Below are positions 1 to 64,000 of a stretch of 64,000 nucleotides of DNA, piece after piece. How positions within the stretch are numbered: the stretch's first letter is position 1; each line of letters opens with the position of its first letter. The notes beneath the pieces were generated by a model that searched no databases, was not told where the DNA came from, and saw only the letters and a list, made by a program, of their open reading frames with translations. This DNA comes from Kappaphycus alvarezii (lineage: Eukaryota; Rhodophyta; Florideophyceae; Gigartinales; Solieriaceae), in assembly GCA_002205965.3 (NCBI GenBank), contig NADL03000613.1:930001-994000 (forward strand), read 5' to 3'. A program made the position numbers and the translations under genes.

Positions 1-2331
1 CTAGCAACTGATGAGAGAGTACACACTTGTATTTTTTTGAGTTTATATATAATGCTTTCTCTCCGTCTTTAATTCTGTGAATGAGAAAACTGAGTCTGTA
101 GCTTGATTTTTCTCCTGTTAAAAGTCGCCTACGTCCTGTCAGTTGCGACATAGAGGAGAAGGCAGAGGTACAAATTAGAATTTATTGGGATAGCGCCAGG
201 AATTCGACGGGTAACGCTTATGAATGGAGCAGCTTCGGAGCTGAGAACCGAATAAACGCAAATCAAGTATAGAATGTAGTAACCAATGACTGTATTCCTC
301 CTATATGGTTCCCCGCGGGCGTTTCTAGTTGCCGTGGACCCTCTTGTATAAGCGTGGGCAACGATGCATACATTTTTTTGCCCGTGTCGCCGGGAGCGCC
401 GGATGTAGCTGTAATGCGAGGAACAAAGGCGGGACTGCGAGCCAGAGTTACCTTCCGCACGTCATCACCTCAAGAAAGCCACGAATGTTCCCTGAAAAAA
501 TGCGAATTTAAATATCAGAGAAGGCCATCGAAAACTCCTCAGGACAGTCTTATATCCTAACCAGTTGCGAACGTCGAGACATGTTACATGTTGGCATTCG
601 AGTCGACCAATTACTGCAGCGACATAAACTCCATTCAACACTTTACTGCATTAGTATCGGGGTTCAGTGCACGCGATCGAGCGAACGAGGCAAGCCTGCT
701 GTCCAATCAGGATTGAGACCCTGCAGAACTTTAGAACGGAGACTGATCTTCGACTGTTTGCTTTGAAACCCCTCGGGACTAGCAAGTATGAAAAAATCTC
801 ATCAAGACATTTCTGGATGCCAGCCGAGGAGATGCAGCGCGCCTTTTACCCAAGAAAGGTAGTAACAGCTTCGTCACGTTCGTAGTACTCATTCCAGTAC
901 TTATCTTTTTTCTCTGATCTGAGAAGAAGCTTGATCGTATTCGCTGTCGCCTTTTGCATACAATTTCTGTCGAAATATCTTACAAATACGGTGAAACGCG
1001 GAATGAAGTACCTTGGAGCCAGGTATGGGGTATCACACTACATAGGATACTGTACCGCGTAGAACTTATCCTGGTTGCGTGGGCACCAATTCTCGATCGC
1101 AAAGATAGATCCTGCCTTTCTGCTTATTTTTCTGCCGAAAACTTGTTAATATGCAGACAGTCTTTACTCTACTTTGTCAATTTACTTCACTTCACTGGAG
1201 TACGATCGGCATACACTGGAGGATCTTTCTTGAAGGAAAATGTACACATGTCGATGGGACATCCCTCCTGGGTGGAGGGATAGACACCGAAAATTTCCCG
1301 GAAAATTTTCCACCAGCGGTGGTATAAGTTCTCCAGATGACGTCCAAAATGACCCACGTCGGGTCCTCTGGGCAATATTCGTGTGATTGGGTGTCCCCGG
1401 GCGACTCTGTGAGGCCAAGCCAGGGTGTTAGGTCGTTATTCAAGTCTCTGATTAGTTCCAGGCAAGAGAGAATAGCTTGGTAATATTCGATCTGAAGAGA
1501 GTGAGACCTTCGCGGTACAAAAGGACGGCAGAGAATGGTTCCTTGGCGAGTGTGACTTCAATACGCAGCCTTTGTAGCAAAATTTGGGCCCTCGTTTTAT
1601 TTTAAGAATATTTAATCGGTTGGCGACGGAGAATACCTACTTTAGGCTCACAAGGCCTTTCCAAAGTCAAAAAGAGAAAGAATCCATTCTACTGCCTTCC
1701 AAAACAGCCTTCTGCCGTCTTGCGCGCCTCCTTTGAAAGCAATATTTCGCGAATAAATATGCCGCTGTTGATATTTTTTGTCGTTTGGTTGCTTTTTGCC
1801 ATATCGGTTGGAACGCGAGTTTGGATTGGTAAATGAGCAGGTCTCCAAGGGGCTTTAACCTACCTAGATTAACGTCAGGACTGAGAATAGGTTGGATTTC
1901 GCGGCTGAGTTGGCCGATGGAAAGATCTTTGAGAGGTTTTATCCTACCTAAATTGACGCCAAAGGTTTGGCAAGGCTTGTGTCAAATTCGGTTGTGGCAG
2001 AAGGCAAACGTTTGAGGCAGAATTTCATGCGACAGGAGGCAGTGGGGGGTGGCGAACCGTCGGTGACCTCTAAATTCCATATTAATACTGTGCATCGGGC
2101 CATAGTTTGGAGGGGGGTAGTGTTGCATGCTTTTAGAAACCTCCAGAATAACTTTATTTTCGGGGACCAGAATGACGATTTTACTCGCTCCTCGCTACTG
2201 TATTGTGGCTAAAATTTTAGTTTTTCTTCTATTTTTTTATATTTTTTAATCCTTGGATATCGCAGTATGTAGCTGAACCAGAGGATGCTACAATCCGCGG
2301 CGCCTACTGTATATAAACCGCCTCGGGCCAG
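1..2331. other. Stretch without a recognisable gene
   Basis: All frames on both strands are short, and none shows a family motif I recognise. The overlapping frames around 1182-1443 cover a G/C-mixed stretch with no conserved blocks. Around 1840-1960 a motif of about 27 bases (GGCTTTAACCTACCTAGATT and a near copy GGTTTTATCCTACCTAAATT) occurs twice about 90 bases apart, which looks like a small local duplication. The right edge ends at the left LTR of the copia fossil. Confidence 0.5.
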
Positions 2332-2598
2332 TGCCGATGGAGAAATTTCCAGATATGGCAAGTGACTTGGTTGCGTAGCGAACGCCACGTCAGCCATTGA
2401 TTGGTCAAAACCGGCGTCGGGAAGCACCTCGACGCGCCCGCGTTGTTTTAATCGAAATTAACATGAGCCTACAGTAGTTTTCATTGGAACAGAATGCAAA
2501 CATAAAAGCAGTGCTCGGAGAGCGAGCCCGCTCTCCGACACGAAGCGGGGGAAGATCTCTTGGGCGGCACCCTCTTTCCTTTCCCCGCAATCCTTGCA
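2332..2598 (+). repeat. Left LTR of the copia fossil
   Basis: It shares about 250 aligned bases with 8016-8269. It begins TGCC and ends TTGCA. An ATAAAAG sequence and an inverted CCAAT box (ATTGGTC) lie inside, as expected for an LTR promoter. The left copy carries about 13 extra bases near its start. The exact left border is inferred from the TG start and is uncertain by some 15 bases. Confidence 0.8.
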
Positions 2599-2612
2599 TG
2601 GTAGCATCGCCT
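2599..2612 (+). other. Primer-binding site of the copia fossil
   Basis: TGGTAGCATCGCC follows the LTR end with no gap. It resembles the initiator-methionine tRNA primer site used by the Ty1/copia group (TGGTAGCGCC in yeast Ty1). The position supports the left LTR border at 2598. Confidence 0.65.
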
Positions 2613-5600
2613 GAGTCGTCCACCTCAACATACCTGTGCATACGTCACGTCCACATCCATCCGTCTACCCTCCTCTTCCCCCTTTGCCGCGCGTCTCCAT
2701 TCTCCACCTCGCCAAAGTCCTCTTGTCCTGCAACCTATAGAGTGCTACGGCCAGGGTACGGAACAGGAGGCACGGGAGCACACGAAGGACCACAAACGCC
2801 AAGTGTTCGGAGATTATTGCCTTCTTCTTTTGTAGTTTGGTTGGCTTCGTTGATCGTCGGTCGTGTTCAGTGATTGGCTGTGCTCGAGTGTTGTTGGAAT
2901 ACCGCCTGCTTCTTTTGTGGATATTGACCCGTGGCCTGGAGCGTAGAGATGAATGACGCCAGGTTACGGGAGCGGGTCTGGAGCAGTGCGAAGGACTATT
3001 GCTGGACATAATAGTTGGTGTGCTGTGGTTGTTATTGAGGATTCTTGTTGTGGTTTTCGTTGGTATAGAAGAACAAATCCGTAATGTCTGACTGGGGTCT
3101 GAGGTTCGACCTCTACACCAGGAGCATCATACCTCGGGTCCGAGGTCCGAACTTCTCACCCGAAGATCATTCGGGGGCCAGTGGTCCGACCCTATAAAAG
3201 CTGTAGACGGTGATCGAAGACTGTCAAGGTTATTGAAGAAGATTATTTTGCCAAGCGTAGAAGACAGTTGACCAAGGCGTGCTCTCGCACTTCTTTTTTT
3301 AACACTGCGACTAGCCATAGCGGGTGACGACAACGAATCCCTGAGCAAAGTGCCCAAGCTTAAGGTCCCCGCGGACTTCATACAGTGGCGCCGAAAAATG
3401 AAGGCCTACCTACGTAGGTCCGATCCGCTCCTCGTCGGACTCAAACCAAAGCCGACGAGTCGAGCCGCGTCAAGTGACGCTCTGGAGACATGGACCCTCA
3501 AGAACGCAATAGCCAAAGAGAACATCTTCCTTTGTCTCGGAGATGCCGTGGCTTCGCAGACAATAATTTTCGTTGACGACGATGACAAAACGGCCGGCGA
3601 GTTGTGGGGTGAGTTGGAAAGGATTTTCACCATGTCGAACACTCAAGTGATCCAGCATCTCAAACGAAAACTGGACTCCTTGATTTTAAAGGAAGGTGGC
3701 AACTTCGACAAGCACGTGGCATCCTTTTTGTCGATTGTGGGGGAACTAGCTACATAGGACACGGAGATATCAGAGACAGAGAAAAAACTCCAAAAGTTAC
3801 GCTCCCTACCTCCTTCCTTCGCTCCGTTGGAAATGTTTTCAAGCCTGCAAGAGCTCAACTTCGAGAAGGTGGTGAACGCCTTTCAGGCAGAGCTCTCCCG
3901 ACGATACAACCCCCATCAGCCATATTCCCAAGAGAATTCGCCGCAAGATCCCAAAGCAAACACTGTCAATGCAAAGGGACGCGGGATCCGATGGCGTGGA
4001 CGAGGAAACGGTCGTCAAGGTGGTCACGGTCGTCGCAGTCGAGGCGGTGGTTCAGGGTTTCGAGGAGGTATTGACAAACGGACCTGCAATTTCTGCGGCA
4101 GAAGTGGACACTTCATCAAGGAGTGCTGGGACCTGCTGAAAGCCCGGCGGGGCATGCAGTCTCAAAATGGAAATCATAGTCCTGCGGATAATCAACTACA
4201 GAGCTCCGGCAACCATCGTTAAGTCAGAGATACCTCTACTCCTCTAGCTCCAAGCTGCCAGGGTGGAATCAGTACTCGCGGCTGAAATAGTCTCCCATCG
4301 AGATTTCAGAACCAGCCGGAAACCCCCTCGCCATTCCGTTCGATTCGCAAACACTCCCATTGGCGATGACAACAACCCGGTTGGCTTCATGGTAAAGTTA
4401 ACGAGTGCGAATCGCGATTCGGAGATGGAATTCGGCGGCAACATCGCCCCCCTATCGAACTAGAAGTCCTCGTTGCCTGCATCGACTCGAGTGCCACTCA
4501 CCACTTCTTCCACTCCCGCAAATACTTCGTAACCTACTTTTGGATTCCCAGTCGTGATGTTGAAGCCGCTTCAGGGTTATCAAAGCTCTCCGGAAAGGTA
4601 GAATTCAGGATTCCAGTGCGAGGAGGCTTGATCGTCGAGGCTTTTCACGCTCCCCACTTCTCATCCAATATATTCTCCGTGGGTTTACTAAGCTCCGAGT
4701 TTATTGTCACGTTTACAGATGTCATCAAACCCTACAAATGTTGCTTCTTCCTTCACAAGCAGACATGGGCGATCATCTGGGAGACGCCAAGGGCAAACTG
4801 ATTGTACAAAATGAACATAGGGGAGAGTTAGTCGAGTTCAGCACCAACAGCGACTATCCATCCCACCAAAAGCGCAGCTCTTGAATGGCACGGACGGACC
4901 GGTCACCTGGGCGTCGATCGGTACATAAGGCTTTCCGAACTATTGCCTTTCGTACCACAGTTCGACAGTTCATCGTTGCAACAACTCCAGTGCATCCTCT
5001 GTCTCAAGGGAAAAGCACGTCGCTTACCTGTACCGTCAAGTGGTTCCGTCTCCAACCATCCACTACATCTGATTCATCTCGACATCTCCGGTCCTATTAC
5101 GCCAAAAATAGCTGGCAGTCGGTATATCCTCAGCTTCCTTGACGACTACACCGCCAAGTCCACCGTTTTCATGCTAAAGGCAGTAGAAGAGACGTACCTC
5201 AAATTGGAATGGTTCGCAATCGGTCCGAAACCGAATTCAATGGTCAACTTCGGCCACAGGACATCAAAGTTGACCGGGCCGGGGAGAAATTGGGTGAGGA
5301 CGTGCAACAATTCGCGCATCACCATGGAATAGGCCTGAACTAATGTCCGTCTCACGCGTCCTAAAGCAACGTCTCTGCCGGGCGCTTAATCCAAGAACAC
5401 TGGAACCGAGCTCGCGTACTGCTCATAGCAAGTAAACTCCCAAAATCGCTCTGGGAGGAAGCCATCAACCACTCCAACTGGCTTCGGAACTGTGCGCCAT
5501 CAGTGCGCCATCAGAAAAAAATCAGTGGCCACGTCCCCATTTTTTTGAGTCCCACGACCAGGATTGACTTCTCAGATATACCTGAGTTTGGCCAACAAGG

Positions 5601-8015
5601 GCACGCATTATTTTGCCTCTCGAAGACGCCACCTCAAAAGGAACTACTCCCTCGTACAGTCTTTGGGCATTTCGTTGGCATGGAAAGTGATGTCTCTCTT
5701 TTTCGAGTCTTTGTTCCTTCCGCGGCAAAAATCATCATCACACGCGCCAAAGACTTTCACTCCCTAACATCTACCGAGCTATCCAGCCTCTCGTATTTCA
5801 TGGGCGGAATCTCAAGGCAAATGGAACTAGAGGCGCTCGATGAAGGTCAATTACAAGAACAAAGTCTCAACGACGACACTAATGAGGATCTCCTTATGTC
5901 CGTCCTCACCGCTGCTACCGTCATGGAACCCTCCGTCTTCGTTTCCAAGAAAAACTTGGTACATTCCCGCTTACCGTGATCCTCCGAGCAAGCTTGCTAA
6001 GACCCAGATTGGGCAGCGGCAATAGACAGGGAATTCAATGCCCTTGTCGAACAGGGCACCTGGAATCTCGTCCCGCGCAACAAAGACATGCGAACGGTCC
6101 CGTACCTTTGATATTTGCGCCTGAAGCCCAAAAGGGACCTATCCTTCTTTGACAAGGCTCGATGCATCGTCCGTGGCGAAAAAAAAAGCCCTACCTGGAC
6201 TTAGATCCAGAGAATACGTATGCCGATGTCGCCACGCACGAAAAGTTACGCATTCTAATCGCCCTTGCCGCCGGTCACAATTTGGAACTTGAAGGAGCTG
6301 ACGTCTCCAATGCCTATCTCTACGGGAAAATGGACGTTCCGATTATCATGGAGCAACCGACGGACTCTTCCGGCATACTTGTCAAACCAGGATATATAGC
6401 CGAGCTAGCGATGTCAATGTATGGCATTTGTCAAGCTAAGTAAATCTGGGGTTCCCTGTTCGATAATATCTCCGGTCATGGGTTTTCTGTACCTCCTAGT
6501 ATGACGCAAGACTCTGCTTCTATCGGGAAGGCCGGGACTTCATTCTTATTGCCGTTGCCGTCGACGACCTCACCTTCGCCTCCAATAACAGCTCGCTAGT
6601 GGCCTCGTTTAAAGAAAATATCTCTGCTCGCTTTGATGTCAAGCTTTTCGGAGCACCTCGTTCTCTCATTGGTTGGCACATATCTCGTGGCCCAGATTTC
6701 ATTTAAGATCGATCAGACGCAGTACGCCAAACAACTTCTGGAAACCCATGGGCTTCATCAAGCGAATAGCGTACGCACACCACTACCCTTGAATGCTGAT
6801 CTCCTCCCCGCCCGTGGGGAGGCCCTTCTGTCTCCGGTTTATCATGCTCAGTAACCCTCAATCATCGGCGGTATGCTTTATCTCGCCGTCACCACACGCT
6901 CCGACCTTTCATTCCCAGTGTCCGCCCTTGCTCGTCACCTCCATGCGCCGACTGCGCGCTACTTTTCCTACCTCAAACGCCTTACGCGTTACCTGTCCGG
7001 TACCTCAGACTATGGACTTCACTTCGAGAGCAACAGCGGCCTTAACCCCTCCTCCCTTTTCGCGTTCGTTGACGCAGACTGGGGGGATGTAAGAAAACCA
7101 GACGTTCAACCACAGGTTTCGTTATCGCCGTCAACGACGCCCCTGTTTTCTGGGGCAGCAAACGCCAATCGGTGTTGGCACTCCCGTCAGCCGAATCAGA
7201 GTATGTGGCCCTATCTTCTTGTGCCAAGGAAGTTTCATGGCTCCGTAAGCTGTTTTGGGAAATATGTCATGCGGAGCCTTGGAATTCGAAAGTCTCCTTT
7301 CAGTCTACGGTCGTTTTCACGAATAGTCCCTCAGCACAGTCCCTGGCAACTCGAATGTCGAAATCCGTCAGGAACAAACACATCGACTTGAAAATTCACC
7401 ACGTCCGAGAACTAATCTCCTCACAAGTCATCCGCTTGCATCACATCGAATCAGCCGAACAGCGTGCAGATATGGTAACGAAAATTGTCCCCGTTCTGAT
7501 CCTTCTTCGTTTTGTTCCTCGCTTTGGTTTGAATATTCTTTCCTCTTAATTAATGTTGTTTGTCGGGTGGTTGGTTTCAGGGACGGAAACGAGTCTTTTG
7601 CAGACTCATTAGTTAGATTAGACATACCTTCTCCAATTTTCCTCATAGAGGTTTTCTTTTTTTTATGGAATTTAGCGGTGTCTACTTCATAGCTCAATGC
7701 TTCTTATAGTTTGCTTATCTGTCCTTATGGTACTATTGACTGTTAGGTCGCATGTAGAGCTCATACTTTATCGGACTGTTGGGTCCTTTTTCGTGTTGAT
7801 GTTTTACCGGACTGTTGCGTTTATATTGATGTTCCCTGTGTGGCCGCTTTGGTTCGTTCCCTTTAGAAACTATCGCCAGCTGTTGTGCTACGGCTTTTAT
7901 CGTTGTTGTCATTAGCTGATGTTGGTCAGCAATACACAGGAAGGAGGTGCTCATGCCTGTACTGTACTTTTCACGGAGAAGCTGTATGTATGGCAGAAAG
8001 TCTTTCCAGGGACGG

Positions 8016-8269
8016 TGCCAGATATGGCAAGTGACCTGGTTGCGTAGCGAAAGCCATTACAGCCATTGATTGGTCAAAACCGATGCCAGGAAGCACCTCG
8101 ACGCACCCGCGTTGTTTTTATCGAAATTAAAACATGAGCCTACAGTAGTTTTCATTTGAACAGGATGCAAACATAAAAGCAGTGCTCAAAGAGCGAGTCC
8201 GCTCTCCGACACGAAGCGGGGGAAGATCTCTTGGGCGGCGCCCTCTTTCCTTTCGCCGCAATCCCTGCA
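8016..8269 (+). repeat. Right LTR of the copia fossil
   Basis: This is a direct repeat of 2332-2598, starting TGCCAGATATGG and ending CCCTGCA. It has about 20 differences over 250 bases by eye. The next base on the right belongs to the 3' end of a minus-strand LINE. Confidence 0.8.
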
Positions 8270-8270
8270 G

Positions 8271-10720
8271 GAATAAGAAGAAGAAGACTTTACCAATCAG
8301 GAAAGGGGGGCCCTAGCGGCCCTCAAAGGGGGAAAAATCTATCCGAGCCAGGAGCGGTTGAGTTGTCGTCGGTTGATCGCGACAGAAGTTCGTTGTTGTA
8401 TGAGCGAGCTGATAATCGTGAACAAGCGATCGCGCTCGAAGGGCAGGGCTACTGCCTTTCCGTAAAGGGATGTACTCAGCAATTCTGGACAGACCTTGTT
8501 CGGCACCGGGACCGGCAGACCCCTATATATCGAAAGCCATCGGGTGGAAGTCGATACGTAGTTCGGCGCAGAGGTGGCCATAGCGGAGAGATTTCGCGCG
8601 CTCAGATGCAGTAAGGGCAGCGAGGGGCGTGTGGATCCGCTGTTGGGCGTATGGAGCGGAGTGGGGTCTGATGACAGTGACGTCGTAGCTCTGCGGCACG
8701 GGGGAGAACTGGTCATCATAGATGTACATGTCGAGGCGGCGGCGGGAGTTGGAGGGTCGGGGCAAGTCTTGCGGGAAGATCCATTCCCGGACAGGGCGAA
8801 TCCCAATTGATAAGCGTGATACCTCGGAAATGAGGCGGTCGCGAACACAATTGTGGCGCCGAATGGAGCCGTCGGCGCAGGGACAGACAGAGGCGTGGTG
8901 TCCGTGGGAATCCAGGGTGGGGACAGTGCGGAAGTGGGCGGCGGCGCAATAGGTGCAGAGTTGTGTGCCAGAGAAGATGGGAACACCAAGACGGAGGCAA
9001 ACCATGGTTCGTCAGACTTCAGGAGCGGCCCGGGTACCGAGATGGCTCTGCGGGAGGTTGTGAAAGGGACGGGAGGCGTGGGAAGAAGCGGCGGAAGCTA
9101 GGCGGCGGAGTAGCCGGGAGCCTTCGGTGGAGGAGAGGTCGACGGAAGAGAGAAGTTTGGCGCGAAGCGCCTTTGAGATCTCAGCAGTAGCGGTTGTCTG
9201 GAAGTCAGACAGGCCGGGGGAAGAAGAGGCGCGGAGGCCAGCAAGGACGGCGGGGGGGAGAAACTGTCGGGGAGGCTGTATTTGGCCCGGATAGAGGCGA
9301 GAGACGTTGAGATCAAGGGCGAGACGTCGAAGCAATCACCGAGGAGGAGGCGAAGAAGTGGGTAGGAGGAGAGAACAGAGCCAGCGTAGCATGCCTCTGC
9401 CATGGTTTCGGTTAGGGGCAGTCCGAGCCCTCCGATACGGAGTGGAAGCTGGGCGATGAGCCAGGCACTGTCTGGGAGACGACGGTGCATGTCTTCGAAC
9501 ACCCTTCGCATTCCAGAGTCAAAGGTTTGGGCTCCGGAAAGAGTGAGATGCGGCGGGGTGCAGCGAGGAACATAGATCAGGCGGCAGGAACTGGCACAGT
9601 GTCTCAGTAGTTGGTAGCCCAGTTGAGGGTCATTCAATCCGGAGATGCGCGACCAAACCTCGGAAATGGCATGTACGCGGGAGGCAAGAAAAGACTGGCA
9701 GCTTTGAGGGGTGCCGATTGGGGATCCGAGGACTGTCACGGAATTGTGGGAAAGTATCGTGCAGGGTATGGCACACCGAAGGGACGTGGGGAGGGGATCC
9801 GGGCCAGGACGCCATAGCGTTGTTTTCGCCATGTTGATAGAGAACCCGAGTGGCTTTCCACGATCTGAGATGAAGCGGAGAACCTCAGAAGCGAGTTTGA
9901 CAGGGGCGATGACGGTACCGTCGTCGGCAAACCAAGCGTTTAGGCGTATGGCGGGAAAGCGTGATGAGAGCTGGGTGACCAATGGATGGATGCCAGGGGC
10001 GAACAGGATGCTTCCGAGCGGATCTCCCTGGTGGGTGCCTGTGCGACTGTGCAGGATGTGTGAACCGAACATGAGGGTGGAATCACCTCCATACAAGTAG
10101 TGCACAAACCGGGCGAGGTCGGGGATATGGTTGGCCGTCTCGAGCAGAATGTTGTGACGCTCGATGTTGTTGAACGCGTTTGACGCGTCAATTTGAAGGA
10201 GAGCGAAGGTGGCGCTGTCAAGGCGGGTGGTGCGAACCCGTGTCGCATGAATGATGGCTTCTGCTCCGTGGCGGACTCCTACGGCGAGCTGATGAGGAAG
10301 GAAATGAGAGACGACGGTGGGTTTTGTCGACAGGCACCGAACGACGAGGCGGCAGATGAAGCGTCGGAGAACCGTACTCATGGCGATGGGGCGGAGACTG
10401 TCGCCATGGGCCTTTGGGATGCCGAGTAGGGTAGCCCCGGCGAAGAGATGACGGAGCTCAGTTGGGAGTCGGCCGTCCACGGCAGAGTTCACAAAGATTG
10501 TGAGCTGAGACAGGGCGGAGCGATCTGCGGTATCACCGCCTGGTGCATGGGAGAGGGATTTGAAGACGGATGGGCGGAGGCCGTCAGGGCCCGGAGAGCT
10601 GTGGTGTGGTAGGAAGGCGAGCTGACGGCGAACCTCGGCCTCCATAAAGACAAAGGCGGGGGGCAGCAAGTGGCGCGGAGTTGGGGTAACGGGACACTTG
10701 GATAGGGATGCAGGGAAGCA
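8271..10720 (-). mobile_element. Non-LTR retrotransposon (LINE) number 1
   Basis: This is a LINE on the minus strand, about 2.4 kb, probably lacking its 5' part. Its 3' end lies next to the copia LTR and consists of a short TTC-rich run (CTTCTTCTTCTTATT read on the minus strand), as expected for a LINE tail made of a simple repeat. The body codes for a reverse transcriptase followed by a zinc-binding motif and a nuclease-like domain (described in the next entry). The 5' border near 10.7 kb is a guess: coding similarity fades there, and no target-site duplication was found. The coding region is G/C-rich on both strands and clearly different from the AT-rich ground to the right of 11 kb. Confidence 0.8.
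8523..10669 (-). pseudogene. LINE-1 reverse transcriptase with C-terminal zinc and nuclease-like domain
   Basis: Read from 10669 leftwards. The first 523 codons hold the RT fingers motif PGPDG (residues 26-30), the catalytic palm block QIDASNAFNNI (Asp about 161), THQGDPLG, and the active-site box FADD (247-250). The frame then moves around 9.3 kb, and downstream coding continues in another frame (9335 to 9012). There it meets an in-frame TGA at about 9009-9011 and resumes as a 158-codon tail. The tail holds CTYC followed by His and Cys residues (a likely zinc site) and then RRRLDMYIYDD followed by YDVTVI. That arrangement resembles the restriction-like endonuclease end of R2/CRE-type LINEs. 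So there is one frame change and one stop, and it is a decayed copy. The class assignment from the tail is inference. Confidence 0.8.
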
Positions 10721-10939
10721 AGGAGGGATTTGTTATGGAGAGTAGCCGGTTCCGGTGAGGTGGTAGAGCAGAGGGCGGCGACAGTTCAGACGACCAGCAA
10801 AGGAAGCGTAACACAATCCTCTCCGAATACAGCAACCCTCCCGGCACCTTCACTTGCATTTGATTCCCGTCGCATTTGAAACATTTGGCCCGATTTCCAC
10901 GCGTTCTCGACATGTACTCCACGCGATATCATGCCACGC

Positions 10940-11460
10940 CACCCCCGCTTCTTCGCTATTCCTGCAGCTGATAGCCAACTCTTTCTCAACATAAGCCACT
11001 ATCCTAGCCTCTCCGGACTGACGAAGGCCTTCTCTTTAGACTACAAAAGATTTTTCTCTTCTTTAATCTGAATCATACTCTCTAACATTAAAATATACAA
11101 CTGGCTGGCCTCCCCTCCACCTTCTGGTAGATTGGAGTGCCATCTACAGTTTCGATGCATTGTACGGTTTTGCAAATGGCTTGGCCAATATACGGTATCT
11201 ACGCTCCGGTACAAATTTACTGGGTACCAACCCACATATCTACCACAGTAAATTAACCCCCCATTTTCAAAAATATACAACTCGAAACTCCAACTATATC
11301 CCCCTGCGCAGATTGTTCTGGATGCCTCGCTGACCTTTACGGTTCTTATTCGCAATATGATCGTATTACACCACCTGTGGTAATTACTTTCGTCCCAGCG
11401 CAGAAGATACCATGGAATGTGAATATTTGGCAACCCGGTGCAAGGGCTAAAAAAGCAATC
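10940..11460 (-). repeat. Interspersed repeat, copy 1 (related to 33.93-34.39 kb)
   Basis: The minus-strand frame 11041-11433 is open for 130 codons but matches no family I know. A roughly 40-base block (core GGAGTGCCATCTAC, near 11126-11160) recurs near 34.01-34.05 kb, and a second shared block (GTAAATTAACCCCCC near 11247; GTAAATGAACCCCCC near 34.14 kb) lies at a similar distance. The two copies therefore belong to one dispersed repeat family, spread over at least 170 bases. Confidence 0.5.
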
Positions 11461-11664
11461 ATAGAGATCCTCTTGTCATGACTATTTTCCAAAAAATACT
11501 GCCAAAATTAGTCACAGTCTACCGAAAACGTTTTCCAAATAGTAAGATCGGCCGACATTTTTTTACAGCCTCTTTATCTCGTGTTGAATTGCTATTACGC
11601 GGATTCATAATCAGAAAATGAACTGAAATATCTTCTGCCACTTTACATCGTTAATACATTAATA

Positions 11665-11813
11665 CTACCATGATTAGATTGATCTACATGGAGCGGACCA
11701 TTATATTTCTCTCTCGACTCTTGTCTGAGTGGGTCTCTGCTACCATGATTAGAGTAATCTACACAGAGCAGACCATTATATTTCTCTCTCGACTCTTGTC
11801 TGAGTGGGTCTCA
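11665..11813. repeat. 75-base tandem duplication
   Basis: Two head-to-tail copies (11665-11739 and 11740-about 11813) both start CTACCATGATTAGA and end in the same CTCGACTCTTGTCTGAGTGG block. The second half is identical in both copies while the first half has several changes. No coding meaning is apparent. Confidence 0.85.
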
Positions 11814-12009
11814 GCGGAAGGAAATTTTCGGCTGAAATATCTGTAAATAATCTACCTAAAGAGAATGTTACTTCAAGCGTTGAGATTATTTCCGTTCGCT
11901 AGAACGGTAATTTTAACTTTGACCACATAAAATTTTTGATGAAACTTTCTTTTCCTGTATATATCCATTTGGCCGATTCGCTTGTAGAAATAGGATGTAA
12001 TTGGCCTAT

Positions 12010-13260
12010 CTAACATGTTTCGCAAACTGCGAAAGACGTCTTAAACTTCAACATTGCAATTGGTGCATGATCTTCATCAATTGGAACTGAATGTACAGTC
12101 TGATAGTTTTTTGAGGTCTTGTTACACAGAAAAAATTCCTTATTCGCATGGCAAACTGAACAAAACTTCTTCCGGATTTTCAAAGTCAGAAAAAAGAGAG
12201 GCTCCAACAGACTAACCACGCATTCAACCACATCACAAATTTCCTCTGTCGGAACTCTTTTGCTTAGATTGCGATCTTTCTGAGAACCAAAGCACGTTGC
12301 CAAAACGTCTTTGTATTTCATTATTATCCTAAACAATACGATTATGGTCACAAATCTCGTCTTGACAGGTGTAGTCATCAGTCTTTCTGGCTTCTATTCT
12401 TGCTTACAGTCCTCTTACCACGCTTTTCTTCCATTTCCTGACTTTTTGGTCAATGAAATACAACTTCGAAGTGACTCGCGATTATAAGTGAATGATTTCA
12501 ATGGAAGGCCATTGCAAACTACAATGTACATTGCTGCGTTGCATGCGCTTGCAATGACATGCGAAAAGCAGGCAGCACTGAAGAATTCGTTGGTAATACT
12601 TGCTTCAAACGAAGATTCAGCATGTAATGCACTAGTAAAACTTTTGAAATTGGCAACACCATCTTTCACAAAAGCGATGACTTTGTTCGTAAGATTGTAT
12701 TTCTGCAATTGATTGATAACCATGGTAATCAACTATCACATTCAATAAGAGCGAAATGAACTTGCACTTGCTCATAACACTTACCAGGTCCATGCGAAAT
12801 AAGGTAAAGAAAATCCTGGAAACCTCTGCTCACCCAAAGGTCAAATTATATACACACTGAATACAAGGGAGAAAATCTCGGCCTTACTACGTTGTCTTCA
12901 ACTTCTTTTGTAAAAAATGGAACAATTTTCTGATTGAGCAGTTTCCTGTTTGGAATAGACACTCTAGGACTGCTGCCGTGGAATAATCGAAGGAATTCTG
13001 GATGTTCAGCAAACAAAAGTAGTAAACCCGCTCAGGTTACCATAAGCACAAGATTTCTGTTGATTTCGCTAGTTGCACTAGATGATGGGCTGTATTTTTC
13101 ATGTGTCACGAGCATTGCTTGGATTTTCTTCTGCTTATTCCTCGGAGGCTTTTCAGTTCCAAAGTTAGCTTCTTCGAACTGGTTCATCAATCCTGGTTGA
13201 TGGTCCTTTAGATGGCGGCGAAATTAGTTTGTTCCTGCATTTTTTTGAACGATACTATAC
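12010..13260 (-). pseudogene. hAT-superfamily transposase fossil
   Basis: Read from right to left, the pieces follow the order of a BED-finger hAT transposase. Near 13.2 kb there is the end of a BED zinc finger (FRRHLKDHQPG, with a stop three residues earlier). Near 13.0 kb comes a block ending AEHPEFLRLFHG followed by VSIPNRKLL. Near 12.7 kb is VIAFVKDGVANFKSF, the second catalytic-Asp region, then FSHVIASACNAAM. Near 12.37 kb is the RF...KYKDVLA region followed by a Leu-rich stretch. These match the known order of zinc-finger BED hAT proteins. The frames are interrupted by several stops and shifts, and I saw no C-terminal dimerisation block, so this copy is dead and incomplete. Terminal inverted repeats were not found. 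A plain DNA transposon remnant is the best reading. Confidence 0.65.
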
Positions 13261-16200
13261 CCTCCCTTTCTTTTTTGTTTGTAGCTGTCGCTGCGTTTGT
13301 GTTTGGTGAATAAAAATTGCACGCATACCTTGAGCTACCAACAGACCTGTAAAAGCCCTATAGAAGCGCTTCCTTCCCGGTTTTCTGGTTTGAACTCCAA
13401 AAGAACACAAAAATTTGTGTTGTTTTGATGGTTGAGGTCGGTCTTGAACTACTTTCTAATCGGTTTCCTCTTGTTCCATCGGAATTTTTGATTTAATGTC
13501 TGCAAGCACCTTTGACATCTTTCGGTGTCAGGCGTTTACAGAGTATGATGGTGCTTCGTGGAAAGTAATTCTGCTTACATTGCTTCTCGCGAGGATACAA
13601 GTTGCAACAAAAACATTATTTCTTCTGGGTTTTCCAAGGACACGACCAACAAGTTACCACCCATGAATAAGTACAATCGTATGATAAGTGTAACTTTTCA
13701 ATTGGATGGTACATGGGGCAGTGTTAAAAGTACATTTCCGGGCATTTGGAAAGTTAATTTTAGTGTAATGGAGTACAATTAAATTACCAAAACGATAAAT
13801 TTAGGAAACAAGTACATGTTCCATGTACTTGTTCATGTACTGCCACTGATACATATCTCCCAACTCTGGTAGAACTTATATTTTGACACCCGATAACGCT
13901 CGATTTGAGATTCATTTTTCCATATTTAATTTTTTCAGTGCCAACAGATGGGTTATTTAGCAAAATTTGTGCAGATTTGAAGCTACTGTGTACATAATCA
14001 GAGCAGTTCTATTTCTTCAGAGCTTGTTTTTAAGTAAATGTTTACGGGTCTGAAAAAGTTTTAATCACTACTATTTCTGTAAAAATTGGTGTAATAAATC
14101 TTTTTTTCCTTATAGGAGGACAAATTGTGCCTCATACAAGAACATTGCTACCGCGGATAGGTGGTAGAAATTAATTTTGAATCTGGTGGCTAAGTTATGC
14201 GTGGATCGGGACACGACATATGACAGGCGCCGCATATGTGGACCAAACTGCATAGACAAGCTTTTCAAATATCCGATTATTCACTTCTCCAGTAAAGCAC
14301 CCGATTTCAGATGCGACTGCTGCAGAGCATATTTCTATGAACTTTTAGTTTGTCTCAAAAGGTAATCATAACGATTCAAAAGCTAATAAAAGTGACCCTA
14401 AGAATTTAGGTACCCTAAATAATCACATTTATGTAGTTATGCTCACGAAAATTGCGGAAATATGAATTTTTTCGTACTGGAGACACAAAAGTTTTCGATA
14501 TCACCTTCGTCAACCCTTTGGGACCCAACAGCAGGATAAGTCTCAATGTCAACCCTTTTTACTCACTCAATGCAACAAATAAACCCCGAAAATGAGGAGA
14601 TGTGAGTAATTCATAGCAAATAACCCCATAGTTAGACTTATTACGGTCCCCATCTTGACAAACAGAGTTTTCTACCTGGATTTCTACCCCCTTTAAAGAA
14701 TACATGCACCTAATTTGGTAATAAGGAAAATGGACACATATAAAAATGTTAACGAAATCGTTAGCAAAGGGCAAGTCGCAGCTGCATCAATGCCTAATGC
14801 TTCCTGCGGTTTCATAAAACTCATGATTTATTAGCCGAAAATATTCTCCTTTGTTCTCAACATTTGTGGATCAGGCTTTAATTGGCAAACAGCATTCGAA
14901 GCTCCTCGAATCAATCTGATGTCAAGATTCGCAGTGATTATATTGGGCAGCGTGGCCTTTTTGTCGATTTTTTCCCTTGACTCGACGTCCACCCCAATAA
15001 GTGCCCTATGTTGGAGATTTTTTGAATGCAGCGCCAGCGTCAAAAAGTAATGACCCAGAAGGAGCAAGGCTGTTCTGGCTGAAAACCCCATCATCAGATA
15101 TGTGGAGTCTGGTAAATTGATGTACTCGGAAGGGTTCACTTTTTCTTGTGAAGCTTTTATTATTTTAATGCAACGACTTTTCTTGATGAATGAAACGTTT
15201 ATCCCAGAGTGAAACTAGGCGTGCTGTTGGTATGTCTCAGGTATTTTGGTGCGGACGCAACCACTCGATTACAATCCTCGTTGTCTTTCTTGTGTTTCTA
15301 AAATTCACTTTTTTCCTTCCCTCCGACCGGCCTAGTAAGCTCCGGCTTCAGGGGTTACGGTGAAAGTATTCGCGGCGGAACTTCTCGGTTAAGAGACTTC
15401 AATCCTACTGCCCTGTGGCGCTGCTGTTTTGATAGTCCTCCCTCCGGCCACGATTCTCTTGGCGAGGCTTGATGCTGCAGCAGAGGCACTTGTGGATAAG
15501 ATGTTCTCGGGATACACCATTCCCGTTCCTGCAGATGCCGGACAAATCTTGGCCACCCCGTTCCTTTCCCGTAAGATGAGTTCATTGACTGGAGCTGATA
15601 CGCGAGGGTTGATCCCTGGAAGTCTTTCTTTTCGGCACTAGGGGCTATTCCGAAGGATCAGGGTAAAGAAAAATGCTACACCCCGCTCACAATCTGACAG
15701 AAAGGCAAATATGATAGAGATTTTGACCTTCTGTCGGATCGAAAGAACTCGCGGCACAGAAACACTTTTGTCGATATATCAGGTGTGCGGGTTTAGGCGC
15801 AAACCAGGTAATCGCTGGTTGAACCATTTGTCTTTTTTGTCCCCCAGTGAGCAGGCCGGAGCTTCAGACCCGGGTTCATATAGACAGTCCGAATTTTCAA
15901 AATCTCACTAAACAGTACTAAAATAAAATATTTAAATGAAAAAGTTGCGACTACAGTACCGAAATCGCCGATTTATTATCGTACCATCTGGAGTACTGTA
16001 GCGAAACAGACTTTTTCTGGCCCAAATTTAGACCTACAGCGCATTGTGATGCTGTCTACAAATTTCTCTACAACAAGATATGACAACTCAATTTCAGCCA
16101 CTTTACTGTACTTAGTTTAAAACTAGTATCATGCAGAATATATTACAGTTGTCCTTAAGGTTTGCCGCCTTCTTGTTACTGTACATGCTATGGATAATTA

Positions 16201-17140
16201 AACATTAAACTGGTGGGAGTCAATAAAACAGGGTCGTTGAGCGTACACGTGAGGAGATGATTGATCAGGAACATAGAGTTACTTCATCATACACATCAAT
16301 TTCGACAATGGTAAAGCTACTCTTCCAATTCAGATGAAATCATAAGTTTCCCCCTGTTGGCAGGAAAAATTTTCATGATGCTGACAGTTCAATCCACGAA
16401 ACATGGAAATTTAACTGCCCATACAGCTGAAATTCGGTAACATAATTTTTTCGGAAATTTAGAACCTTGGAATATTATGCAGGAAACACAAGACCCTTTC
16501 CAGAGCCGCAAAAACGTGATTAGATATAGCTGCGTGCCTCATGCGATCGAGGGTGGATTTTTTTCTGTTTGGATGAACTGCCTGCTCGGCTCTGAGGTTT
16601 ATGGGCATTTCTTAGATCTAGGCCACTATCATTAAGGGTGGGCTCCTTTTTATGGGTAGACATGGCCGTAAAGGGATCGAAGAGGGGGAGGTGGGTGAAG
16701 GTGTTGTTTGGACCTGATTGACAGGTAGCTTGGCTGGTATTTGTTAGGGTTTCTGGTAGTTAGGTGGACACGCATACATGTACAGGAGGGGCCCCTTCTA
16801 GGGAGAGTGGCTGTAATTGTTGAGTGGCCCCGGCCGACAAGGGGATGTGGATGGTATTCTGGATTTTAGGTTCTTGGTTCCTGGTATAAACGGCCGACAA
16901 CATGATGGGAGGACGGGGAGGGTGGGTTTATTTGTATTTGCTTTGGTGGCCTCGGTGAACAGTGTAAGAGGTTAATTGGGGAAATATTGGAATAGGTAGA
17001 TCCAAAAAAGTTAATAATGCAATTGAATAAGTAATAAATTGCCTAAAATGGGACTTAAAAATGGATAGTATTGAATTCTAATAGTAGATGATAAACCTGG
17101 GCATATCAATGGCCCGACTTTTTTCTGAAATAATTCTTGT
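13261..17140. other. AT-rich stretch without a supported gene
   Basis: Scattered frames of 60-100 codons (for example 14831-15139 on the minus strand and 15429-15641 on the plus strand) have no recognisable motif and no consistent codon pattern. Between 15.95 and 16.18 kb the motif TACTGTA or its complement TACAGTA appears several times. From 16.6 to 16.95 kb the plus strand is notably G-rich. I see no RNA gene here. Confidence 0.45.
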
Positions 17141-17148
17141 GGAGACTA

Positions 17149-17588
17149 CGCTTTGATTAAATACTAGAATGGACAAAATGCCTACTGTGCGAGCAAGCAC
17201 ACAGCGCATTTTGTCCATCGGTTTCAACAGGTTATCGGCCATTAGGAAAGTCGAGTTCTGTTCTAACTCACCGCAAGCTCAACGAAAAATTTCCTGCTCA
17301 ACCATTCCAGCGAATACACATGTCTAGGTCAACGCCTCTCGAACGTCACCCGCCGCCTCTGGAAAAGCTACTTGCCTGCACAAGAGTTAACCGCTGAGTA
17401 CCTCGTTCAGAAGATCACCCCGAGCACCGGGGACTGTAGAGACTACGCTTAAAAATATTCTTATCTGCTCACATCACATTCCTCACTCCTGTAATGTAGA
17501 GACAACGCTTACATTAAATGCTAGAATGGACAAAATCCCTACTGTGTCAGCAAGCAGACAGCGCATTTTGTCCATCGGTTTCAACAAT
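17149..17588. repeat. Duplicated hairpin-forming repeat
   Basis: A unit of about 85 bases occurs at 17149-17232 and again at 17499-17588. Each copy carries the arm ATGGACAAAAT and, about 35 bases later, its reverse complement ATTTTGTCCAT. A shorter inner stem (CTGTG with CACAG) is present in the first copy. A partial third copy of the leading part (GTAGAGACTACGCTT) lies near 17.43 kb. The structure suggests either the ends of a small foldback element or a structured RNA. The sequence alone does not decide between them. Confidence 0.6.
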
Positions 17589-18445
17589 TCTAAAAACCTG
17601 AAACTATTTTACAACGTATAGCAGAGGTAAAATATTATAAAAATGATCACATCAATGCATACAGTATATCTTCGTACACCAGATTAACTCTCAGTAATAA
17701 ATATATAATAATTTTCGACGTGAGCATAAATGCAGATAATAATTTTATTGCAATATAGTTCCAAAAAATACATCTGTAGAATTTAAAAATCAACTGTTGG
17801 ACATAAATTGTTTCATTTAAAATACAGTAAAAAATTGGGCCAGTGAAATATATAAATAAATTTTTTCCTCGATGATTCACAATGAACGTCAATTGTGGGT
17901 CTCAGACAAATTACTGCTCCACAATTTATCATAACTGTCTTCGATGTGAAAAATGAAATAATTTTCCGATCCTGAGAAAATATTTTTCAATTTTCAAACT
18001 ACTACATTAAAAATGGGGATCCCATTTGTTTCGTGGCTCCGCACGATATAAGGCTCGTAATTTTGTACAATGAGGACTTTTAGATCTGAAATTCTCCATG
18101 CACGGCCGCAAGAGAGATAAAACTTAGAGCTTGGGTAAAAACGCTAGGTGAATCCGGTTGCCCAGGTCATAGCGGGGCTTCGGTTGGTACTTTGGAGAGT
18201 TGTTTCCTCCGGTTCTGTACCTGGTAAGAATGTCCGCAGAGAGGCTGCGTAAGGTAGTTTTAGTGACGAGGTTAGGTGGATCCCGTTTCGTAGGTCGCAA
18301 GGAAAGTGGTTTGGTAGTTTGTTGCTGGGAGAGTGTGGTCTCTATGAGATGAGTGTGTGCCCCTCCCGACCTGGGGATATATTGTACGTATCTTCCCAGG
18401 TCGCGCAGTGTTAGAAACTAGGTAATGTATTGTACACTTGACACA

Positions 18446-18494
18446 CGGAACAGTACAGTACGTATATACTGTATTTATATACTGTACTGTTTCA
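18446..18494. repeat. Palindrome built from ACTGTA units
   Basis: AACAGTACAGTA on the left and TACTGTACTGTT on the right form 12-base perfect arms around an AT-rich centre that itself contains a TACTGTA motif. It belongs to the ACTGTACAGT motif family seen throughout this window. Confidence 0.6.
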
Positions 18495-18499
18495 TGCGT

Positions 18500-20980
18500 G
18501 CACAAATTCGTAAGAAGGTAGTGTAGGTTATACTTGGCCTCCTGGAGAAAAAATAAAAGATAATTACAAGCAACTCAATCTCCTAGTCTGCACACAAACA
18601 GATACAGTCGAAAATGGGCCACCGGAGGGCTGAAAGTGGGCACAGTTTTTTGAAATTGCCTTTGTGTTCATTCAGTGCACCACTGATATATCACCGCACT
18701 TGGCTTAGTGTTGAATTTGTTTTCCATACATAGCTAGTGGGCTACTACGGTTGATAATGGGCGTAAACTGGTAGTTAAGAGTGAGTTTTTTAGTTTGAAA
18801 GACGTTAGACACAGCTGATAATGAGCTGGGCCGGAGTATTTGGTGCATTTTCCCCTCGGTCGCCAAGCTTTGTTATGTAGTTGGGAGGGTGAGTTTTTAT
18901 AGATGGATAGGAAGAGAAACGGCTGAAAAGGTGCCGGCGCGGGAAGGATGCGTGCAGTTGTTGGGTTGTCTCGCTAGACCAGGGGCTGTGTCAGGTAGTC
19001 AGGAGGGTTTCCGCAATGTTTTGGATTGCATTAAAAAAATTTAGAACCAATCTAAAAGGATAAGAGTCACAGAAGGTAATAATATGATCGAGAAATAATC
19101 AAGGTGTTATCAAAAGGACAAGTGAGGTGTTCTCTAGTGAATATAGCGAGCTATTGATGAACAATGCAGATGAAGCAGAGAGAGATATCGTGGAAGCAGT
19201 GATCCATTCTCACACCATAGGATGTTTAAACGAGGCAAATATCATCCAGACTCTTATTGAAAATGAGGGGAGGTTTGGATTTATTTTAATTGGTAGAAAT
19301 ATTCGCTTCTATCTTGAAATCAATTCTTGAAGCAGATGCTACAGCTTCTTCCGATCTGTTCTACTGTTTCACTGTCCCGAGATCGGCATAAATTCATCGG
19401 CCAGTGCCATGGCTAACATTGAATTACTAACGCCGGCCTCATTGTTCATGGTCGCCCTTTGAGCACAAAGATTAAATTTACTCTCATCTTATATAGTCCC
19501 TTCCACAATAAAAGCGACAGAGAGAATCCAATTTTCATCATACTAACCGTCTAATCCGTAACGAGATGCTCAACATACCGACATAAATGTCAAAACTATT
19601 ATTCGTAGCAAACCTTTAGCCGTTTCAACTCTCTTTTAACATCTCCTGCAATGAAGATCTTTTTAAACGCGAGGTTAATGAAAAAATATGCAGGTACAAA
19701 TGTATGAAACAGAGTCAGGAACGTGGCCAATCTCCGAAAGCCAGTTTTGGAGCCTTATGAGTCACTTAAATCGCCGCCAGAAACAATGTAACTCTCACTT
19801 TATATTTATATTTATATTATATCCAAATTTTGCCTAGAAACATAGAAAGAGGGCAAGTGCGGAACATGCGACAACAAAAAGTCGGCATCAGACGGCCCTT
19901 CTTTACTTGAATATATGGGAGCACCACTTGTCACGATTTTCGATCTGTTAGACTTTTGTTAAACGCTCAAAATGGTTTCTTCCGGAAAGCACCCATAGAA
20001 CGAAGCGAGACTGTAACTTGTGGTGGTAAATATTTACGATTTTTGTACAGTATGGCTCAAAAGCGTGCGGAGGGTATTTAGAAATGAACTCCGAATCCAG
20101 GCGGCGATTGGAAAACTGCTGTGCCTGCGTCACTTGGAGACTAGACGGGTAACGAGGTCGTGAAGCTCCTTTTGAAGGGAGGACCGCGACGGGAAGCACT
20201 GTAACTTCGAGGGGGAATTTTTGGGTTATTTTAATGCATGGAAGATGTGGTCGGTTATATCCACGCGGCTAATTCGTTATGTGGGATAAGTCGTCGCTGA
20301 TGGGTAACACTACAGTACAAGACCTTCCTTACAGAGCCGGCTCAATGTCGGCGAGCAGGCATGCTGCGTTGGACATGACGGCGGCAGCAGTGTGCCTTTG
20401 GGTAAGCACCGCTCTAACCATCCCATAGGTCTCCATCACTCAAATGGCCACGTTCCCCGCGACATCGGTTAGCACCGCGTACGCGTCTGGGTGCCAGCCT
20501 CCAAGGGTGGATATTGGGATAGGCACAAGCCTCCCTCTAGTAGCAGTCGCGAGCAGTGGTTCATACCTTCTACGTTTGGCGGAGATGGCTGCGTTTAGGG
20601 AGGTGCGTGGGTTGAAAGTACGCACTCTCCTATTGGAGGGCGCAAGAGGATTGACGAACGTGACGTCAAAAAAAGGTGCCTGTGCATGATACTGTAAACT
20701 ACACGAAAAAAAAGCAAAAAAAACAAGGATTATTTTTGGTATGCAACACAGCTATGATAACAGAATACACCAAGAAAAATGCGAGAAACCTTGCTTAACT
20801 CTGTAAAAAATTAGAGTATGTCCAAAAGCACAAAATAATTGATCATCAAAATATTAATAAAAAGTTAGATTAGGATTGTAGTTTCGAACAAAATATAATT
20901 AAGGCGACGAAAATATTTTTAATGTTTTAAGAACCTCAAGACTAGTAAGAGGTACAGTCACCCTTCCTGTCAGTAATCTC
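18500..20980. other. Stretch without a supported gene
   Basis: Only short frames are found (19127-19330, 19948-20199, 20440-20689), with no family signature and no splice-site pairs joining them into a longer protein. The 20.1-20.7 kb part is more G/C-rich than its surroundings and may be remnant coding DNA of unknown origin. Confidence 0.4.
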
Positions 20981-20989
20981 TACAAACGG

Positions 20990-21940
20990 GTTTGTATCGA
21001 CTTAGATATATTCATAAATACACCTCTGAACATCTAATACCGAATTTTGTTGATGCCCACCAGAAGTTCTTCAATATATGCAAAATTTTGCTGATTCTGA
21101 TAATTTTGTGTGCCAAAATACCCGAAGTATTATTTATGGGGTTTAAATCAGGGTATTCGGCAGAGTAAGGAATAAAAAAGAAGTCCTTAACCTCTATCTA
21201 TTCTTTCGTATGGTTGCTTCGGTGGGTTGCGGCATTCTCATAATGCCATATAAACGTGTCACCCACATTTTTCTCGACGAATGATAGCATTCCGTCATCT
21301 AAATCAGTAAAGTACAGTTTGGAGTCCTTTTTTGCTGAAAATAGAAAAGATCTGCAACTCTCTATAGTAGGATACGGCAACCCAAATCATTACCGATTTT
21401 CAATATTGATGAAGAGTGCAGAAATACTGCGTACCTTTTCCTAATTTGTGCCAGTAGTACATGAAACCATTTGGGCCATCCAAATTAAACCTCTATTCAT
21501 CAGGTAAAATAAAGTCGTTCCAATGAGAATTACTCCACGTGAAGTGTTCTTTGGCCCGTTCCTGGCGTGCCCCTTTATGCTGGAGAGCAATTGCAGGCAA
21601 GTTATTATTCTCATTGCACATCATTTGATTGATACTAGAAATTAACTGCTATATACGGAGGACGGATGTAGAAAAATCCAAATTGCTCTTAAGATCTCTA
21701 CCACAGTCATTTTCAGTCTATGCATGCCTAAAAAGCAAGCAAAGCTGAGTGTTTCGGAAATTTCTTTCGGTCCACTTAACATTTTTATTTTTTGCACCCC
21801 TTTAGCTGCAATGAAGTTGTGAACTGCTGTTTTTGACTTGCTAATGTACTCAGAAATTTTGCTTTCCGGGTTTATTTGATGGAAAAGGGCAAAACGAGCC
21901 CATTTTTGCTGATGGGTAAGTGACACAGGCCTTCTCATTT
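20990..21940 (-). pseudogene. Tc1/mariner-type transposase fossil
   Basis: Read from 21938 leftwards. A helix-turn-helix N-terminus comes first (HQQKWARFALFHQI, then SKTAVHNFI). Then comes a catalytic block reading PDE, a stop, then RFNLDGPNGFMYYWHKL near 21.5-21.4 kb, which corresponds to the SDE.RFNLDGPDG..YWHDL signature. Then WHYENAATHRSNHTKE near 21.2 kb and SAEYPDLNPI near 21.14 kb match the third catalytic region (QDNAP.H...PDLNPIE). This order is diagnostic of the Tc1/mariner/IS630 group. Several stops and frame changes break it, and the expected Gln-Asp before Asn-Ala is replaced by Tyr-Glu. It is a dead copy. I could not define terminal inverted repeats. Confidence 0.75.
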
Positions 21941-22224
21941 CGGCGCGTAATTCATGGCATATTAAATATTGCTGTTGTTATTTTGTTGCCCCACGTAAAA
22001 GGAGCAACGTATTTATCACTTTTTATACCATATAATGTCGATTTATTAATGATTATCCAGTGGTCCTAATTTTTCTTCGCACGAAACAAATAGGTGACCA
22101 CGATAAGCAGGTAATTATCTGCCCTTTGGCGTTGCCAAATTGAACCTTTGAAGTAAATTGTTAGTATTAAATGTTCTCTTCCGTTATCTATTCACTGTGC
22201 TGCATTGGTGATTACACACTATTA

Positions 22225-22657
22225 GAGCATCTCCACCGGTGCACATCAAATTACCAAATGATCAAAAAATAAAAACGGTGCCAATTGTCAATTGTTTTCT
22301 TCCCACCGGGAAATTCTAAATGACCAAAAAAGCTAACCTTCTTACCTTGACCTAAAATGAAGAGGCGAATATCCCAGATTTGCCTCCTGAATCTGTCTTT
22401 TGCCTCCTCAGAGCTATACAGGTGTCTCTCTCTCATTGGCTGCCCGGCAACTCTTCCTGCAAGTTTAGGCTCGTACTTGATTGATTTCGTACTGGGATAG
22501 CTCGTAATCGGAGAGTCGTTTCCGTTTGGAGTATGGAAGTGACCAACATCAAATGACTTTGTCATCAAAACACCAAATCAAAAAAATTTACCTATCCAAT
22601 GAGATGTACACTATTGTACCTTTTTTGCCTATTTGAGCCGTACCGGTGGAGATGCTC
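22225..22657. mobile_element. Tourist-like MITE (PIF/Harbinger type)
   Basis: A 433-base non-coding element has perfect 16-base terminal inverted repeats (GAGCATCTCCACCGGT at the left, its reverse complement at the right) and a 3-base TTA direct repeat on each side (22222-22224 and 22658-22660). TTA duplications are the hallmark of the PIF/Harbinger group. The interior carries no long open frame with any family motif. The perfect outer repeats and intact duplication suggest a fairly recent insertion. Confidence 0.85.
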
Positions 22658-22699
22658 TTAGTTTTTCCTATCATTTTCTCGGGGAGACTACATATCATT

Positions 22700-25600
22700 T
22701 CAAGTTAAAAAGCTAAATTGCTGCACTCAGCAACGTATAGGGCAGGGATTACATACTATATGGAAACCGTACATAGTTCTGCAACGACTGAATTTGTGCT
22801 GTAATTCGAAAACTGTAAGGTCCGAAATACTGTTCCTCACTGGAACATTGTTGACAAAAAAAAGTGGACTGAACCTACGTTCCTACGTGCAGGACGCGCA
22901 AAAAATCTGATTTCGTGGACAACACCACTCGCGCTGGACGTAAGGAATAAGTGCCACGTATTTGACGATTTATCTACAATGTTGGCGGTGGCACGGGGTA
23001 AATAGGTAATTTTAATCTTGTAAGGACTACTTTCGAACCATATTGCAGGAGCTTATTTTTTTTGAGGGATTTTTTTAACGTTGTCTGTATAAGGGGTGAC
23101 CGGGGTAGTTTCGAACCATAATGTAGTAATTTAGTATTTTTCAGAATGATTTTATACGTTATCCATGTAACGGATGGTCGGGGGCATTCGGTCTTAGATC
23201 CCCCCTGCCAGAAAACAAGCCACCAAAACAAACGGAACATCACGGCAAAGCCTCTGCCATAAATCAGCCAGTAACTCCACCTTCAACTAGGTTGAACCAT
23301 TAACCGCTCTGAATTCGATACCGGCTCAGTGTCCCTCGTTCGGAGACAATCGCTTCGTGTAGTGATACCCCAAAGTTTAGTTAGCTAATGTTACATGCTA
23401 CAGAGGGCGTAGCACTCCATGTGAACAGTGTAGTTAAATAGCAGGGATCTTCGGACGACAAGCGCGGCATATAGTTCTGGTAGAATCGCCTCAAGGCCTA
23501 CAGATGAACTGATACAGCGGTGAGAACACGGACGGGCAGCGATAAAACGCGAAAAGGATGAAAAGGGACGGTAGGGATGGTAGAGATAGTGCTATCCGAA
23601 GGAATAGCCGCGACTGTAGAACGGATAACCGGGACCGGGGACGAGAACCTTGGTTAACACAAATAAAGTGGCTAAAAAGTGAGTCCGTGCGCGCTCCAAT
23701 AAGGGTGACCGGGTTGGTTGAACAGGTACGATCCCGAGCTTGGCGTACCAAAGGGCGGGGGTCGGAAGGTCAGAGGAAACATCGATACCTTTAGTGTAGC
23801 TCGTAGGTTCGATAGAACAAGAACTAAAAGTGCCCAAGATAGACTAACGGAAAAAGTGCCCTAATGGCCTAAATAAAAGGGATGGCTAAAAAATAAGGAA
23901 AAATAGGGTAGCGTGCCACTTTCCAAAGGGGAACCTGGCAGGAGCCCAGATAGACTGTAAGGTAGTCCCACTGTAAAGTAGCCCAAAATAGACAAACGTC
24001 AGCAGCACAGGCCAGCAAGGTAAGGATGCGCTGGGCTCGAAACTGTAAACCAGGGCGCTTCATAGCTGTCAGTAGACTCAGATAAACTGGGTTAGATAGT
24101 TAAACCGCGAGATCACGGACCAGAATCACCTTGCACTACACACAGCTAAGAAAGTAATCTTTGGAAAAATTCCGCCCATAGTATCACAAAACATATAGTC
24201 AACTAAAGAGTAGGAAGAATAAAGAGAAGTAATAGGAGTAAAGAGGAGGAAAGTAGTAGGGTGAAACTTAATGAGGAAGCCAAACCCCGCTGGCCCAACT
24301 TGTTTTCGATCTCCGCCTCGCAGATGCTGCTCACCAGCGGCTTACGCCATACATCACAGCTCCACTGTGCACAAAGCACCATTCCCGGTGTAAAATCAGT
24401 CACATAAAAGATCCAAGTCCTAATCGACTCTTCCATCAACGAGGCAAGTACGGGCCGGTAGAAGGCGGGTAAAAATTTTTAAAGGAAACGAGGTGTGCTG
24501 AATCGGGCCGGACGGGGTTCTTGAGGAGCAGATATATCGACGACGAGGCTGAATAGGCCATATAATAAGAACTAACTGAAACAAGAGTAGAAAAGGACGT
24601 AGCGACGGTTGCCCGTGAGAATAAAAACGACCACAAACACCGCATAAGACCTTCCCCGGATAAAAAGACGAAAAAATCCCCGTCTGTCCCCACGTTCTCG
24701 AACAACAGAGAAGACGCAACCGCGGGTGACGCGGAGATCGGCCATGGCAGAACTCTTTTTTATCGGCGAAGCTACAGTTAGCAAGAAGCAGGCAGAGGTC
24801 TCCGCATATTTGAGCGAAGGTAAATTCCCCATGGCCCGAAAATTCGCCCATGGAACTCGCACCTCAACTACTACTTCGGAACCATCTCAAATCGTTCCTA
24901 AAGGCGACTTAGGATGCACCTGCTTGAAATCGCTGAAGATTAACTGAGACATGCAGTGGAAGAGAAACAAACGCAAAAGGAAGACACCAACCTACTACTA
25001 CAAGTTGTGTGACTTTCGTAGGCCAGGCAAGGATTATTTGGAGGCCCATAAGGCCAGGTCTAAACACAAAAACGCCTTGATACGATCGTCGAACCCGTGG
25101 GGTCCTACTTAGTCGACAAATCAGCCAACCTGTGAGTGCTGTGTGCGAATAGACTGGGAAGTGGGCCTTCAACACATTTTGAATCGAACGCTCTATAGGA
25201 ACTTGGCTCAAGGGATCCGAAAGAATTGACCGTTAATACCATAGACCTGTTGGCTTTATTTGCATACCTTTAGTACGTATTTTGAGTAACTGAAAAGAAC
25301 CCAAGGATATAAACCAAAATGGAAAAAAGCAAAGAACAAAGGGTTATAAGTAACCCTTCTGAACTGTCCATCAAGCAGTGTCCGTCTCAGAGCCCTCGAA
25401 GACTTTCCCAAACTACGGTACTGTAAAAATAGAGTGGTTGTTCCCATTGTCCGTTTTATATAGCTGTAGGTCGGATTTAGGCCAAGGTAAGATCGAAGTG
25501 TTCAGGACAATATCCTGCGCGTCCGAGCTCTCGCTCCCCCTTGCAGCGAAATTACTATTGAGCTTCGTCGAGCTCTTATACCGTCACATCGCGCTACTGC

Positions 25601-26230
25601 TCGTAGCTGAATGCATCCTATACTACCGGGTCCTGTATTCATCGCTCCTTCGCTCGTCGACGTTTCCGTAGAGGATTTCGTGCACAGTAGTCTCAACTTT
25701 CCACTGTGTACCGCCATAGCCCTGAACAGGCTCCTGATTCTAACAGTACATCTACAGGAGACGTTGTCATCTGCGTACCTTGATGGGCTTACTCCATCTT
25801 AACAGCCACGTACGTCGACGTACTCTACAGTAAAGGAAACTCATTTATAATTCTCGGGTCCTTTGACATGCGATCCCTCAATCATCATGCGGAGTGACAC
25901 TAATTCTGCTATACTAAATCTGCACTCACATCACCGTTACCATACCATTGTTGGTATGAAAAGTACTGTACAAAATTCAATCATTGCCCTTTAAGATCCG
26001 TTCCAACAAAAATATTTTCATATGGGATGCAATATATTTATGTATTAAAGCATTTCATATAATGCTCACCTTTCCAACATCTTTTTACTATAGTATATTG
26101 ATATTCCAATAAGGAGACATAAGACCTGATCCATTTTATATATGAATCAGCCTTTGGCATCGCTACGCAACAGGTCGATTCCTTATGCATCGCAAGAGCA
26201 TGACAAAAAGCCTAGCTAGGTGATTGACTA
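22700..26230. other. Unresolved stretch, purine-rich on the plus strand in part
   Basis: From about 23.45 to 25.3 kb the plus strand is noticeably rich in A and G, so the longer open frames sit on the minus strand (23491-23751, 24420-24851, 24909-25211) and read as Leu/Ser/Phe-rich with no recognisable domain. These look like composition artefacts rather than genes. Around 25.5-25.8 kb composition changes to C/T-rich. Nothing here could be assigned. Confidence 0.4.
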
Positions 26231-26279
26231 ATGCATTTATCATCAAACGACGAAGGCAAGCTATTGCCTACTCTCAGCA

Positions 26280-27290
26280 ATATCTACATTTGTTGTATTT
26301 TTATCCGGCGTCTATGGCCGAGGAGAGCGGTCTGTGCCAAAAGGTATATTTTACTTTGCAGCCGTGATTTCCGGAACACCACCAATATTCTTCAAACGTC
26401 TGTACAGGATGTCTTATTCGTCTTTCATACTTCTAGCAGAAAATCTTGCCCTTATGGATGACTGCAAGTATAGGAAAAGCTTCCCACTACTACGCTTATC
26501 TGTAAAAATACGATGGATTGCACGTTGGATCCTACCTTGATATAGCCATGGCACAAAATTCGTCTCAATCTACAGTATACTACCAAATCAATGAGACAAT
26601 TTCAACTCTAGACAACTTTCTGGAGTTATCGTTTCCTTACAGGGACGAATGATGGGTGAGGCTGGCATCAAAATTATTTTCGAGAGCTAAGAGCAGTGTT
26701 CAAGATATGTGCTGAGGCGCTCCCGATGGCATCTATATTAAGATTAAAGAGCCAGCAGCTTATGAGGTTGAAAATACTTCCAGTTGCTACAATACGAAAG
26801 GCTGGTTTGACTTCAATGTGCAAGCTATATGCGGTTGGAAGTATAGATTCACCTTTTCATCCTGTCTATCACCAGGCTCTACTGCATACGCCATGAGCAG
26901 CTTATCAAACTTACTGGAGCGGTCGGATGGCGGACTTATTATTGTATTTTGGATAGCTGCTAATGAAGCTCATACCTGTGCTGGCATGCTTTTACCACCT
27001 TGGTCTGGAAGGGCTTTAAGCACAGCCAAGGACTGCTTCAATTAATGATTGTCTTCTGCACGCATACATTTTGAGCAGAGTTTTGGGATGCTAGTCCGCA
27101 GATGGGGTGTTTGTGGCGGACGTTAATTTGTACTGTAGCTAAGAACTCCAGAGTCATATCTTTTCGCGGCAAGCTTCATAAGTTTACTATAGACAATGAA
27201 TTTACACCAGACGTTCCTGTACCTTCAGATGCAGAGTTTGGTCATCATACAGATACTGAAGATCGAAAAGTGCAGATCTTAATGATTCCT
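26280..27290 (+). pseudogene. PIF/Harbinger transposase fossil
   Basis: The plus strand carries, in order: RMSYSSFILL near 26.41 kb, then LRLSVKIRWIARWILP near 26.49 kb (the Leu-rich segment before the catalytic core); SQSTVYYQINETISTLDNF; GAPDGIYIKIKEP near 26.72 kb (first catalytic Asp region); KGWFDFNVQAICGW near 26.8 kb; WIAANEAHTCAGMLLPP near 26.95 kb (second region); RIHFEQSFGMLVRRWGVF near 27.06-27.11 kb (third region, Glu in FEQSFG); and KLHKFTIDNEF near 27.17 kb (the usual CxLHNFCI tail). This is the DDE_Tnp_4 order of PIF/Harbinger transposases. Several stops and frame changes break it. It is a dead copy of about 330 residues. Confidence 0.75.
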
Positions 27291-27399
27291 TGCATCATCG
27301 GCGTCGTGATTTGGAATTTTTTCAGCTTCATGTTGACTTTACAGTAGAAATAGAGGCAAGTGTTCGACGAAGACCATTTATTTGAGCAAAACAGACTAC

Positions 27400-28650
27400 T
27401 GTAAACTGGGTCCAGTATTGTTCTCGTTTCCATTATCCTCATTTGTAACTTCGCTGTACATTGCCCTATCGATTATGTCACGCATGCAGGAGAGTCCCTT
27501 CTGCAGAAGCTCTCTAATTGACTCAGCCGCTGGAGGAAAAGGGATGTTTGTTGGAAGCGCTTCAATAGTTTTGATTATCTGCCTTTTTTGGTTATATTAG
27601 ACTCTTGACAGTTGAAGCTACCGTAATAGCCCTCTCCAGTTCTATTATGTTCAGATCAGTCCCAACCACAGATCCAGTTTCTTGTATTACGATGGTCTGC
27701 GGTTGGACGCTGCTTTCTGCTATCTTGTTGAGAGCAGCGGCTACAGATTCAGTACCCTCTTCTCTTCTTTACTTCCTTCCCCACATTTGCGTTGGAGTAA
27801 TTGAAGCTCTGCTTGCATCAATATCGTTTATGCAGGTCTCGATTTACGCGTTTCGTGGAATCAACCGCACGACTGCGTCCATGCTTGAGTGGTTACAAAA
27901 AACACAGTGCATGTACGCTATACTGTCATCTCCGCTGATGTACTCCGGGAACGTATCCGGATCGCTCTGCCCAGACCTATTGAATTTTACACAAGCAACT
28001 GTATAGTTCGAACGAAGCTTTCAACGCCTCTGCTTCAGAAAAGTTCCATTACGTGCATGGGGATGTTCTTTAGGATCAAATAGAATGAGAGAACCTTCAG
28101 TTATACCAGATAATGCGTCTGAAATGTCCGGTTGGAAGTCTTGGTTATTAAACAGCTCGAGAAACTCTTGTTCAAACGGATCGTGGCGGCCAGCGTCAAG
28201 TTCAGAACGTCTATAATTACGTTGGAACATTCGGGCAACGATAGAATAATTACGCGCATCGGCAATTCCATGACGAAGGCCAGTTCGGTGCACGATAACG
28301 CTCAGCATTGCAGCGAACGGCTCCTGTTATTGAAGAATCTACTGCTCTGTTCTCTTCCCACATAGCCGTTGCTTCCATGATTCTCGCGGTATCATATACC
28401 CTGACCCGTTCCAGTGGGGTTGAGAGCACTGCCTTTGATCCGGAACTGAAAAGTCCAATAAGTCTCAGAGCCACAGAGAGAATTTCTTGTGTAAGGCGAC
28501 GGGGTTACATTTGTTGGGTCGCAGTCATCTGTTGTGCTGGCATAGTAGCCCTTTGGTTTTTTGGCAGACTGGGGGTTGCTCCGTGAGAAGCATCGTTTTG
28601 ATTCGTGGAAAACAGAAGAGGACCGGGCACTAGTAATGTAGGGGGTCATT
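27400..28650 (-). pseudogene. Unidentified minus-strand coding remnant beside the Harbinger fossil
   Basis: Minus-strand frames 28250-28474, 28021-28308 and the continuation towards 27.4 kb look protein-like (for example IIELERAITVAST and SIRELLQKGLSCMRDIID), while the plus-strand frame 27605-28006 reads as hydrophobic shadow. PIF/Harbinger elements normally carry a second, Myb-like gene, often in the opposite direction, so this may be that gene in decay. I could not recognise a Myb/SANT motif, so the identity is inference from position only. Confidence 0.35.
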
Positions 28651-29549
28651 TGATGCGCTTTGGAACATAGGTTAACCTATTTTTCAATCATTAAAACGCC
28701 CCAGTTTTCCCCCTTGTAGGGGATGCGGGTTGAGCGTCCGCCCGGTATCAATGAGGGAAGGTAGACTCCTGATGAGATCCCAGACCAGCATTTGCTGGTG
28801 TTGAGGAGCTCCGGTCATCGGTATCTATTGGAGTAGCCATATTTGGCTAGTGTCAATTGGACCGTTGTCCTTATACGAGGACTAATTTTAGGACTTCTTT
28901 TTCAATTCAATCTTTTTTACCTCAACGCATTTCTGGTCCCTCTGCATTAGTTCATGAGTGTAGATGGCCGATCAAAGCAAACTTTTCCAGATGCTGACCT
29001 CGATTAAGGCTACAGCAGTTTTCCCTCACCAATGTCGGCTCTTCGCAAGAAGTTGTGAAAACGACTTCATTTTGGAAGGAAATATAGTTCGTTTCATCGT
29101 GGGGGTTTCAGAAACGAATTCTCATGTACAGTAAGAATTACTGTACTGTAACTTAACATAAAAACCTTTTTTGCAGTAAAAATTTCGGGCTTCCAAAACA
29201 TTTACCTTTCCAAAATGTAACGGAAACTGTCCTCACATGAGGACAGTGCTAGAACGGATACTGTAGACACTAGACTATATGGAAAAGTTGTGATGGAGGC
29301 GAGGTTGATTGTGGCGAAGGTTGTCTGGGTAGCAGACAAGTCATGGGATATGATCATCATACAGAAATACATATACTGTACTGTACAGTATACTGTGCTA
29401 CTGGTTAAGAGGGATGGGAACAGAGAAAAACATGATCAAGCCAAATTATAATATGTCATATCTTCTGCTGCCAAGTCCAACAGGATTTCCTATATATTAT
29501 ATCCCATATAAAATTTTTCTTGTTGGAACGGCCCTAACAACAGTACTAG
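28650..29549. other. Stretch without a supported gene
   Basis: No open frame of note. The motif ACTGTA/TACAGT is dense at 29.13-29.16 kb and 29.37-29.40 kb (for example TACTGTACTGTACAGTATAC). The right edge is the left end of the large hAT-type element. Confidence 0.5.
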
Positions 29550-29559
29550 GGTCACACGA

Positions 29560-29870
29560 CTGGATGACTGTCAACTGGCAGTCGACTGGATTGGCAGTCA
29601 GTTTCTATTTTTGCGGCCAGTCAACTGGATTCATCTCCAGTTAACTGGACAGGCACGTAACAGTCAAAAGAAAGACTTTCCAGTCGACTGGATTTCCAGG
29701 AGCCAGTCATTGTCCAGTCAACAGTCGACTGGGTCTTTTCAGTGTCCAATAATTGTCCAGTCAACAGTCGACTGGGTATTTTCAGGGTTCAGTCTTTGTC
29801 CAGTCAAAAGTCGACTGGATGATTCAGAACCCAGTCTCTATCCAGTCAAAAGTTGAGTATTTGACTGGAT
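29560..29870. repeat. Left subterminal array of CCAGTCGACTGG
   Basis: At least five copies of AGTCGACTGG (29580, 29682, 29723, 29766, 29809) and near variants CCAGTCAACTGG and CCAGTTAACTGG are spaced 40-100 bases apart. The motif is self-complementary, so orientation is meaningless. The same palindrome reappears only at the opposite end of the element (37.26-37.40 kb), which ties the two ends together. Confidence 0.85.
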
Positions 29871-30265
29871 TAATAGTAATAATTTACAAAAAAAATCAAG
29901 CGTGTCGTCATCGGGGGTGCTGTGGTAATTATTAAGTTGCCTGAATAACGAATGGGAATTGACTGCTCAAACAACCGACTTTGACGACGTCGGCAATTCT
30001 CCACCTTCCGAAGGAGAGGCACCTATTCCCAAACCCAGTCACCATCACGGAAAAGTCTCTCCTCTTTCCAATTCTAGATGGCAGACCGCAACATCCTCAC
30101 CCCGCCCTCACAAATGAGGACGATGCTTTCGGATGTATCTCAGAATACTCGACAGAGTTAGGATCAACACCATTTTTCCTCCGAGAGCACACCGTCGAAT
30201 GGCAGGCTAACCTTTTCTCAAATAATTGAGAGATTTTTTCCTCCCCCGGATTTGAATGCATACCA

Positions 30266-30556
30266 GTGGCCTCCTCATCCAAGTCAAGATCAGTGATTTA
30301 TGACTATGGCGTCAGTGTTATAGCAAAGCTCCCAAATATAACTGTTAAAAAGTGGTTCTGCCTAGCAACAGCCGACTGCAGAGATGTAATTCGAGTCACA
30401 TCGAACACGAGCATTGCTAACGACCATTTGAGACAAAAATATGGAACAAACTCCTCTCGCTCCATCGCACTCAGGACGAGAAAAGCAGAGTCGGATGCGG
30501 TATTAAAAAGGGAACATAGCGTCGTCTCAATCCCAAAGCATAATATCAAACGATAG
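30266..30556 (+). pseudogene. BED-type zinc-finger frame of the large hAT element
   Basis: The 96-codon frame contains KKWFCLATADCRDVIRVTSN followed by HLRQKYG. The spacing of Trp, two Cys and a downstream His fits the N-terminal DNA-binding BED finger that precedes hAT transposase cores. The frame closes before the transposase core at 30.87 kb, so either an intron lies between them or the copy is broken. Confidence 0.55.
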
Positions 30557-30866
30557 CATGAGGTCCACATTGCCAAATTCATTGTTTTACACTGCCTGCC
30601 GTTTACGATCGTAAAGTCTAAGTTTTTAAGGCTCTTAATTGGAATGTTTGACTTGCGCTGCCAGTTTAACCACTCGATGTACCCGTACTTATTGAAACGA
30701 TTATAATTTAAATGTACTTGGCGACTACTGCTACAATGAGAGCAGCCATCGCGTCACTGAGTGGTGGAGGTTCATGACCTTTACTGCATCTAGACGTTGA
30801 TTTATGGACTTGCTGTGTCACGCACGACAAACACATTGGATGAAGCATCTTCTTTATTGATCGGGA

Positions 30867-32389
30867 ATGGGAAGCAAGATCTTACTAGGCGTTCGTGCCT
30901 TTAACCCTGCATCTAGCCTGGACAATTTACGACTCTTGGAAAAGCTACTTGTATGGTGCAAAAAAGTTGCGGGTGAGTTTAATTTTTCTGTTGAACAAAT
31001 ATGCAGCACCACGTCAGACTCAGGGTCTGATTTCAAGCGACTATTCACAACAATACTTTCAGGTAAATGGGACCGTTATATTTTTCACTTGCTAAATTGC
31101 GCTCTAGTGGAAGCGTTTGGCACAATGCTGGATCCATCGAAATCGAAGAATACATCTTTTCGAGATCTCCTAAAGCAAACTAAGAAAGTGATAGAACATG
31201 TGAACAAAAGCCATGCAAAGAGAATCAAAATTCAGTACTTACAGCTCACCATGTGTGGGACACGTTTGAAGCTCATTTCAGACATGCCGCTCCGATGGCT
31301 CGGTACCGTTCGGCTTGTGGAAAGATATTTGAAGCTTTAGGATTGCATTCAAGAGCACTATTTTAGAAACGAAAGTATCGGGCAGTTCCCATTAGAAGGG
31401 CAAAAACAAGTGCTGTTGGAGTGCTTCTCCACGATGAAGCCAGTAAGAGATATAATTATTGAAGCACAGGCTACAAATTATCCGTTCGGTATCGATTCAT
31501 TTTTGGTTTTATGCATGATTAGAAGGAATTTTCTTGACCAAAATGTTCCACTGCAGATATATGATCCGTCTATTGCCGAAACAGTGGAAGGTCATTCTTC
31601 ATCTGCTTTGATTCCTGCTCACAGACTTAGTGAGTTGGCTAAACAAACCAGAACACAACTGTTGAGTGCTATTCAGAAAACGTTTTTAGAACAGGTACAA
31701 TGGTACTCCCAGGTCCTACATGCTGGAAATGCAAGTGTTTTTTCATCCCGTATACAAGTCATTGAACTGCCTGAATGCTTTCGGCGATACAGTACAGTCT
31801 GGGGAGATTCTTGATTGCGTGCTTAATGAAATATCACGCATCTCCGTTAGTATTGCGCAGAGTTCGGGATCGGTAGGGGATTTGTTGGAAGGTAATACAG
31901 CCTGGCGGAGCTGATTTGCAGACTGCGTCCGCAAATCAGCATGCAAGCTCATCTAAACAAGGCCCACGGAATTTTGCAGAGTTTGCAGATGAAGATGTAC
32001 GGCCGAATGAACTGAACGAGTCTATTGCAGAACGTCTTCAAACAGAAATTGAAGAGTGCAGTAACAATGAGTTTATTGATGCCGACTCACTTCCATCTAA
32101 TCTCCTCTTGCTTTAATAGAAAGGGAAGGAGAAAAGGTATAAATACCTGGCACCTGTCGCCCGTTGCATACTTGGGCACCCGGCGTCATCAGCCCAAATT
32201 GAGCGAGACTTTGGTGGCGCCGGGAAGGTTTTATCTGTTGTGCGAAGCTCTTTAGATGTCGCAATTGTGGATATCACTATGTTTTTACGATGCAATAGGG
32301 ATTTAATTCCTTCAGATTTCCCCGCACTGTCGGCCAGTAAGTGGAAGTCAAAACTGCCCAAGAGATTCACAGGGGCTGATTACTCACAA
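30867..32389 (+). pseudogene. hAT transposase core and dimerisation region, broken
   Basis: Plus-strand pieces follow one another: 30867-31340 (EQICSTTSDSGSDFKRLF as the catalytic-Asp region, FHLLNCALVEAFG as the following His/Cys-type helix, and MPLRWLGTVRLVERYL as the WxS/T-like block), then 31410-31814 (GFSTMKP-like stretch onward), and finally 32.14-32.39 kb, which reads YLAPVARCILGHPASSAQIE followed by RDFGGAGKVLS. That last block is the classic hAT C-terminal dimerisation motif (LA..ARKILSIPASSAPSER.FS.AG). A stop and frame changes separate the pieces. It ends at a TAA near 32389. Together with the BED finger upstream this identifies a hAT-superfamily element that is no longer intact. 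Confidence 0.75.
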
Positions 32390-32589
32390 TAAATCAGCGA
32401 TAGCGCTGAAGAAATGTATATTGAGGAATTCATTAACCAAATGGAGCACGGTGATGATAGTGCAGTTGACAGTATTTAGAATTCCACATAATAAACTTGC
32501 ATTGGGTAATTAGGTCTGCTCCCATTTTTGGTCACCTAAAGGCGCAAAAGGTTCAATAACGGATAACAACAGCACTGCTTGTGAAAGCT

Positions 32590-32614
32590 TGTATTCACCT
32601 GCCAGGTGAATACA
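32590..32614. repeat. Hairpin, 12-base arms
   Basis: TGTATTCACCTG and CAGGTGAATACA are perfect inverted copies around a single C. Degenerate copies of the arm (GGTGAATGCAGGCATTT) follow within 60 bases. Confidence 0.8.
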
Positions 32615-32743
32615 GGCATTTACAAGGTAGTTGAATACCTAGCGGGTGAATGCAGGCATTTAGAAGTTATCACGGAACAACCTCTCTATATTACTACGGA
32701 AGAGACGTAAATGCTCAGCACATATAAATCCTTATGTAACTTG

Positions 32744-32800
32744 ATATTTAGTTCTTAATGGATAACGTGCCCGACACGTTATCCATTACGAACTAAATAT
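32744..32800. repeat. Hairpin, 26-base arms with one mismatch
   Basis: The arms are 32744-32769 and 32775-32800 around the five-base loop CCCGA. 25 of 26 positions pair. It lies in the non-coding part behind the hAT transposase pieces. Confidence 0.9.
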
Positions 32801-32878
32801 GTTATCGAGTCGATGCCGTCTGCCGCTCACGTTTAATCATTCAAACAAACTCAGAAGTTGAACTGCGTTGGTGATGCT

Positions 32879-32917
32879 GTGCATGATGAGGTACAGGTCC
32901 TGTACCTCATCATGCAC
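32879..32917. repeat. Hairpin, 19-base perfect arms
   Basis: GTGCATGATGAGGTACAGG and its exact reverse complement are separated by a single T. It is the third strong foldback within 330 bases. Confidence 0.9.
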
Positions 32918-33124
32918 GGGAATCTAAAAAAGGGCAACCCCATGCTAAGCAAAGTTACGATACATAACATCAGATTCCCTGTCACGCCTGGGGGAGCACT
33001 GAGCCCTCAAGCCAAGCTTTTGTGAAAACGCGAGCAAGGGAACAGGCCAATACAAGAGATGCTCCCGAAAGTACACTCGAACGCATTTTGTTGACCTATA
33101 ATTGCGGTGCTGTCCTCTAATGTA

Positions 33125-33930
33125 AGTTTTTATTGACTTGACGTACATGAGGAACAGCTTCCTTAGGTGTCACCTTCGCCAACTCCCTCTCACCCTCCAA
33201 CAGGAGGGTTCGCTCCGGTAATACGCTCACATCTCTTAACTCGACCAGATCCGTGAAATACAGAGGATATGACTCTTTTATCACGACCTTCAGAGGTCGT
33301 GCCTTTCACTATATATACCCTCGGAGGTTACAACTCAGACGCGTCTGCGGTGCTAACTGACATGGCCCTTAATCACAAAGTACGCTGCAGCAGCCGTGAT
33401 GTCCAATGTAGCATGCCGTATGGCATGCCTTGACCCGGTCCTTTACGATACTAAATAGAGCTTCACATTCAATGTGCAATACTCATTAATTTGTCACTTA
33501 CTGCTTAGACTATTGTGAGACACACCCAACCAGAATTTGCGAGCAGTGAAGAACCCCAAGCTTTCTCCCTTAATTAACAATAGTAGACCAAAGATCAAAC
33601 TACTACAGGTCATGTCTCTAGAAGTCGCTGATTCAGGCCTTGCATGGTTTACTTACTGACCCAGTTCTATGCTTGTAAGAGAGGGGGAAACTCGTGGTGT
33701 TCCTTTACTGTGAGAGATATGTTGAGTGATACTTAGTCAACTTCTATGGCAACGTGGATATACTGATCCGTACAATGCTATGAAAACCGCTCATGCCACT
33801 CCATTCTACAAGAAAACAGCTCTCAAAAGTAACAACGTCTCTCTGCAAAATATGGAAGCAGATAAATCCACTGGTGGCTGAAACTTCGTTATGCTTTCTT
33901 GTTCATTCTCAGTGGAACGGTTCTCAAAGG
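33125..33930. other. Non-coding part of the large hAT element
   Basis: No protein-like frame. A TATATATA stretch at about 33.31 kb followed by C/G-rich sequence resembles a promoter or an LTR fragment, but no second copy is present in the window to support an LTR. Nothing else is recognised. Confidence 0.35.
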
Positions 33931-33931
33931 T

Positions 33932-34387
33932 TCAGGCTATTCTTTTCCAGCGGCACTCTGCATTGAAAGTAACCTCCAATGCGGCTTGTTTTCTGGCTAG
34001 CCTCACCTCTACTTCGTGGTAGACTGGAGTGCCATCTACGGTTGTCGTAACATTGCATAGACTATTGGATTTTTTTGCATCAGTATCTCCACGCTGCCCT
34101 ACAAGTTGACTGAGTATCAGCCAAAATATCTCTGAGAGTAAATGAACCCCCCCGTTTCCCCTCTTTTGCGTTGAGAGCCGGATTTCTGCGTTCGACACGT
34201 CTTTAGAATGTTCGCTGAGGACGTCCTTGGCTTTTGTTAATTGGTTTCGGAAATGGTAGGAAGGCAGGGTATTTTCTGTGGAGCACATAAAGATGAAAGG
34301 TGGGATGAAATGGGCATTAGAGGAATTTTGAGAAGGTTTGGAACTACCATACCCCTGTTGGTGGGTTGGACATTGGTGCGATTGCAT
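33932..34387 (-). repeat. Interspersed repeat, copy 2 (related to 10.94-11.46 kb)
   Basis: The minus-strand frame is open for 151 codons and includes TVDGTPVYHEVEVRLARKQA. It has no family I can name. Two blocks (GGAGTGCCATCTAC and a stretch ending in six or more C after GTAAATGAA) match the copy near 11.1 kb at similar spacing. The frame ends exactly where the nested Harbinger relic begins, so that element may have cut it. Confidence 0.5.
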
Positions 34388-34502
34388 AGGGGCGATCTGT
34401 GATCATTTAAACGTCGGAAATTTGGAAATTCGAAATCAATCATAATTTCATCAGCCAATCTTCGGCGTAAATCTGTCGGTTGACAATTTCCAGTTTCTTT
34501 CC

Positions 34503-35246
34503 GTGTCGGGGAAATCCAGGATTTCCCTGACATGGAAAATATCGCGAAATCATCAGCTGATGGCAAAAATCCAGTTGGATGTGGCATCATTTAACATCTA
34601 TCTTCTCCTTGCAAGTTCATCCATCTTCAAACGGTATCATCACCTCACCGTTATGACTTCTCCACCCATGCAGACATCCCGTGGATTGCAACAAGCCAAT
34701 CCAAAAAACCACGCTACTCAACACCCTCCGCAGCCAAACTCTTCCCCGATCGCTGATCCGCCATTAACTCAAAATCCACATCTAGCTGTAGGCACACAAC
34801 CAAGTGCCGTCGACCGTGCTTCTCGTCTCGAACCGGTTGCTAGTGATAGAGCACATGATATCCCAAGTGATCAAGATGACATTATTACCGAAAACAGAGT
34901 CCGGCATATCGTTCCAACCTCCTTGGCACAAGCAAAGGAAGCACTGCGAGAAGCTTATCTCGACAACAATACCTACAAGGCCATCTTGAAAGCCTTAAAT
35001 ATATCAGGTGCATGTAATGCTAAAGTTGGTACAAAGAGGAATATAGTTGCTACAAAGATGGTGCAACGTTTATTTTCAGTTGAGATGGCCCTTTGCGTCG
35101 TGAAAAGTCGTAAAGATCCTTTGTTGCCGATACCCACGGCAACCGAACATTTGATCAGTATTCCACCAAAAGTCGTCAAGACTAACAAAAGCACCCAAGG
35201 TATAGAGAATACTATTTGGCAAAGGGGGTGGCCTTTCAGTTTTTGA
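34503..35246 (+). CDS. Unidentified frame inside the nested Harbinger relic
   Basis: The 247-codon frame begins with 55 residues that partly translate the terminal-repeat side. It then has a Pro/Gln/Asn-rich segment and, from about residue 130, a better-folded part (RVRHIVPTSLAQAKEALREA, then YKAILKALNISGACNAKVGT). PIF/Harbinger elements carry an accessory gene with a Myb-like DNA-binding domain, and this would be its place, but I do not see a clear Trp-spaced Myb repeat. A likely real start is the ATG at about 34651 (MTSPPMQTS). Function is unknown, and the frame seems truncated at its 3' end relative to the coding-like sequence that follows. Confidence 0.4.
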   Translation: MSGKSRISLTWKISRNHQLMAKIQLDVASFNIYLLLASSSIFKRYHHLTVMTSPPMQTSRGLQQANPKNHATQHPPQPNSSPIADPPLTQNPHLAVGTQPSAVDRASRLEPVASDRAHDIPSDQDDIITENRVRHIVPTSLAQAKEALREAYLDNNTYKAILKALNISGACNAKVGTKRNIVATKMVQRLFSVEMALCVVKSRKDPLLPIPTATEHLISIPPKVVKTNKSTQGIENTIWQRGWPFSF

Positions 35247-36190
35247 AAACGGGGAAGTTATGCCTGGTCTTCCTACATTAAAGAACGAGCGCAACGAGAT
35301 ATAGACGACGAAACGCGAGCCAGAGTTTACTGGTGGGTAATATTGCCGCTTGCTGCATGTTTTGGTGGATTCCAGAATGACAACCGCTAGATCTCAATTA
35401 ATGGAGCCAAAGACGCGACTAGAGTTGGATGGAGAACCCATAGATCCCTAGACCGATAACATAGCCCCGTTATTTAATGATACCACGTTTCAACCACGTG
35501 CATTATCAGTTTTAGCAGGAGGGGTTACAAGAGCTGACATTATCAGTCTGGACCCTTCTGTTCGTCCCTATTAACGAGGCGGTGGCGTTTTAAAAAGGAA
35601 GTTTTCGTCATTCGAGTCCGTTTACGGAACATGTCTTTCCAGATATGAAGCGCCAGGACAAGGTGATCCGGAAGGGTTCGTTTTTTTTTACCAACGGGAA
35701 AAGCTATTTAATGTACGCCTACTGTTTCCTAAAAACCCACTCCATATAGCAGCCGTTGCAACACGGTCTCTACAAACCGATGCTCAACGCGAGGAAGGTG
35801 TCAGAAGTGGGTCACCCCGGAACTGTCTTCAGGCAGAAAGCGAAAGCGTTAAAGGCAGTAAATTAGCATTTTGGGCATGCAGGAGCTATCTTCTGCCTTT
35901 GAACCATGCTCGGAGGATGTGACGAGGGCAACAGAAGATGCAGAAAGAGATAAAGCGCGTTATGAGGCTGAGGAAGCAAAGGTCCGATCAACACAGTCAC
36001 TGCTATCCGCTATCACACAGGCGAAGGGTATGGCAAAAGACGCCGAGCATCCAGATGAGAAAGTTATTTACAAGCAGATTGTCAAGGATCCTATGGCTGA
36101 CATTTCGAAACGTCATACCAGTTAAAAACTCAAAGTAGAGAGTTTGACCAAACAGATTCTGTTTCTGAAGCTACAATATTGAAAAAGATA

Positions 36191-36500
36191 CTATCGCCTT
36201 GTTCGCGGCGTTATAAGTCCTAGAAGCCTGAGACGACTGGAGACACTATCTCGTACAGATGAGTTTTCCCTTCTTCTTTGTCTGCTTCTTTTTATATGCT
36301 GTTCGGTATGCAAATCATTTTGCAAATACACGATTGGCATGCCGGCAACATTATTCTCATCCGCAACCTCCAGACTATCGAAGTAGGACAGATCGCCTGA
36401 CTCGATGATGAAGTTGTGTAGTTTACAGGCCCCCATTAAAATCAGCGAATCTTTTGCGAGACCAAAGCGCAGTGGAGACCAAAATATTTAGGAAATAGAT
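36191..36500 (-). pseudogene. C-terminal remnant of a PIF/Harbinger transposase
   Basis: On the minus strand the sequence reads SPLRFGLAKDSLILMGACKLHNFI followed by IESGD, which matches the end of Harbinger transposases (W..L..R......ACxxLHNFCI...D). The remainder of the catalytic core to its left in the protein is missing or unreadable, in line with an internally deleted copy. Confidence 0.65.
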
Positions 36501-37544
36501 CTCGGATCAAAGCGCCAATACATAAAATTATGACACTCCGATGTCATGCTGACATCTGGAATCAGTTTTTCTTTCGGGGATCATAGAATGGCGACGAGTT
36601 GGAAAAGTGGAAATTATTGAGCAATTACAATTTCCGATTTCCAAATTTCCGACGTTTAAATGATCATAGATTGCCCCTTACTTTCAATAAAGGTAAGCAG
36701 ATGACCTCCTCAAGTAGTTAGCTTTACAGTGTAGCTATGCCAGTTGCCTTTGTTATGTTATCATATTACAGTGAGTACAGACTAAACTGGACTACATCAT
36801 CAAGATCAAGATTTGTATCGTTTACTTAATGAATCAAGATAAATAAATGCATTGCTGTCGCTGGACACTGCTCCTGGACGTGTCAGTCGAACTGTGGTCC
36901 GAGCCACAGTAGGGGAAACGGCTGACGTGAATTGGCGTCAGTGGCGGTAGTGTGTCTGGCGTAGTGTATAAAGGGATTTCGAGAAGGATCTGGTAGAATC
37001 GAGAGCGATAGGGACGCTACGCAGCGACGTAGGCGAAGTAAATGCGACACTTTGGTCAACTCTTTACTTCATTCCCCTTTACCTCCTCCAAGCTACTCTT
37101 GGAGTGGAGACAGTATTTAACTAAAACTGCAATGGGCTTGCAGTGACATTGCGCCGGCGGCGCACAGTAGCGCATTGTCACCAGTCGCTAAAATGCAGGG
37201 CTGACGCCCAGCCCTTCATGCTGACGTCAGCTCATATCCGACAATTGCACTGTCATTTCATGGTATCCAGTCGACTGTTTCCAGTTGATTTTCCAGTCGA
37301 CTGGACATTTCAGTAACCCAGTCAAAATCCAGTCTCCAGTGGACTGGGTATTTTAGTCACCCAGTGATGTGGTAGTCGACAGTCAACTGCGCAGTCGTGT
37401 GACCGCAGCAACAGCACATGTACTATACAAGTACTGTACAGTAGTGTACAGTACAATACCACGACGGTGCAGTTGTGAATGTGTATGACTATTTTCTGTA
37501 ATGAACCTGCGTGCTTACATTTTAACGCGCCCAAAACGTTTAGA

Positions 37545-37950
37545 GCTAAATTCCTGGAGTACATTCTATGACGCTGGAATTCACTAATGACGATGATTTG
37601 GTTGACAAAGAGGTGCTGACGCAATCGTATGCCGGATACGAGTAAATGCAGTACATGGAGAATGAGCTGACGATGAGCGAGGTTGGCGAAGAGGCGCAAC
37701 CGCTATCGAATGCAGAGTGCGTACGAGTACAGTAGACTGAGAATGAGTTGACGATGATCAAAGTTGGCGAAGAAGCGCAACCACTATCGTATGCCGAGCA
37801 CTTGCAAATGCAGTACGTCGAGAGTGAATTGATGATGGGCGGTGTTGGTTATAGGCGCAACTGTCATTGCGAACGAGTTCTACGTAAGTGCAGTAGATGA
37901 TGAATGTTCGGCAATGGACGAGTTGGCTATAGGCGCAACTATCGCAGAAT
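37545..37950. repeat. Tandem array of roughly 80-base units
   Basis: About five imperfect copies start with CAAC/CAATCG-type sequence at 37622, 37697, 37778, 37858 and 37936 (spacings 75, 81, 80, 78). Each unit contains a conserved GATGA...GTTGGC..AGGCG core. It begins about 140 bases after the right end of the large hAT element. On the minus strand it stays open for stretches (Ser/Tyr/Cys-rich), but I see no reason to call it coding. Confidence 0.8.
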
Positions 37951-38572
37951 GATAGGTAGCTGCAAATGGTGGCACGATGTGATACTTCGGCCGAGTAAAG
38001 GGTCGTAAGTTCTGTGATTCAAAATCTATAAGAGGGACGAACCTCCCGCCGACGTTAACGATGAGATAGGGGGAGGAAGAACGGAAGCAGCAGGGAACAC
38101 AGCACTCGTAGATCTTGTAAAGGAAACCAATCAAGGTAGCCCGGAAGAACACTGGGCCTTGTGCTCTACCTTTTGTCTCGTCGAATAGGGTGCTATCATA
38201 CTCCTGCGTGCGACAACTACACCATTTGGCTATGTCCGGAACTACCCATTTCACAACAGTACAGTACAGTACAACAAAGGAATAATACAGAACTGTACAT
38301 TGAGTTACGGTACTGCACGATTGACGCACTGTAATGTTTCATAAACCGTCCCCATAGTAAGCGCCGCCTAAAACATCCCCGAACCACATTCACAACGCGA
38401 ACACGTGTCCACTTTCAACACGCAATGCAATTTCGCGATGCAATGCTCGTAATCTCGAACCCCAAACCTGCAAGTCCCACACCCCTCTACCCGAAACCAC
38501 GGCGACAAAAATACCGCTCCCTCAACCTGCAGCTCCACCCTCTTCTCACCACCGCCGTATCACCCAACCCCC

Positions 38573-39385
38573 ATGGCATTCATCACATCCCCCCTCCCTC
38601 TCACGCGACATCCATCCCGCCACAGTCTGATCTCCCCGCGTCGACGCCCGGTCCCCAAATCACGTTGTACTCCATGCGCACTAGCCAAGGCGCGGCAAGT
38701 CACAGCGGATGAACTGGAGGTCAAGTTGCAGTCATGTGAGCGACCGGTACTTCTGGATGCGTTTGCAAGTACGTTGAATGGATGACCGCTTTGCATGTGT
38801 GGTAAGGCGTGGTGCAGTGATTGGGTGAGGGGTGTGGTTGTGGGATGTGCGCTGACTTTGGTAGAATGTGTGTGGTGTGTTGTTTGTGTTTTGGTTGTTT
38901 GTTTGTGGGGGTGGGGGTGTATGTAGCGTGGTGTGGGCCGTGCCAGTTTTTGATTCCGCATTTGGACGCTGTGGCGGATAAGTATGGTGATCGGTTGGAC
39001 GTTTTGAAGTTGGACACGGAGGAGTTTCCGGACCTGTCTAGCGCGCTTATGATTCGAGGGTATGTTTTTTGCGGTGGGTCGGGTGGTTGTGAGTGGGGTG
39101 TGTCATTTTCGGGGTGGGGGGATTGTGGGTGTGTTACGGCTTTGATTCTGACTTTTTTGGGTTTTGAATGTGAGTGCGGCTTTTTTTTGAAATGTGTGCT
39201 TGTATTGTGATGTTGTGGACAGGTTGCCAACTTTGTTTTTCATAAAGGATGGGAAGCTTCGTTATCGAATGGAGGGTGCTGTGAATGCAGAGCAGTTGGA
39301 TATGCTGGTGGATTATTTGCTGTTTGATGGTCCCGCGCCGGTTGGAAGCGATTTTACCCCGAAAGAAGCAAAAGATTGTCCGTAG
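38573..39385 (+). CDS. Thioredoxin, probably plastid-targeted, three exons
   Basis: The thioredoxin fold reduces protein disulphides. Exons are 38573-38768, 38927-39059 and 39223-39385, joined by GT-AG introns of 158 and 163 bases. The joins keep the frame and restore AFATWCGPCQFL at the first junction and MIRGLPTLFFIKDG at the second. The product has 163 residues. Residues 1 to about 45 are rich in Ser, Arg and Pro with few acids, which resembles a plastid transit peptide. The active site WCGPC is at residues 67-71 and the cis-Pro of GLPT at 112. The spliced core matches typical thioredoxins in length, and the best guess is an m/y-type plastid form. The start is the ATG in CCCCCATGGC; a C-rich leader precedes it. 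Both introns are strongly G/T-rich. Confidence in thioredoxin is high, in compartment moderate. Confidence 0.9.
38769..38926 (+). other. Intron 1 of the thioredoxin gene
   Basis: It starts GTACGT and ends TATGTAG. It is rich in G and T almost throughout. It interrupts the Thr codon just before the WCGPC active site. Confidence 0.85.
39060..39222 (+). other. Intron 2 of the thioredoxin gene
   Basis: It starts GTATGT and ends GGACAG, again G/T-rich. It interrupts a Gly codon directly before LPTLFF. Confidence 0.85.
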
Positions 39386-40352
39386 CACGCGCGTTGTTAG
39401 TCTCTTGAATTGTAAAAAACATCTCTCTCCTTTTATCTGCGGATGGTGAATGATATCGCAAGCTGTGCGCAGTCGAAAACAAGCCTTCGATGCATGCGTG
39501 AAAAAAGAGGTTTCCTGGAGCCATTTAGAAGCGTGACGACTTGATACGATCACAATGAGTGAGAAGCTCTCGTTGCGTTAATCGTCACCAAGATTTGCCG
39601 TCTCACGACAGTACTAGGGTCTGCTGCAACAACGTGGCGGTAATCAGCATGCCATCGCACCAAAAACCCCGACTGATTCAAGGGTCGTCGCCCGTGAGTG
39701 GACCCCGTGCAGGGGATGTGCGGCGGCGAAATTGATGCTATGGTTTGCCTCTTGATTGGTTTCCAAGGTGGTAGCGACTGAGGGGACAGGTTGCGAGCGG
39801 GTCGTGTCAGTGGAATTCAGATCTGCGGCATGGGAATAATGGGTCACAGTAACGGATATGTTTCAGTGCTGCTACCCAATTGACCTGAAGCGCTACTGTA
39901 CAGCACTGTACAGTACAGTACTGATAACTACCTATGCAGATACTGTACAATATGTAGCAGCGCCTCGTGCATTTTGTGATGTCAACACACCAAAGTTGCA
40001 AATTTTCTGCTGTGCAGAAGAACTGTATGGCATTAGTATTTCCGCAACATTGCTGGATCAGCTGCATGAGACGCTACGGATTTTTTGACTGGCCCTCGAT
40101 CCGGGACGACTTGAATACCGCCGAGCAAGTCTTCAGAGTCACAGTGGCCACGACAATGATACAAGCCGTCCATGTGCTTCAAGGGGATCAACAAAAGTTG
40201 CCTACAATCCACCCTTCCTGCCATCGAAGAGGAAAACCAGCGTAATCGTTGGGAGTCTCACGACCAACTCACCTTGCATCAATCTCGCGCCTCCCTGTAT
40301 CCACTCAAACCTCGTCATTCCATCACTTCCAGAAGGTTGCCATTGCCCTGCA
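39386..40352. other. Region between thioredoxin and UBA5
   Basis: Short frames on both strands show no motif. A cluster of ACTGTACAGT-type palindromes lies at 39.89-39.96 kb, roughly 400 bases before the UBA5 start. The stretch presumably carries the thioredoxin 3' end and the UBA5 promoter, but no element can be pinned down. Confidence 0.5.
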
Positions 40353-41774
40353 ATGGATCAATTTGTTAAAGACGTACATCGCTTACTGCATAAATACCCC
40401 GACATACATTTGAAGCAAGTAAGTATCGCTTGCTTCACCCGTGCTCGGCAAAGTGCTCTGTACCCGGCTAGTGAAAACCTCACTACCCACAAGCATTCCC
40501 TCGCCATTCAATACTAACCCACAAACCAACCTCATTCCTCCTTCCGCACCCCAACCCACCAGAAACAAGCTATCCTCACCGCGCTACAGTCCGCATGTGA
40601 AGGCGCCGATCCCCCTACCGAAAACCGAGCCTCCCGTAGGCCCATGGCGCAAATGAGCGCCGAGGTGGTGTCCGATAACCCCTACTCTCGTTTAATGGCG
40701 CTCAAACGCATGGGAATCGTCGACAATTACGAGACCATTCGCACATTAACTGTGGCTGTCGTCGGCGTCGGTGGTGTAGGATCAGTGGCTGCGGAAATGC
40801 TCACACGTTGTGGTATCGGCAAGCTAATCCTCTTTGATTATGACAAGGTGGAATTGGCAAACATGAATCGCTTGTTCTTTCGTCCCGAGCAATCAGGAAA
40901 AAGCAAGGTGGCAGCGGCGTGTGACACTTTGAGGGGTATTACCCCGGATGTCGTGTTCGAGGCTCATAACTATGATATTACTTCAATCGATAACTTTGAC
41001 CACTTTCTTGACCGCTTATCCAACGGAGCCCTGCGCAATGACGCGCCAGTCGATCTTGTGCTTTCCTGTGTTGACAATTTCGCCGCCAGAAACGCAATCA
41101 ACTCAGCGTGTAATGAGCTTGGTCAAAAGTGGATTGAGAGCGGCGTAAGTGAGGATGCTGTGTCGGGACACATTCAGCTCATAATTCCGGGGCGTCTTGC
41201 ATGTTTTGCGTGTGCGCCGCCGCTCGTCGTCGCATCGGGAATGGACGAGCGCACTCTGAAGAGGGATGGTGTTTGTGCCGCCTCGCTGCCCACGACCATG
41301 GCCATCGTCGCAGGTATGTTGGTACAAGCCGCCCTCAAGTTGCTGCTAGGGTTTGGTGAGGTGACAGATTATCTTGGGTATTCAGCGATGAAGGATTTCT
41401 TTCCTTCGATGTCATTGAAGCCGAATCCCGCATGCGACAATACGTGGTGTGTACGACGGCAGCAAGAGGAAAACGAGCGAGCAGAGAAAGAAGCAGGGAA
41501 TGTGGCAAATAACGGCGTAGATCAGGGGGAAGAAGAGGAGGAATTGCATCCAGATAACGAATGGGGCATTTCGCTTGAGGAAGATGGCAGCGAAATAGTA
41601 GCCGGGACGCAACCTGATAACTTACGAGTGCAGACAGTAACCAGAAATAAGGTCGTGGAGGGTCTTAATTTTGCCTATGACGCAGGCAAACCCCCCGCCC
41701 TTGAAGAAGAAGCGACTGTCAAGGATAGTGGAGCAGATCTTGACGACCTTGTGTCTCAGCTTCGGGGCCTTTGA
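40353..41774 (+). CDS. UBA5: UBA5, UFM1-activating E1 enzyme, two exons
   Basis: UBA5 adenylates the ubiquitin-like protein UFM1 and passes it to UFC1. The main frame runs to TGA at 41772-41774. I propose a short first exon 40353-40418 ([20 protein letters not shown] and two more residues), a 144-base intron beginning GTAAGTA and ending CCACCAG, and exon 2 from 40563, giving 425 residues (human 404). The frame is kept across the join and exon 2 is open well before its first internal Met at 40644. Key sites in the joined numbering: nucleotide loop GVGGVG 90-95, [17 protein letters not shown] after it, zinc ligands CFAC 236-239 and CDNTWC 313-318, catalytic Cys in [13 protein letters not shown] at about 260, UFM1-interacting [10 protein letters not shown] 351-360, and a UFC1-binding-type acidic end [16 protein letters not shown]. 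All are intact. The N-terminal exon is inference; the rest is very secure. Confidence 0.95.
40419..40562 (+). other. Proposed intron of UBA5
   Basis: The donor CAA|GTAAGTATC is near the consensus and the acceptor ACCCACCAG precedes exon 2. The length of 144 bases fits the other introns here. Both flanking exons are in phase 0. Confidence 0.7.
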
Positions 41775-41886
41775 TTTAGTACTCACTCAAGTTGTCAATA
41801 AGGCAATCTAATTTCACAAACAACGAAATCCTAAATACATCGCTATTTGGCCGGTATTTCCATTATTGTTCTTCAAGTAACACACC

Positions 41887-42081
41887 ATGAGCCGCCGCGA
41901 CAGGATGATCGCGACTCTGGATGCCGAATGTGAAGCCTATGGATGTAACCAGCACGTGAGTGACACGGCTCCTGTAATTTCTATAGCGCCTCTTGAGTTA
42001 CGTCCTCTGAAGAATGCAGACGCTGGTATCAGCAAGGAGAACCGAGGCAGGGAGGAATTGCTCGGAATTAATGCCCCCTAG
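41887..42081 (+). CDS. Possible small protein, 64 residues
   Basis: It opens with ATG in a good context (CACACCATGAG) and runs 64 codons: MSRRDRMIATLDAECEAYGC and onward. Composition is mixed and charged, with no transmembrane segment or signal peptide and no family I know. It lies tail-to-tail with COQ2, and the two stop codons share the four bases CTAG (42078-42081). A GTGAGT at about 41956 could be a splice donor, in which case the reading continues elsewhere. It might equally be chance in 3' non-coding sequence of UBA5. Confidence 0.35.
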   Translation: MSRRDRMIATLDAECEAYGCNQHVSDTAPVISIAPLELRPLKNADAGISKENRGREELLGINAP

Positions 42082-43268
42082 AACAATCGTCCTGCGACTA
42101 AAGCCGCCCAGGTAATTGCACCTGTTACCTGATTACTGACGAATGCCCGTTGACATTGCTCCGGATCGGAAAGGTCAGTTGTATAAATCTGATTTCCTAG
42201 GTGAATAGTGGAGGCGGTGATTCCCATAAAGTATGGTAATGACAAGTCTGCTGCCAGGCCCGCACCTGTCAAAAACGCGAGTTTTGCAGCGGTAAGCCCT
42301 ACAAGTATGGGCTTGGTGTCCTGTCCGAGCGCGAGGGCAGTCGTTCCTACCCCAAGAATCTTGTCGTCTTCCTTGTCTTGGTGGGCATATATTGTATCAT
42401 ACACCATCGTCCAGCACCATCCCGCACCGTACAAGAGTACCGCCGGCAGACCGATCGTGCCATTGGCGGCAGTGTAACCCATCAATGCTCCCCAATTAAA
42501 GGTTAGGCCAAGGAATGCTTGCGGGTAGGCCGTTACCCTCTTGGCAAAAGGGTAGTAAAGAACAGGGAGCACAGAGAGGGTACCGGCAAGGAAAGTGGCA
42601 GTGTTTAGTTGCGTTAGCACCCAAAGAGCGCCGGACAGCTGAGCGCCCAGGAATATAAAGGCTGATGTGGAGGATATCTCCCCGGCTGCAATGGGGCGTG
42701 ACATTGTTCGCTTCACCCTCTTGTCAATGTCAGCATCAAAGATATCATTAATGGTGCATCCTGCACCACGCATGAGTACGGCTCCGCCATAGAAGAGAGT
42801 TGTCAAGGTGAGAAAATCAGCTGTCGTGGATGACGCTGCGGTGATCCCCCAGGCGCCGGGCAGGAAGAGTAAGTTGTGTCCGATCGGTTTGTCAAGTCGC
42901 ATCAACCTGCCGTATGAGGTATCCGCGACCCGATCGTAAATGGAACTAAATCTGCTCCGGGCGATATTCAGCTGATTGATTACGTTGCTGACCTTGGAAG
43001 TAAACTCACTGATCGGCGTTGGTTTTCGAGCTTCGTCCTGCTTTGATTTCAAGGAGCTTCCATTCGCGGAAAATGATACGCCACGGCGAGCAAAGTCTGA
43101 AAAGTTGTCGTAGGTCCCTCCTCGTCGCCATGTGAGGACTCTGGGAACCACCTCGGTCTGAACACGGATGCGAAGAGATGCTGATTTCGAAGCACAGTTT
43201 GCGGCGAGCATTCCCATCAGGGTGCAACCACGTGACAATGACATCCTGCTGGATTCAGCAACTTTCAA
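42078..43268 (-). CDS. COQ2: 4-hydroxybenzoate polyprenyltransferase, COQ2
   Basis: COQ2 attaches the polyprenyl tail to 4-hydroxybenzoate in ubiquinone synthesis, in the mitochondrial inner membrane. The single-exon frame has 396 residues. The first 110 or so are Ser/Arg-rich and poorly conserved, as expected for a mitochondrial targeting region; MSLSRG at residue 9 is an alternative start. Conserved UbiA signatures follow: YGRLMRLDKPIG at about 119-130, the first Asp-rich motif NDIFDADIDKRVKRT at about 174-188 followed by RPIAAG, and the second, YDTIYAHQDKEDD, at about 290-302. Hydrophobic stretches in between fit the eight or nine membrane helices of the family. All catalytic acids are present, so it looks functional. 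It converges on the small plus-strand frame, sharing the CTAG stop. Confidence 0.95.
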   Translation of the reverse strand: MKVAESSRMSLSRGCTLMGMLAANCASKSASLRIRVQTEVVPRVLTWRRGGTYDNFSDFARRGVSFSANGSSLKSKQDEARKPTPISEFTSKVSNVINQLNIARSRFSSIYDRVADTSYGRLMRLDKPIGHNLLFLPGAWGITAASSTTADFLTLTTLFYGGAVLMRGAGCTINDIFDADIDKRVKRTMSRPIAAGEISSTSAFIFLGAQLSGALWVLTQLNTATFLAGTLSVLPVLYYPFAKRVTAYPQAFLGLTFNWGALMGYTAANGTIGLPAVLLYGAGWCWTMVYDTIYAHQDKEDDKILGVGTTALALGQDTKPILVGLTAAKLAFLTGAGLAADLSLPYFMGITASTIHLGNQIYTTDLSDPEQCQRAFVSNQVTGAITWAALVAGRLF

Positions 43269-43762
43269 GTGGTCCGAATCTTGATCCGAGAAGGATTTGA
43301 TTACCTATGGGCCACAGGCCATGGAATGATTTTGTCAAGACCTGGCAGATATAAGACGTGGATCCAAGTGCTCTAAACAGTAACTTGCTCGTTAATGAAA
43401 GTGAGACAGATTCTGGCTTGCAGGTTTTCTCAGAACCAGCAAAAGCAATCTAGGTCCCGCTGATATCCCATTACTCCCTGATGGAACATCGTCCTTCCGC
43501 TCAAAGCGTGAACAATCGAAATAATTAAATCACGAATTTTGACGTGGGTGCTCCACACTCGCATTATCGCTTCCCTCGAATCAATGAGGAGCTCTAAAAA
43601 TACACATTCCTTTTTATTTTCATTCAGAGAACAACTCTACGTACCGAGTGATATTCCTCTGTCAGAGAGAACAGGTCAAAACAAATGCACGCCGCACAAA
43701 CATCCCTCACTACCAAACACTGTGCTAGCTTAATGGCGGGGAGAGGGGGTGGCGGACAATGG
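43269..43762. other. Region between COQ2 and the Fas1-Hog gene
   Basis: 494 bases hold the COQ2 upstream sequence and the downstream sequence of the Fas1-Hog gene. No motif or RNA gene was seen; the short plus-strand frames show no conserved feature. Confidence 0.5.
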
Positions 43763-44302
43763 TCAATACTGACGGCTACCGCTAGGCAACATCCTCGCGA
43801 TGTTGTCCGCTCCTTGGTAAAAGAGCCTGCCCAGAGGCTCCTTCACAGAAGTCATTCTGACGAAAAGTCTAACCGGAGCCAACATGGCATGGGCAAAGCG
43901 GGGATGTAAGGCTGTTGAATAACCGGAAACACGAACGCCGTCAACCATCATGTCCCCATGCATAGTGTGTGGAGCGTACAGTCCCGACATTTTAACCAAT
44001 TCAGTCTTCACCACTACAGAATTTCCATCGGTAGTCTCCAAAACGTCTCCCACTCGAACGGCTTTGGCGGACGTAAGTCTCCCATTGGCGTAGAGGTAAT
44101 GGCTTGGTGTAAGTGTGACCTGATGACCAGACCTTGTCGTAATACGTGCGAACGGCCGAATCACGTCTGCTTGTTTATGTGTGAAAAGGAAGACAGGGCT
44201 CGTTATCCCATCTCCTACGTGCACATTCAGACCTGCCTCAAGGTCGCGCATATGAATGGGCGCCCCATTCGCAAGCTGGAGTCGGGCCGTGGACGGAAAG
44301 CA
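43763..44302 (-). CDS. Hog/Hint autoprocessing domain
   Basis: This part of the preceding gene has an unbroken frame of about 179 residues. It starts at CFPSTAR, as Hedgehog autoprocessing domains start at Cys-Phe. It keeps the conserved TxxH region (TLTPSHYLYA), a VGDVL turn, and the late block YAPHTMHGDMMVDG; in animal Hedgehog the corresponding block reads YAPLTAHGT..V..V..SCY. Here the usual SCY is SGY, so that Cys is absent. Downstream of it a further 55 residues (RFAHAMLAPVRLFVRMTSV and on) could correspond to the sterol-recognition or adduct-recognition tail seen in Hog proteins; that is inference. Confidence 0.85.
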   Translation of the reverse strand, partial: CFPSTARLQLANGAPIHMRDLEAGLNVHVGDGITSPVFLFTHKQADVIRPFARITTRSGHQVTLTPSHYLYANGRLTSAKAVRVGDVLETTDGNSVVVKTELVKMSGLYAPHTMHGDMMVDGVRVSGYSTALHPRFAHAMLAPVRLFVRMTSVKEPLGRLFYQGADNIARMLPSGSRQY

Positions 44303-47049
44303 GACAGGGTCATCATCGTCATCGTCATCGTCATCCCCATCGCTTGCAGCCGTAGCACTTGGGATGTCTCTGCAGTGGGCATCATAGTACTCTCCGGCGA
44401 TACCTCTGAAGTAGGCATGCTAGTTGCCTCAGGGTTACCTCTGCAGTAGGCGCAGGGGATGGATCTGTAACGCCCATTTCCAGTAAGTCCATGACTGCGG
44501 CCCTTCCGGCATCAAGGGTAAAGGGTACTAGTACGCCTTCCATCACACTCACAAATCCTGTTCCAGTGACGAAACTTGCAACCAGTGGGGTGTCCTCTGT
44601 TTCGTCGGCATCCTGCACAGCTCCCTCCACGATAGTTATATCGCTCGCGAATCCTTCTCTTGAAAACAAAGTTTGCTGGGGTCCCGCACCCACAAGCTCG
44701 TCAAAGGAGCTCGTCGTGTTCAGAACATGATATGTGACAATTTCTTCGAGAGACGGAACTCCCTCAAGAGAGGCCCAAACCATGCTAAGTTGACTCGTAA
44801 ACATTTCTGTCCCGGTATCGCTTTCGAGAACTGATTCCAGAGGTCCGTCTACCGCAAAAACGGAGGGTATGACTTCCTCAGGAACAAGTGCTTCAACGAG
44901 CGAAACGAATGCTCTGTCATTGGGTGCAAAGACATGCAACATGGGCGAATTCGACAAGACATTCTGAAGAAGTTCGCTATCTAGAACCAAACTTGTCAAA
45001 ACTCTCAAATCCCTGCGGGAGGTTACGAAAGAAACTACTGAACGCAAAGGCCTGAATACGTCATCGCTCATCTCAGTATCCATTCCCTGGCGGGCAACCG
45101 GGATTGTAATGTCACCAGCTTCAACGGCAGCAGTGAGGTTGATCGGAAGGAGAACATTGTCAATGAAGGAAACTCGTCCGTTGGTATTTGATATTTGGCG
45201 TCCGAGTCTCCTTGAATTGGTTGCTCTATCTTCGTCGAATATCACTCTCGGATACCTCCGCGTGCCTAGGCTCTGTCCAAACACGGTTGGAAGGGACCCC
45301 ATTTCCATGATTTCCTGTTCCGGCAGGTCTCCAGCGACTATGTGATAGCTCAGCACATCTTGAATAGTTGGAATCCCCAGGTCAGTGGAACTGAGGGTAT
45401 CCCATATTTCTGCGAGTGCATCTACGATAGCTCTTGTCCCAAGGTTCTCCGGGAGTCCGGGCGAAGGCGGCGGACCAATGCACGAAACGCATCATTCGTT
45501 GGGGCAAGCACCAGGAACGGGTCTGGAGACTCGGCGGAATCCAGGAGCGGGGTGTCCACCAGGAGGGCGACAAGAACAGAGGCATCTTGCCATGCTAACA
45601 GCTCTTGAACCAAGGTGTATGTAGAGTCGACTGACTGGTCGGGAATGTTGGGTTGCAAGGCCAAAGGCGAGAACGGTGCGGGGCTAACACGTGGAGGAAC
45701 TGGTACACCGCCTGGAGTCACGAGTTCCTCCAAGGCCTGTCGCACCTCTCCTAGAGTGAGAGGCAAGAGAACGGTATCAATGACGCTTACGAATCCGTTT
45801 CGGGTAACGAAGCTAGCTATCAACTGGCTGTCCGCCGTGCTGTCCGCATCCTGAACGGTCCCGTTGGATACGGTAATCTCGTCTTCGAAAACTTGACTCA
45901 TGAAGAGAGTCTGTTGCGGCCCTGCCCCATCCAATTGTGTAAATGAGCTTGAGGTATTGACGACATGATACGCAATAATCTCTGGCAGAGAGGGGACATT
46001 TTGGAGACCGCCCCATACGGTAGAGAGCCTGCTTGCAAAGGCGGACAGCTCGGTACGGTTTCCAAGTGCAGCTAGACCACCGACCGGCAATATATTTGCG
46101 ACAATTTCCTGGTCGCCGAGCGCTGATACAAAGTTTATGAATGCAGTGTCGGTGGGTGCAAAAACGTGCAACGGAGTGGAGGTCATGAGGACATCCACTA
46201 GACCTGGGTTGATGATTACCAACTGGGTCAAGACGATCAAATCATTTCGAGACGAGACAAAATCGACCAACGAGCGGAACGGGCTGAACAAAGGATCACC
46301 ATCGTCGACGGCACCTTGGAGCGACACTGAAGGGTTGACTGAAGCTTGACTCAATTCTTGCTGCACATTGAATGGGATGAGGACATTGTCAATGAAGGAA
46401 ACACGGCCGTTGGAGTTTGCGATTTGGCGGCCCAAACGAGAGGAGTTGACGTTTGGGTCCAAGTCGAGGATTTCCAGCGGATAGCCGTCCGTAACGATAC
46501 TGGGGCCGAAAAGAGAGGCGAGAGGGCTTCCGGCGACGATGTCTATCTCGGATAGGTCCCATCGACAATGTGATAGGCGAGAACATTTGCAATTGAGGGT
46601 ATATCTGGAACGGCACTCGTGAGTGTTAGCCAAATCGAATCCAAAGCGGTTACAATTTCTGAAGTTTCAGCATCATCCTGGACATCCGGAGAAATACTCT
46701 GGACGATGGAAAGAAAGGCGCGGTCGGTTGGGGCAAAGACAAGCAAAGGATCGTCAGACAAGGCGGCGGCTACGAGTGCATCTTCTCTGGCAACTAGGGC
46801 GAATAGTACGGAGAGATCGGCCCAGGCAGAGATCTCCTGGACGAGGTTGTATGTAGAAGGAATTGAATCGGCGGGTGTAGGCGGCTGGATGGAATCATCG
46901 GAGAAGACACCCTCCGCTGCTGATGTTTGGCGTAGGGTGGAATCGGATAGAGCGGAGGCGCTTACCACTGCCGGGTAAAGACAGGGTAGTGCGGTGGCGA
47001 GTATCGAGACAAGCAGGACGGCATTTTTCGGAGACATGCTGAGGCACAC
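43763..47049 (-). CDS. Secreted protein with four Fas1 modules and a C-terminal Hog (Hint) domain
   Basis: Read from 47037 (MSPKNAVLLVSILATA, a clear signal peptide) to the stop at 43763, about 1,090 residues. Fas1 modules lie at roughly 46.9-46.38, 46.29-45.75, 45.62-45.14 and 45.07-44.50 kb; modules 1 and 3 resemble each other, as do 2 and 4, so the set arose by duplicating a pair. Each shows VFAPT/N.AF and a G.VS-[FV]-[IM]-[DE]-x-V-L-[ILV]-P end. Next come a Thr/Ser/Pro linker, eight Asp residues, and the Hog domain from 44302: VCFPSTARLQLANG (Cys nucleophile), TPSHYLYANGRL (active-site His) and GLYAPHTMHGDMMVDG. In Hedgehog this domain cleaves itself. Four apparent single-base losses (near 46559, 45450, 44433 and 44357) break the frame, all in the same sense. 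It is either a decaying gene or one with sequence errors. Confidence 0.85.
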
Positions 47050-48500
47050 GTTACAGCTGGGGGAATGTGATGAGCGAGTGAATGTTCAGGGGCGGGGTGT
47101 ATAAATATGTGTAACAAACTCTGTAGGGATCGGCACTGGGAGGGATGGGTAAAGAGGAGGGTCGGGGCCTGTTGAAATGGGATGCGTAGAAGGGGGGGGC
47201 AGGATGATGGCAATCACTCGACATCACACGAACGGTATGCACATTCTCGATATCGCAGAACTGGAGATTTGAGGGAGGAGGCGTAGAAAGTTTACAGCAA
47301 TGCTGCAAAATGACGAAAAATTGATTATTCGAGCGTCCCTTCCCGCCCAAGCCCTGCAAGTCTATTAGCCAACGTAGAGCTACTTGAGCGAGCAAGTGGA
47401 TCTCGGCTTGAATTGGCCCAACGGGTGGTTTTTCTTGCTCCGAGGAGGCGGTTATACGTGGGTTGACATTTCTTTTTTTCAAAGTTACAGTGCGGCCATA
47501 CAGTGCAGCACTAGGCAGTACTCGACTACTGTACACTATTCAACAGAACAGTAAAAGAGCCTCGCTGTGAATCATGCGTGCTTGATCGGGGCAAAATTGG
47601 CCAGAATTCAACTGGCAGGGTGCAAATACTGTATTACAGCACAGTACAGTATGTGGTTTTTTGTACGCCCGCCTTTACCTCAGGTAACTTTAAGGTTAAT
47701 CTTAGAGTCGAATCAGAACGCCTCCTCGCTGACGTCATGGAGGTGATAGCCAGCTCGACTCTTGGCCGACAGGTAGTCACATTATAGCCCTTGGAGAGAT
47801 GCCCGCTGGCTGCTCTGATTCGGACATTTGTTGTCGGCCAACGAGGGCGTATTGGCAGGTGGAAAAAGCCCTTGCTTGTTCTATTTCCAAGTACTGTGCA
47901 GTACAGTACAGTACCATAAGAATACTCTCGTGCTCTGGTCTTGCACATTTTTTACTTATCTTGCGTGTACACCGTGGTGCACCGGTTGCACATGTTGCAC
48001 ATGTACCCTACGACGAAAATTCTTCGCTAGGTGCATGTGCAAGTACTGTAATTATTGAGGAATAATTCACCAAGCCAATCAACAAGCGGAAAAAATTAAC
48101 AAATACTGTCCGTACATTTTTAAGTAGGTACTACAGTGCTGCAGAGATACCATACTTGCACAACTAATCAAGTGAAATATCGAGAAAAATGGGCCGCGAA
48201 ATGCCATCCAATAAGAGGTGCACAGGCAGCAGTTGCAAGTTTTCCTCAGAGCTTTTGCCACAACCCCCCGATTCACCCCGCCCAAGAGGCCTCAAAACCC
48301 TACGCGCAACGCAACATACTGTAATGGCCATACCATAGCAGTATCAGCATCGATCCACACAAGAATACTGGCCCAGCCCCCCAACTGGGACCAATTTCTT
48401 GTCCCTCAATTACACCACTCCAGGATGAGTACAATGTACCAACAACCCATGCCCATATGTTTTGAAGTAAACCTCGACCAGGATCAAGTTTGCAGTTTGC
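47050..48500. other. Region upstream of the Fas1-Hog gene, rich in ACTGTA palindromes
   Basis: An AT-rich box (GTATAAATATG on the plus strand, near 47.10 kb) lies about 60 bases from the Fas1-Hog start and may serve as its core promoter. From 47.51 to 48.14 kb the motif ACTGTA or TACAGT recurs many times (around 47527, 47628, 47644, 47894-47910, 48045). No supported gene is present. Confidence 0.5.
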
Positions 48501-49475
48501 AACCTTCGCCGCGCAAATAAACCACAGCCCGGTAATTCCCCAACACTGTAAACCTGCCGCTACACCCCACTCAACACCGCCACCCTGTACACACCCTCCC
48601 AAGTCACGCGCCCCCCCTCCGCCCCAACCATCATCCAACCCACCCACAAAAATCTCACCATATCTCCCACCAAACCACACCACCCGCCACCACAAAATCT
48701 CCCACCCTCACATTCCAAACGCCATATCTCCCCATCTCGCCCAACCCCACCCCACACCCAACCGCGCATCCACCACCACCGCACATCCCCTCCATACAAC
48801 CAACTCCCGTCAAACTTTACCCATCCCACACACACTCCCCCCCCGACTCCACCATGCCCGTCACTCCGGCCCGCAGGCTTGTTCAACCGATTCCTTGGCA
48901 TTCACACTCTGCTTGAGGCCCATTTGATACCGCCCGCAATTCTCAGCCTGTATGGGCTGGGACGGCAATCCTGCAGTTTGGCGCTTGCGTGTTGGCGCCC
49001 GTGTTGGCCGTCGTCCTTGATTGCATGGATGGTTGCTTCAACTCAAGTGTTCGGGTGTGGGTGAGAGCACACCCGGGTTGCAGTTGGTGTGCTTTGGGGT
49101 AAATGAGACGAATAGCCTGAGGGAAAGGAGATGGGGGGGATGTTTAGGCTGTGGTTTTGAAATTAGAGCACAGTTTGTACCGGCAGACATGCCGTGCTGG
49201 CCTAATGACCAAGTAATGCCCGAATATTGACCGCGGGGGGCGTGCACTGCATTAGCGGCTCGAGGCCTGCTACAGTGCATGTTGCGTTGCATCAGACGGC
49301 TTGTGCTGTGTGGCTGTACGGCAGGGCCATTTTGGTCGTGCAGAGGATTTCCATCGCCTGTGTTGTCACGTTTGCACCCAATTCGGTTCCAGAGATATAT
49401 GCCTCCAGGTGCCACTCTCCTGTGGTGGTTATACCGGGATTGCTAGGAGCCTCTTTATTCGCCCTGCGGAGATGA
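48490..49475 (+). other. C-rich leader and possible small membrane-protein gene, uncertain
   Basis: From 48.54 to 48.85 kb the plus strand is almost free of G (long C/A/T runs), like the shorter C-rich leader before the thioredoxin gene. Behind it lie two protein-like frames: one around 48.88-49.06 kb (LFNRFLGIHTLLEAHLIPPA and hydrophobic residues) and one at 49.23-49.47 kb (HQTACAVWLYGRAILVVQRI, then VVVIPGLLGASLFALRR). A GTGTTCG donor and a GCATTAG acceptor could join them across a G/T-rich intron of about 190 bases. I recognise no family, and the start codon is unclear (an ATG at 48854 is in another frame). Treat as a guess. Confidence 0.25.
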
Positions 49476-49729
49476 TGCGAGCTGGACTGTCGTGATTGAC
49501 GGACCTGGCAGCTTTGAGGGAGTGGGGAGGTGAAGGTTCTGATATGGGAATGCGACTGCGCTAAGGGATTAACAAAGGGGAAAAGTAGGGTTAAATGGGG
49601 TGGTTTACTTGAGTTTCCTGATATCAGCAATCGCTGACGAGGCCTAATTTGGGTAGCCACTTACATACCCTGAGAACGGAGGTTCTCTGGAATACTCACA
49701 CTTTCAAGTTGTGGCCTCAAGTGTCGCTC

Positions 49730-52669
49730 AAACACCCTTCCAACAAACAGCTGGCGTTATTCTGGACGAGTCTCGCCGCGTGAAGAGCGAACAATGTTTG
49801 CGCGCATCAGCAATCGGAATGCCTGCCCGTGCGGCAATGCCAGTCGCAACCCGGTTGGCGAAGTCCCGAGCGGTCGGGTGTCAGCCCCCCGACATGGAGA
49901 GTGCAATGGCAATGAAGCGATGCCCAGGACGCTTGGAACGTATCAACTCGGCAAAGCGAGCGTCGTTGCCAAGGCGAGCATGGTTAAGGGGCTTGAGAGG
50001 GCATCGCGCCAGGGAAGGGAGGCGGGCGGGGGTCAAGGTATGGATGACGGTTACGTCATAATAGTCCGTGCCCCCGTTCTCTCCAAGCGTCTTGATATCC
50101 GGGCGAACTGCATGGCCGGGTTGTGAGGGCTTGAGGACAGGGTGTCGGGCGGCTTTGGAGAGGTCTGCGACAAACAACCGTGTTTGCGAGTCGTGCCGCC
50201 ACCCACGGGTGGATCCATAGCCACAGCACAGCGCGTGGTCACCGTACTGATCCATGAGTGTCGTACATCCCCCTTGTGGCATTTTGAAGCGGGAGGAAAC
50301 AGTGGTACCCTGCAATAGAACTGCAACCACTTCTTGTAATTGCGGTCCGAATGTAGGTGCCCAGACCTGGAGCCGGTTGACATGAAAGCCAGTCCTTGCA
50401 ACCATCCACTAACGAGGCTCGGAATGCTACGGTCCTGTCATCCCCTTTGGCATGGCGTCAAAGGCCTTTTCCTCAACTGGGGAACGAGTTACCCTTGCCC
50501 ACACCGCTGCCTTGAGTCGAGAGCCGTGAACTGGACAACCTTCTCGGGTGCCACTTGTGTCTTCCACTCATCATGTGCCCGAACTGCGGATGTGTAAGAT
50601 TGGAGAGCAGTGTTCGGTAGCACAGGGAGAAGGGTAGAGCACAGGGCACGCGTGAGGGATACGGAGGAAAGGAAGGCAGCCGCCGCAGTGAGCTTAGCGG
50701 AGCGGAGCCCGATGCCAAATGTTGGCTTGTGGGGCCCAAAGGGCGCAATGGGAAGTTGTAATTCCCGAAAAGTGTCGGCGCCCAGAACCCCGCCCACAAA
50801 CCCCCGCAGCGTGTCTTAAACAGCGGTGTCGAATTCAGTTGCTCCCTAAGAGTGGAATGAGGGGGAACTACACGTAAGAGGTAGTTGATCCGACATACAC
50901 CAAAGCAGGTCCGCAGTAGATGGAGAGCCACATGAGTGTCCTTCAGGGTTAACAGGGATTTGGGGAGGGGCTGTAACGAAGCGACGTGCTTTGAGAACTC
51001 GCGCTCCATGAATAGGTCCGACCTGATGGGTGTGCGGAGCACTGTTGTCCCGGCGTCATAGTTCTGGCGAAGCTCATATGGGAGGGACTGCTGAACAGGT
51101 GGGGGGGGAGGTTGGCCACCGGACGGCACACTTATCCATGCGAAGGTGTAGACCCAAACTGCGCACCTCCGCGGACGAGAGAAACTTTAGTGCCGTTCGA
51201 ATGGCTTCGTGGGTGCCCACTATGTACCCATCGTCCAAGTACCACAACTGAAGGAGTACAGAAGGCCTGCCTGTGGTGTCGCCCACATTTTCCAGGCGGG
51301 TTTTCAGTTCCCGCATCAGTATTTGCTGCACAAGGGAGAACAAAAAAGGACCCAGAGGATCCCCTTGCTGCACGCCTACCACGCTCCGGAGCATATCATC
51401 CCCACACCACAGATGACCCGGGTTTACCGCGTACGTGTAATTGACCCAAGGTAAGAGCTCCGGGAACCCCTGCTCGACCTCCTTCAAAAACGCACTGGGG
51501 CTGACCCGGTTGAAGGCGTTTTGAAGGTCAACGGTTAACAGTGCGTACTCTGCCGATTCGCCATGCTCCTCATAAAGTCGCCGTACAGCGTGGACAACTG
51601 CCCCAGATCCTCCTGACGTTGCTACTCCCAGCTGTAGTGGCTGAAAGTATTCGGAAGCCTTTTCGGAAATGCGAGTCAGCAATCATCTGCCCACCAAGCG
51701 ACGTAAGGTCTCGCCCACGGCGATCGGTCTGATTCCTCCTTCTGGTTTGAGAAGTGCCGTAAGCGGCGCACCTGCGATCCATGCCGATATAGCCGCAGGG
51801 GGCTTCCCGTTGGCTAGCAAGTTGACCACACTAGTCAGAGCAGCTAGAAAGCTTCGTCCACGATTGACCACTGGTGGGACCTGTAAATGCTCAACGAGGT
51901 GGTTTGGGCGGAGTCCGGATCCCCCTGCGGCGCTACCCCTTGGAAAGCTTCGAACGCAACGGAGAACAAGTTCTGGAGTGAAGTGGGGGCAAGCCGGCAA
52001 CGAGTGAGGGGAAGCGGGTTGGTACGACTCCGTAGTCGGGGAGCGCTGTGGGTGTTTCTCCCGAAGAATGGAAACCACCTCGGCGGAGGGGCATGCGATC
52101 CCCGAAGATCCCAGCGCACGCGCTGCCTTGCCGTGAGCGCCCTCCTTTGCAAGCCTCAGGGCGCGCCTTTTGTTGATCCCCACTTGTTCCTCTTCAGTTG
52201 CCTTGTGCAACGGGCGGGACGTTGCCAAGGCGTTTGCCCTTCGCATCAAAGTTTCGTACTGTCCATCACGCCGCAGTTGAATGCGTTCAGCAAAAATACG
52301 GGAATTTGATGCTGTGCCCGGAACGAGGGTTGAGAGCGTGGAGGGCTTGGGATTGGCGAGGATCGCGGACGGGAATAGGATGAACTTGGTGAATGCCTCC
52401 GCAGCTTGAGGGGAACCATGTGATGCGTCCGCGCATTCTCCAAGAAAAAGAGCTAGCTCCCTTGAAATCCGCTGGCGCTCACGTCGCGGTATGTGTTGCG
52501 CTAGCGGGACGTGAGTAGTGCAGATTGCGTGCAAGGGGGGAAGCGGCTGTCTCCTCGGGCCATTCAGTGAGGGAGCGGTGGTGGGCAAAGGCGGAGGAGG
52601 AGGGGCATCCGGGATGGGCTGTGGTTCGGGTGGATTGGTTGAGGCCGAAGCTGCCTTAGGAGGTGTCAC
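49730..52669 (-). pseudogene. LINE-2 reverse transcriptase with nuclease-like tail, broken
   Basis: Read from 52669 (GTG/ATG-less start; the frame may begin further upstream). The first 328 codons hold a Pro-rich leader, a Lys/Arg-rich stretch and the RT start (PEGGIRPIAVGETLRRLVGR). After a frame change the core follows at 51682-51074: VDLQNAFNRV (catalytic Asp), VQQGDPLGPF and WYLDDGY. Another frame change leads to 50797-50489, and another to the tail from 50405: DQYGDHALCCGYG (likely zinc site), RHDSQTRLFV, then RPDIKTLGEN and YYDVTVIH, the same restriction-like endonuclease pattern as in LINE 1. An in-frame TGA at about 49878 is followed by HPTARDFANRVATGIAAR. So at least three frame changes and one stop. 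Dead copy. Confidence 0.75.
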
Positions 52670-52741
52670 CTGGTTCGGTACACAAGATACAGATGGTGCT
52701 CGAGGACCACCTGTATCTTGTGTACCGAACGAGGTGACACC
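52662..52741. repeat. 80-base inverted repeat at the 5' side of LINE 2
   Basis: The arms of about 35 bases (beginning GGTGTCACCTGGTTCGGTAC at the left) pair with two mismatches around a short GCTCGAGG centre. One arm is the start of the LINE-2 coding sequence, so the outer arm is an inverted copy of it. A 5' inversion or foldback during LINE insertion would make this. Confidence 0.85.
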
Positions 52742-52799
52742 GTGGGGTTTAGTTTACTGGGAGCAGTGTGAAGGTTGGGACTCCTACGTGCCTTGTATT

Positions 52800-54600
52800 C
52801 AAACTATGTTTCTAAGCCTATGATTTGCCTGAGCATTTCAGCCAACTAAAGTAGCTGATAGCCCAGTCAACAAGCACGCCGCGTTGAAAGTCACCATCAA
52901 TTCGGCATGTCGCTGAGGTAAGACAGCTCTCACCTTGGAATACTGGTCCAGGGCTCGGCCGGCGACCTATCTTGCTATCTCCGTGATCAGTGAAAACGCA
53001 TCGGGGCGCCACCCTCCGAGCGTTCACTCGGAGGTTGGAACGGGGACAAGCCTGTTCCTACTGGGTAGTCCAGCTACAAACCCGTGGTATTTCCGTAGCT
53101 TATCAGCGTGGGCAGCATTTAAGCTCGTCAGATGGTTGAAGCTTCTCGTCCTGAGATGAGAAGGGGCCAGCGGGTTCAGAAAGGCAATATCAAAGTAATT
53201 GGTGCCACCGGCAGCGCCCGTCGCCCAGATATCTGGCCTGGTCTTGTGTTCCCCGTGTGCCAGAGGTTCGATGGCCAGATGCCTTGCGCCGAGGCTGAGA
53301 TCGTTACCCGAAAAAGTTACTAGATCGTGATGTCGGTTAATCCACTGGGGGCCGTATCTGCATTGGATGATATGATCGCCATGGACGTCTCATGTTTCAG
53401 GACACCCAGTCCTCGAGCAGTGGGTTCCTGCTGCAAACATCGGGGCCTGGCAGAAGTATTGTTACCGCGGCGAAAAGTGTCGAGTGCTGATGGCAGTCTT
53501 CAAACGTACCGTTGGAGGGCAATGAGCCCATTCTTTAGCTCCCAGGAGTTTAATTGAGGCCCGGAAGGCTTATGTGCGGCAGTCGCCCAGTGGAATGTCT
53601 TCGTACACTGCGGCGTCGACAGCGTCTGTCAGCCTCTTTTGCGATGGTGGATTTAAGCAAAAAATACTAAACGGCGGCCTATCGGATGTGCGGCATGATT
53701 AGTTCCATATGTTGGCCTCTGGATACGTCGCCAAGTCGACTAGTGCTGACGCCTGGCAATGCTCACACAACTTGTTTGTCTGGGAGTTAGAGGCGAGGCA
53801 GGCAGCAGCGGCGTTGTCCTTGGCTGAGGTAAGGCCGATCCGAGGGTTGGTTTCTTGGCCTCGATAGGCCTGACCGGGACTAGTAACTCCTTGAACACTT
53901 ATTTGTCGAGGATTCCTCCTGCTAGCGTTCTCATTCCCTCTTCCATGAGCGTGTCGAAATACTCGGCTCCTTGCTTTGGAGACGGGAGGTTTCTTTATTG
54001 AGATGTATGGATTGGCTGGAACCCATTTGCAGTTGTCAATCTGAAGCTTTGTGCAGGACGGTGGGACGATCCGGAGGAGATAGCCTAACTTGCATACAGT
54101 ACGTCGAAGCAGTTCCGCAAATTCCGAAAGGAGGCCCTTCTGGTCCGCTTAAGTTGAATTTGTTTCCCAACGCGGAACACTATGTCGCTCCATTGACTGT
54201 GATCCCATGTGAAATCATCCCTCCCAAAGGAGATGCACCTTATCATGTGACTTTGTGTCAGCTTTGTGATATTCTTCATTCGACGAGGGGGGAATGGTGA
54301 CCTTTTAATGTAAAGTTGTGAAGTGGGGACAGAGGCTACCTGGCCCAGCCGTAGGCAGTATTACTGTGGATTTGGCATCTCCGCTCCCAACTCCGACTCT
54401 TTTTCGCAAGTCGGATACTGTAGCTTTACAGCAAGGTACTAACCTGAACATTACAGTATCCTTTACAGGGCCCGCTTCTATTACTACTCTATTAGTGTTA
54501 CCTCCGATCTCCGTATCCGAAGAGTCACTTCCCGACTCAAGGTAACCAGGGTTGGTAGCATCAACTCAAACTAACAGTACTCAAGATTGAATTCCTAGCT
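52800..54600 (+). pseudogene. Decayed coding DNA of unknown origin
   Basis: A series of plus-strand frames (52935-53159, 53132-53323, 53327-53557, 53971-54300, 54318-54545) looks protein-like and G/C-balanced, with frame jumps between them. A stretch near 53.65-53.82 kb reads FCDGGFKQKI and later ELEARQAAAALSLAE, which could echo an RNase H fold, and 54.1-54.28 kb reads IPKGGPSGPLKLNLFPNAEH. I could not name a family. It may be another transposable-element remnant. Confidence 0.3.
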
Positions 54601-55800
54601 GGAACCCAAGCATATGGTAACATCATCATAAAGCAACCAAACCCCAGATATGAACTTACGCAACTGCGTTTTCTCCACAATTACTGAGAACTGTTGCTAG
54701 CTATACGTACTTTGCGATGATTCATCATAACAGCCGTGTACCTGAGGATGAACGAGTAGACACGTGTACGTAGGGAATGAAACTCAGAATGACAGTGTCT
54801 CCCACGCCTCTCAGCCATGAAGTTGCTAATGTCCTGGAGAGCCCTGAGACCACATTTTCCAAGCTGTCCATAGATGTTAATGGCGAGGGGGATGAGTTCT
54901 AAGCCTTCTTTCGACGATACTTGAATTTTACACTCCATTTTGGAGTCTGACAGATTTTTCGTTCCTTTTTAGGCACGCAGAAAAAAAGTTCTCTAGAGAG
55001 CAGAGGCTGACATTTCTCTCTTCTATGCTTCCCGACCCAAATATCAAACAGCTATAGAAGTCAGTTCAGACAGTCCTCCCGTTCTCTCCTTCAGGGGTTT
55101 TCTTTCCTTTGATGCCGAGTAGACATGCACTACTGCTATGGACCTTTCGATCTTTTTAGTGACAGCTATTTTGATCAGATTCTCGGAATGAAAGGCATTA
55201 ATATATGCTTTGACTTTTTTTGGCCATTTAGGGGCTTCGAGGCATTTTAGAGAAGGGTTTTTATGTTGAGAAGGGTTGATCAAGGTCAACCAGGGTTCGC
55301 TGTGGAGAAAATAGTTACAACAAAGGAAAGAATTATTGTAGTTTTGGTGACGTAAAATTGCTAGAGGTAAAGAGAGATTTGATTTATTAGCAGAGGTGCA
55401 CTTAGGTGTGTGAGAGTCACTAGTTGGTTGTGAGTTCTCTTTTTCAGGTCTAGAACTAAGACTGATCCTCCTGCTTATACAGACTTTTTGTGTATAGATT
55501 TCGTTGAGTAAACCTTGGTAAAACTAATTAAATGACGCATGATAAGCGGACGTAAGTTGATGCATATTGATAGATGAATAAATAGATTATGTGTGTGATA
55601 AAAAACATATAACCTAAGCGGTCTTAATCGAACGTGACAAAATTCAAAATTAATGTAGTAGGATGAACAGTGACGTTCAACCTGCTTCAAAAACCCTTCT
55701 AAATTTTGTCGCAGATTGTTACTCATTATATTCTGAAACAGTACAAGTATTTCGAAGTCCTTCTCGTCTCCTATAATAAATCTTCTCATCGTCTTGAGAA
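54600..55800. other. Stretch without a supported gene
   Basis: Only short frames on both strands (54681-54938, 55044-55289, 55475-55789), AT-rich, with no motif. The right side leads into the copia fossils. Confidence 0.45.
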
Positions 55801-55804
55801 TTCT

Positions 55805-58230
55805 TCATATTCGATTTGTGAAACAAAAATATGCTATGTCGAGATTCGTTTCCGGATAGGAGTAGACGACGTATGCTGCAGTGTTTTTGTCTCTATTCGA
55901 GATAGTGGAATTCGTAGTGACGTTAAACAGACTGCAAAAATTAGTACCAAAATGAACATTGATTCCTTGATGTTTGAACTTGTATAGACTCAATATTTTT
56001 CCTTCCTTGATCGTATGTAGTACGTTTTTCAGATGAACTGTACCTATATCAGTGTGAAGAGAAATGGAACCAATACCGTAGATTGTAAAACCGTAGGTGC
56101 GATTTTCTTCTGGTTTAATAAATGATACGTAAGTATCGAACAGATTTGAGTCATCACAGGTGCGCAGTGGTGACTGAGCACAGATTTTGCAAGACGAAGG
56201 CATTTTCGTGGCAAAATATTTCTGATGGGGATCACTTGAGTTTTCTTATCCTTCTGAGTTCGTACGATTTCTGCATATGCTCTCCCACTCGGGACCATAT
56301 TGTGAATTTTGAGTCGGTCTCGGCATGATTTACATTTGGGACCATAAAGAGGCTTTGTTAAGCAATCGGCTAGCATCGAATTAGTTTCCAAGTAAGAAAA
56401 CTTGATAGTACCTAATGTAATTAGATCTCGGACGTGATCTAATGGTATATCAATGTGATTATTTTTTCTGAAATTAGATATGTCAGTTGCCCAGGATAAA
56501 GATCCAGTGTTGTCTTGATAAACGAGCGTAGGATTATTTTGGGTATAACCAAAAATTTTCAAAATATTTCGAAGCCAGGTAATTTCCTTGGAGACCGTTG
56601 AAATAATAATATATTCAGCTTCATTGCTAGAAAGTGCAATACAATTTTGCTTCGTACTTCTGCAAGTAACGGGAACATTGCCAAGTAGAATTACGTTTCC
56701 GCTGACAGAGATTCTATCGCCCCCCGATATCCAATCAGAATCAGCATATGCTTCTAAAATAGGATTATTCTCTGATAAGTCTAGAAATTAATTCATTATG
56801 CCTTGTACATATATGAAAATTGTTTTGACATTTTTCCAATGGATAGGTCTTGGATTACTGATGTGGCGACTTAAAATATTCATGGCCGTTGCGATATCTG
56901 GCCGTTTCCGAGTACCTTGGTATTATAAACTCCCAATAGCTTCTCGATAGGTACTATCGTTCATTTGCAATTCTTATTCTGAGTTTGGTGGTATTTTTGG
57001 TGTTAATCCCATAAGTTCTGAGGGAACTATTGGTATTTCAACTGGTTTGCTGTCTAGCATATTAATTTTTTCTAGAATCTTGCGTGTCTAATATGCTTGA
57101 GACTTATGATACTTTCCATCATTGTTTCTTCCAATTTCAACGTTTAAAAATTTTTTACCGGTCCTAGGTCCTTCATCTTGAATATTTCTTTGAGATCATT
57201 TTTCTTTCGCATTATCAATTGTTGATTCTTTGACATGATTAAAAAATCATTGACATAGACAATTAATGTGACATTTCCTTTACTGTTTTCTAACATAAAT
57301 GTGCTTTCCGTATAAGGAACTGGAAGAAATCCTATTTTCTCAATTTTGTTTCGAAAGTGGAAATAACAACTTCGAGGGGCTTGTTTTGGACCGTAAATAG
57401 TTTTTCGGAGTTTGCAAACATGATTCGAAAATTTCGAAAATTCGAAGCCTTTGTTTGCTCCATAAATATTTCTTCTTTTAGGTCTCCATAAAAAATTGCC
57501 CCCGTAACATCAAGGTGGTGACGATTTCATTTATAATCCTGCAATTAACAAAAAAATTCTGGTAGTAGTGAAATCAATTGTTGGGGAGACTGTCTTGTCA
57601 AATTCATTAAATGATTGAAAGCAACCCTGGGCAACGAGTCCAGCCTTGTATTTTCCACAGTTCTATCTGGATGCCGCTTAATTTTAAAAAAGATTTTTGA
57701 AGGAACCGTTTTCACCCCCATCGGTCTTCGTAAAAGTGATCAGGTTTCTTTTATTCTAATTCTTCTAGGTCTGTTTGTATGGCCAGTCGCCAGTCATTTC
57801 TTTCTGGAGAATTCAATGCCATCTTAAGTGGAGGTTCGTCGTCGCTCTTGATCATTTCTGAATTTTCTTAGATACGAAAGATGAATAACCAAAATTTTTT
57901 GTCGTTTTTCTAATCCTCGTACACCTCCTAAAATGATTGTCCTCTGGGGGATAGTATGTTAAAAAATATTCTTCGTCTTGAGGATAAAAAGTATTGTTTG
58001 TGGGTAGTGATGATATAGTTTCTGGGTGCAAAATTTCTTTTTCATCTTCAGATTCAGACAAACTTACTGAAAAGTTTTCTGTTGTATTAATTTCTTGTTT
58101 TGGAATGATATACCTTGCATCCGTTTTATCTTTGCTTTTTGATGGATACACAGAAAAGATACTCTCGTCGAATTTTGCATGTCTGACAAGGAGAAGTCTT
58201 TTTGTACTTGGATTAAATACCCTGTACATA
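55805..58230 (-). mobile_element. Ty1/copia fossils, two overlapping pieces
   Basis: On the minus strand, from right to left: an integrase-tail region near 58.2-57.85 kb (RLLLVRHAKFDESIF), reverse transcriptase at about 57.8-56.9 kb, and RNase H at about 56.75-56.3 kb (YQDNTGSLSWATD, NHIDIPLDHVRDLI, ADCLTKPLYG). Behind it, at 56.2-55.8 kb, sits a protease/pre-integrase-type piece (HLKNVLHTIKEGKILSLYKF). In a single copia element that piece would come before the integrase, so it is a fragment of another copy placed next to the first. Both are broken in several places and lack recognisable LTRs within the window. They differ strongly from the copia fossil at 2.3-8.3 kb, being AT-rich and of another lineage, and they look old. 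Confidence 0.8.
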
Positions 58231-58813
58231 TTTCTTCCTAGTGAACCCCTTCTGCTGCATTAAGTACTATACTTTACGGTAAGGGTATTACTATGGACTG
58301 TGAATCACCATTGAAATTAATACTTTACACTTACCCGATTCAGTCGGAGGGCATGCGGTCCTGAAACTCGGCTCTGAACTTGGAACTGGTATTTTCGCAT
58401 GTGAAAGCCAATAATTGGGGTAATGGTCTATCTGAGTCATCTCTTACTTTGAGACTTATAACGTAGCTCCAATTACCGCGCTGATGTAGGTAGTAGTAAC
58501 ATAGCTGAAAAGTATTGACACCAAACTGACCACCAGCACTACGGGGAATCAGAAGTTATGAATCATAACTTCTGAAATTGTAATTTTAAAACTTTCCAAA
58601 TTATACGACGTAATTATTTTCTGCGCAAATAGATCTTATAACCCATAGGAAATAACTATCATCAATAAATCGAAAAAATAACTTTCAGAAGCCGTACCTT
58701 TATAACTTCAGAAGTAACCAGTCGTACATTGCTACGTCATCAGCCAGAGTCAAACTGAAAACGAGTAGTAGACACTCATATTTGACTACATTAAACGTAC
58801 GATATTCTGATGG
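58231..58813. other. Stretch without a supported gene
   Basis: AT-rich, without open frames of note. Two foldback-like repeats of the AGAAGTTATGAATCATAACTTCTGA type occur near 58.55 kb. Nothing else recognised. Confidence 0.45.
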
Positions 58814-59548
58814 TTATTTTGAATGCACTACCAGAATAGCGTTCGTCATTCCGATGAAGCAATATAATGATGTATAGTTGTCAGTTGCATGGGGGAGTAT
58901 ATTAAACCAGCCATTTTCTGAATTAATATGAAACAATGCTCTTTTAAGATATACTGGTAATTCAAGAGGGCAAATTATCATCATTGAGCTTAAACAGGTA
59001 CTCATCACCGTTAGTACTCCCCAACGCATCAAAGGTGAATCCACCACTTCGCAGGAATACACATTACACTTCTCACCTCTGATTTCCCTAGAAAGACTGT
59101 AATGATACTGCAAGAAGTTCAACCGCGTCAATGGATAGTCTGTGCAAGTGGTAACCAATTCTTCTACACTGAAAACGGGATGAATGAGGCCTGAATGAAA
59201 GAAAATAATGCTGTGGGGAGGGACAGCCACCAAAGATGAGGGTAGTACTGACGCTGCCAATCCTGCATGATCGGAATGACGGAGGTTCATGGTTGCATGG
59301 GAGCCCCTCCATATCCGAAGAATAAATGGCTCACTCCCAGAATACATTATGAAGACGAACAGATAGTCATGAGCGACACCGTAGAACTTCCTAACTGCGT
59401 TTCCGAACCATACCCGCGGCCTGATTGTATTGAAATCCAAATGCCGATCCTGGGACAGCGCATTGAGGGATAACAGAAGTAGAGAACTCCCGAGTGACGG
59501 CACTACCAGGGGAGCATCACTGCCTTGTAAAAACAGCACCTCAAACAA
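58814..59548 (-). CDS. Frame resembling a 2-oxoglutarate/Fe(II) dioxygenase fold
   Basis: The 244-codon minus-strand frame is uninterrupted. It contains RHLDFNTIR (possible HxD iron ligands), ILRIWRGSHATM (like the GSH turn of phytanoyl-CoA-type dioxygenases), VAVPPHSIIFFHSGLIHPVF (like the P.GsiifFH..liH strand carrying the distal His) and then TRLNFLQYHYSL (Arg at the usual distance for binding 2-oxoglutarate). The order fits the double-stranded beta-helix of that superfamily. The assignment rests on these motifs alone, is unconfirmed, and the substrate is unknown. It lies downstream of transposase-like frames in the same direction and may be their C-terminal or companion gene. The true start is unclear because TTG/ATG choice and splicing cannot be settled. 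Confidence 0.4.
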   Translation of the reverse strand: MFEVLFLQGSDAPLVVPSLGSSLLLLSLNALSQDRHLDFNTIRPRVWFGNAVRKFYGVAHDYLFVFIMYSGSEPFILRIWRGSHATMNLRHSDHAGLAASVLPSSLVAVPPHSIIFFHSGLIHPVFSVEELVTTCTDYPLTRLNFLQYHYSLSREIRGEKCNVYSCEVVDSPLMRWGVLTVMSTCLSSMMIICPLELPVYLKRALFHINSENGWFNILPHATDNYTSLYCFIGMTNAILVVHSK

Positions 59549-59759
59549 CTGGGCTAGGAATGCCTCGATTTTCAGTTAATCAAAGAACAGGTTATCATCA
59601 TTATTCATCAATGCTTCCCGACCATTCTTGTCATCGACTGATACTCCCGCACTTTCTAGTTTCCGCCATGGAAACCGTCTTGAGATTTGTATGTGTCTCA
59701 GAATCATCATTGCACGTGATGTTGATGGGGTGCCAATACGAGTGTGCTTCCCCTGCTGT

Positions 59760-60090
59760 CTAGTGACCAAACTTCTGGAGGAGGCAATCGATGAAGTTGT
59801 CAACAGAGAAGCGCACAGTACCTCGCCCAGACCTAAGCACACTTGGGATCAAGGTGTGACCCTCGTCAAACAGTTTATCACGACGGTACCGGAAATAAGA
59901 GCGAAGCAGTTCCCTGATAATTTGACGGGTGATATCACTTCTTTCATACCTTTCCTCAGGGTCCATTACCATTGCCAAGCTCAGGTGGGCCTCACGATGC
60001 AGTTTGTCAAACTCCTGTGTTTCCAAATAGAACCTCATCATGGACTTCGAACTGATGGCTAGAGGAAAACCATCCGACAGAGGGAGCCCA
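59760..60090 (-). CDS. Unidentified frame of the same large element
   Basis: Read from about 60090 it is open for about 110 codons (KFIRKFGLPLSDGFPLAISS, then MMRFYLETQEFDKLHREAHL, then RELLRSYFRYRRDKLF). It is charged and helix-rich with no family I recognise. It lies between the transposase-like frames and the dioxygenase-like frame, all on the minus strand, which suggests one transcription unit with introns. Confidence 0.35.
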
Positions 60091-60734
60091 AACTTCCTGA
60101 TGAACTTTTACGGGGTGTCAATCTTGTATTCCGAGCCAATGGCTTCTTTTCCCTCCCTCTCAGCTATCTACCTCTCCTCGCGATGATGGTTTTCAAAACT
60201 ATTGGGAGGGACTAGAGGCCGGGATATGGGAGTAGGGATATCCAAAACGCCTTCGCACAGGCGTACCACCGTCAGTACCGAAATCATCATCACGGTTTTT
60301 TTCTTCTATTCAATCCGTATCGGAATGAACGCTGGACTGTCGGGGTGCTTCATTGTTTCCAGTCTTGCGAATCCAATATTGCATACGTCTCGCAGACGAC
60401 ATGCCAGAGCCCCGATGGCCATTCTGGCGTCCACGAGTACCACTCGGTAGCGTTCTCGGTTGGCCTTTGGAAATATGGCTATCATCAGAACCAATGATGA
60501 CGACAGGAAAGAAATTGCAGAAAGGCAGTTCAGATACAGTAAGGGAAGGGAATAACTGGAAATTTTTGAGGACAGGGGAAAGGTTTGACGGGAAAGTGGC
60601 TGGTGAGAGGAGTACGTATTCACGGCGAGTGGGTGAAGAGGATGATGATAGAGAAATCCTGTGAAGGGGAAAGGGGCGAGAGGAGAGGAACATGTTGACG
60701 AGAAAGGGGGTGAGAATAGGGGAATACCGACAGG

Positions 60735-60815
60735 AGGGGGGAGGCGGTGAGGGAGGAGGTGGTGAGGGAGGAGGTGTTGAGGGGGGTGGTGGTGAGAGGT
60801 GGGGGGAGGTGGGCT
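60735..60815. repeat. G-rich minisatellite (GGTGAGGGAGGA type)
   Basis: The plus strand repeats GGTGAGGGAGGAGG with small changes about four times. The minus-strand reading is C-rich and gives a false Pro-rich stretch (SPPPPSTPPPSPPPPSP). It lies inside what is probably an intron of the minus-strand element. Confidence 0.75.
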
Positions 60816-60829
60816 GAACAGGAACAAGG

Positions 60830-63310
60830 GTTTCTACCACAATTGAAGAGGCTGATATAAGCAACAAAGTACTTAGAACCATTGACCATAACTGACGAAG
60901 AGGATAATTCAGGTTGTCTAGTACAGGGAAGAACGATCGCAAAAAATTCGTCCAAGTAGGTTTCCAATCCAATGATATGTAGATACAATATAGTATTTGG
61001 AATCTGTCTTGTCTGGAAGGTTTTCTGGATAACTTATGGACATAGAGGATCCTCTTCACATCCAGAAACATACGAAAGAAATTTAACGACATCCCCATTT
61101 CTGATATGGTCTTGTGGCGTTCTACGTCTTCCATAGTGACTTCTGTGTTCCACGGATGAGACAGGCCCCCATCCCCTCGGATGACCCATTGCATTTAGGA
61201 TCATTCTTCCTATTTGTAGCATATCATCAAAAAACACTCTAAACTTCGATCTGCTCTGCTCATCATTATGCTGCGACGATTGCAATACCCGAAAGGGGTA
61301 CATATCGATATGTTGTTGTAACTTCCCAGACACCCAGAATGGACTCAAATTAGAGTTGATAGAAGCCTCATTAAGAACATGCCGATCTTCAATATCCAAA
61401 ACTGACTTGACAAGGCCGTGCGGGCCTATATTATGCTGGAGAAATTCAGGATCTTCTGACGTTAACGAAATTGTAGCACCATCTTTACCGTGAGCAGTAG
61501 TGTCAGAATCCTGTTTACGGTTCCATTCGATGTATCTGCTGTGAATTTACTGTTTCCCTCGCAGTAATATGACCAAAGTTAGTTCCGATTTATTTCGTAT
61601 AAGTGTGTCACTACTTTCGTAGTCGGCAATATCTTGTCTTGTACGGCCCTGCTAATCATTCATCACTGCACCATCAACTGCGTCAAGGTGGGGTCGCTTG
61701 TGATTTGACCATGTGGCTGATGGTTTCAATGCCTGGTGAAACTTTTCAAACATCAGTTCTGAAATGTTGCCCGAGTGACCAACCATCGGTAGAACTACAA
61801 ACATCATCTCCAGTATTCGGTGTAAATTAGGGTGATCAAGGTTTGACGAAAGATGCTTTGAAGTTCGAATCTTTTCTTTACCTAACTCTAACAACTTCTT
61901 TCGAGCCAAGCCGCGCAACGTAACAATTCTCTGCGAAAGAGCTAATACTTAATCTTGGACAAAAATCATGGAATCCACAAACTGGATATAATCTCTGACT
62001 TCTTTCTGTACTTTCACAAGAAACAGCATGACATCACACCAATTCCATTCACTGACTTTCTCAAAACCATGGACATCTCCATCCGGCCGATCCCATACGA
62101 GGGCCATTAATCCACCAAACTTCGTCACCACTGTCATCGCCTTCCTGATCATCGTCTTGAGCCCATCAAATAATTCTCTAGCATCAAACTCGCGATGATT
62201 GAGTTCAGGTTCACCGTCAGAACGAGGGTCGTTACAACCATTTTCCCTCTGAACCATTCTAAAGCTTTCCCCCAAAGCATACAGTGATATAAACAGCAAT
62301 GAAAAAGTATCACTTAATTTCATAGACAATAGTTCGGAACCTTACATCACCCTATTCTGTTGCTCAATTTTACATTTATACAATGCCGATAGAACATACC
62401 GTTCATAATAATAACTGTGTCTCTTTGACGAGAGGATACGCTAAACGGCTTGCATGCAATCTTTTGCAAGGATTGCTAGCTAATGGTCCACCCCAATGAA
62501 CATGGATTGATATTCATCCAAAGAATTCGGCACAATGGGTCGGTTGTTCTCATCAACAGGAACTTTCCCAGAGAAACTCTAAATATCCTGTCAAAATCGC
62601 AGAAACCCAGAAATATCATCCTGAAAACTACATGACATCCCCATAAGTTTTAATATAGAACTAAAACGCCGTACATCCGTAATGTCGTGTGACGAATAGA
62701 ATCTTTTCTCGAGAAGTTCAGTCCGCCATGAAGAGATGAATCCGAATATCTACTCGTGCACTGAACTACCACTTCGGTGACCTCAACTTCTGCGCTAGCT
62801 CTCCTGCAATAATTACAGATGTGGAAACAAGCGTTTGAATTGTGACCCATAAAATCAATCGCACTGTTTAGAGCTGGGGTATCACCAACACATCCAACTA
62901 AACCCAGGAACACAATAACCACCTTACCGTCAGCAGCAATCTCCTTGAAACCTTCCACCATGCCAGTTGTAACATAAGCTCTGATTCTGTCAAACAAATC
63001 CTGGAATGAAACTCCAGGAGGTGTAAGCGAAATTACCCTGCTGACAGAACAACTATTTCTTCTGTGAACTGGTAGGTTGAGCGGAACTATATATGTACCA
63101 GTTACCGAAGGCTTCTTCCCCTCCGTCATAGTGAAATCACCCCAAAATAATAGGAACCTATAAATGAAATAAGATTCCCCTGTCCGTAGTTTTCCAACAC
63201 TTGAAATTTCCCACCCTCGCCTATCAATCTTGTCTCCCCCTTTGGTATCACCATCCTCACACTCTCCACGGATTCCAACAATTATAAACGATGTGTAGTG
63301 TACCGACCAC
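60830..63310 (-). pseudogene. CACTA/KDZ/Plavaka-like transposase, several pieces
   Basis: Minus strand, right to left. From about 63.31 kb an open stretch reads WSVHYTSFIIVGIRGECEDG, later FLLFWGDFTMTEGKKPSVTG and TYIVPLNLPVHRR (first acidic region), then FLGLVGCVGDTPALNSAIDF and CFHICNYCRRA (second Asp with a Cys pair), ending at 62650. Further left come VDENNRPIVPNSLDEYQ with stops, the frame at 62329-61949, an in-frame TAA, then LDHPNLHRILEMMFVVLPM and SELMFEKFHQALK (61918-61652), and further pieces at 61399-61034 and 61194-60830. The GDTPA plus Cys-pair layout is shared by the large-DDE transposases of CACTA, Plavaka and KDZ elements; I cannot choose among them. In-frame stops show decay, although some gaps may be introns. 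Confidence 0.5.
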
Positions 63311-63774
63311 CTTTATTGTGAGGCTCTGGTACACCACAATCTTCACTAGTGTCTTGACAAGATTTGACGGGAGACACCAATTCTTTAATACCAAACTGTT
63401 CCATTTCTCTCTCGTCTTCTACTTGGACCCACATCACGGATGAATATTTTTCTTCATCAGAAGGCGGAAAAACGATTCAGTATAATTAACCAGTTAAGGA
63501 AACATTCAGAGGTCCAGTGGAGAGGTTTCAACATGCATATTTCATCACCAACCCTCATCAATCCACCCAAGCGTTGGTCTGTTCCCTCTCCTAAATGCAT
63601 CAATTCAATCAAATTACTATCTTAGTTTTTTAGTTGATTGCCCTGGTCTTCAAGCACGTGGGGATCAGTCTGCACATCAGATGTTGTCGAGAAGGAGAGA
63701 GGTCGCAATAATGCTGCAATCCTTCCAACAATACAGTTCTCGATACTCAGTTTCATGTGCTCAAAATGTGATTG

Positions 63775-64000
63775 CTACAATTTAAAGATGTTCACAACTT
63801 CCACAGATAGGTGTGCGTTGCCAGTCAGTGAAAATGATACAATATGTCCCGATTCTGCATGTCGTAAAAACCGGTCGTCAGTCGAGATCTCATCAAACAG
63901 TAAACTTACGGAACTTCTGTAGAAACGCTCACGGTCGGCCACAACAGGCCAATCATCAATAAAATCAGATAGTTTAACAACAGGTAGCCCACGACCAGGT
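63775..64000 (-). CDS. Partial frame at the window edge
   Basis: The minus-strand frame enters from the right edge and is open for about 75 codons (PGRGLPVVKLSDFIDDWPVV, then RERFYRSS, then FDEISTDDRFLRHAESGH) to a TAG. A GTAAGT directly after RSS could be a splice donor. It is likely the upstream part of the same large transposon gene. No family motif is visible in this piece. Confidence 0.35.
   Translation of the reverse strand, partial: PGRGLPVVKLSDFIDDWPVVADRERFYRSSVSLLFDEISTDDRFLRHAESGHIVSFSLTGNAHLSVEVVNIFKL

Follow-up and report, generated by a model that had tools for sequence, protein, structure and literature searches.

Covalent cholesterol on a protein has been described as singular to Hedgehog (PMC7242414). 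In the Hedgehog precursor, cleavage ahead of the first cysteine (Cys1) of the C-terminal Hog domain proceeds via a thioester, and the N-terminal part is passed to cholesterol with Asp303 as the general base (PMC9163320). The fly D303H variant, for which the structure 6TYY is available, is still folded and active, and its range of sterol substrates is wider (PMC9163320). Cholesterolysis by human SHH depends critically on the HPR residues (H374, P379, and R381), which belong to the first helix of the sterol region and in simulations are located at the membrane (PMC7906309).

Hogs outside Hedgehog proteins are found in protists and red algae, where they follow diverse N-terminal parts, several of them with signal peptides and unnamed domains (Buerglin 2008, PMC2362128). 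The red algae of that survey include Chondrus, Griffithsia, Porphyra, and Gracilaria, which fits the view of an earlier note on this DNA that its source is a probable red alga, and the motif-J Cys of their Hogs is replaced by S, T, or D. Fasciclin has 0 occurrences in the accessible part of the survey. In Cyanidiales, a repeat module (Kelch) is joined through a T/P-rich linker, also described as T/P/A-rich, to Hint/Hog in a duplicated family (PMC9812998, PMC13353863), and the accessible text of PMC13353863 mentions Fas1 proteins in one place and Hog proteins in another. We found no report of a Fas1-Hog fusion, a weak negative given that most subscription journals were outside the reach of our literature search; red-algal Hogs and Kelch-Hog fusions are known, and the combination of Fas1 with Hog appears to be new.

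The 64,000-nucleotide stretch of Kappaphycus alvarezii DNA analysed here (the window) carries such a combination. With a probability of about 0.5, we consider it to represent a family of secreted Fas1-Hog precursors that would shed Hog and gain a C-terminal sterol. The likely start codon of the window gene is the ATG at 47037 on the minus strand, and its parts are the following:

46939-47037, minus strand: signal-peptide-like N-terminus (MSPKNAVLLVSILATALPCL...SASA), from inspection of the sequence
46364-46857, minus strand: Fas1 module 1 (type A), containing a frame step near 46558; PF02469, 38.1 bits read through
45752-46294, minus strand: Fas1 module 2 (type B), without a break; PF02469, 34.9 bits
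45135-45625, minus strand: Fas1 module 3 (type A), containing a frame step near 45450; PF02469, 47.9 bits read through
44514-45062, minus strand: Fas1 module 4 (type B), without a break; PF02469, 21.2 bits alone, 52.5% identity to module 2
44342-44513, minus strand: P/S/T-rich linker with frame steps near 44436 and 44362, from the translation
44306-44341, minus strand: acidic run (DG, nine Asp, P) ending 2 residues ahead of the cleavage Cys, from the translation
43895-44302, minus strand: Hint part of the Hog domain; PF01079, 86.3 bits, and by profile a match with Hedgehog chains of fly and human in the PDB
44302-44297, minus strand: Cys1-Phe2 of Hog, from alignment and translation
44179-44177, minus strand: His of Hog at the place of Hedgehog Asp46, from alignment
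44110-44099, minus strand: TPSH of Hog, from alignment and translation
43766-43894, minus strand: sterol-recognition-like tail with an H-P-R motif (AHAMLAPVR); the fly Hedgehog profile alignment extends into the tail, and the motif is that of PMC7906309
43765-43763, minus strand: stop codon, from the translation

The earlier note had placed this locus at 43763-47049, which is right, the strand being minus, and the domain series it had described is indeed present: a start that resembles a signal peptide by inspection, then the four Fas1 modules, the run of acidic residues, and Hog. On the raw frame pieces, Pfam returned Fasciclin at E values of 1.3e-3 (19.4 bits, below the cut-off of 22), 3.8e-14, and 3.6e-12. 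With modules 1 and 3 scored by reading through their frame steps, modules 1 to 3 passed the PF02469 cut-off and module 4 alone fell just below it, so the HMM search bears out three of the four modules outright. The alternating A-B-A-B pattern proposed by the earlier note is borne out by the identities, 53% between modules 1 and 3 and 52.5% between modules 2 and 4, against 31 and 30% for module 1 with module 2 or 4. A profile of the Fas1 modules matches CupS, periostin, and TGFBI chains. In the N-terminal pieces of the window gene, the Hedge domain PF01085 is absent by Pfam, Fasciclin being found instead; genome-wide the Hedge domain gave no match either, but the controls were equally silent, so this says little.

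In its order of parts, the window gene recalls the plant fasciclin-like arabinogalactan proteins, which likewise combine a signal peptide, Fas1, a P/S/T stretch, and a C-terminal anchoring signal. The plant proteins bear a GPI signal at the C-terminus, whereas the window gene ends in Hog, and its last residues (...MLPSGSRQY) form no hydrophobic GPI-type tail by inspection. The Cyanidiales fusions share the sequence of repeat module, T/P-rich linker, and Hint/Hog, and the duplication of the family, but differ in having Kelch rather than Fas1 and in genomes far smaller than that of the window alga. With Hedgehog (fly 1AT0, D303H 6TYY, human SHH) the window protein shares Cys1-Phe2, T-x-x-H, HPR, and a secreted N-terminal part; unlike Hedgehog, it carries Fas1 where the Hedge signal would stand, has the general-base Asp replaced by His and the motif-J Cys by Gly, and continues only a short way past HPR. 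Acidic runs also stand ahead of some other Hogs in the genome.

The Cys-Phe start and the TPSH motif that the earlier note had read in the Hog are there, and Hint was found in the raw frame pieces at E 2.9e-24, with 86.3 bits against a cut-off of 29.7. The earlier note had named an HMM search without a Hog as one possible refutation, and this outcome goes against it. That this C-terminal domain is instead an intein or a bacterial-type Hint, splicing or processing a protein, we regard as next to negligible in probability: the weak Pfam matches to Intein_splicing, PT-HINT, and Vint (11.7, 13.4, and 15.3 bits) that might speak for it lie far below their cut-offs (35.8, 27.7, and 27) while the Hedgehog Hint stands 57 bits above its own, and the protein ends with the domain, which leaves nothing to splice, and possesses the HPR tail. 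A prokaryotic or viral source was also considered and set aside; the search with the window Hog, which reaches close relatives only and says little, gave 23 and 5 pattern matches and 0 relatives.

The window gene is not a single open reading frame. It contains the four one-base frame steps listed above, and its longest stop-to-stop frame is 414 codons. A collinear copy, 97% identical, lies on contig C660, and the collinearity runs into the neighbouring ThiF-UbiA side, for 3.4 kb at 98% and a further 1.0 kb at 88%. In the window, that side carries two single-frame genes, ordinary neighbours of the window gene:

42078-43268, minus strand: UbiA prenyltransferase, single frame; Pfam, 183.5 bits
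40644-41774, plus strand: ThiF family protein, single frame; Pfam, 183.6 bits

Because the collinearity extends this far, the C660 copy is, to judge by its sequence, either the other allele on a contig of its own or a segmental duplicate. The stretches that span the frame steps are of equal length in the two copies in all four cases, and the steps are therefore not random errors of one contig; the C660 copy has additional breaks of its own. Thus the window locus could be a pseudogene derived from a formerly functional Fas1-Hog gene whose frame is now lost in each of the two assembled copies, and we give this somewhat less than an even chance. The four steps, their recurrence at equal lengths in the copy, and the further C660 breaks favor it, but apart from the steps the gene has no in-frame stop across ~1,090 codons, and all four steps go in one direction. 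Frame-changing gaps are, moreover, common in this assembly: in four near-identical pairs of Hog loci with one intact member each, the broken partners contain nine of them (7 missing and 2 extra bases), although error and true mutation are not distinguished by this count.

The differences between modules by codon position speak in the same direction. For modules 2 and 4, they number 63, 50, and 124 at positions 1, 2, and 3, and for three parts of modules 1 and 3, which cover both sides of the breaks, 26, 13, and 43; 20, 13, and 34; and 13, 16, and 27. The excess at third positions shows long (past) selection on the protein, and in the module pair 1/3 the bias is present on either side of the breaks, against a pseudogene. 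NG86 synonymous distances were computable in one of the four module comparisons (0.395 vs 1.338), the others being saturated. Since the four steps recur at equal lengths in C660, the window copy may yield no full-length protein. Within the Fas1-Hog family, it may have died or been assembled wrongly. A pseudogene at this locus would be compatible with the proposed family mechanism; such a copy would do nothing.

Two explanations of the frame steps were rejected. A 20-base intron at the first step, examined by hand, is too short and would remove residues that are retained in module 3. A general collapse of C/G runs of four is at odds with the 17 such runs that survive in the window gene and with six intact Hog ORFs, which together contain 104 runs of at least four. 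By eye, each of the window's four steps coincides with a C or G run of length three, and all seven frame steps seen at two loci (four in window 43763-47037, three in L026 6100-6760) share one direction.

The fusion itself was sought elsewhere in the genome. At locus L039 (701 bases of contig C711), 233 codons free of stops run in a single frame through Fas1 (46.5 bits, E 5.3e-12) and a linker that is first P/S/T-rich, similar to that of the window gene, and then acidic. The Hint match starts at 95656, in the register of the Fas1-linker frame, after three unread codons. The Hog alignment of the whole-protein search (95117-95812) includes two TGA, and the Hint pieces 95492-95656 and 95195-95374 are free of TGA; damage to the Hog of C711 is thus possible as well. 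At L026 (contig C811), three frame pieces ahead of Hog, none of which matched Fas1 in Pfam when taken singly, give Fas1 over the whole profile when joined (36.9 bits, E 4.8e-9). The Hog of L026 groups with the window Hog (99/97), on the only starred inner branch among 13 in a tree of 16 rows, and the L026 gene is frame-broken too. On C732, one match covers the end of module 4 together with Hog (query 766-1020), which is at most suggestive of another such locus. Fas1 matches in the genome number 21, of which only those on C609 and C711 adjoin Hint, in a list from which loci with a broken frame, L026 and C660 among them, are missing.

Judging by the near-continuous frame at C711 and the same domain order at L026, the Fas1-Hog fusion is independent of the window copy. 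The fusion in a single gene, as the earlier note had it, is supported by the C711 Fas1/linker frame in register with Hog. The window copy is frame-broken, and for none of the window gene, C711, and L026 is there an uninterrupted reading that leads from the start codon to the stop. In the window, Fas1 and Hog sit in different frames, as two neighbouring genes with an only apparent fusion would. We consider two separate genes very improbable, for at C711 the 233-codon frame is in register with Hint with three codons unseen between, L026 keeps the order of Fas1 followed by Hog, and the linker-Hog junction of the window gene shows neither a signal peptide nor a spacer by inspection.

The window Hog is one among about 80 Hint places in the genome, which, like the frame breaks, the earlier note had missed. 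In 336,021,096 bases on 884 contigs we obtained 96 Hint matches, merged by hand into 82 places; these include duplicate contigs, and the distinct genes are therefore fewer. The same genome contains 17 phycobilisome-linker matches, which supports the description of the source as a probable red alga. From the best-scoring 20 loci, a choice that favors intact ones, five near-duplicates were dropped, and the remaining 15 were aligned with the window Hog (n=16). Cys1, Phe2, and H72 were found in 16/16, as were residue T/S69 (T in 11, S in 5) and the motif G-L/I-Y/F-x-P-x-T. Of the HPR motif, P and R are present in all 16 and H in 13. The place of the Hedgehog general base Asp46 (fly D303), assigned by profile alignment with PDB chains that have His (6TYY) and Asp (1AT0) in this column, is occupied by His in every one of the 16 sequences. 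The original D303H work is reportedly a JACS paper of 2019. At the motif-J Cys place, Thr occurs in 11, Cys in four, and Gly in one, the window Hog. A profile of these 16 own-genome Hogs matches fly Hedgehog (1.8e-29), 6TYY, 1AT0, and human SHH. The tails after HPR are short, with the first sterol-region helix alone recognisable, and single-sequence structure prediction of the Hog gave a model too poor to be of use (pLDDT 34).

Having His in place of the general-base Asp would not exclude function, as the fly D303H variant is active (PMC9163320). A sterol-type modification of the Fas1-Hog proteins is plausible because Cys1, T/S-x-x-H, and HPR are kept along with a general-base variant that works; the Gly of the window Hog at the motif-J Cys place and the short tails after HPR count against it. 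In the proposed mechanism, Cys1 of Hog would attack the preceding peptide bond of the precursor in an N-S acyl shift aided by T/S-x-x-H. A sterol, most likely cholesterol, would then take over the Fas1 part, its 3-OH having been activated by the His that stands in for Asp46. Hog would be shed, and the Fas1 ectodomain would keep a sterol ester at its C-terminus, which would hold it on the wall-facing side of the plasma membrane. The Hog tail would thereby be, in effect, a substitute for the GPI signal of the plant fasciclin-like proteins.

Self-cleavage of Hog by hydrolysis or another small nucleophile, without a lipid, would instead set the Fas1 part free as a soluble protein of the wall or the mucilage. 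Thioester formation requires Cys1 and the T-x-x-H block and not the tail, which counts for hydrolysis, as do the short tails after HPR in the algal Hogs. The nematode Hog tails, moreover, are called the adduct recognition region for an adduct that is unproven (PMC2362128). Against it, P and R of HPR lie outside Hint, are critical in human SHH cholesterolysis (PMC7906309), and are kept throughout the aligned Hogs; the general-base place is always His and never lost. We regard hydrolysis as rather unlikely. Sterol transfer is inferred to be more likely than plain hydrolysis because D303H is active, the HPR spacing is shared (the algal AH..LAPvR has the same spacing as the human motif), and cholesterol is described as the major sterol of extant red algae (PMC10692144).

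The joining of Fas1 modules to a Hog suggests that cholesterol may serve red algae to attach wall proteins to their membranes, and wall-membrane adhesion would be an obvious role for an anchored Fas1 product. More broadly, and only tentatively, since we think it less likely than not, Hog might serve in red macroalgae as a general self-removing sterol-anchor tag: dozens of secreted proteins whose N-terminal parts are unrelated, Fas1 proteins for wall adhesion included, would be esterified with cholesterol at the C-terminus by a natural, His-based form of the Hedgehog chemistry. The lineage is one with cholesterol as its major sterol (PMC10692144), the genome has about 80 Hint places, and in all 16 Hogs examined the residues needed for cleavage are conserved, as are P and R of HPR, with a permitted general base. 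If true, protein cholesteroylation would not be confined to animals; it would also be a means of anchoring of a plant-like kind, alongside GPI. The Fas1-Hog protein makes sterol attachment by non-animal Hogs directly testable.

The N-terminal parts of eight other Hogs gave Pfam matches in 0/8 at E up to 1, and five of them carry a domain of ~155 residues with recurring Cys. In an iterative profile search (E up to 0.001), this domain preceded Hog in 12 of the 20 loci (L011-L017, L019, L022-L024, and L029, with two copies in L016), and the same search did not find it in the window gene or L026. It appears to be the equivalent in red algae of the Wart/Ground N-domains of nematodes. Near-identical Hog pairs lie on different contigs (L011/L012, L013/L015, L018/L020, L023/L024, L028/L030, and C609/C660) and are perhaps uncollapsed haplotypes; tandem Hog pairs occur at G000:C513:943483-946278, C117:163513-165354, and C811:731769-735114. 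NPC1-like proteins also belong to the Patched family, and the four Patched-family matches in the genome are therefore no evidence for a Hedgehog pathway.

Six of the ten long window frames scanned had no Pfam match at E up to 0.01:

8339-8989, minus strand: frame without a Pfam match at E up to 0.01
34503-35246, plus strand: frame without a Pfam match at E up to 0.01
50473-51129, minus strand: frame without a Pfam match at E up to 0.01
51683-52669, minus strand: frame without a Pfam match at E up to 0.01
58814-59548, minus strand: frame without a Pfam match at E up to 0.01
60310-61194, minus strand: frame without a Pfam match at E up to 0.01

The window also contains two reverse transcriptase pieces, which are retroelement remains:

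9098-10669, minus strand: reverse transcriptase piece; PF00078, 48.1 bits
51074-51682, minus strand: reverse transcriptase piece; PF00078, 43.6 bits
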